Positions 1-33,990 of a stretch of DNA of 33,990 bases are shown in pieces (position 1 is the first letter of the stretch; the number at the start of each line of letters is the position of its first letter). The notes beneath the pieces are model-generated. The model saw only the letters and a list, made by a program, of their open reading frames with translations. It ran no database searches and had not been told where the DNA came from. The stretch lies in the NCBI GenBank assembly GCA_903906055.1, contig CAIVIS010000043.1, positions 1 to 33,990 on the forward strand, read 5' to 3'. This DNA comes from an uncultured Acidimicrobiaceae bacterium. Lineage in GTDB: Bacteria > Actinomycetota > Acidimicrobiia > Acidimicrobiales > RAAP-2. The position numbers were made by a program, and so were the translations under genes.

Positions 1-2485
1 CGGTCGCCCCGGTCGAGCCAGCCGGAACGACGACACTGGTCACCGAGGCACCCCCGGACGTAGTGGCGAACGTGCCAGTGGCCGATGAGGTGGCCAGGTG
101 GATCGTGGTGTCGCTTCCGACAGAGGTCAGACCTCCGGACGGATCCTGGAGCGCCACCGAGATGGCGTGGGTGGCAGAGCTGGTCGCCGCCATCGACAGC
201 GGGGCCGAGGTGATGGCTAGTTGGTTGGGGAGAGCCTGGATCGAGCCGGCATTGCAGGGTTGTTGGGCGGCACTGGCCGTTCCTCGTTGATCCGTCGTTG
301 GGCAGAGCGCAAGTGATGAAGCCCCCACGGTCACCGAGGTCGGATTGGGGATGAGGCCACTGCCCGGATTTCCCGACAGAGGGAGCATGGTCGCAGTCGA
401 GCCACCGTGATTGGCCAGCGGTCCGATGAGGGCAGACAAGGTGGCGTCCGCAGTGCTGCCCGTGCCGCCGTTCAAGCACGTGGAGTCACCGACGTTGTAT
501 CCAGCGTCGATCCACGTACCACTGGCCTGATCGCAGCCGTCGGCGAACTGGTCGGCGGCCACGGTGACCGATCCGACCCCGAAGGTGTTGGCTGCCATGT
601 TGGCGATGGTGGAGCCACCGACTAGGGCAGAGTTTCCGACGAAGGTCGTCGCCACCACGGACAGCGTGCCGATGCCAGTGTTGGTCTGGGCGCTGTCCGC
701 GTTGTCAATGGCCCCACCCGAATATGCGGCGGTGTTGGCGTAGAAGGTCGAGGTGGAGACAGCCAGGCCGCCGGTCCCGTCATTGTCGCCAGTATCGATG
801 GCACCACCGTCGTTGGTGGTCGACGCGTTCTGTGCGAACGTCGAGCCAGATATGGCCACAGCGGTGCCCGTGCCGCCGTAGTCGGCGTTGTCGATGGCCC
901 CGCCGTCGTAGACCGCCACATTGGAGGTGAAGGTCGAGTTGGCTACCGTTGTGCCGCTGCCCACGCCACCGCTGTCGCCATTGTCCATGGCACCCCCGTC
1001 GGCTCCTGCGGTGTTGGTGGTGAAGGTCGAACCCGATAGTCCTAGTGTCCCGATCCCGCCGTAGTCGGCGTTGTCGATGGCCCCGCCGTCGTAGGCGGCC
1101 GAGTTCGAGGTGAACGTGGAGTCAGCAACCGTGAGTCCGCCCGAGGCGCCTGGTCCACCATTGTCGGCGTTGTCGATGGCCCCACCGTTGGAACTGGCAC
1201 TCTCGAAGGAGAACGTTGACCCGGTCACTGCCAGCGTGCTGATCCCCGAGTAGTCGGCGTTGTCGATGGCTCCACCGTCATTGACGGCCGAGTCATGGTC
1301 GAACGACGAGTTGGCGACGGTCGTGCCGTTGGCAGTGCCGCCATTGTCGGCGTTGTCGATGGCCCCACCATTTTCGACGGCCGTGTTGGAGGAGAACGTC
1401 GATCCAGATATCGCCAGCGTGCCGATCCCCAAGTTGTCGGCGTTGTCGATGGCGCCGCCATTGGAACCCGATGAGTTGGAGTTGAACGCGGTTGGGCCAG
1501 ATACCACCAGCGTGCTGGTCCCACCGGTGCCGCCGGTGACATCGATGAAGCCATTGTCGGCGCTGTCGATGGCCCCACCTTCGAAGCCGGCAGTATTGGA
1601 CGTCAATGTGGAACTCGATACGGAGAGAGTCCCGGATCCCCCGTTGTCCCCGTTGTCGATGGCCCCACCGCCGTAGGTGGCCGTATTGGATGTGAACGTC
1701 GATCCGGTGACTGAGACGGAGCCGCTGCCGGGGGCCAATGATGCGTCGGCGTTGTCGATGGCCCCACCGTCGTCGGCGGAGTTGGAGATGAACGTCGAAT
1801 CAGTGACCGTGACGGAGCCGCTGCCAGGTGCGGTGGTCCCGTCGGCGTTGTTGATGGCGCCGCCGTCGTAGGCGACAAGGTTGGTGAAGGTCATCGCAGA
1901 GACGGTGATGGTGCCGCCGTCGACCCCGTCACCGTTGTTGATGCCTCCACCACCGTCAGTCAAGGTGTTGTTGGCATTGGCCATGATGAAGCCCTGGACG
2001 GTCATGTACCCGGCCGAGGTGATGTTCAAGATGCTTCCCGTACAGTCCGGGTTCAGCACCGGCGTCATGCACGTGGCATCGGTGGTCCCGCCGTTGCCGT
2101 CCAGGATCGGCGGGGTCGTCAGACCCGGCAACGGTTGGATGACGAGCGGTACCAGAGAAGTGGTGCGGCTGAGGAGGACGCTCCAGTTGCCGACATAGTG
2201 GCTCGGGTCCCCGATGGTGGACAGATTCACACCCGGCGTCACCAGGTCGATGGTGCGACTGGTGGCGGCCACCTTGGTGGCCTGGGCCAGGGCTCGGTCC
2301 AGCGAGCATCCTCGGGCCGGAATGGTTTGCAAGGGGCAGTCGGTCGGGTTGGCGCTGCCACTGGCATAGGCATAGAGGGCCGGGACTGCGGCCCCGGCCG
2401 GAACGGCCTCGACGACCGTTACCCCGAAGGTTGCCAGGCATGCCGCTAGGGCGACCCCGATCCGTAGCTGCCAACTTCCACCCAT
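1..2485 (-). CDS. Secreted beta-helix repeat protein with Pmp-like GGAI repeats (partial, C-terminus off left edge)
   Basis: Reading the minus strand from the ATG at 2485, the frame stays open to the window edge, giving 828 residues with no stop. The first ~33 residues look like a Sec signal peptide: Arg near the N-terminus, a hydrophobic core around residues 9-24, then an AGAA-type cleavage site. From about residue 180 there are 14 imperfect repeats of roughly 30-38 residues, each with a GGAIDNAD-like core and a following STFxSN (FxxN) motif. This GGAI/FxxN pair is characteristic of chlamydial Pmp beta-helices and related right-handed beta-helix proteins. After the repeats come GYNVGDSTC, PLANHGGSTATMLPL and LPTTDQRG, typical of choice-of-anchor-Q domains, and then the start of an Ig-like or anchoring region. 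An AAGGGA sequence lies 6 nt upstream of the ATG. The likely role is a cell-surface or secreted adhesin or structural protein; the ligand cannot be inferred. Confidence 0.85.
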   Translation of the reverse strand, partial: MGGSWQLRIGVALAACLATFGVTVVEAVPAGAAVPALYAYASGSANPTDCPLQTIPARGCSLDRALAQATKVAATSRTIDLVTPGVNLSTIGDPSHYVGNWSVLLSRTTSLVPLVIQPLPGLTTPPILDGNGGTTDATCMTPVLNPDCTGSILNITSAGYMTVQGFIMANANNTLTDGGGGINNGDGVDGGTITVSAMTFTNLVAYDGGAINNADGTTAPGSGSVTVTDSTFISNSADDGGAIDNADASLAPGSGSVSVTGSTFTSNTATYGGGAIDNGDNGGSGTLSVSSSTLTSNTAGFEGGAIDSADNGFIDVTGGTGGTSTLVVSGPTAFNSNSSGSNGGAIDNADNLGIGTLAISGSTFSSNTAVENGGAIDNADNGGTANGTTVANSSFDHDSAVNDGGAIDNADYSGISTLAVTGSTFSFESASSNGGAIDNADNGGPGASGGLTVADSTFTSNSAAYDGGAIDNADYGGIGTLGLSGSTFTTNTAGADGGAMDNGDSGGVGSGTTVANSTFTSNVAVYDGGAIDNADYGGTGTAVAISGSTFAQNASTTNDGGAIDTGDNDGTGGLAVSTSTFYANTAAYSGGAIDNADSAQTNTGIGTLSVVATTFVGNSALVGGSTIANMAANTFGVGSVTVAADQFADGCDQASGTWIDAGYNVGDSTCLNGGTGSTADATLSALIGPLANHGGSTATMLPLSGNPGSGLIPNPTSVTVGASSLALCPTTDQRGTASAAQQPCNAGSIQALPNQLAITSAPLSMAATSSATHAISVALQDPSGGLTSVGSDTTIHLATSSATGTFATTSGGASVTSVVVPAGSTGAT

Positions 2486-2725
2486 GCGTATTCCCTTCGT
2501 CGAATGCCTTGATTCAGATTGCATCGCGGGTCACCTGTGCCGAACTGGGCTCTGGCCACACAGGGCTCGGGCCACGGTGGGCGAATCGTCCGCGTGCAGG
2601 ATGCCTGACTCCAGCCTGCAGGCCAGGGGAGGACCACGGCAATGGCGGAACGGTTGCAGTCGGCGAGCGGTTACCGGCGATTCTGGCCATCCGGTGATGG
2701 CTCCGGCCTGGTCTGGCGGTGATGC
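2486..2725. other. Intergenic gap between the LLM gene and the beta-helix gene
   Basis: These 240 bp contain the upstream region of the beta-helix gene on the minus strand. Apart from the AAGGGA ribosome-binding site next to the ATG at 2485, I see no convincing promoter, hairpin or small gene. Open frames here are short, overlap each other and have no recognisable content. Confidence 0.5.
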
Positions 2726-3607
2726 TCAGCCAGCCAGTGCCGCGGTCGTCATCTCCAGGCAGGTCGGATCAACCGTCCCGGGCACCAAGATGAATTCGTC
2801 GCACCCGGCTGCTTCAGCGGCGGCCAGGGCATCGAGGAGGCGGGCGGGGGAGCTCAGGTTCACTAGTTGGGAAAGCGCATCTGCTGCTCGATCGCCGAAC
2901 ACGTCCAGGTAAGCGCGAGCGAAACGTTTGAGCTCAGCGTCGGCATCAGGACCACCCAGGAGATAGAAGGATCCGCTGACCAGCCGGGGCCGCTCCGTCC
3001 TTCCAGCCGCCTCCCATGCATCGACAGCCATCTGATTGCCGCGGCCGATCTCCCCCGGATCGGCACCGATGGAAAACCCGGTGATCCCTTCGGCCCACTT
3101 GGCCGCCCGCGCCATCGACTTCGGTCCCATGGCGGCGGCCAGCAGCGGCGGCCCACCGAGACGGTATGGCGCCGGCCCCACCGGTTGGCCGCCGTCATAA
3201 GCGGGCTCGCCCGACCACAGTCGTCGGAGCTCGGCCACATCGGCATCGAGTCTGCCGTGGCGACCCTCGAAGGGAACCTCCAGGGAGCGATAGTCCTGCT
3301 CCCGTCCGCCCACACCAACGCCTACGACCAACCTGCCTTCTGCGAGGACGTCGAGGGTGGCTAGTTGCTTGGCCAGAAGGGCGGGCCGGTGCAGGGGCAG
3401 GACGGCGATGTTGGTGATGACCTGGACCCGCTCGGTCAGGGCGGCCGCCGCAGTGTTGGTCACCAGGAGCTCGGGATTGTGGAACGTGATCCGTTCGCCA
3501 GCCGACACACTGGAGTACGGGCCTTCATCGATACCTCGACACCACTCCACAAAGGTGGTCCTGGTGAATCCGGTGGCCATGGTGGGAAGCGCGATGCCGA
3601 TCTCCAT
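2726..3607 (-). CDS. LLM class (probably F420-dependent) oxidoreductase
   Basis: This is a 293-residue protein of the luciferase-like monooxygenase fold. It starts MEIGIALPT, the usual first strand of the family. VITNIAVLPLHRPALLAKQ around residues 60-80 and GRLVVGVGVGG around 90-100 match family core motifs. The open frame extends upstream to 3745, but the extension has no family similarity, so the ATG at 3607 is chosen. In Actinobacteria most such stand-alone LLM proteins use coenzyme F420, but the substrate cannot be read from sequence. No operon partner is present: the upstream gene is divergent, and the next minus-strand gene starts 240 bp downstream. A 17-bp direct repeat lies just upstream of the start (3611-3649). 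Confidence 0.85.
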   Translation of the reverse strand: MEIGIALPTMATGFTRTTFVEWCRGIDEGPYSSVSAGERITFHNPELLVTNTAAAALTERVQVITNIAVLPLHRPALLAKQLATLDVLAEGRLVVGVGVGGREQDYRSLEVPFEGRHGRLDADVAELRRLWSGEPAYDGGQPVGPAPYRLGGPPLLAAAMGPKSMARAAKWAEGITGFSIGADPGEIGRGNQMAVDAWEAAGRTERPRLVSGSFYLLGGPDADAELKRFARAYLDVFGDRAADALSQLVNLSSPARLLDALAAAEAAGCDEFILVPGTVDPTCLEMTTAALAG

Positions 3608-3912
3608 GGGGTGCGACCCTAGCGAACAGGGCGTGCGACCCCAGCGAACGGACGCAGTTTCTAAGTCCCACCCGCACCACCTTGGGTGCAGGACGGTGTC
3701 CAATCCGGAGCACTGTTGGGCATTCTCCCTGGTCACCGCTGGCAATGTCGGGTCGCACTCGTAAAATTCGGCGATGCCAGGTATAGTTACTGAGTCAAGA
3801 GTCCACTGTTCAGGCAGGGCGCGAGGGAGTTCTCGTGCGCGGCGCGTGAGTGGTGGTCAGGACGTGGGCGTCACTCATCGGTGAGTGCGTCTGCATACGA
3901 GGGGGCTCCGCT
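3608..3912. promoter_or_regulatory. Divergent intergenic region: LLM gene / GYW-repeat protein
   Basis: These 305 bp separate two divergently transcribed genes and must hold both promoters. Visible elements are the 17-bp direct repeat at 3611-3649 and a TATAGT hexamer at 3782-3787 (a possible plus-strand -10, without a good -35). There is also a TGAGTG / CACTCA / TGAGTG trio at 3847-3887 that could form mutually exclusive stems before the ribosome-binding site. No small gene or known riboswitch was recognised. Confidence 0.4.
3611..3649. repeat. 17-bp direct repeat upstream of LLM gene
   Basis: GTGCGACCCTAGCGAAC at 3611-3627 recurs at 3633-3649 with a single mismatch, giving a period of 22 bp, two helical turns. 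It lies 4-42 bp upstream of the LLM start codon on the minus strand, so it falls in the leader or core promoter. The two-turn spacing would suit a regulator binding one DNA face, but that is inference. Confidence 0.5.
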
Positions 3913-5541
3913 GTGAACAACTGGCTGCAGGCGATGAAACAATGGTCTCAGTGGCTACTGGGTGAGGCGCCGCTTCCTGACGGTCGATCCAAGGCCATGC
4001 TGGCTGGCACCGTCGCCGCCGCGGCCGTCATCGCCGTCGGAGTACCGGCCGCCATCCCCTCGAGTCCGTCGGCCAATGCGGCCCCGCCGCCGTCGACCTC
4101 GACCCCCGGCAACGATGCCAGCTCGTCGTCGTTCACGGTGCCGACGACCACCCCCGTTTCGGCCACGCCTCCGGTCATCGCCCCGGTCGATCCGACCTCT
4201 ACCGTTCCGCCCAGTAGCTCTGTGGCATTCGACCCATTCGTCAAGCGGAAGGGAAATGGCACCAAGAAGAAGGCGGCCAGCTCGTGGGTCACGAAGGACG
4301 GCACGGCGGCTCCGGTATCAGCCCCCGTGGATTCTTCGGGCAGCACGGACACTACGGCCCCGACGGTGAACGACAATTGGGATGTGGCCACGCCCCCGGG
4401 CCCTCGGCCGACCCCACCGGTCGCCCCCCGACCAGTGGTGACGATTCCGCTGTTCCATGTTGGCGCGGTCAGCAACCTGGTGGCACCGGTCACACCGCCT
4501 CCGGCCCCTCTGGTCACCGGTGCCGCGGCCTTCATCGATTCCGCTCTGGTCTCATGGCAGGAGCCAGTCGACTCCACAGCACTCGGCTACGACGTGTTCG
4601 TCGGCTTCGCCCCTGGGATGGAGTTTCCGATCGCACTCAACGGCTCAGCTCCGGTGGTCGGCAGCTCGTACTTGGTGACCGGACTCACCGCCGGACAGAC
4701 CTACTACTTCACGGTCCGGGCACGTACCGGTCTCCTGGCCTCGTCCGCTTCCAACGAGGTCTCGGCGATTCCCTTTGATGGGTACACCCCGATCGGGCAG
4801 CTCTTGGGCCCGGTCATCTCCATGGCATCGACCGCTGACGGCACCGGGTACTGGCTGACCACCGCCACCGGCGCAGTCTCGCCGCACGGCTCGGCCACCG
4901 ACCTGGGTTCGACGGCCTCCGAGCAGTTGGCGGCGCCGATCGTCAAGATCGTGGCCGATCCCAAGGGTGTGGGCTACTGGGAGGTAGCGGCCGACGGTGG
5001 TGTCTTTGCCTACGGGTCCGCCACCTTCGAGGGCGCAGCATCGACCGAAAAGTTGAACTCGCCGATCGTCGACATGGTCCCGACCGCTGACGGAAAAGGC
5101 TATTGGCAGGTCGCTGCCGACGGAGGCGTCTTCGCCTACGGAGATGCCGCGTTTGCCGGATCGCTGGCTGGTACGCCGGGGGCTCAGCCGACCATCGCCA
5201 TGGCGGCCGACTCGGCGTCGGGTGGCTACTGGCTAGTTGCTAGCGACGGGACCGTCAGCGCATTTAACGCACCGGTCATGGGGCCGACGGTCGATGATCT
5301 GCCCACCGGACCGGTGGTATCGATCGCGGCCACCGCGAGCGGAAAGGGCTTCTGGGAGGTCACCCGCAGCGGATCCGTCTATGCCTACGGCGACGCCGCA
5401 TTCCAAGGTCCTATCGCCCCGCTGGCGCCAGCCGCACCGGTGACAGCGGTGACGGCTGATCCGGCTACGGGCGGGTACTGGCTGCTCTCGGTCGACGGTG
5501 GCGTCTTCGCTTACGGAGCTTCCTTCTTCGGCGCTGGCTAG
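3913..5541 (+). CDS. Signal-anchored protein with FN3 domain and GYW/DGGVFAYG repeats
   Basis: This is a 542-residue exported protein. The GTG at 3913 is preferred because a GAGGGGG ribosome-binding site lies about 7 nt upstream; an ATG at 3934 is the alternative. A hydrophobic segment at about residues 28-50 ends near SANAA and could be a signal peptide or anchor. A low-complexity Pro/Ser/Thr-rich region follows to about residue 190. Next is a fibronectin type III domain (~195-287; VSWQEP, YDVFVG, LTAGQTYYFTVRA, SNEVSA). From ~295 to the end there are about six repeats of the form GYWxVAxDGGVFAYGxAxFxGS. Such repeats are common in secreted actinobacterial proteins, notably in Acidimicrobiia, and probably fold as a beta-propeller-like module. 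No catalytic domain is present, so a wall or surface binding role is likely. It appears monocistronic. Confidence 0.85.
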   Translation: MNNWLQAMKQWSQWLLGEAPLPDGRSKAMLAGTVAAAAVIAVGVPAAIPSSPSANAAPPPSTSTPGNDASSSSFTVPTTTPVSATPPVIAPVDPTSTVPPSSSVAFDPFVKRKGNGTKKKAASSWVTKDGTAAPVSAPVDSSGSTDTTAPTVNDNWDVATPPGPRPTPPVAPRPVVTIPLFHVGAVSNLVAPVTPPPAPLVTGAAAFIDSALVSWQEPVDSTALGYDVFVGFAPGMEFPIALNGSAPVVGSSYLVTGLTAGQTYYFTVRARTGLLASSASNEVSAIPFDGYTPIGQLLGPVISMASTADGTGYWLTTATGAVSPHGSATDLGSTASEQLAAPIVKIVADPKGVGYWEVAADGGVFAYGSATFEGAASTEKLNSPIVDMVPTADGKGYWQVAADGGVFAYGDAAFAGSLAGTPGAQPTIAMAADSASGGYWLVASDGTVSAFNAPVMGPTVDDLPTGPVVSIAATASGKGFWEVTRSGSVYAYGDAAFQGPIAPLAPAAPVTAVTADPATGGYWLLSVDGGVFAYGASFFGAG

Positions 5542-5627
5542 TCTCCTGGGCGGCGGGCCCTAGCGGATGTGATCCGTGGGGGGTGTTGGGCGAGTCTTGG
5601 GTTGGTAGCGTTGGCGTTGATGCGGGC

Positions 5628-6482
5628 ATGAACTCTGACATAGGCGGAAACGACTTCATCGATCCTGAAGCCCCTGGGCACTCGGACGCCACGTCGCCAC
5701 TGGCGACAGCACAACAACGGGTCGCCCTCATGATCCGGAACTTCGAGGATCCGAGCCAGGAGTGGCGCCGACTGTGCGCCGAACTGCTGGGGACCTTCTT
5801 CTTGGTACTGGTAGCAGCCGGGGGGCCGATGATCGACCATTCGATCCCTGGATCGGTGGGACGGGCCGCTGCGGTCGTGGCGCCAGGACTGATGGTGATG
5901 TCGATCATCCTCTTCATGGGAAAGGTGTCCGGTGCCCATCTGAATCCGGCCGTCTCCATCGCGTTTTGGCTTCGACGCGACTTCCCCGGTCGACGTGTGC
6001 CGGCCTATCTCGCCGTGCAACTGGCCGGGGCGTTGCTGGCCGCGTGGTTTCTGGAGGCCGTGATCCACGTGTCGGCCTCGTACGGTTCGAGCTATCCGGC
6101 AGCCAGCCATACCCCATTGGACGCGTTCCTTCTCGAGACCGTCCTCACCCTGGGCCTGGTGAGTGTGATCTTGGGAACGGCATCGGGGGCGCAGCAGGTC
6201 GGCCTGTTCGGGGCGATCGGCGTCGGCGGCTACATCGCTCTGGCCGGATTGTGGGCCAGTCCGATATCGGGTGCATCGATGAACCCGGCACGAACCCTCG
6301 GACCCGACCTGGTGTCACGCGATCTCACGAGTTGGTGGGTGTACCTTGCTGCCCCCCTGTTGGGGGCAGTGCTGGCCGTAGGGGTGGCCTTCTTGTTGCG
6401 GGGACCCGGTGGAGGCAAGACGGGTTCACTGGCGGCCCAGGGGTCGATCAACCCCCTCATCAATCGCCCCGACCAGGCCTGA
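5628..6482 (+). CDS. Aquaporin / MIP-family channel
   Basis: This is a membrane channel of the major intrinsic protein family, 284 residues from the ATG at 5628. A GTG at 5583 would add 15 residues. Both half-helix signatures are present: GAHLNPAVS and GASMNPARTLGP. The Arg after the second NPA is the conserved selectivity-filter residue. About six hydrophobic segments surround them. The ~45-residue hydrophilic N-terminal extension is longer than in AqpZ. The family conducts water or small neutral solutes. The sequence resembles the AqpZ/TIP side more than GlpF, because the second NPA box reads NPAR-T rather than NPARD, so water is the favoured substrate. Glycerol kinase lies ~27 kb away at the right edge and is not evidence of coupling. 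Confidence 0.9.
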   Translation: MNSDIGGNDFIDPEAPGHSDATSPLATAQQRVALMIRNFEDPSQEWRRLCAELLGTFFLVLVAAGGPMIDHSIPGSVGRAAAVVAPGLMVMSIILFMGKVSGAHLNPAVSIAFWLRRDFPGRRVPAYLAVQLAGALLAAWFLEAVIHVSASYGSSYPAASHTPLDAFLLETVLTLGLVSVILGTASGAQQVGLFGAIGVGGYIALAGLWASPISGASMNPARTLGPDLVSRDLTSWWVYLAAPLLGAVLAVGVAFLLRGPGGGKTGSLAAQGSINPLINRPDQA

Positions 6483-6586
6483 CCTGACCGGACCCGGCCT
6501 GAACCCGGCCACTCCAGCTAGGGCGGACCATGGTTCGTTCGATGGGAATGGACGGTACCTTGGTGTTGGGCGCCAGGTGAGACCCT
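6483..6586. other. Convergent gap: aquaporin / FAD oxidoreductase
   Basis: This is a 104-bp gap between convergent genes. It starts with GC-rich direct repeats of a GACC/CCCGGCC type near 6483-6512. No clean hairpin followed by a T-run is visible, so no intrinsic terminator is called. Confidence 0.4.
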
Positions 6587-7990
6587 TCAGCCACCTACCA
6601 GCTTGTCGAGGGCCCGGGCATGCCAGGTGGAGCGACCGGCGCGGTCCTCGGCCCGATCTGCGGTGCCGGCCAGTCGCAGTCCGGCGTTGATGCCGACGTA
6701 GCGGAAGGGCTCCGGCTCCCATCGCCGAGAGCGGTGATTCACCCATGGGAGCGAGGTGAGGTCAGAGGTGCGGCCGAGGATGAGGTCGCGCAGTGTTCGG
6801 CCGGCCAGGTTCGTGGTGGAGAGTCCGTCGCCTACATAACCGCCAGCCCAGGCCATCTGCGTCGCGTCGTCGAGCCCGACTGAGGAGAACCAGTCGCGGG
6901 TGATGCCGAGTGGACCACCCCACCGATGAGTGATGGCCGCATCGGCCAGCGCTGGGAAGAGCTCGACCAGAGTGCGCTGCAACGCCTGGTGGACATCGCT
7001 GTCGCGTTCGAACTCCGGACTGATGGCCGATCCGAAGTGGTAGGGGGCGCCCCGGCCACCGAAGGCCATGCGGCCGTCCTCGGTGCGCTGGCCGTAGATG
7101 ACCAGGTGACGGTGATCAGCGAAGGTCTCGCGCTCGGCCAGGCCGGCCTCGGCCCAGAACGACTCGGGCAGGGGCTCGGTGGCGATCATCAGCGAGTAGA
7201 CGGGGATGACCTCGCGGCGGTGCCCGGACAGCGTGCGGGTGTAGCCCTCGGTGGCCCGCACCACGGTGCCAGCCCGCACCGTCCCTCGCGCTGTCGTGAC
7301 CATGCCAGGGGCGATGGAGTGCACCTCGGTCTGCTCGTAGAGGGCGACTCCTCGCCGTTCGACGACGTGGGCCAGCCCACGGATCAGTCGGGCGGGGTCG
7401 ACGGCGGCACAGTGCGGTGTAAAGGTTCCGCCCAGAACATCGGTGGCCCCCAGCCGCGAGCGGGCTTCGTCAGCTGACAGGAACCGGAGGTCCTCTTCTC
7501 CGATCCCTGAGTTCCGAGCGGCTGCGATCTCCTCGTAGGTGCGCTGCAGCTGTGCCGGCGTGCGGGCCACGATGACTGTGCCGCCGGCCGCGAATCCGCA
7601 GTCGATGCCCTCGGCATCGACGACCCGGCCAACCTCTCGGACGGTCTCTTCCATAGCCAGCCGTTGCGCTCGGCCGCTGCCGGGTCCGCACCGTTTGTCG
7701 AGGGTCTCCTCGGAGACCGAAAATAGCGCCGAGCACCAACCGCCGTTGCGCCCAGATGCCCCGAAGCCGATGACGTCCCGCTCGAGCACGGCAATGCGGA
7801 GCCCGGGGTCAGCCGCACTCAAGTAGTGGGCGGTCCACAGTCCAGTGAGCCCACCGCCGACGATGGCCACGTCGACCTCGGTGTCTCCCGGCAACGGGTC
7901 GCGCAGGCCGATGGTGCCCGGCAGCCCATCCCACCACAGGGAGAGGCGCCGATAGCGCTCACCCCCGGGTGGGTTCAGATCCGCTTCCAC
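6587..7990 (-). CDS. DAO-family FAD-dependent oxidoreductase (gamma-glutamylputrescine-oxidase-like)
   Basis: This 467-residue flavoprotein belongs to the D-amino acid oxidase/glycine oxidase superfamily. It has the Rossmann FAD motif VAIVGGGLTGLWTA at about residues 40-53 and FGASGRNGGW near residue 77, typical of PuuB-like amine oxidases. The reaction is probably FAD-dependent oxidation of an amine or N-alkyl amino acid to imine/aldehyde, ammonia or amine, and H2O2. The start is a GTG at 7990 that overlaps the end of the upstream aminotransferase gene by 16 bp, so the two are translationally linked and follow lrp in one operon. A polyamine-derived substrate is inferred from context. The sequence alone does not distinguish putrescine derivatives from other secondary amines, and no glutamylputrescine synthetase is in the window. 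Confidence 0.85.
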   Translation of the reverse strand: MEADLNPPGGERYRRLSLWWDGLPGTIGLRDPLPGDTEVDVAIVGGGLTGLWTAHYLSAADPGLRIAVLERDVIGFGASGRNGGWCSALFSVSEETLDKRCGPGSGRAQRLAMEETVREVGRVVDAEGIDCGFAAGGTVIVARTPAQLQRTYEEIAAARNSGIGEEDLRFLSADEARSRLGATDVLGGTFTPHCAAVDPARLIRGLAHVVERRGVALYEQTEVHSIAPGMVTTARGTVRAGTVVRATEGYTRTLSGHRREVIPVYSLMIATEPLPESFWAEAGLAERETFADHRHLVIYGQRTEDGRMAFGGRGAPYHFGSAISPEFERDSDVHQALQRTLVELFPALADAAITHRWGGPLGITRDWFSSVGLDDATQMAWAGGYVGDGLSTTNLAGRTLRDLILGRTSDLTSLPWVNHRSRRWEPEPFRYVGINAGLRLAGTADRAEDRAGRSTWHARALDKLVGG

Positions 7991-9345
7991 GCCTCGGTAA
8001 GGACCGTGCGAAGCCGCGAGGTGATGTACTCGAACTCTTCGGGCCCACAGGTGAGCGGCGGGGACAGCTGGATCACCGGGTCGCCCCGATCGTCGGCCCG
8101 ACAGATCAGTCCAGACTCGTAGAGAGCCCCGGACAGGTAGCCCCGCAGTAGGCGCTCCGACTCGTCGTCGTTGAACGTCTCCTTGGTGTCCTTGTTCTTG
8201 ACCATCTCGATGCCGTAGAAGTACCCGGCACCTCGGACGTCACCCACGATCGGCAGGTCCCGGAGCGTCTCGAGTGAGGCCCGGAAGGCGCCTTCGTTGG
8301 CCCGGACGTGCTCCAGGATCCCTTCTTTCTCGAAGACATCGATGTTGGCCAGGGCCACGGCCGTGCTGACTGGATGGCCGGCGAAGGTGATGCCGTGCAG
8401 GAAGGTGGTTCCGGCCAGGAAGGGCTCGATGATCCGGTCGCTGACGGCTACCGCGCCCAGTGGGGCATAGCCGCTGGTGAGGCCCTTGGCCATGGTGATC
8501 ATGTCGGGTACGTAGTCGTAGCGCTCAGCACCGAAGAAGTGGCCGAGCCGGCCCCACGCGCAGATGACTTCATCGGAGACGAGCAGAACTCCGTACTTGT
8601 CGCAGATCTCACGCACCCGGCGGAAGTAGCCAGGGGGAGGAGGGAAGCAGCCACCGGCGTTCTGCACCGGCTCGAGGAAGACGGCGGCCACCGTCTCGGG
8701 GTCTTCCAGGATGAGCGCCTGTTCGATGGAGTCCGCAGCCCACTGGCCGAAGGCGTCGATGTCGTCTTCGAAGTACGGAGCACGGTAGAAGTTGGTATTG
8801 GGGACCTTGAAGGCACCGGGGATGAGGGGCTCGAACGGGGTGCGCATCTCGGTCACCCCGGTGATCGACAGGGCGCCCATCGTGGCACCGTGGTAGGCGA
8901 TGTTCCGGCTGATGACCTTGTACCGCTGGGGCTGCCCGATCAACTTGAAGTACTGACGGGACAACTTCCATGCTGACTCGACCGCTTCGGAGCCGCCGGT
9001 GGTGAAGAAGATCCGGTTGAGGTCTCCCGGGGTGAGGCTGGCGATCTTTTCGGCCAGTTCGATGGCCTTGGGGTGGGCGTAGCTCCACACCGGAAAGTAG
9101 GCCAGCTTGGCTGCCTGCTCGGCGCCTGCCTCTACCAGCTCCATCCGGCCGTGGCCCAACTGGCTGGTGAACAGACCCGACAGCCCGTCGAGGTAGCGCT
9201 TGCCGTGCTGGTCGTAGACCCAGACCCCTTCGCCCCGGACAATGACCGGGACGTCGTTGACGGGGGCACCCGACATGCGGGTGAAGTGCATCCACAGGTG
9301 CCGATGTGCGGCCTCTTGCAGGGCGTCGTTGGAATAGTCGGTCAT
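7975..9345 (-). CDS. Class III PLP aminotransferase (putrescine/omega-amine:pyruvate type)
   Basis: This 456-residue fold-type I class III aminotransferase has GGSEAVESAWKL around residues 117-128, YHGATMGALS near 151, the PLP-binding LVSDEV (Asp258), and the Schiff-base lysine Lys287 in MAKGLTSGYAPLG. The ATG at 9345 is chosen because it overlaps the lrp stop codon as ATGA and has GGGGGA just upstream; an ATG at 9357 is possible. The subfamily transaminates terminal amines such as putrescine or cadaverine, or beta-alanine/taurine, often with pyruvate as acceptor. It sits between lrp and an amine oxidase and opposite an aminobutyraldehyde-type dehydrogenase, which favours an SpuC-like role. 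Alanine dehydrogenase in the same locus would fit recycling of the alanine product. Confidence 0.85.
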   Translation of the reverse strand: MTDYSNDALQEAAHRHLWMHFTRMSGAPVNDVPVIVRGEGVWVYDQHGKRYLDGLSGLFTSQLGHGRMELVEAGAEQAAKLAYFPVWSYAHPKAIELAEKIASLTPGDLNRIFFTTGGSEAVESAWKLSRQYFKLIGQPQRYKVISRNIAYHGATMGALSITGVTEMRTPFEPLIPGAFKVPNTNFYRAPYFEDDIDAFGQWAADSIEQALILEDPETVAAVFLEPVQNAGGCFPPPPGYFRRVREICDKYGVLLVSDEVICAWGRLGHFFGAERYDYVPDMITMAKGLTSGYAPLGAVAVSDRIIEPFLAGTTFLHGITFAGHPVSTAVALANIDVFEKEGILEHVRANEGAFRASLETLRDLPIVGDVRGAGYFYGIEMVKNKDTKETFNDDESERLLRGYLSGALYESGLICRADDRGDPVIQLSPPLTCGPEEFEYITSRLRTVLTEAWKRI

Positions 9346-9821
9346 CGGGTCCCCCATGTGTAGGTCTGCTTCTTCAGTTTCAGGTACATGAACGTCTCGG
9401 TGCTGCGCACGCCGGGGATCTTGCGGATCACTCCGTTGAGCAGCTCCATCATCTGGTCTTCGTCCTCGCACACCAGCTCGACGAGGATGTCGTAGGTGCC
9501 GGTCACCAGGACCACATAGTCGATGTCTTCGACGGCGGCCAGGCGGTCGGCGACCTCTCGGGCATCGCCGTCGGCCCGAATGCCGACCATGGCCTGGCTG
9601 TGGAAGCCGATCTGCAGGGGGTCTGTGACCGCCACGATCTGCATGATTCCGGCGTCGCGCATCTTTTGGACCCGTTGGCGCACGGCTGCCTCGGACAGTC
9701 CGACCACTTCGGCGATCGACCCGTAGGTGCGCCGTCCGTCCTGCTGGAGTTGTTCGACGATGGCCTTGTTGACGTCATCGAGCAGTCCGACAGCGGACGA
9801 CGTGGGCATCGGGACGGTCAC
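9342..9821 (-). CDS. Lrp/AsnC-family transcriptional regulator
   Basis: This is a 159-residue regulator. The N-terminal winged helix-turn-helix spans about residues 15-60 (LLDDVNKAIVEQLQQDGR, then LSEAAVRQRVQKM). The C-terminal RAM/AsnC ligand-binding domain follows (VLVTGTYDILVELVCEDE). The GTG at 9821 is preferred because GGAG lies 7 nt upstream; an ATG at 9809 gives 155 residues. It is the first gene of the minus-strand operon with the aminotransferase (4-nt overlap) and FAD oxidoreductase, and it is divergent from the aldehyde dehydrogenase. Lrp proteins commonly bind such divergent regions and respond to the amino acid or amine that the flanking genes degrade. The AT-rich inverted repeats at 9902-9958 are the natural candidate operators. 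Confidence 0.9.
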   Translation of the reverse strand: MTVPMPTSSAVGLLDDVNKAIVEQLQQDGRRTYGSIAEVVGLSEAAVRQRVQKMRDAGIMQIVAVTDPLQIGFHSQAMVGIRADGDAREVADRLAAVEDIDYVVLVTGTYDILVELVCEDEDQMMELLNGVIRKIPGVRSTETFMYLKLKKQTYTWGTR

Positions 9822-9901
9822 GTGGGAACTCCGGGTGTGTCGGAGCGCTGACTGCCCAGATGACAATGAGGGCGGAAGTTGGACGCGGTCATTACTTTAC
9901 T

Positions 9902-9914
9902 TTTCTAGCAGAAA
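9902..9914. promoter_or_regulatory. Candidate Lrp half-operator, inverted repeat TTTCT-agc-AGAAA
   Basis: This is a perfect 5-bp inverted repeat with a 3-bp spacer in the AT-rich centre of the lrp/aldehyde dehydrogenase divergent region. Lrp sites are typically AT-rich dyads, and the location suits autoregulation. No binding evidence exists; this is inference. Confidence 0.4.
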
Positions 9915-9930
9915 CTCTACAGTTACAGTG

Positions 9931-9958
9931 GAAATCCGCGAGGAAACAGCCGGATTTC
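9931..9958. promoter_or_regulatory. 8-bp inverted repeat in lrp/ALDH divergent region
   Basis: GAAATCCG at 9931-9938 and CGGATTTC at 9951-9958 are exact reverse complements separated by 12 bp, so the dyad centres are two turns apart. Together with the dyad at 9902-9914 this forms a cluster upstream of both divergent genes, a typical layout for an Lrp octamer that wraps DNA. An alternative is a transcript hairpin on the plus strand, but the loop is long. Confidence 0.5.
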
Positions 9959-10101
9959 GTGGTGCGTGACCATGAATCTTCCGATAACACTTGTCAGAAC
10001 GCCCAAGATGGGCAACGATGAATCCCACTTGGCGGGTTGGACCTGCCGTATCACCGGTGACGGGGATTCCGTCAACCGCAACCGACTTTTTGGGAGGACC
10101 T

Positions 10102-11535
10102 GTGAGCATCACCCGCCTGTCGAACTTCGTGGGAGGCGCCTACGTCGAGACCCGCTCGGGTGCGACCTCGGAGTTGATCGATCCGAGCACCGGTGAAGTG
10201 AACCTCGAGGCCCCGGTATCGGGAGCCGACGACGTCGGCGCTGCCGTGGCTGCTGCGGCTGACGCGTTTCCTGGATGGCGTGATGCCACTCCGTCCGAGC
10301 GCAGCTTGGCGCTGTTGCGCATCGCTGATGCCATCGAGGCCCGGGGCGAGGAGTTGGCGGCCGTAGAGGGAGCGGACACCGGAAAGCCCTTCGCTCTCAC
10401 CATGTCCGAAGAGATCCCCCCGATGGTCGACCAGATCCGGTTCTTCGCCGGTGCGGCCCGCAACCTCGAGGGCAAGTCCGCTGGCGAGTACCTGGCCGAC
10501 CACACGTCGATGATCCGACGGGAGCCGATCGGTGTATGCGCGGCCGTGACGCCCTGGAACTACCCGATGATGATGGCGGTGTGGAAGTGGGCCCCGGCAC
10601 TAGCGGCCGGAAACTCCATGGTGCTGAAGCCCTCGGACACCACCCCGGCATCGACATTGCTGATGGCCGAAATCATGTCGGAGTTTCTGCCTGACGGCGT
10701 CTTCAACGTGGTGTGCGGCGACAGGGACACCGGCAGGGCCCTGGTCGAGCACCCGACCCCGGCCATGGTGGCCATCACCGGCAGCGTCCGGGCCGGTATG
10801 GAGGTGGCTGGGTCGGCGGCTCACGACCTGAAGCGGGTCCACCTGGAACTCGGTGGCAAGGCCCCGGTCATCATCTTCGACGACGCTGACCTGGAGGCCG
10901 CCGTCGAGGGCATCGTGGGTGCCGCATACTTCAACGCCGGCCAGGACTGCACGGCGGCTACCCGTGTGCTGGCCGCCCCGGGGATCTACGACGACTTCGT
11001 GGCCGCTTTGGCCGAGCAGGCAGCCGCACAGACGGTGGGTGGGACCGACATACTCGATGCCGACTACGGCCCACTCAACAGCGCCGCGCAGCTCGAGCGG
11101 GTCAGCGGGTTCTTCGACCGGCTCCCCAGTCATGCCGAGGTAGTCACCGGTGGTACCCGGGTGGGGGAGCGCGGCTACCTGTTCGCCCCCTCGGTCATCG
11201 CTGGCCTCCGCCAGGACGACGAGGTCATCCAAGAAGAGTTGTTCGGCCCGGCCATCACCGTGCAGTGCTTTTCCGATGAGGACCAAGCCCTGGCATGGGC
11301 CAACGGCGTGCGCTACGGGCTGGCCTCGAGTGTGTGGACCCAGAACCACGGACGGGCCATGCGGATGGCCAAGGCCCTCGACTTCGGCTGCGTGTGGATC
11401 AACACCCACATCCCGATCGTCGCCGAGATGCCCCACGGCGGGTTCAAGCATTCGGGTTACGGCAAGGACCTGTCGGGCTATGGCTTCGAGGACTACACCC
11501 GGATAAAGCACGTGATGAGCTTCATCGGGGCCTAG
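10102..11535 (+). CDS. NAD-dependent aldehyde dehydrogenase, gamma-aminobutyraldehyde type
   Basis: This 477-residue aldehyde dehydrogenase starts from a GTG preceded by GGAGG at ideal spacing. Core motifs are PWNYP (Asn153, oxyanion hole), VLKPSDTTP (NAD site), ITGSVRAG, LELGGKAP with the general base Glu249, and GQDCTAATR with the nucleophile Cys283. Overall it resembles the PatD/PuuC/betaine-aldehyde dehydrogenase subgroup, oxidising an amino-aldehyde to the amino acid, for example 4-aminobutanal to GABA. It is divergent from lrp, the aminotransferase and the amine oxidase, either of which could produce its aldehyde substrate. The permease follows 70 bp downstream on the same strand. Exact aldehyde specificity is inferred from context. 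Confidence 0.88.
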   Translation: MSITRLSNFVGGAYVETRSGATSELIDPSTGEVNLEAPVSGADDVGAAVAAAADAFPGWRDATPSERSLALLRIADAIEARGEELAAVEGADTGKPFALTMSEEIPPMVDQIRFFAGAARNLEGKSAGEYLADHTSMIRREPIGVCAAVTPWNYPMMMAVWKWAPALAAGNSMVLKPSDTTPASTLLMAEIMSEFLPDGVFNVVCGDRDTGRALVEHPTPAMVAITGSVRAGMEVAGSAAHDLKRVHLELGGKAPVIIFDDADLEAAVEGIVGAAYFNAGQDCTAATRVLAAPGIYDDFVAALAEQAAAQTVGGTDILDADYGPLNSAAQLERVSGFFDRLPSHAEVVTGGTRVGERGYLFAPSVIAGLRQDDEVIQEELFGPAITVQCFSDEDQALAWANGVRYGLASSVWTQNHGRAMRMAKALDFGCVWINTHIPIVAEMPHGGFKHSGYGKDLSGYGFEDYTRIKHVMSFIGA

Positions 11536-11551
11536 GTTGCATCGAGAGGTT

Positions 11552-11588
11552 GCATCAGAAGGGCATCAGAGGGGCATCAGAGGGGCAT
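11552..11588 (+). repeat. 11-bp tandem repeat, ~3.4 copies
   Basis: GCATCAGARGG-type units begin at 11552, 11563 and 11574, with a partial copy at 11585. They fill most of the gap between the dehydrogenase stop and the permease ribosome-binding site. A related GGTTGCATC pair precedes them. The array is non-coding and would place the SD of the permease at a length-variable distance from the upstream gene. Confidence 0.7.
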
Positions 11589-11605
11589 AGTCAAGGGGGA
11601 AGCGC

Positions 11606-13153
11606 ATGGACAACACGACCCATACCGATCACGAGGTCCTCGGACCGTTCGGTGCTCCGGTGCCGGCCAGCGAAGAACAAGCACAGCTCAGATCGGACGA
11701 GCTGAACCTATTTGATGCTACGGCGGTGGCCGTGTCGTCGGTGGCGCCGGCGTACTCGCTGGCATCCACGTTGGCCTACGTGTTCATCGCCCTCGGGGTC
11801 AGCGCTGTCTTCGGTCCGTCCGTGATCGTCGTGAGCTTCATCCCGGTGCTCTTCGTGGCTATTGCCTACTTCCATCTCAACCGTCGGGACCCGGACTGCG
11901 GTGCTTCGTACTCATGGCTGTCCAAGGTGATCCACCCCTTCGTCGGATGGTTCAACGGTTGGGTGCAGGTGGCCACTTCCGCCATCTTCTGCATCTCGGC
12001 CTCGATCCTGGCTGGCCAGTACACGCTGCAGCTCTTCAACAGCCTGGGTTGGATCAACTCAGCCACAGCCTCCAGCGTCTGGTACACGTCGCTGATCGGC
12101 ATCGCCTGGCTGGTGCTGATCACCTCGATGTGCGTCTACGGCATCCGCTGGACGACCAACTTCCAGTGGATCCTGGTCATCATCGAGTACTCGGTGGTGA
12201 TCCTCTTCTCACTCTGGGGGATCTACAAGGCGGTCTTCACCCACCCTGCTGGCTCGACCGGCTTCCACCTCTCCTGGCTGAATCCGTTCGAAGTCACTTC
12301 GTGGAGTGCCCTGGCCGCTGGTATCGCGCTGGGAGTCTTCTTCTTCTGGGGATGGGACACCGCAGTCAACCTGAACGAAGAGACCAAGAACCGCACGCAC
12401 ACTCCAGGACATGCCGGGATCTTGGCCATGTTCCTCCTACTGGTGGTCTTCTTGATCAACTTCGTATCGGTGGAGATGCTTATTCCGCAGAAGGTCATCG
12501 AGGCGCAGGGCTCGAACATCCTCTTCTATTACGCAGAGCACGTATTCGGGACTTGGGCTGGCTACGTCATGATCTTCGCCGTCATCACTTCGACGGTCGC
12601 CACCACCCAGACGACGCTGTTGCCAGCATCGCGGATCACTCTGTCGATGGCCCGGGACAAGGTGTTCCCCCATGTCTTCGCTCGGATCCACCCGAAGTTC
12701 CAGACCCCTGCTGTCGGCATCATCACCCTGGCCTGCTTCACCACGGTCGGCATCATCTTGAACTCGGGGAGCCCCTCGGTGAACTCCATTATCGGCAGGC
12801 TCATCCTCGACATCGGCGTCCTGGTCGCCTTCTACTACGGCATGACCGGGATTGCTTGTGGCTGGGCGTATCGCAAGGTGGCGTTCAAGAAGTTCTCGTT
12901 CTTCTTCACCGGCGTCCTTCTCCCGTTCCTTTCGGGACTGTTCCTCCTCTACGTCTGCTACGAGGTCATCGTGAGTAACGGCTGGGGCGAGGCCATCCCG
13001 ATCCTGGTGACGCTGGGCCTCGGGATCCCGCTGGCCCTCGTGGCCAGGTTCACCACAAAGGGCGACTTCTTTAAGGTGAAGCCCATCGCCTATGACTCGA
13101 TCGAGGAGCCCGAGTCGATCGAGGAATCCCAGCAGGCGCCTGTCGCGGTCTAA
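11606..13153 (+). CDS. APC-superfamily amino acid/polyamine permease
   Basis: This is a 515-residue integral membrane protein with about 12 hydrophobic segments. The ATG at 11606 has AGGGGGA 5 nt upstream. TM1 (VSSVAPAYSLASTLAYVFIA) has the unwound-helix pattern of APC transporters. TM6 and the loop after it read FFFWGWDTAVNLNEETKN, the family signature around the substrate and Na+/H+ site. The hydrophilic tail is acidic (IEEPESIEE). It follows the aminobutyraldehyde-type dehydrogenase and precedes alanine dehydrogenase, so it probably imports the amine or amino acid degraded by this locus. Putrescine, an amino acid or ethanolamine cannot be separated from sequence. Confidence 0.88.
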   Translation: MDNTTHTDHEVLGPFGAPVPASEEQAQLRSDELNLFDATAVAVSSVAPAYSLASTLAYVFIALGVSAVFGPSVIVVSFIPVLFVAIAYFHLNRRDPDCGASYSWLSKVIHPFVGWFNGWVQVATSAIFCISASILAGQYTLQLFNSLGWINSATASSVWYTSLIGIAWLVLITSMCVYGIRWTTNFQWILVIIEYSVVILFSLWGIYKAVFTHPAGSTGFHLSWLNPFEVTSWSALAAGIALGVFFFWGWDTAVNLNEETKNRTHTPGHAGILAMFLLLVVFLINFVSVEMLIPQKVIEAQGSNILFYYAEHVFGTWAGYVMIFAVITSTVATTQTTLLPASRITLSMARDKVFPHVFARIHPKFQTPAVGIITLACFTTVGIILNSGSPSVNSIIGRLILDIGVLVAFYYGMTGIACGWAYRKVAFKKFSFFFTGVLLPFLSGLFLLYVCYEVIVSNGWGEAIPILVTLGLGIPLALVARFTTKGDFFKVKPIAYDSIEEPESIEESQQAPVAV

Positions 13154-13277
13154 GGGCAGAACGGGCCCACCCGACTCGCCGACGTGTGGCGGACGGGCGG
13201 ATCGCTGTCCGGTTGACCGTGAATCTGACCATCAAGCCCGACCGTGAAGCCCGACGAAGTGAAGTGAGGATGTCCCG

Positions 13278-14399
13278 ATGATTGTCGGAGTGCCCAAAGA
13301 AGTGAAGGCAGACGAGTACCGGGTGGCCATCACCCCAGCTGGCGTGCGCGAACTGACCGCAGCCGGGCACACGGTGTACGTGGAGAAGGAGGCCGGGGTC
13401 GGATCGTCGATACCGGATGCCGACTTCATAGCCACCGGCGCCCAGATCATGGACGACCCTGACGACATCTGGGCCTCGTCGGACATGATCCTCGGGGTCA
13501 AGGAGCCGATCGCCGTCGAGTATCCGCGGCTCGGCATGAAGAAGGACCAGGTCCTGTTCACCTACCTGCACCTGGCCGCGGGACGGGCCTGTACGGAGGC
13601 GCTCATCGCCGGTGGCAATACGGCCATCGCCTATGAGACGGTGCGCCTTGCCGACAACTCGCTGCCCTTGCTGACGCCGATGAGCGAAGTGGCCGGACGG
13701 ATGGCACCGCTCATGGGTGCACATCACCTGATGCGGCCCGGGGGTGGACGCGGAACCCTGGTCTGCGGTGTGCCCGGTGTGCGCTGCGCCAAGATCGTGA
13801 TCCTCGGGGCTGGAGTTGCCGGGATGGCTGCGGCCACCTTGGCTGTGGGCATGCACGCCGAGGTCTACATCCTCGACCGGAACTTGGAGCGCCTTCGTCA
13901 AGTCGACCACCACTTCCGGGGTGGACTCGAGACGGTGGCTTCCAGCACGCATGCCATCGAGGAGGTCTGCGTCGATGCCGACATCGTCATCGGTGCCGTC
14001 CTAGTGGTGGGGGCCAAGGCTCCCAAGTTGATCAGTGACGACCTGGTGGGGCAGATGCGCGATGGATCCGTGCTGGTGGACATCTCGGTCGACCAGGGCG
14101 GTTGCTTCGAGTCGACCCGGCCCACCACCCACTCGGACCCGACCTTCGAGGTCAACGGCTCGATCTTCTACTGCGTAGCCAACATGCCCGGGGCTGTTCC
14201 TCACTCCTCGACCCACGCCCTGGTGAACGCCACCATGCCGTATGTCATGAACATCGCCAACCACGGATGGCGTGATGCCGTCCGTGAGGACGCGGCGCTG
14301 GCCGAGGGGGTCAATGTGGTGGACGGCATGGTCGTCTACGAGCCAGTCGCCGAGGCCCACGGCATGGACTTCCGCCCATTGTCCAAGTTCGTCGCCTGA
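13278..14399 (+). CDS. ald: Alanine dehydrogenase
   Basis: This 373-residue enzyme interconverts L-alanine with pyruvate, NH4+ and NADH. Family residues seen are Arg15 (EYRVAITP), Lys75 (GVKEP), a His in YLHLAAGR, the NAD-binding GAGVAG at 177-182 with Asp200 at the end of the second strand (NAD preference), and DISVDQGG with the catalytic Asp. Length matches the family (~370). GAGGA lies 7 nt upstream of the ATG. It is 124 bp downstream of the permease on the same strand, so probably in the same regulon. With a pyruvate-linked aminotransferase in the locus, it would regenerate pyruvate and release ammonium. Orthologues are often Lrp/AsnC controlled, which suits the neighbouring regulator. 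Confidence 0.95.
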   Translation: MIVGVPKEVKADEYRVAITPAGVRELTAAGHTVYVEKEAGVGSSIPDADFIATGAQIMDDPDDIWASSDMILGVKEPIAVEYPRLGMKKDQVLFTYLHLAAGRACTEALIAGGNTAIAYETVRLADNSLPLLTPMSEVAGRMAPLMGAHHLMRPGGGRGTLVCGVPGVRCAKIVILGAGVAGMAAATLAVGMHAEVYILDRNLERLRQVDHHFRGGLETVASSTHAIEEVCVDADIVIGAVLVVGAKAPKLISDDLVGQMRDGSVLVDISVDQGGCFESTRPTTHSDPTFEVNGSIFYCVANMPGAVPHSSTHALVNATMPYVMNIANHGWRDAVREDAALAEGVNVVDGMVVYEPVAEAHGMDFRPLSKFVA

Positions 14400-14470
14400 T
14401 CGGTCCTGCCCTCGGGGCCCGTCCGCTCGGTCCTGTGGTCAGAACTCGACCACCGATGCCATGCGTCCGA

Positions 14471-15187
14471 TCAGATGAGGTCTCGCGCCGCTTCCGACCC
14501 GGGAGCGAGCAACCCGGTGGCGAGGTGGACTGGAACGGCCATGCCTTCTGGAAGGCCAGGTGCTGCCACCGGATCGAGGCGGACGGTGCGCAACGGCACT
14601 TCGCCGGCCCACACCGCCAGGGTCAAGTCAGCGTCGTCATCATCGGGGGGTCCCTCGCTGATCTTCACCGAGGCCTCGTCGAGGGCCAGGCGGAGCACCA
14701 TGGTGGCCGCCAGCTCCTTGGTAGACGGGGGCCGGGCGTACTCCCACTGCCCGGGAGCGACGTGGTCCGAGATGGCTCGCAGCGCAGCCAACTTCGTCTC
14801 GGGATCGACCAGGACTTCGGGGATTCCGTAGACCATGGCGCAGCGGTAGTTGACCGAGTGGTTGAAGATCGAGCGGGCCAGCACCAGCCCGTCGACCAAC
14901 GTGACCGTTACGCATACCGGAGTCCCTGCTTTGGCCGCCCGCAGGCTCTGGCTGGCCGCCGACCCGTGCACCAACAAGTGGTCGTCGTCTCGTGCATAGG
15001 TGGTGGGCACCACCATGGGCCCTCCGTCGACCACGAGGCCGAGGTGGCAGATGAAGCCGGCGTCGAGCACGGCGTGCAGGTCGGCCATGCGGTGGGACCC
15101 TTGGTCGGGGAGCCGACGAAGCCGCACCCGGTCCGTCGGCGGCCCAGGGTCGGTACCCTGGTCGCGCCCACTGTCTCCGTCTGTCAT
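14471..15187 (-). CDS. Pyridoxamine 5'-phosphate oxidase-fold flavoprotein (NimA-like)
   Basis: This is a 238-residue protein with a split-beta-barrel PPOX fold. RLRRLPDQGSHRMADLHAVLDAG, VPTTYARDDDHLLVHGSAAS and CVTVTLVDGLVLARS are typical of the actinobacterial FMN/PPOX family annotated as pyridoxamine phosphate oxidase-like or nitroimidazole-resistance-like. The ATG at 15187 is used; upstream in-frame codons add only a low-complexity GDST repeat. It is probably not a true PdxH, because it is longer at the C-terminus and lacks recognisable PLP-site motifs. It likely binds FMN, F420 or haem. It converges with ald and is divergent from the semialdehyde dehydrogenase gene. Confidence 0.75.
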   Translation of the reverse strand: MTDGDSGRDQGTDPGPPTDRVRLRRLPDQGSHRMADLHAVLDAGFICHLGLVVDGGPMVVPTTYARDDDHLLVHGSAASQSLRAAKAGTPVCVTVTLVDGLVLARSIFNHSVNYRCAMVYGIPEVLVDPETKLAALRAISDHVAPGQWEYARPPSTKELAATMVLRLALDEASVKISEGPPDDDDADLTLAVWAGEVPLRTVRLDPVAAPGLPEGMAVPVHLATGLLAPGSEAARDLI

Positions 15188-15248
15188 GGGACGATTGTGG
15201 CACGCAGTGCGGGCTGGGCCGCTTTCCGTCATCAACCAGAGAGTCGTC

Positions 15249-15284
15249 GAGTCACCAGTCGAGTCACCAGTCGAGTCACCAGTC
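15249..15284 (+). repeat. 12-bp tandem repeat, three perfect copies
   Basis: GAGTCACCAGTC occurs three times head to tail at 15249-15284, in the gap between the divergent PPOX and mmsA starts. It is 40 bp upstream of the mmsA GTG, so within its leader or promoter. Reading frames through it on both strands give repeated ESPV or GDST, which explains the misleading upstream extensions of both genes. Confidence 0.8.
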
Positions 15285-15323
15285 ACCACGAGGGGGAGCC
15301 CGCTCCCCGAGGAGCGTCACCTA

Positions 15324-16811
15324 GTGAAGCAGATCGGATCATCTATCGACGGGGCCGCCGCCCGGATCGCCCCCGTCTTCGACCCGGCCACCGGTGCACA
15401 GACCGCTGAGGTGGTCCTGGCCAGCGTGGCCGACGTCGACCGAGTCGTCCAGGCATCAGCTACTGCGTTTGCGTCCTGGCGGGACACATCCCTGACGGCC
15501 CGCAGCCGCATCCTCTTCGCCTTCCGTGAGCTGGCCGACCGGCACCGCGACGACCTGGCCCGGCTGATCACCGCCGAGCACGGCAAGGTACTCGAAGACG
15601 CCCGAGGCGAGGTGGCCCGCGGCATCGAGGTGATCGAGTTCGCCTGCGGCATCCCCCATCTGATGAAGGGCGAGTTTTCCGAAGATGTGTCGACGGGTGT
15701 GGATGCATCGTCGATCCGCCAACCACTCGGCGTGGTGGCCGGCATCACCCCGTTCAACTTCCCGGTCATGGTGCCCATGTGGATGTACCCGGTGGCCATC
15801 GCCTGCGGCAATACGTTCATCCTGAAGCCATCCGAGCGCGACCCGTCGCCGTCCGACATGATCGCGGAACTGTGGAGTCAGGCCGGCCTGCCCGACAACG
15901 TGTTCTCGGTGGTCCACGGCGATGCCGAGGCGGTCAATGCCCTCCTCGATCATCCGCTGGTTGCTGCCGTCTCCTTCGTCGGATCGACCCCGATCGCCCG
16001 ACACGTCTTCGAGCGCGGCCACGCTTCGGCCAAGCGGGTCCAAGCACTCGGCGGAGCCAAGAACCACGCCGTGGTACTGCCCGACGCCGACCTGGACTCG
16101 ACCGCGGATGCACTGATCGCCGCCGGATACGGCTCCGCTGGCGAGCGCTGCATGGCCATCAGTGCGGTGGTAGTGGTCGGCGACGCCGACCCGTTGGTGG
16201 CGGCAGTGGCGGAGCGTGCACGCGCACTGGTCACCGGGCCCGGTACCGATCCGACCTCGGACATGGGACCCCTCATCACCCAGGTCCATCGCGACCGGGT
16301 GGCCGGCTACGTCGACTCGGCCGAGGCCGACGGCGCTGACATCGTGGTCGACGGCCGGGGCCTCGACATCGTCGGCGATGGGTTCTTCTTCGGCCCGACC
16401 CTGGTCGACCGGGTGACCCCGGACATGTCGGTCTACCGGGACGAGATCTTCGGCCCCGTCCTAGCCGTCCTGCGGGTCGACACCCTGGACGAGGCCATCG
16501 CCCTGGTGAACGCCAACCCGTTCGGGAACGGCACGGCCATCTTCACCCGGGACGGCTACTCCGCCCGCCGGTTCCGCCGGGACGTGTCGGTAGGCATGGT
16601 CGGCATCAACGTGGCTATCCCCGTGCCGATGGCCTACTACTCCTTCGGCGGGTGGAAGCAGTCCCTGTTCGGCGACGCCCACATCCACGGGATGGAGGGG
16701 GTCCGCTTCAACACCCGGCTCAAGTCGATCACCACCCGGTGGCCAGACGACCAAGGTGCGGCCGACACCGGCCGGATCGCCCTGCACTTCCCCTCCGGCG
16801 ACAAGCGCTGA
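15324..16811 (+). CDS. mmsA: CoA-acylating methylmalonate-semialdehyde dehydrogenase
   Basis: This 495-residue ALDH-superfamily enzyme converts malonate or methylmalonate semialdehyde, NAD and CoA to acetyl- or propionyl-CoA with loss of CO2. It is the last step of valine, beta-alanine or inositol catabolism. Diagnostic features are ITPFNFPVMVP, the catalytic Cys276 in GSAGERCMA, and ALGGAKNHAVVLPDAD, in which the usual ALDH general-base Glu is absent (LGGAKN instead of LELGGK), as in true MmsA/IolA. The GTG at 15324 is preferred because GAGGAG lies ~9 nt upstream; the frame is open to 15000, but that extension is repeat-derived. The epoxide-hydrolase-like gene starts 38 bp downstream. No other valine or inositol genes are in the window. 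Confidence 0.93.
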   Translation: MKQIGSSIDGAAARIAPVFDPATGAQTAEVVLASVADVDRVVQASATAFASWRDTSLTARSRILFAFRELADRHRDDLARLITAEHGKVLEDARGEVARGIEVIEFACGIPHLMKGEFSEDVSTGVDASSIRQPLGVVAGITPFNFPVMVPMWMYPVAIACGNTFILKPSERDPSPSDMIAELWSQAGLPDNVFSVVHGDAEAVNALLDHPLVAAVSFVGSTPIARHVFERGHASAKRVQALGGAKNHAVVLPDADLDSTADALIAAGYGSAGERCMAISAVVVVGDADPLVAAVAERARALVTGPGTDPTSDMGPLITQVHRDRVAGYVDSAEADGADIVVDGRGLDIVGDGFFFGPTLVDRVTPDMSVYRDEIFGPVLAVLRVDTLDEAIALVNANPFGNGTAIFTRDGYSARRFRRDVSVGMVGINVAIPVPMAYYSFGGWKQSLFGDAHIHGMEGVRFNTRLKSITTRWPDDQGAADTGRIALHFPSGDKR

Positions 16812-16849
16812 GTTCGGTGGCGCTCAACGGAGGCAGCGGCACTCGCAGC

Positions 16850-17662
16850 ATGGAGATCGACAGTGGTGGCGTGACCATCCATGTCGAGGTCACCGGCGAG
16901 GGCCGGTCCGTCATGCTGCTCCATGGATTTCCGGACTCGGGTGCGCTGTGGCGTCATCAGGTGCCCGTCCTGGCGGATGCCGGCTTCCAGGTCATTGTGC
17001 CCGATCTGCGAGGATTTGGAGCATCAGGAGTGCCCGAGGAGGTCGACGCCTATTCGATGATCCACTCGGTCGGCGATGTGGTGGCCATCTTGGACCACCT
17101 GGGCCTGGAGCGGGCGCACATCGTCGGACACGACCTGGGATCGGCATTGGCCTGGGCGTTCGGTGCATTTCTGCCGGATCGGGTCGACCACCTGGTCACC
17201 CTGTCGGTCGGACAGGCCTCGAGCTTCCGGGCCGCAGGAATCGCGCAGCTCTCGCTGTCCTGGTATGTCTTCTTCTTCCAGTTCGTCGGTGTGGCCGAGC
17301 AGTGGTTGTCGGCCGACGGCTGGGCCAACTACCGCGAGTGGTCCGACCACCCGGACACCGAGGCCATCATCGCCCGGTGGGAAGCGACCGGCTCGCTGAC
17401 TGCAGGGCTCAACTGGTATCGAGCCAACATCACGCCGGAGGGCTGGGTGGCCCCGCCACTCGACCTGCCGTTGGTGCAGGCCCCGACCATGGGGGTGTGG
17501 AGCAGTGGGGACTTCGCCCTCACCGAGGTGCAGATGTCCGGATCGGGTGACTACGTGGCCGGTCCGTGGCGCTACGAGAGGATCGAAGGTCCGGGGCACT
17601 GGATGCAGTTGGAGGCGCCCGACGAGGTCAACCGGCTCCTTGTGGACTTCCTGCCCGCGTGA
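16850..17662 (+). CDS. Alpha/beta hydrolase, epoxide-hydrolase-like
   Basis: This 270-residue alpha/beta hydrolase has HGFPDSGALWR (oxyanion-hole HGxP), PDLRGFGASG, and nucleophile elbow GHDLGSALAW. The nucleophile there is Asp95, the epoxide hydrolase/haloalkane dehalogenase arrangement, not the Ser of esterases. A cap-domain NWYRANI carries a Tyr like those that activate the epoxide ring, and GPGHWMQLEAP supplies the catalytic His (~250). WSSGDFAL probably gives the acid. HGFPD and the Tyr favour epoxide hydrolase over dehalogenase. It lies 38 bp after mmsA and overlaps or abuts the next hydrolase, so it is likely co-transcribed. The substrate is unknown. The ATG at 16850 lacks a well-placed SD; a GTG upstream near 16817 is an alternative. 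Confidence 0.8.
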   Translation: MEIDSGGVTIHVEVTGEGRSVMLLHGFPDSGALWRHQVPVLADAGFQVIVPDLRGFGASGVPEEVDAYSMIHSVGDVVAILDHLGLERAHIVGHDLGSALAWAFGAFLPDRVDHLVTLSVGQASSFRAAGIAQLSLSWYVFFFQFVGVAEQWLSADGWANYREWSDHPDTEAIIARWEATGSLTAGLNWYRANITPEGWVAPPLDLPLVQAPTMGVWSSGDFALTEVQMSGSGDYVAGPWRYERIEGPGHWMQLEAPDEVNRLLVDFLPA

Positions 17663-17688
17663 CCGGCGCGGGTGTGACCGGCGCGGGT
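17659..17688 (+). repeat. 15-bp tandem duplication at hydrolase junction
   Basis: Two copies of a GTGACCGGCGCGGGT unit begin at 17659, and a degenerate third copy follows up to the ATG at 17704. The first copy includes the stop codon of the upstream hydrolase (TGA at 17660-17662). Each copy offers an in-frame GTG, so several start codons for the next gene are possible. Confidence 0.65.
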
Positions 17689-17703
17689 GTGGCCGGTGTG
17701 GCC

Positions 17704-18582
17704 ATGAGTTCGCACACCATCGACGTCGACGGTCCTGTTCACTACGCCGACTACGGGGGCCCGGTCGACGCTCCGCTGCTGGTCGGCGTGCACGGACTGG
17801 GCGGTTCTCACCTCAACTGGGCGGCTCTGGCTCCTCATCTGATCGACCGGTACCGCCTGTTGGCGGTGGATCTGGTCGGCCATGGCCATACCCCGGCGGC
17901 TGGGCGCCGACCCGACGTCGACGGCCACGTCGCCGTGCTCGAGGGATTCATCCGTGCCATCTCGGATCGACCAGTAGTCCTGATGGGCAACTCGCTCGGC
18001 GGTCTGGTCGCAGCCTTGTGCACCGCAGACGCCCCGGACCTGGTGTCAGGTCTGATCCTGGTGGATCCGGCCCTTCCCGCAGGCCGGCTCGGCATGGTGC
18101 ACCCCCGGGTGATGGCCAATTTCGCCTTGTGTGCCGTTCCCGGGGTGGGGGAGCGGTATCTGGCCGCGCTGCGTACTCGCACCACTCCCGAGCAGAAGGT
18201 GCGGCGGGTGCTGCGGACCACGTGCGTCGACTCCGGCCGGGTGCCGGTGGAGGTAGTGGACGCCCATATCGCTCTCACCGCGGCAGGGGATCGAGCGAAA
18301 GGTGACCAGGCCTACCTGACCTCGGCTCGGTCGCTGTCGTGGATCCTGGCCCGCCCGGGATCCACTGTGGACCGGCTCGAGGGCATCGATCACCCGGTGC
18401 TCCATCTGCACGGCGCCCGTGATGTCCTGGTGCCCCTGTCAGCGGCGCGCCAGATGGCCAGGGGACGGGCTGACTGGCAACTCGAGGTGGCCAGGGACAT
18501 CGGGCACGCGCCGATGCTGGAGACCCCGGTATGGACAGCCCACCGCATCGTGGAGTGGATGGACGACCGTCAGTTGACCTGA
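17704..18582 (+). CDS. Alpha/beta hydrolase, serine type
   Basis: This 292-residue alpha/beta hydrolase starts from the ATG at 17704. A GTG at 17659 that overlaps the previous stop as GTGA would add 15 residues of VTGAG-like repeat. Features are HGLGGSHLNW (oxyanion hole), DLVGHGHTP, nucleophile elbow GNSLGG (Ser97), the acid in HGARDVLVP, and the His in DIGHAPMLE, so the triad is complete. It differs from the preceding hydrolase in having Ser rather than Asp as nucleophile, so it is an esterase, lipase or C-C hydrolase rather than a duplicate. Substrate is unknown. Its 3' end overlaps the convergent acyl-CoA ligase gene by 13 bp. Confidence 0.82.
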   Translation: MSSHTIDVDGPVHYADYGGPVDAPLLVGVHGLGGSHLNWAALAPHLIDRYRLLAVDLVGHGHTPAAGRRPDVDGHVAVLEGFIRAISDRPVVLMGNSLGGLVAALCTADAPDLVSGLILVDPALPAGRLGMVHPRVMANFALCAVPGVGERYLAALRTRTTPEQKVRRVLRTTCVDSGRVPVEVVDAHIALTAAGDRAKGDQAYLTSARSLSWILARPGSTVDRLEGIDHPVLHLHGARDVLVPLSAARQMARGRADWQLEVARDIGHAPMLETPVWTAHRIVEWMDDRQLT

Positions 18583-20105
18583 CGGTCCAGACCGACCCAG
18601 TAGGGCGCCCGGAGCCGGAACTTCTGGAGCTTGCCGGTGGCTGTGCGCGGGAGTTCGTCGCGGATCTCGACCGACTTGGGGCACTTGTAGCCGGCGAGCA
18701 CACCGTGACAGTGGGCGATGACCGACTCCTCGGTGATGCCGCTGTCCTCGGCCACCACCACCAGGGCCAGCACCATCTCTCCCCACTTCTCACTGGGCAC
18801 TCCGATGACGGCTGCCTCGAGGATGCCGTGCAACGAGAAGATGGCGTCTTCCACTTCGATGGACGAGACGTTCTCCCCGCCGGTGATGATCACGTCCTTC
18901 TTGCGGTCCAAGATGCTCAGGTGGCCCTCGTCGTCGATGAGCCCGCCGTCACCGGTGTGGAACCATCCGCCGGCCAGAGCCTTCTCCGTCTCCTCGGGCT
19001 GGCGCCAGTAGCCCTCCATCACCATGTTGGAGCGGGCCAGCACCTCGCCGTGCTCGTCGATGCGGAGCTCGGTCCCGACCGAAGGGGCACCGGCCCGCAT
19101 CAGCTTGCGGGCCCGCTCTCCATCAGGGAGGTCGTCCCACTCCGCCCGGGTGCGGTTGACGGTGAGCAGGGGAGAGGTCTCGGTGAGTCCGTAGATCTGG
19201 ATGAACTCCCAGCCCAGCTCGGCCTCGACTCGCTCGATAGTCCGACTGGGCGGGGGAGCCCCGGCCACCACGATCCGAGTAGTGCCGCGACCGGGGATGT
19301 CGCCGTCCCAGTGCGGTGCGGCGTCGAGCACGGCATTGATCACGGCTGGCGCCGCCGACATCAAGGTCACTCCGTGACGGTCGACCCGGTGGAGGATTTC
19401 GTGGCCGTCGACCTTGCGCAGGACCACCTGGGTGGCACCCATGGCTGCCGTGGCCCAGGGCATGCCCCAGCCGTTGGCGTGGAACATGGGCAGGGTGTGC
19501 AGGTACACGTCGCGGTCCGACACCCCGATGTGCCAGCCGAATGTGGCGGCGTTGAGCCAGCAGTTGCGGTGGGTGAGCTGCACGCCCTTGGGACGGGCTG
19601 TGGTGCCCGAGGTGTAGTTGATCGTGGCGGTGGCTGCCTCGTCGGACCCCCACGGGACCGGCTCGGTGTCGGATACGTAGAGCTCGGCATCACTGCCGGG
19701 CCCCATGACGAACCGGCGGCTGGGCCCGATGCCGGCCAGGGCCTCTTCGAGTTCGGGGTCGACCAGGAGCACGGTGGCCCCCGAGTGCTCGAGGATGTAT
19801 TCGACCTCGGCTGGGGCCAGGCGGAAGTTGACGGGAACCAGGATCCGGCCCCATCCGGTCACACCGAAGAAAGAGGCCAGCAGTCGAGCTGAGTTGTGCG
19901 AGACGATGGCCACCCGCTCGCCGGGTGCGATCCCCAAGCGGTCCAGTCCGGCGGCTTGGGCCCGGGCCCGAGCGGCCAGCTCGGCGAAGGTCAGGGGACC
20001 CCAAGGGGCGGCTGGCTGATCGGGTTCGTCGAACAGTGCCACCCGGTCCGGGTAGGTGCGGGCGGACCGGTCGAGGAAGTCCTGGACATTGAAGTGCACG
20101 TGCAT
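18570..20105 (-). CDS. Fatty-acid/acyl-CoA synthetase (AMP-forming)
   Basis: This 511-residue ANL-superfamily ligase activates a carboxylic acid to acyl-AMP and then acyl-CoA. Motifs in order are P-loop YTSGTTARPKGV (164-175), HTLPMFHANGWG, IYGLTETSP (A5), GWFHTGDGG (A7), DRKKDVIITGGENVSSIEVE (A8 hinge), and RTATGKLQK near the end with catalytic Lys492. The ATG at 20105 is preceded by AGGAG at 6-nt spacing, so it is preferred over the longer frame to 20216. HANGW and GGENVSS place it with medium-chain and aryl or alkyl acyl-CoA ligases rather than acetyl-CoA synthetase. It is divergent from the 2-hydroxyacid dehydrogenase (139-bp gap). Chain length of the substrate cannot be inferred. Confidence 0.9.
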   Translation of the reverse strand: MHVHFNVQDFLDRSARTYPDRVALFDEPDQPAAPWGPLTFAELAARARAQAAGLDRLGIAPGERVAIVSHNSARLLASFFGVTGWGRILVPVNFRLAPAEVEYILEHSGATVLLVDPELEEALAGIGPSRRFVMGPGSDAELYVSDTEPVPWGSDEAATATINYTSGTTARPKGVQLTHRNCWLNAATFGWHIGVSDRDVYLHTLPMFHANGWGMPWATAAMGATQVVLRKVDGHEILHRVDRHGVTLMSAAPAVINAVLDAAPHWDGDIPGRGTTRIVVAGAPPPSRTIERVEAELGWEFIQIYGLTETSPLLTVNRTRAEWDDLPDGERARKLMRAGAPSVGTELRIDEHGEVLARSNMVMEGYWRQPEETEKALAGGWFHTGDGGLIDDEGHLSILDRKKDVIITGGENVSSIEVEDAIFSLHGILEAAVIGVPSEKWGEMVLALVVVAEDSGITEESVIAHCHGVLAGYKCPKSVEIRDELPRTATGKLQKFRLRAPYWVGLDRQVN

Positions 20106-20244
20106 GGCATCTCCTGGCAGCAACGAAGCCTCCAATCTACGCAATCGAGCGCCGAGAGATCGATGGGAGTCGGTACTGCAACGATGGATGAGGCGGGCAT
20201 CGAACGGATCACACATCGCGGGTCCGCATCACTAAAGTGCGGCC
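20106..20244. promoter_or_regulatory. Divergent region: acyl-CoA ligase / 2-hydroxyacid dehydrogenase
   Basis: This is a 139-bp gap with divergent starts. On the plus strand a CACTAAAGTG palindrome containing TAAAGT lies just before the ATG at 20245 and there is no SD, so the dehydrogenase may be expressed from a very short or leaderless transcript. On the minus side AGGAG precedes the ligase ATG. Confidence 0.4.
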
Positions 20245-21165
20245 ATGACCGCCCCACGAGTCGCTGTCGGCCCTTTCCCGTCGAACTTCGCCACCGACGC
20301 CGTCCGCGACGGTGGAGGTGAGGTCGTGGAACTCCAGGAGAACCCCGACAGCCTGGTATGGCTGGACCCGGCCGACATGGCGGGCCTGACGGCATGGCTC
20401 GAGCAGGCGCCGCTGGCCCGGTGGGTGCAGCTTCCGTTCGCCGGGGTCGAACGGGTGGCCGCCGCTGGCCTCTTGGACGAGAAGCGGATCTGGACGTGCG
20501 CCAAGGGTGCCTACGCCGAGCCGGTAGCCGAGCATGCTTTGGCTCTGGCCCTGGCCGGGCTGCGCCATCTGCCCACCCGGGTGAAGGCCAGGTCGTGGGG
20601 GGTCGCGGCGGGAACCAGCCTGTACGACCAGAAGGTCACCATCTTGGGTGGCGGAGGAATCGCCACGTCACTACTCGAGCAACTCGCTCCGTTCCGGGTG
20701 GAGGCCACCGTGGTGCGCCGGCATCCCGACCCGATCCCTGGGGCCGCCCGGGTGGTTGCGACCGAGCACCTGCACGAGGCACTTTCGGGATCGCTGGTAG
20801 TGGTCCTCGCCTTGGCCCTCACACCGGAAACGAGCGGGATCATCGGCACCGATGAGTTCGCCGTCATGGACGAGTCGGCGTGGTTGGTCAACGTGGCCCG
20901 AGGGGGTCACGTGGACACCGATGCGCTGGTGGCGGCCTTGGAGACGAAATCGATCGCCGGTGCGGCCCTCGATGTGACCGATCCTGAGCCGCTCCATGAC
21001 GGACATCCGCTGTGGGGCCGGGATGACTGCATCATCACGCCGCACACAGCCGACACCATCGAGATGGTGATCCCGTTGTTGGCCAACCGGATCCGTACCA
21101 ACGTGGCCCGGCTGGCGGCCGGAGAGCCCCTGGTCGGCCTGGTCGATACCGTGGCCGGCTACTGA
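20245..21165 (+). CDS. D-isomer-specific 2-hydroxyacid dehydrogenase
   Basis: This 306-residue NAD(P)-dependent dehydrogenase probably reduces or oxidises a 2-keto/2-hydroxy acid pair. The second half carries the family signature: nucleotide-binding LGGGGIA, VNVARGGHVDTDAL with catalytic Arg, DVTDPEPLHDGHPLW with the conserved Glu, and IITPHTA with catalytic His. The N-terminal catalytic domain is shorter than in PGDH, and there is no ACT domain, so it is not a typical serine-pathway PGDH. The substrate is unknown. It is convergent with the response regulator, separated by the hairpin repeat array. Confidence 0.88.
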   Translation: MTAPRVAVGPFPSNFATDAVRDGGGEVVELQENPDSLVWLDPADMAGLTAWLEQAPLARWVQLPFAGVERVAAAGLLDEKRIWTCAKGAYAEPVAEHALALALAGLRHLPTRVKARSWGVAAGTSLYDQKVTILGGGGIATSLLEQLAPFRVEATVVRRHPDPIPGAARVVATEHLHEALSGSLVVVLALALTPETSGIIGTDEFAVMDESAWLVNVARGGHVDTDALVAALETKSIAGAALDVTDPEPLHDGHPLWGRDDCIITPHTADTIEMVIPLLANRIRTNVARLAAGEPLVGLVDTVAGY

Positions 21166-21181
21166 GCCGACCCGAACGGCT

Positions 21182-21281
21182 GGGCCGCTAGAGAGCGACC
21201 CAGTATTCGGGCCGCTAGAGAGCGACCCAGTATTCGGGCCGCTAGAGAGCGACCCAGTATTCGGGCCGCTAGAGAGCGACC
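21182..21281 (-). repeat. 27-bp tandem repeat array forming RNA hairpins, spanning the regulator stop codon
   Basis: Three perfect 27-bp units lie at 21182-21208, 21209-21235 and 21236-21262. A fourth partial unit (19 bp) at 21263-21281 contains the TAG stop codon and last two codons of the response regulator. Read on the minus strand, each unit contains GGGTCGCT-CTCT-AGCGGCCC, an 8-bp stem (one G-U pair) with a 4-nt loop, then GAATACT as spacer. On the plus strand the same position would be a C-A mismatch, so the fold is favoured in the regulator's transcript. No T-run follows, so these are not classical intrinsic terminators. They could act as a transcription brake, an RNA-stability barrier or a convergent-gene insulator. 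Confidence 0.85.
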
Positions 21282-22027
21282 TGGCGACTACCTGTCGGGG
21301 TGTACCGGTAGCCGTAGCCCCGGATGGCTTCGAGGGTGTCCTTCTGCTCGTCCTGCCAGCCCAACTTGCGACGCAGACGCAGCACGGTGAACTTGACCCG
21401 CTCTGGGCCGATGCCGAACGGATCGTTCCACACCTGCTCGAGCAGCTGCTGTGTGGCCAGGGCCTGGCCAGGATGGCGAACGAAGGTGTGGAGCAACTGG
21501 AACTCGAGCTTGGTGAGGCCGACCACTTCGCCGTCCACTCGCACCTCGCGTGCCGACCAGTCGACCTCCAGGTTTCCGTCCTGATAGACGGTGGCCTCCT
21601 CGGGGGCGCCCGCTCCGGCGATCGGGGTGATCTGGCTCCGGCGCAGCAGCGCCTGGATCCGAGCACCGAGCTCTTGGACGCCGAACGGCTTGGTGAGGTA
21701 GTCGTCGGCCCCGGCGGTGAGGCCACGGACCTTCTCCTGCTCGAGGTCGTGGGCGGTCAGGATGAGCACGGGCACCTCGGAAAGGTCACGGATCCGCTCG
21801 AGGACCTCCCAGCCGTCCATGCCGGGGAGCCCGATGTCCAGGACTACCAGGTCGGGCCGGTCTTCGAAGAAGCTGCGCAGTCCGTTGCGCCCGTCACCGA
21901 CGATGACGCCCGTGCCCTGCTGCTTGGCCACGATCCGCTGCACCGCTTCGGCGATGGAGGGGTCGTCCTCGATGATGAGGACGCGGGTCGTCTTGGAGGC
22001 CTGGTCGGGGCTGAGTGTCGTAGTCAT
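21269..22027 (-). CDS. OmpR/PhoB-family response regulator
   Basis: This is a 252-residue DNA-binding response regulator. The receiver domain (residues 15-130) has the acidic pair Glu20/Asp21-Asp22, phospho-acceptor Asp64 (VVLDIGLPG), Thr91 and Lys113 (LTKPFG). The C-terminal winged helix (about 150-245) includes LTKLEFQLLHTFVRHPG and VLRLRRKLG, ending RGYGYRY. The ATG at 22027 overlaps the kinase stop codon (TGATG) with AAGGAG 8 nt upstream; a GTG at 22030 is an alternative. It is co-translated with the permease-kinase hybrid just upstream, its evident cognate sensor. Its 3' end runs into the 27-bp hairpin repeat array. Confidence 0.95.
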   Translation of the reverse strand: MTTTLSPDQASKTTRVLIIEDDPSIAEAVQRIVAKQQGTGVIVGDGRNGLRSFFEDRPDLVVLDIGLPGMDGWEVLERIRDLSEVPVLILTAHDLEQEKVRGLTAGADDYLTKPFGVQELGARIQALLRRSQITPIAGAGAPEEATVYQDGNLEVDWSAREVRVDGEVVGLTKLEFQLLHTFVRHPGQALATQQLLEQVWNDPFGIGPERVKFTVLRLRRKLGWQDEQKDTLEAIRGYGYRYTPTGSRQVAL

Positions 22028-25000
22028 CACGGGTGCTCCTTGCGTTGTCCATCCACCTGCTGGCTGAGTGCCGGGGCATGGGCTCCGACATCAGAGGCTC
22101 CACTGCCGATCGGCAGTAGATCCTCAACATCTCTATCGGCGGTTTGCAACAGTTCTTGAGCCTCCTGTTCGGCGGCATCTTGGGCTGCACCGAGCGATGG
22201 CAGTCGGACCCGGATTGTGGTCCCCTGACCAGGGGCCGAGGCCAGGCTGATCGTGCCACTGTGGTGCTCCACGATGGCCTGGACGATGGACAGACCCAGC
22301 CCGGTTCCGGGTATGACCTCGTGGGTGGCCTCAGCTCCGCGGACGAAGCGACCGAACACGGCGTCCTGCTCCGCCAGGGGGATACCGATACCGGAGTCGG
22401 CGACCGTGAGGACGACGGTTGTCTCCGATGTGGTAGCCGACACCCGGATCTGCCCATGAGCAGGGGTGAACTTGATGGCGTTGTTCACCAGGTTGATGAG
22501 CATCCGCTCGAGTTGATTGGCGTCACCGAGGACCCAGGTGCCCGAGGTTGCCGAAGTCGCCTTGCGGGCCGTGAGCGTCACCTGCTTGGCCTGGGCCATG
22601 GGTAGCAAGGACTCGCAGACATCGGCGATCAGTGGCTCCACGTCTACGGGAGTCAGGTCGATGTCGTAGACAGCGGAGTTGAGGTGGGACAGCGTCAGGA
22701 TGTCTTCGATGAGGATCGACAGCCGCATGCTGTTCTTTTCGATGATCTCGAGCATCCGATCCTGATCGGAGTTGTCGCCGTCGCTCTCGTCTTGCAGGAG
22801 TTCGGTGTAGGCCCGGATGCTGGTCAACGGCGTGCGCAGCTCGTGGGAAAAGGTCGAGAGGAACTCGCTTTTTGCCCGGTCCAGGTCCTGGAGCCGGGTG
22901 ACGAGCTCACTTTGGCGCTGGTAGATATCGACCTGGACGATGGCTCGACCGAGGTCGGATCCCACCGAGTCGACCAGAGCGATGTCATCTTCATTCCATT
23001 CGACTACCGCCTCCACCATGCCGAGGCCGAGCAGGGCCAGCAGGTTGCCGTTGGCGTCGTGGACGGGCGAGAGGATCCAGGAGCGGTAGCCGCTCGAGTC
23101 GATGAATAGCGGCTGGTCGTCGGGGTCGGGGGAGCGAGGGAGGTTGGCGATGTCGGTAATGGCCAGAGTTCCCCGTCGACTGGCCACACCCTCGAGGAAC
23201 TGCCGGTTTCGATCCGACAGGGTCAGGGCCGCATCGGCTACCGAGTCGAGGCGTTCGGGATGCCAGACGGTGGGAGTGTTGAGGAAAGCGCCGCTCCCAT
23301 CAGCGGTGTAGATGGCGACGACGTCGACGTCGAGGACCAGTCCGATCGACGATGCGATTTCGGCCAAGGTCGAGTCGAGGTCGGCGCCTTCGAGTTCGGT
23401 GGCACCGAGCCGCGAGGAGAGGAACCGCATCCGATCGTGCATGTCCTGGCGCCGGCGGTGGGCCTGCTCGATCTCCTCGTGGGCCGCGATCAGGGCCACG
23501 GTGCGCTCCTCGACCAGGAGCGCCAGCTGCCCTCGATGGTCCCTGAGCTCACCGACCGCCTCGTCGAGCGCCACGGCGGCCCGTGCTGCCTCGTCCTGCA
23601 TCAGGTTGAAACTGACGGCCATCTGTCCGAACTCGTCTTCCGTCCGGATGACTACCGGCGCGACGACCACCGAGACGTGGGCCTCATCGAGGTCACCACT
23701 GGCCATGGCCTCGATGGCCGTGGTCAGGTCGGCCAGGGTTCCCTCCGCCAGGTCCATGGCTGCGTCCCGAACCTGATTAGCGGTGTGGGCGATCATGCCG
23801 GGCAGGATCAGCGCCAAGGCGATGGTGAGGAGTCCGACGGCGACGAAGATGTCCTGCACCACGGCCAACGTGGCGCTGCCACCCATCTCCACGTCGTTGT
23901 CGACGGCGATCAGGTAGCCGATCCCGTCGAGGAGCAGCACTACGAGCATGGCTCCGGTGAGCTTTACGTAGATGGAGCGGCGGACCACGGGGGCACTAGA
24001 ACGTCGTCGGTCCCCGTGAGCTCGCCATGCGTAGGCCAGGGAACCCGAAAAGGTCAGCGCCAATCCGAAGAGGACGATGGACAGCCCGTACTGCTCGAAC
24101 CCGAACACCGTGGCGAGCAGCCACACGAACGCAGCCACCACCCCCAGTCGGATGGACCAGTCGCGGGCGCGGTAGGGGCGTGGTCGATCGGGCTCGTTGC
24201 GGCGCAAGAGCCACACGGCGATGCTGGGCAGGGCGATGCCGATCAGGTAGGTCAGGTTGGCGGCAGCGATGAGGGCGATCGGATTGCCGACGAGCAAGAA
24301 GATGATCGACGCCGCCGCGGTGACCACGATGGCGACTACTGGTGCGTCAGTCCGGCGACTGCGGAAGCCGAGGCTCCGGGGGAGCAGACCGTCCTCGGAG
24401 AGCTGCGACAGGGTCCGAGACGCCCCCGACAGCGGTTGCAGGGTGCCGCAGAACATGTTGAAGGCCACGAATCCGACGGCGGCGGCCTTGGCCAGACTGC
24501 CGAACACGGGAGCGAACGTCGGCCCCAGCATGGCCGCCAGGTTGCCCTCGAGCGGCCCGGGTCCGTAGAACCCCAGCCAGACCACAGGGAGGAGGATGAA
24601 GAACACGCTGGCCATGCCGCCGCTGAACCACACGGCGGCGGGTTGATCGAAGGCCGGGTCCTTCATCTCGCCGATGTGGCAGGCGGCCGCCTCGAAGGCC
24701 GGAGCGGCGAACCCGATCAGGTAGAGGCCGGCCATGACGCTGGTCAGGTGGCCGAAGGCGCCACCGAACGGGGACTTCAACTGAAAGTCGAGCGCACGGT
24801 GCCAGTCCACGTGTCCGGTGAGGACGGGGATGAGGCCCGAGCACAAGGCCAGCACAAAGGCGATCAGGGCGATGGGTTTGGCCACACGGACCGCCCAGCG
24901 CAGGCCGCACAGATTGACGGCGGTAAAGGCGAGCACGATGGCGGTGGCCATGAGCTTGACCGATGCGTGGGGCAGATACCACTGCTGGATAGCTTCGGCC

Positions 25001-25416
25001 GACAAGATGGCGGTCAGCCCGCAAGTCGGGACCCAGCCCCACCAGTAGCAGACACCGGTGAGGTTGGAGATGACGGCGCTGTAGGGCCGGAACGCCTCGG
25101 CGCAGGTGGCGGCGATGCCCCCGACCCGGTTGGGGAACATGCACGAGAGTTCGATCCAACCCGGGGCAGCCATGTAGCTCAAGATGAGACCCACGGCGAG
25201 GAGCGGGACGGCCATGGTCCCTTGGGCCAGCAGAAGTGCGCCGATCAGGAAGATGGCCCGGTTGGAGCCTCCGAGGGCCAGAGCGCTGGCCCCCACCCAG
25301 GTAATGGTGCGCGGGTGTGGCCGGATCTCCTCGCTCGGCGAGGCGCCACGCATGGACGGAGGCACGTAGATGACGTCCGTTTCCGCTGTGGATGCCTTGT
25401 TGCGGTGAGGGCTCAT
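22027..25416 (-). CDS. APC permease-histidine kinase hybrid (transporter-coupled sensor kinase)
   Basis: This is a single 1129-residue frame. Residues ~35-465 are an APC-superfamily transporter: TM1 GASALALGGSNRAIFLIGA, TM6 YLIGFAAPAFEAAACHIGEMKDP, about 12 hydrophobic segments, and LPSIAVWLLRRNEPDRPRPYR, typical of permease C-terminal regions. Two further TM segments (~487-506, ~521-541) lead to a HAMP domain (~540-610, with DEFGQMAVSFN) and a coiled coil (~610-660). A GAF domain spans ~675-825. HisKA has His858 in STFSHELRTPL. HATPase_c has N box NLVNNAIKF, G1 DSGIGI (Asp1007) and G2 GTGLGLSI. All kinase residues are intact. The ATG at 25416 is chosen because permease similarity begins soon after; the frame is open to 25917, but that part is repeat-like. 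The architecture recalls CbrA (SLC5 transporter plus kinase) but with an unrelated transporter fold. The likely role is sensing or transporting an amino acid or amine and controlling genes through the coupled regulator. Confidence 0.9.
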   Translation of the reverse strand: MSPHRNKASTAETDVIYVPPSMRGASPSEEIRPHPRTITWVGASALALGGSNRAIFLIGALLLAQGTMAVPLLAVGLILSYMAAPGWIELSCMFPNRVGGIAATCAEAFRPYSAVISNLTGVCYWWGWVPTCGLTAILSAEAIQQWYLPHASVKLMATAIVLAFTAVNLCGLRWAVRVAKPIALIAFVLALCSGLIPVLTGHVDWHRALDFQLKSPFGGAFGHLTSVMAGLYLIGFAAPAFEAAACHIGEMKDPAFDQPAAVWFSGGMASVFFILLPVVWLGFYGPGPLEGNLAAMLGPTFAPVFGSLAKAAAVGFVAFNMFCGTLQPLSGASRTLSQLSEDGLLPRSLGFRSRRTDAPVVAIVVTAAASIIFLLVGNPIALIAAANLTYLIGIALPSIAVWLLRRNEPDRPRPYRARDWSIRLGVVAAFVWLLATVFGFEQYGLSIVLFGLALTFSGSLAYAWRAHGDRRRSSAPVVRRSIYVKLTGAMLVVLLLDGIGYLIAVDNDVEMGGSATLAVVQDIFVAVGLLTIALALILPGMIAHTANQVRDAAMDLAEGTLADLTTAIEAMASGDLDEAHVSVVVAPVVIRTEDEFGQMAVSFNLMQDEAARAAVALDEAVGELRDHRGQLALLVEERTVALIAAHEEIEQAHRRRQDMHDRMRFLSSRLGATELEGADLDSTLAEIASSIGLVLDVDVVAIYTADGSGAFLNTPTVWHPERLDSVADAALTLSDRNRQFLEGVASRRGTLAITDIANLPRSPDPDDQPLFIDSSGYRSWILSPVHDANGNLLALLGLGMVEAVVEWNEDDIALVDSVGSDLGRAIVQVDIYQRQSELVTRLQDLDRAKSEFLSTFSHELRTPLTSIRAYTELLQDESDGDNSDQDRMLEIIEKNSMRLSILIEDILTLSHLNSAVYDIDLTPVDVEPLIADVCESLLPMAQAKQVTLTARKATSATSGTWVLGDANQLERMLINLVNNAIKFTPAHGQIRVSATTSETTVVLTVADSGIGIPLAEQDAVFGRFVRGAEATHEVIPGTGLGLSIVQAIVEHHSGTISLASAPGQGTTIRVRLPSLGAAQDAAEQEAQELLQTADRDVEDLLPIGSGASDVGAHAPALSQQVDGQRKEHP

Positions 25417-25770
25417 GGGGGCTTTCGTGGCGTAGGCCGGTGTTCGGTGTTCGGTGTTCGAGACGAGCGGGTCGAGGGCTGCATCGCCGGCCGTGTGGTC
25501 GTGTTGGGTCGTTGGGTCGGTGGGTCGGCCGGCTCGTAGGTTGGGCTGAGTGCATGCTTCCCCCGAGGTATCGACTCGGTGCGGGTGGGCCTTTAGGGGG
25601 TTGCTGAATAGTTGCGTAATGGGTGCAGAACGGTGATCACCCGATTCTTGGTCCGGCGCCTCAGAGTCGCCTGATGGCATCTGGCGCCACGTTTGCGTGA
25701 ATGTCACACCCGACGTGCACCATGCGGCAATGACATCGAAGTCGGATCGACGACTCCAGGAGGAACTGCT
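25417..25770. promoter_or_regulatory. Divergent region: permease-kinase / CxxC protein
   Basis: This 354-bp region must contain the promoter of the kinase operon (minus) and of the CxxC protein (plus). It includes GGTGTTC three times in tandem at 25439-25459 and a degenerate GGGTCG/GTTGGGTC run near 25505-25530. There is also a relatively AT-richer patch around 25605-25625 with two GTTGC copies (TTGCTGAATAGTTGC). At the plus end AGGAGG lies ~7 nt before the GTG at 25771. I see no convincing riboswitch or small RNA gene. Confidence 0.45.
25439..25459. repeat. 7-bp tandem repeat, three copies
   Basis: GGTGTTC is repeated three times exactly, 23 bp upstream of the kinase start codon on the minus strand, within its leader. 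Confidence 0.7.
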
Positions 25771-26160
25771 GTGACACACGACCCATCGACGCATCAACCA
25801 GGTACAGACGAATCCGTGGGGACTGGTACCGGAGCAACCTCGAGGCCCATGGGCGTGGTCGTGCCGTTCACCAGCGGGCGTCGAGGAACGACTCCCGTCC
25901 GGTTTGGTGACCGCCACGGTGACGGATCGGGCGACCTGGCAGGCGACCGATCAGGCGAGGGAGCGTTCACTGTTGACTGTGCCGACTGCTCTCATCGCCT
26001 GACCTCGGTGTGCGACGACTGCATCGTGTCGTTCATCGTGGGCCGGGAACCCGAAGATGCCCTGGTGGTCGATGCTGACGAGGCCCGCGCCGTCCGACTG
26101 CTCGAACAGGCCGGCTTGGTGCCAGGAGTGCGCCATCAGCCTCGGGCCAGCGGCCTGTAG
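25771..26160 (+). CDS. Small CxxC...CxxC protein, conserved-hypothetical type
   Basis: This 129-residue protein starts from a GTG with AGGAGG 7 nt upstream. The first ~65 residues are low-complexity (Gly/Thr/Asp-rich). The C-terminal half has the only clear motif: two cysteine pairs, CADC and CDDC, 11 residues apart, followed by an acidic and hydrophobic helix (DADEARAVRLLEQAGLVPG). The paired CxxC suggests a small metal-binding (zinc-ribbon-like) or redox module. I recall similar short proteins in Actinobacteria as uncharacterised, but I cannot assign a function. It precedes the epoxyqueuosine reductase gene by 33 bp and is divergent from the permease-kinase. Confidence 0.75.
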   Translation: MTHDPSTHQPGTDESVGTGTGATSRPMGVVVPFTSGRRGTTPVRFGDRHGDGSGDLAGDRSGEGAFTVDCADCSHRLTSVCDDCIVSFIVGREPEDALVVDADEARAVRLLEQAGLVPGVRHQPRASGL

Positions 26161-26184
26161 GTCGGTAGGTCGGTAGGTCGGTGG
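26161..26184 (+). repeat. 8-bp tandem repeat right after the CxxC gene stop
   Basis: GTCGGTAG occurs twice, followed by a third copy with one change (GTCGGTGG). The array starts at the base after the TAG stop of the CxxC gene, and the repeat phase continues the TAG itself. It fills most of the gap before the QueG start. Confidence 0.7.
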
Positions 26185-26193
26185 CGGCCCCAA

Positions 26194-27519
26194 GTGGCTG
26201 TCGATCTGGCCGTCCGTGACGTCGGTACCCGCTGGCCGTGCGACCATTGGGGCGTGCCTGGGCCCGTGGTGTATCGGACACCGACTGATGCTGACGGATC
26301 GCTGAGCCGACTCGGCGCGGCAGCACGCCAGATCGGGCTGGATGCTGGGTTGGCGGCCGTGGGCATCGCCTCGGCTGCCATCTTCGCCGAAACCCGCGAG
26401 GTCCTCCACGCCCGTCGACGAGATGGGCTGCACAGCACTATGGAGTTCACCTACCGGAATCCAGACCGATCGACCGATCCCGGTCGGATCCTCGAGGGAG
26501 CGCGCTCGCTGGTCGTGGGCGCGTGGGGGTACCGACGAGAGGACTCGACCGGCTCGCAGGTGACTGTTCCCGTCGATGGCGATTCGACTCCGACAGACAC
26601 CACTTCGTACCTTTCTCATTCGTCTGGCCCGACACCGAACAAACCGACGGGCACGGTGGCCCGTTATGCCCGTCATGACTACTACGGGTCGCTGCGGCGG
26701 GCCCTCGACCAGATCGCCGACCGACTGCGGGCTGACGGTTGGCAGGCCATCGTGGTGGTTGACGACAATGCCCTGGTGGACCGGGCCGCCGCCCAGCGGG
26801 CCGGGCTCGGATGGTTCGGCAAGAACTCGCTCCTACTCCTGCCTGGACTGGGCTCCTGGTATGTACTGGGCTCGGTGGTGACCGATGCTCCACTCGAGCC
26901 GTCGACACCATCGGGACCGCCACAGGCGGCCGAGGGCTGCGGTAGCTGCCGGCGGTGCATCACGGCATGTCCCACCGGTGCCATCGTGGCTGACGGGGTG
27001 ATCGATGCCCGCCGATGTCTGGCCTGGCTGGTCCAGGCCGCTGGAGCCATGCCCGTCGAGTTCCGCACGGCGATGGGGTCCCGGATCTACGGCTGCGACG
27101 AGTGCCAGGAGGCCTGTCCGATCAACCGGGTGGCCGACCGTCGGCACCGGGCACCGGCACCCGAGCCCGGGGCGGTGGCCACCGTCGACCTCCTCGATCT
27201 GCTGGCCGCCTCCGACGATGAGCTCATAGATGCCCACGGGCGTTGGTATATAGCGAAACGCGACCCCCGCTACCTCCGGCGCAACGCCCTGGTGGCGCTG
27301 GGCAACGTCGGCGACCTACAGGATCCGGAGACGTTGGCTGCCCTCGACCGCTGGGCTGAGGGGGACGACGAACTGCTGGCCGAGCATGCCCGGTGGGCGC
27401 GTGACCAGCTGGGTCGACTCGACCGTGCGAGTCCTTCAGGAGCCGGACCGGGAGCCGGACCGGGAGCCGGACCGGGAGCAGGAGCCGGAGCCGGACCGGG
27501 AGCAGGAGCGACCCGATGA
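26194..27519 (+). CDS. queG: Epoxyqueuosine reductase QueG
   Basis: QueG is a cobalamin- and iron-sulfur-dependent enzyme that reduces epoxyqueuosine in tRNA to queuosine. The frame from the GTG at 26194 gives 441 residues. Family similarity starts only near LSRLGAAARQIGLDAG, so a later GTG (26254-26269) may be the real start. Motifs are VARYARHDYYGSL, GLGWFGKNSLLL, and two 4Fe-4S sites: CGSCRRCITACPTGAI, then CDECQEACPINR. A HEAT-like tail (RNALVALGNVGD) follows, as in QueG. The protein ends in an unusual Gly-Ala-Gly-Pro low-complexity tail of ~25 residues encoded by tandem hexamers. The stop overlaps the next gene's start as ATGA. Confidence 0.92.
   Translation: MAVDLAVRDVGTRWPCDHWGVPGPVVYRTPTDADGSLSRLGAAARQIGLDAGLAAVGIASAAIFAETREVLHARRRDGLHSTMEFTYRNPDRSTDPGRILEGARSLVVGAWGYRREDSTGSQVTVPVDGDSTPTDTTSYLSHSSGPTPNKPTGTVARYARHDYYGSLRRALDQIADRLRADGWQAIVVVDDNALVDRAAAQRAGLGWFGKNSLLLLPGLGSWYVLGSVVTDAPLEPSTPSGPPQAAEGCGSCRRCITACPTGAIVADGVIDARRCLAWLVQAAGAMPVEFRTAMGSRIYGCDECQEACPINRVADRRHRAPAPEPGAVATVDLLDLLAASDDELIDAHGRWYIAKRDPRYLRRNALVALGNVGDLQDPETLAALDRWAEGDDELLAEHARWARDQLGRLDRASPSGAGPGAGPGAGPGAGAGAGPGAGATR
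27439..27510 (+). repeat. GGAGCC/GGACCG hexamer array at end of queG, providing the pimB ribosome-binding site
   Basis: Twelve consecutive 6-bp units of GGAGCC, GGACCG, GGAGCA or GGAGCG form the 3' end of queG and encode alternating Gly-Ala and Gly-Pro. The last unit (GGAGCG, 27505-27510) places GGAG 7 nt before the ATG at 27516, so it serves as the Shine-Dalgarno of the next gene. The upstream units provide seven more GGAG motifs. Confidence 0.85.
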
Positions 27520-28655
27520 CTCATCTCCTGGTCACCAACGACTTTCCCCCCAAGGTGGGTGGTATCCAGGTCTATCTGTGGGAGCTGTGGCGGCGCTTGG
27601 ACCCCAGCTCATTTGCAGTGCTCACTGCCGCCTCGCATGCAGATGCCGCCGCTTTCGATGCCGAGCAGGCAGATCGGGGGATTCGCATCGAACGGGTATC
27701 CGCCAAGGTCCTCTTGCCCACCCCGAGCTTGGTTCGACGGATCCGTGAGATGGCCGAGCGGGTCGGCGCCGACCTGGTGCTGCTCGACCCGGCGTTTCCG
27801 CTTGGACTCATAGGCCCACACCTCGGCATGCCCTACGGCGTCATCCTGCACGGTGCCGAGGTGGCAATCCCTGGCCGTATGCCGGTCAGCCGCTCACTGA
27901 TGGCTCACGTCATCCGAGGGTCCTCGATCGTGGTGTCGGCCGGGGGCTACCCGGCAGCCGAGGCCCGCCGAGCCGTCCGAGGCCGGGGGATGCCCCCGGT
28001 GGTGGAGATCCCGCCCGGTGTCGACCTGGACCGGTTCGCCCCGATGGATGCGCCGCAGCGAGCCCGAGCCCGGGCTGACCTGGGCTTACCTGGTGACGGG
28101 CCGCTCGTGGTCAGCGTCAGCAGGCTGGTCCCGCGCAAGGGCATGAACGTGCTGGTCGATGCCGCCGCCACGCTGGCTGACTCGTACCCTGACCTCACGG
28201 TGGTGATTGCTGGTCGGGGCCGGGACGCAGAGCGACTGGCGGCCCGGGTGGCCGAGTCTGGTGCTCCCGTGCGTCTGCTCGGTGGGGTGTCCGATGAGGA
28301 TCTTCCCCGGCTGGTGGGCGCAGCCGATGTATTCGCCATGCTGTGCCGGAACCGTTGGTTGGGTCTGGAACAAGAGGGGTTCGGCATCGTCTTCTTGGAG
28401 GCGGCCGCCGCCGGCGTGCCCCAGGTGGCCGGAGCATCAGGTGGTGCCGGCGAGGCCGTCGAGGACGGGGTGACGGGGGTGCTGGTGCGGCGCCCCACTG
28501 AGGCCAACGACGTGGCCCGGGCTATCGCCGGGCTGCTGGACGACCCAGCCCGACGGGCTCGGATGGGGGAGGCGGCACGGCGACGGGCCGAGGCATCCTT
28601 CGACTACGACCTGCTCGCATCTAGGCTGGCGAAGTCGCTCGGCGACATGATGTGA
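27516..28655 (+). CDS. pimB: GT4 glycosyltransferase, PimB-like mannosyltransferase
   Basis: This 379-residue GT-B fold protein of family GT4 has the N-terminal motif TNDFPPKVGGIQVYL, typical of PimB (the second mannosyltransferase of phosphatidylinositol mannoside synthesis). VSRLVPRKGMNVLVDA starts the C-terminal Rossmann half, and the E-x7-E signature is EGFGIVFLE near residue 290. The reaction is probably transfer of mannose from GDP-mannose to PIM1 on the cytoplasmic membrane face. Translation is coupled to queG by an ATGA overlap. The SRPBCC gene 48 bp downstream matches a neighbourhood known around mycobacterial pimB (Rv2188c and Rv2185c). Acceptor specificity is inferred. Confidence 0.82.
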   Translation: MTHLLVTNDFPPKVGGIQVYLWELWRRLDPSSFAVLTAASHADAAAFDAEQADRGIRIERVSAKVLLPTPSLVRRIREMAERVGADLVLLDPAFPLGLIGPHLGMPYGVILHGAEVAIPGRMPVSRSLMAHVIRGSSIVVSAGGYPAAEARRAVRGRGMPPVVEIPPGVDLDRFAPMDAPQRARARADLGLPGDGPLVVSVSRLVPRKGMNVLVDAAATLADSYPDLTVVIAGRGRDAERLAARVAESGAPVRLLGGVSDEDLPRLVGAADVFAMLCRNRWLGLEQEGFGIVFLEAAAAGVPQVAGASGGAGEAVEDGVTGVLVRRPTEANDVARAIAGLLDDPARRARMGEAARRRAEASFDYDLLASRLAKSLGDMM

Positions 28656-28703
28656 TGAGTCCTGTGCGGACTCATGTAGACGAGATCAGTAGGAGGATGG
28701 GCC

Positions 28704-29147
28704 GTGTCGGAACAAGCCACTGAGAAGATGGTGGTGTCGGCGAGTCCGGCCCGCTGCTTCGAGGTCAGTGCCGATATCGCCAGCTACCCGTCGTGGGCCG
28801 CCGACATCAAGGCGGTCACCATCGACGAACGCGATGCGCAGGGCCGTCCCAGCCTGGTGACGTTCCGGGCTGCCGCCTTTGGGCGTAGCACCAGTTACAC
28901 CCTGGCCTATGACTACTCCGAGGCCCCTGGTGCCTTGGCGTGGGTCCAGACCGCAGGTGACATCACCAACAAGCTCGACGGGCGCTACGTATTCGCCCCA
29001 GCGGCTGATGGCGGCACGGAGGTCACCTATCACCTCGAGGCCGAGCTGAAGGTGCCGCTGCCCGGGTTCATCAAGATGCGAGCGCAGAGCCGCATCATGT
29101 CGATCGCACTCCGCGATCTGAAGGCACAGGTCGAGTCCGCTCCATGA
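28704..29147 (+). CDS. SRPBCC-family (START/cyclase-dehydrase fold) protein
   Basis: This 147-residue protein starts from a GTG with AGGAGG 7 nt upstream. It has the helix-grip fold pattern of polyketide-cyclase/dehydrase-like proteins: VSASPARCFEVSADIASYPSWAADIKAV at the N-terminus, beta strands with TSYTLAYDY and GGTEVTYHLEAEL, and a long C-terminal helix. It closely resembles mycobacterial Rv2185c-type proteins, which sit near pimB in that genus as here. Such proteins bind hydrophobic ligands; a role in lipid or envelope metabolism is an inference from the neighbour. Confidence 0.85.
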   Translation: MSEQATEKMVVSASPARCFEVSADIASYPSWAADIKAVTIDERDAQGRPSLVTFRAAAFGRSTSYTLAYDYSEAPGALAWVQTAGDITNKLDGRYVFAPAADGGTEVTYHLEAELKVPLPGFIKMRAQSRIMSIALRDLKAQVESAP

Positions 29148-29201
29148 CCGGCACCCGCAGCGGGCGTCTCCGTTGCCGTTGAGCGGACGCTGGGTGGGGC
29201 C

Positions 29202-29894
29202 ATGAAGGTCGGCATCACCCTGCCGCAGTTCCGCGACGAGGCCGACACCGCCTTGGCTGCCGCCCGCCGGGCCGAAGTGCTCGGAATCGACGGCGTCTTC
29301 TGCTTCGACCATCTATGGCCTATGGGACAGCCCGGACGGCCAGCGCTGTCATCAGGACCACTGCTGGGCGCACTGGCTGCATCCACCTCGACCATTGCCC
29401 TGGGCACCCTGGTAGCCCGGATCGGCATGGTGCCCGATGACGTCCTCGTCGAGGTGCTGTGCGGAGTCGACTCGATCAGTAACGGCCGGTGCATCGCCGG
29501 CATCGGAACCGGCGACAAGTTGAGCCGGGCCGAAAACGAGGCCTATGGGATCCCCTTTGATCCAGCCGAGGTACGCCGGGGGCGGCTCGGCACCGTGGCT
29601 GCGGCCGTCTCGTCAGTCGGAATCCCGGTATGGCTGGGCGGCAGTCGTCCCGAGATGGTGGAGCTGGCCCGAGCTACCGGTGCTGCCGTCAACGTGTGGC
29701 AGGTCGGCACCGACCGGGTGGCAGGCCTGGCCGAACAGGGGGTAGAGGTGACCTGGGGCGGACCAGCCGGTGACTCACTCGCCGAAGCGACGGCCACACT
29801 TAGGTCAGTAGCCGATGCTGGTGCGACCTGGGCGGTGTGCGCCTGGCCGGAGTCGCTCGAGGTGATCGCCGAGGCGGCGGCCGCGATCCGATAG
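29202..29894 (+). CDS. Short LLM-class oxidoreductase-like protein
   Basis: This is a 230-residue luciferase-like protein beginning MKVGITLPQFRDEADTALAAARRAE, with VFCFDHLWPMG, STIALGTLVARI and GRCIAGIGTGDK motifs. It is 60-100 residues shorter than typical family members. The barrel seems complete through PVWLGGSRPEMVELA, but the usual insertions are compact, and no frameshift is evident. F420 is the likely cofactor by analogy. It follows the SRPBCC gene by 54 bp and precedes the aminotransferase by 84 bp on the same strand. Confidence 0.8.
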   Translation: MKVGITLPQFRDEADTALAAARRAEVLGIDGVFCFDHLWPMGQPGRPALSSGPLLGALAASTSTIALGTLVARIGMVPDDVLVEVLCGVDSISNGRCIAGIGTGDKLSRAENEAYGIPFDPAEVRRGRLGTVAAAVSSVGIPVWLGGSRPEMVELARATGAAVNVWQVGTDRVAGLAEQGVEVTWGGPAGDSLAEATATLRSVADAGATWAVCAWPESLEVIAEAAAAIR

Positions 29895-29978
29895 GTCGGC
29901 GCCAACCGACCGAGGACGGTGATGAGAGTGTCTCGGACGACGGTCCGGTGGTGCTCAGGCCCGGCGGTACTGTGGGGC

Positions 29979-31187
29979 ATGGATTTCCGCCGCATCAACG
30001 GGCTGCCGCCCTACGTGTTCGCCACCATGAACGACCTGAAGGCCTCGGCTCGACACGACGGGCGTGACGTCATCGACATGGGCTTCGGTAATCCCGACCT
30101 GCCCTCGCCCGATGTCGCCGTCGAGAAGCTGGCCGAGGCGGCCCGCAACCCGCGCAACCACCGCTACTCGGCCAGCCGTGGCATCCCCAAGATCCGCCAG
30201 GCCATCTGCGATCTGTACCTGCGCAAGTTCGACGTGGAGCTCGACCCCGATACCGAGGTGGTCACCACCATCGGCGCCAAGGAGGGGCTGTCGCATCTCA
30301 TGTGGGTGCTGGTGGGTCCTGGTGACACTGCCCTGGTGCCGTCGCCGTCGTATCCGATCCACATCTACGCACCGCTGTTTGCCGGGGCCGACATCCGCCA
30401 CGTCCGGCTCGATACGGCCAAGGGCGAGGGCGTCGACAGCGCCGAAGGCGGCGCTGCCTTCTTCGACAACCTGATGGAAGCGTGGGAGTCCGCCTGGCCC
30501 AAGCCCCGGGTGGTGGTGCTGTCGTTTCCCCACAACCCCACCACGGAGTGCGTCGACCTGGCCTGGATGACCCGGATCGTGGAGTTCGCCAAGGAGCACG
30601 AGATCATCCTGGTCCACGACTTCGCCTACGCCGATATCGCCTTCGACGGCTACGAGCCCCCATCGATCCTCCAGGTCCCCGGTGCCAAAGATGTCGCCGT
30701 CGAGCTCTACACCATGACCAAGTCGTTCTCGATGGCCGGGTGGCGGGTCGGCTTCATGGTCGGCAATGCCGAGATCGTGGCCGCACTCACCAAGCTCAAG
30801 AGCTACCTCGACTACGGCACGTTCCAGCCCATCCAGATCGCTGCCATCGTGGCCATGAACGAGGCCCCCGACTATCCGAAAGAGATCAACGCCATCTATC
30901 AGTCGCGGCGGGACTCACTGTGTGACGGGCTCAAGCGGATCGGGTGGGAAGTCACCCCGCCCCGGGGAACCATGTTCGTATGGGCGCCTATCCCTGAGCC
31001 GTACAAGGAGATGGGGTCGCTCGACTTTGCCAAGTTCCTGATCGAAGAGGCCGATGTAGCCACCTCGCCCGGGGTGGGCTTCGGCCCCGGTGGGGACGGC
31101 CATGTGCGGTTCGCCCTCATCGAAAACGAGCAGCGGGTCGGCCAGGGCATCCGCAGCATGCGCAAGGCCCTCACCCGGCTGAACTAA
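29979..31187 (+). CDS. Class I/II aminotransferase, AlaC-like
   Basis: This 402-residue fold-type I aminotransferase has [33 protein letters not shown], and [12 protein letters not shown] (the Asn-Pro of the PLP site). The lysine is in [15 protein letters not shown], and the C-terminal Arg is in [12 protein letters not shown]. The best match is the glutamate-pyruvate aminotransferase AlaC/YfdZ subgroup, which makes alanine from pyruvate and glutamate. A related LL-diaminopimelate aminotransferase is less likely. The ATG at 29979 begins [14 protein letters not shown], the usual N-terminus of this group. Confidence 0.88.
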
Positions 31188-31226
31188 CACCGACCAGAGG
31201 CCGTTCAGCTGGCAGCCATAGGTGGC

Positions 31227-32006
31227 TCAGCGGTCAGTCGAGACGATCTCGGAGGCACCGAACGATGCCCGCATGTGGGCAGCCGACGACGAGAACAGCG
31301 CTCGTTTGGGCATCCCCAGGGTGCGCAGCTCGTCGGCCATGGGATGGTCCCCGAGGATCAACGTGGCACCTCCGGGCCGGCCCGTCACCCCCTCGGACGA
31401 AGTCGTCCACTCCGTCTTGCGCAGTACGCCGTCACGGAACGAGTAGCTCGGCGGGGCCTGGGCCGGCAGCTTTATCGGTCCACCGGCCGCCATGGTCAGG
31501 GTCAGGACGTGCACGCCGTCGTCGACCAAGCGCACGGTGGTGCCCGTACCTGATCGCGATGCCCCTTGACCGGGCTCGTCGATGTCAATGGTGGTGATCC
31601 ACTTGGGGAATCCCCACACGTCCCGGCCGGCCGCACAGGTGAACTCTTGGTCGACCGGGAGCCGGTGGATGTAGGCGCCGATGGCACCGGTGGCGAACTC
31701 TCGGATCCGCTGCGTGGTGGTAGCTCCGCGGGGTGCATCGTGGGGGCGGGTGACGAAGCTGACGGCCACCTCGTGGTAGGCGTCGAGGTCCGTGTCGTCG
31801 TAGCGACACACGGCCAGGGCCATCAGGGCCTTGCCGGGCAGAGGTCCGGTGACCTCGAGTCCGGTCGGGTCCACGATCCGTTGTGCGGCGGCCGCCGGCA
31901 CCAGATACTGCACGCCCCACTGGGCCGCCTTGCGTACTTCGACCGGGAGTGTGATTGTCCTCCCGAGCACGTCGAAGGGGCCGTCTGACTGGTCGGATGG
32001 GGTCAT
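31227..32006 (-). CDS. Acetoacetate decarboxylase-fold protein
   Basis: This 259-residue protein resembles the acetoacetate decarboxylase family. GRDVWGFPKWITTIDID holds Lys135 at the position of the Schiff-base lysine (family motif E/DxWGxPK). REFATGAIGAYIHRL and AVSFVTRPHD are also family-like. Members with this FPKW variant are often not true acetoacetate decarboxylases and may act as aldolase/dehydratases on other beta-keto acids. The ATG at 32006 is preferred over 32024. It is divergent from the acyltransferase (37-bp gap) and convergent with the aminotransferase (39-bp gap). Confidence 0.82.
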   Translation of the reverse strand: MTPSDQSDGPFDVLGRTITLPVEVRKAAQWGVQYLVPAAAAQRIVDPTGLEVTGPLPGKALMALAVCRYDDTDLDAYHEVAVSFVTRPHDAPRGATTTQRIREFATGAIGAYIHRLPVDQEFTCAAGRDVWGFPKWITTIDIDEPGQGASRSGTGTTVRLVDDGVHVLTLTMAAGGPIKLPAQAPPSYSFRDGVLRKTEWTTSSEGVTGRPGGATLILGDHPMADELRTLGMPKRALFSSSAAHMRASFGASEIVSTDR

Positions 32007-32043
32007 CAGTGCAGTACAGCACACGCACGGTTACCGTTCACTC

Positions 32044-32793
32044 GTGGCCTACTGGATCATGAAGGCGATTATCAGCCCGTTCCTGTACCTGCTTTGGCGG
32101 GTGCGGGTGGAGGGCCGCGAGTACATCCCCGTCGATGGTGCGGTGATCCTGGCCGCCAACCACCAGTCGTTCTGCGACTCGTTCTTCCTTCCTCTAGTGG
32201 TCAAGCGGCGAGTGACCTATGTGGCCAAAGCCGAATACTTCGATAGTTGGAAGACCGCATGGTTCTTCCGGGCAGCTGGCCAGATCCCGATGAACCGCAG
32301 CGGAGGCGACGCCTCCCAACGGGCCCTCGACACCGCAACCGTGGTCCTCGAGGGCGGCGGCGTCCTGGCTATCTACCCCGAGGGCACCCGGTCGCCGGAT
32401 ATCCGGCTGCACAAAGGAAAGACCGGAGTGGCTCGGCTATCCCTCGGCGGCAACGTGCCGATCATCCCCGTGGGGATCGTGGGCACCCGACGGGTCCAGC
32501 CCCCCGGAAGCATGCTCATGCACCCGTTCCACCGGGTGACGCTCCGGTTCGGTCCTCCTGTCACCTATGTGCAGGCTGGCCAGACGGTCACGACCGGCCA
32601 GACGGGCATGGCGGGTGAAGGACGGGCTGATGCCGACCAGGACGAACTGCGAGCGCTCACCGATTCGTTGATGCAGTCGATTGCTGGCCTGTCCGGCCAG
32701 GAGTACATCGATGAATACGCCAGCCGGAAGAAGCCGTCGCCTGGGGCAGACCCTGCGGGTGGGGTACCGCGGGCGGCGGGTCCAAACTCGTAA
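32044..32793 (+). CDS. PlsC-type lysophospholipid acyltransferase
   Basis: This is a 249-residue membrane-associated acyltransferase of the 1-acyl-sn-glycerol-3-phosphate acyltransferase family. Motif I is NHQSFCDS with His40 and Asp45 (HX4D), motif III is YPEGTRSPD, and IIPVGIVGT is motif IV. An N-terminal amphipathic or hydrophobic segment lies at residues 5-18. The GTG at 32044 is used; an ATG at 32059 is possible, and neither has a good SD. It transfers an acyl chain to lysophosphatidic acid or a related acceptor. The tail (from ~225) is low-complexity. Confidence 0.88.
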   Translation: MAYWIMKAIISPFLYLLWRVRVEGREYIPVDGAVILAANHQSFCDSFFLPLVVKRRVTYVAKAEYFDSWKTAWFFRAAGQIPMNRSGGDASQRALDTATVVLEGGGVLAIYPEGTRSPDIRLHKGKTGVARLSLGGNVPIIPVGIVGTRRVQPPGSMLMHPFHRVTLRFGPPVTYVQAGQTVTTGQTGMAGEGRADADQDELRALTDSLMQSIAGLSGQEYIDEYASRKKPSPGADPAGGVPRAAGPNS

Positions 32794-32817
32794 CCGGCAC
32801 GAAACCGTGCCGACACA

Positions 32818-33504
32818 ATGCCCCAATACCCTAAGAGGGTGCCGAACTACCTGATCCGAGTACAACTGCCAGACCGACCCGGTGCCCTAGGGGCGGTGGC
32901 CAGCCGCATCGGGGCAGTTGGGGGTGACGTCGTCTCCATCGACATCCTCCAGCGCGATAACGGGGTCGTAGTCGACGAACTCGGCGTCGGCTTGGCCGGT
33001 GACCACCTGCTGGAGCTCTTGCGCGAGGAAATCCTCGAGGTCGACGGGGTCACCATCGAGACCCTTCGAGCCGTGGAGGGGCCGCTCCCGGACCGCCACG
33101 GTGAACTACTCGACATCGCCACCGACCTGTTCGTCCAAGAGTCACCCACCACTCTCCTGGATCGGTTGGCCGACCGGGTGTGCCGCAGTCTGGCGGCCGA
33201 CTTCGCCGCCGTCATCGACGCCGACACCGGGCGCGTGATGGCCGCCCACGGATCGGCTCCCGGCGATGACGAACTGCGGACCATGGCGTTGTGGGCCGTG
33301 GCGCCACTGTCGCCTCAACTGGGGGCCGACGAACGCGGCGACGGGTCTCCGGACCAGAGCCCCACCGTGGCTGCAGCCGAGTTGGTCCGGGCCGGGGTGG
33401 TGCTGGTGGTGGGCCGGGCTGCTCCCGTGTTCCGGACCCGTGAGCGCCAGTGGATCGCCATCATGGCCGAGTTGGCCGATCACGGGTGGCGGGCACTGAC
33501 CTGA
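32818..33504 (+). CDS. ACT domain plus GAF-like domain protein
   Basis: This 228-residue protein has an ACT domain at residues ~10-85 (YLIRVQLPDRPGALGAVASRIG, DVVSIDIL, EILEVDGVTIETL). It is followed by a region (~95-228) with GAF-like character: LLDRLADRVCRSLAADFAAVIDADTGRVMAAHG, a central beta strand AGVVLVVGRAAP, and FRTRERQWIAIMAELA. ACT modules bind amino acids; GAF-like modules bind small ligands. No catalytic domain or DNA-binding motif is visible, so a regulatory subunit or ligand-responsive factor is likely. The start could be the ATG at 32818 or a GTG at 32839. Confidence 0.75.
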   Translation: MPQYPKRVPNYLIRVQLPDRPGALGAVASRIGAVGGDVVSIDILQRDNGVVVDELGVGLAGDHLLELLREEILEVDGVTIETLRAVEGPLPDRHGELLDIATDLFVQESPTTLLDRLADRVCRSLAADFAAVIDADTGRVMAAHGSAPGDDELRTMALWAVAPLSPQLGADERGDGSPDQSPTVAAAELVRAGVVLVVGRAAPVFRTRERQWIAIMAELADHGWRALT

Positions 33505-33510
33505 TGCACC

Positions 33511-33566
33511 CTGGTCTGGGTCGGGGCATGACTCATCGTCGGTGCCGCTGAATGGGCCCAGACTGG
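33511..33566. terminator. Candidate long stem between convergent genes
   Basis: The segments at 33511-33522 and 33555-33566 can pair over 12 bp, including G-U pairs, with a 32-nt loop. The core is GTCTGGG / CCCAGAC. It lies between the convergent ACT-GAF and glycerol kinase stops. No T-run follows, so a bidirectional terminator role is only a suggestion. Confidence 0.3.
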
Positions 33567-33990
33567 TCAGGCGTTGTCGCCTTGGACCCAACCCCGTGAC
33601 CGTGACAGCGCCCGCATCCAGACCAGATGGGCGGCCTCAGCGTCGGCTTCGTCGGCCAGGGGAGCGAACGAGGCCTCGGCGGTCCATAGTGCCGTGAGGT
33701 CGTCGAGCGATCCCCACACACCTTCGGCCAGCCCGGCCATGGTGGCTGCTCCCAGGGCGGTCGTCTCCACTGATTGGGGACGGACCACGTCGATCCGGGC
33801 CTGGTCGGCCAGGTGCTGCAGCAGCAGCCCCATCACTGAAGCCCCGCCGTCGACCCGCACCACCGATGGTGCCGTGCCGGTAGCGGCCATGGCCTCCAGC
33901 ACGTCTCGGACCTGGAAGCCCATGGCTTCGATCATGGCTCGGGCCAGATGGGCCCGCCCGATGCCACGACTGAGCCCAGTGATGGTGCCC
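33567..33990 (-). CDS. glpK: Glycerol kinase, C-terminal part (N-terminus off right edge)
   Basis: 141 residues of an FGGY-family kinase C-terminal domain run in from the right edge. GTITGLSRGIGRAHLARAMIEA begins the segment. RVDGGASVMGLLLQHLADQ is the ATP-site GGxxxN/S-type motif, and VRPQSVETTALGAATMAGLAEGVW is characteristic of glycerol kinase (RPxxxETTALGAA). The enzyme phosphorylates glycerol to glycerol 3-phosphate. The stop is at 33567. The open frame continues past the internal ATG at 33935, so that ATG is not the start. Confidence 0.93.
   Translation of the reverse strand, partial: GTITGLSRGIGRAHLARAMIEAMGFQVRDVLEAMAATGTAPSVVRVDGGASVMGLLLQHLADQARIDVVRPQSVETTALGAATMAGLAEGVWGSLDDLTALWTAEASFAPLADEADAEAAHLVWMRALSRSRGWVQGDNA

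Follow-up and report, generated by a model that had tools for sequence, protein, structure and literature searches.

The window, by which we mean the whole 33,990-nucleotide stretch of DNA analysed here, encodes a protein in which a complete APC/SLC7-type permease is joined in a single frame, through a transmembrane (TM) hairpin and a HAMP domain, to a histidine kinase. This protein is probably one representative of an undescribed family of portable receptors, in which an APC/SLC7-fold permease, hairpin and HAMP would work as a general-purpose solute sensor whose outputs are histidine kinases, phosphorelays and c-di-GMP enzymes in at least six phyla; such proteins would be bacterial membrane-fold transceptors, independent of the SLC5-STAC hybrids. 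The sensor module is real, widespread and coherent, and is best read as a transporter-shaped receptor, a transporter-signalling hybrid in which the state of the permease, via hairpin and HAMP, would switch the fused output; we give this reading a probability of roughly 0.62. Transporter-receptor hybrids are held to be rare, and here the best-studied amino acid transport fold, that of human LAT1 and AdiC, would act as the input to signalling proteins in many bacterial phyla. Our literature search, with most subscription journals outside its coverage, returned no paper on an APC-HAMP fusion; domain databases may list the architecture.

The fusion lies in a minus-strand open frame (22027..25917). 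Read from the ATG at 25416, a start supported by a close homologue (L013) whose alignment begins at residue 1, it encodes a protein of 1129 aa with the following features:

22027..25416, minus strand: APC permease-TM hairpin-HAMP-GAF-HisKA/HATPase_c fusion, 1129 aa (translation and Pfam)
24001..25317, minus strand: APC (AA_permease_2) domain, residues 34-472, 12 TM helices (Pfam, AlphaFold2 and fold matches)
25249..25272, minus strand: TM1 substrate-site segment, residues 49-56, GGSNRAIF, family consensus GGSNQSLF (helix break at residue 52)
24667..24732, minus strand: TM6 substrate-site segment, residues 229-250, AGLYLIGFAAPAFEAAACHIGE (alignment of 67 modules)
23782..23973, minus strand: TM13-TM14 hairpin, residues 482-545, the putative coupling element to HAMP (AlphaFold2 and alignment)
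23572..23781, minus strand: HAMP domain, residues 546-615 (Pfam HAMP 561-609)
22939..23382, minus strand: GAF domain, residues 679-826, optional cytosolic input (Pfam)
22678..22875, minus strand: HisKA dimerisation/phosphoacceptor domain, residues 848-913, SHELRTP (Pfam)
22198..22527, minus strand: HATPase_c catalytic domain, residues 964-1073 (Pfam)
21269..22027, minus strand: cognate OmpR/PhoB-type response regulator, its start overlapping the kinase stop (TGATG) (Pfam)

The sequence-only reading had put an entire permease, followed by a TM hairpin, HAMP, GAF and a kinase with every catalytic box, into one frame, and both Pfam and the translation bear this out. AA_permease_2 (PF13520) covers residues 39-439 (E 2.8e-33, 115.9 bits against a cut-off of 27, profile 2-400 of 427), and HAMP, GAF, HisKA and HATPase_c, found in the same protein, each score above the Pfam cut-off. 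With its HAMP, its H-box (SHELRTP), N-box (NLVNNAIKF), G1 (DSGIGI) and G2 (GTGLGL) boxes and an adjoining response regulator, the fusion is a HAMP-containing HisKA two-component sensor kinase. The AlphaFold2 model of residues 1-655, built from a 67-row alignment (pLDDT 88, pTM 0.83), shows the 12 permease helices followed by helices 482-506 and 514-572, the latter being TM14 continuous into the first HAMP helix (AS1). In structure comparisons, which included Foldseek, residues 31-480 match y+LAT1, LAT1, Asc-1 and AdiC with Z of 36-39 at 15-19% identity (Z of 34-39 and 13-20% identity when BasC is counted in), and the permease is therefore a whole one of the APC/SLC7 type, as had been proposed, and not a remnant. 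Helix 219-245 (TM6) is unbroken in the model of the module, a feature to which we attach no meaning, since the model of the window's ordinary permease (11606-13153), intended as the comparison, had a pLDDT of only 45.

Short peptide patterns run against 84,980 species genomes gave 80 loci, at nearly all of which the permease is in frame with a signalling tail, in proteins of 717-1425 aa. Over the permease, hairpin and HAMP (residues ~30-655), 66 other sequences are 50-80% identical to the window protein, and they come from Actinomycetota, Verrucomicrobiota, Pseudomonadota, Chloroflexota, Dormibacterota and Omnitrophota. Judged by sequence, the conserved unit is this permease-hairpin-HAMP sensor module and not the kinase. 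HAMP is present in 75 of 75 proteins. GAF, which had been proposed as a cytosolic input, is indeed in the window protein, but it lies outside the conserved design, being found in only 7 of the 75, and we rejected it as the defining input.

What follows the module varies. When 76 proteins were classified by motifs and Pfam (with L017, L030 and L050 reassigned by reading), the outputs were simple HisKA kinases (11), hybrid HisKA kinases (35), HWE/HisKA_2 kinases (6), HisKA_3 kinases (3), other HATPase-type kinases (2), GGDEF-EAL (17), GGDEF-HD-GYP (1) and one protein with a partial PAS at its end; of the 18 cyclase-type members, 17 have an intact GG[DE]EF motif. The proposed permease-kinase fusion is therefore genuine in the window but too narrow for the family, which also carries c-di-GMP enzymes: this is a movable module with many outputs. 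In the module tree, a fully supported branch parts all fused copies from stand-alone permeases, the nearest of which, among those found, are only ~25-28% identical to the module, and the fused modules form one clade. Mapping the output labels on this tree requires 23 changes, against a minimum of 9, indicating that outputs were swapped many times while the hairpin-HAMP adaptor stayed the same and the sensor was reused repeatedly. The phyla are partly mixed on the tree, a gammaproteobacterial MAG grouping with Verrucomicrobia, which suggests horizontal spread.

How the module is wired to its outputs is also visible in the genes next to it. The downstream regulator begins with an ATG (22027) whose A is also the last base of the kinase stop codon, and it has Response_reg and Trans_reg_C domains, in agreement with the expected co-translation of the kinase with an OmpR-type regulator. 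Since orthologues of the regulator, 85-86% identical, adjoin the fusion in three related genomes, the kinase-regulator pair is a stable unit. More generally, a regulator gene lies at most 150 bp away from 17 of 22 receiver-less kinases and from 0 of 18 GGDEF-type members (Fisher p 3e-7), a count in which related genomes were taken separately and from which the apparent regulator neighbour of L087, a GGDEF member, was excluded as an error of clustering, its domains being HAMP-GGDEF-EAL. At L025 (8682-10913) and L027 (3498-5872) a kinase version is followed directly by a REC-PAS-GGDEF-EAL regulator; because other members fuse GGDEF-EAL to the module, its route to c-di-GMP runs in cis in some cases and in trans in others. 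Five Verrucomicrobiota loci (L028, L047, L051, L072 and L080) have what appears to be a conserved relay in two steps: the gene after the HWE-kinase version, whose start overlaps the kinase stop codon or comes close to it, encodes a REC-PAS-HATPase-REC protein (648-684 aa), and most of these proteins match HisKA.

We then compared conservation along the module. The pocket-lining segments, picked by analogy with known APC structures (TM1 49-56, TM3 121-130, TM6 233-242, TM8 318-326 and TM10 384-391), have a mean entropy of 0.35 bits, against 1.07 bits for the rest of TM1-12 (Mann-Whitney p 1.5e-9). Since these segments are the most conserved part, the permease is probably a receptor and not an anchor, as the earlier reading had favoured, and the loss of key permease residues across homologues that would have spoken for an anchor is not seen. 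TM1, TM3, TM6 and TM10 are conserved in ordinary transporters too, so this conservation backs ligand binding more than it backs sensing. The hairpin helices TM13 and TM14, at 0.85 and 0.95 bits, are as conserved as the core helices, and G500, Y501, A504, D522, F524, P539 and G540 are invariant in the 67-row alignment; the hairpin loop (2.69 bits) and the coil after HAMP (2.35 bits) are not conserved.

The TM1 and TM6 substrate-site signatures, expected to be kept, are so only in part: the positions are very strongly conserved, but the canonical motifs, TM1 GSG and TM6 G-(F/W)-(D/E), are absent from the fusion permease. In TM6, F236, A238, P239, E242 and E250 are invariant or nearly so among the 67 modules. 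Aligned to y+LAT1, the module has F-A-A-P-A-F-E where SLC7 proteins have F-S-Y-S-G-W-D; the Gly is replaced by Ala, and the acidic position (Asp/Glu) of the SLC7 'GWD' motif is retained as the invariant E242. For TM1 we took the register from the Pfam profile alignment together with the break in the helix at residue 52; on this basis N-Q-S stands in place of G-S-G family-wide, its Q conserved at 98% and its S at 92%, and N-R-A does so in the window protein. With the TM1 GSG and TM6 Gly backbone-binding signatures replaced, it is doubtful that alpha-amino acids are bound in the canonical way. Residues 53-54 of the window protein (25255-25260, minus strand) are R-A, whereas 98% of 66 homologous modules have Q at the first of these positions and 92% have S at the second; Q-S is present at 53-54 in its closest sister (L012, 80% identical) and in the second copy of the module in the same genome. 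An altered ligand is possible for this R53-A54 paralogue.

These observations can be put together in a mechanism. The sequences show the fold, the junction, the conserved pocket, the exchange of outputs and the pairing with regulators; ligand binding, the direction of signalling and dimerisation are what we infer. The APC permease domain would bind a small solute in its LeuT-fold pocket, and the permease, depending on whether it is occupied or on where it stands in its alternating-access cycle, would shift the conserved hairpin of TM13 and TM14 that packs alongside. TM14, forming one helix with HAMP AS1, would relay the movement to a HAMP dimer, which would switch whichever output is fused behind. 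In the window version, the HisKA kinase, with GAF as an auxiliary input, would phosphorylate the co-translated OmpR-type regulator.

Whether such a permease still transports divides the two readings that survive best. The permease may have lost transport and only bind, as reported for Ks-Amt5; this stands close to even odds, a little on the lower side, and accords with a pocket that is extremely conserved yet non-canonical, with a hairpin and HAMP dedicated to signalling and with a sensor that stays while its outputs swap. Weighing against it, TM1 is also non-canonical in the nearest named transporter family, the TMAO permease. The permease may instead be an active transceptor, transporting its solute while the flux drives the kinase, as reported for the uptake of histidine by CbrA. 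The complete 12-TM fold, the invariant acidic TM6 residue E242 and the CbrA precedent, in which histidine transport was measured (PMC7918813), all fit this; yet the whole family lacks the canonical TM1 GSG and TM6 Gly, and none of the stand-alone transporters found is close enough for activity to be deduced from it; we regard this reading as possible but doubtful. Clearly unlikely is that the permease is only a membrane anchor, with GAF or PAS as the real sensors. GAF or PAS does follow HAMP in some members, and overproduced soluble CbrA without its transporter still signals (PMC7918813), but many members have neither GAF nor PAS, and an anchor would not keep a 12-TM pocket 50-80% identical across phyla while the downstream domains change. 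Moreover, two TM helices are enough for an anchor and the hairpin already supplies them, and an anchor would not need hairpin helices conserved like those of the core.

That an assembly or frameshift artefact joins two separate genes has a practically negligible probability: the window comes from a 465-contig assembly, but the same in-frame junction is common to the 76 extracted proteins, whose sources include cultured isolates and complete replicons, and these in-frame homologues speak against a join or frameshift between permease and hairpin, the break that would have undone the fusion as first read. Among the cultured hosts are Roseiarcus fermentans, Glaciimonas immobilis and Actinoplanes palleronii, and the complete replicons are those of Verrucomicrobia IMCC26134 and a Paraburkholderia plasmid, whose version reads APC-HAMP-HisKA-HATPase-REC plus a further C-terminal region (tail domains read by eye).

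The module is, for all its breadth, rare. Within-phylum samples contained the module in 1 of 246 Actinomycetota and 1 of 145 Verrucomicrobiota, both genomes already known as carriers, and among genomes from the window organism's own genus and family its occurrence is patchy (8 of 61 searched). The second copy mentioned above (L127, G000:C366:3-731, minus strand) is 68% identical over residues 22-239 and runs off the end of its contig. On C347 and C411 this genome has two further long APC frames; read by eye, they are potassium-transporter-like permeases and showed no kinase. In an Actinomycetota MAG (L088:5950-9076), stop codons or a frameshift split the permease part into pieces of 77 and 761 aa, which reflects either decay or an assembly error.

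We searched next for clues to the solute. The best-scoring named family for the window module is the TMAO permease of Methylocella (NF053774), which all 67 modules match; the window module scores 149 bits against a cut-off of 690, and sequences that do pass it show ~25% identity with the module. Two stretches are common to module and TMAO permease, C-x-W-x-x-W-x-P (TM3) and FE-x-A-x-C (TM6). The TM3 stretch, and the fact that no other named family comes nearer, make a methylated amine or amine-like solute a weak lead as ligand. TMAO itself was rejected as the substrate, given a score so far under the cut-off and so low an identity, and remains a weak lead only.

The gene neighbourhood did not name a substrate either: clustering of the ORFs around the fusion loci yielded no recurrent metabolic gene, only regulators and species-level synteny, so this route was rejected. 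In the window, positions 6587-14399 encode a DAO oxidoreductase, a class-III aminotransferase, an aminobutyraldehyde-type dehydrogenase, a stand-alone APC permease and an alanine dehydrogenase, and look like an ordinary amine/polyamine catabolic block. These amine-catabolic and Ald genes had been suggested as targets of the kinase, a suggestion we set aside as unproven. Among the relatives, they are near the fusion in G303 only and on other contigs in G304-G306, where the fusions are near contig ends; a congener without a fusion match (G007) also carries the permease of the block.

Since the same sensor sits on a kinase and on a diguanylate cyclase, the readout of a transport cycle by a signalling domain becomes directly testable, and the HAMP junction of the module suggests that heterologous outputs could be driven. 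A 2024 survey describes strict membrane transceptors as oddities, reported only in eukaryotes (PMC11109136). Compared with known systems, the module resembles the 5TMR/LytS sensor kinases, related to ECF S-components, in being a transporter-derived membrane receptor with varied outputs (PMC11109136), but the two folds are unrelated. It shares with the Amt-kinase Ks-Amt5, which binds without transporting, is trimeric and is reported without a HAMP-type transducer (PMC5764959), the repurposing of a transporter fold as the sensor of a fused kinase; the fusion described here differs in having an APC fold, with no Amt domain by Pfam in the window protein, and a HAMP. With y+LAT1, LAT1, AdiC and BasC it has the 12-TM fold in common, whereas these SLC7/APC transporters have no signalling domains, and their own TM1 and TM6 motifs are canonical. 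The TMAO permease, similar in its TM3 and TM6 stretches, is a stand-alone protein, and the module falls below its family cut-off.

The closest parallel is with the SLC5 (SSS) kinases, such as CbrA, which combine a 13-TM SSS domain with a STAC linker (PMC13022988, PMC7918813). CbrA, MxtR (CrbS) and PrlS likewise unite a whole LeuT-fold secondary transporter, a histidine kinase and a cognate regulator, but there the transporter is of the SSS type, with 13 TM helices and coupling through STAC, whereas here it is APC/SLC7-like and followed by a TM hairpin and HAMP. Pfam gave no match to SSF or STAC in the window protein, and neither is among the families listed for the 75 proteins; with hairpin and HAMP in their place, the separate origin from SLC5/CbrA that had been proposed holds. 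Both SSS and APC transporters have the LeuT fold and fall within a single superfamily; what we describe is therefore an independent fusion inside that superfamily, and not one based on an unrelated fold.
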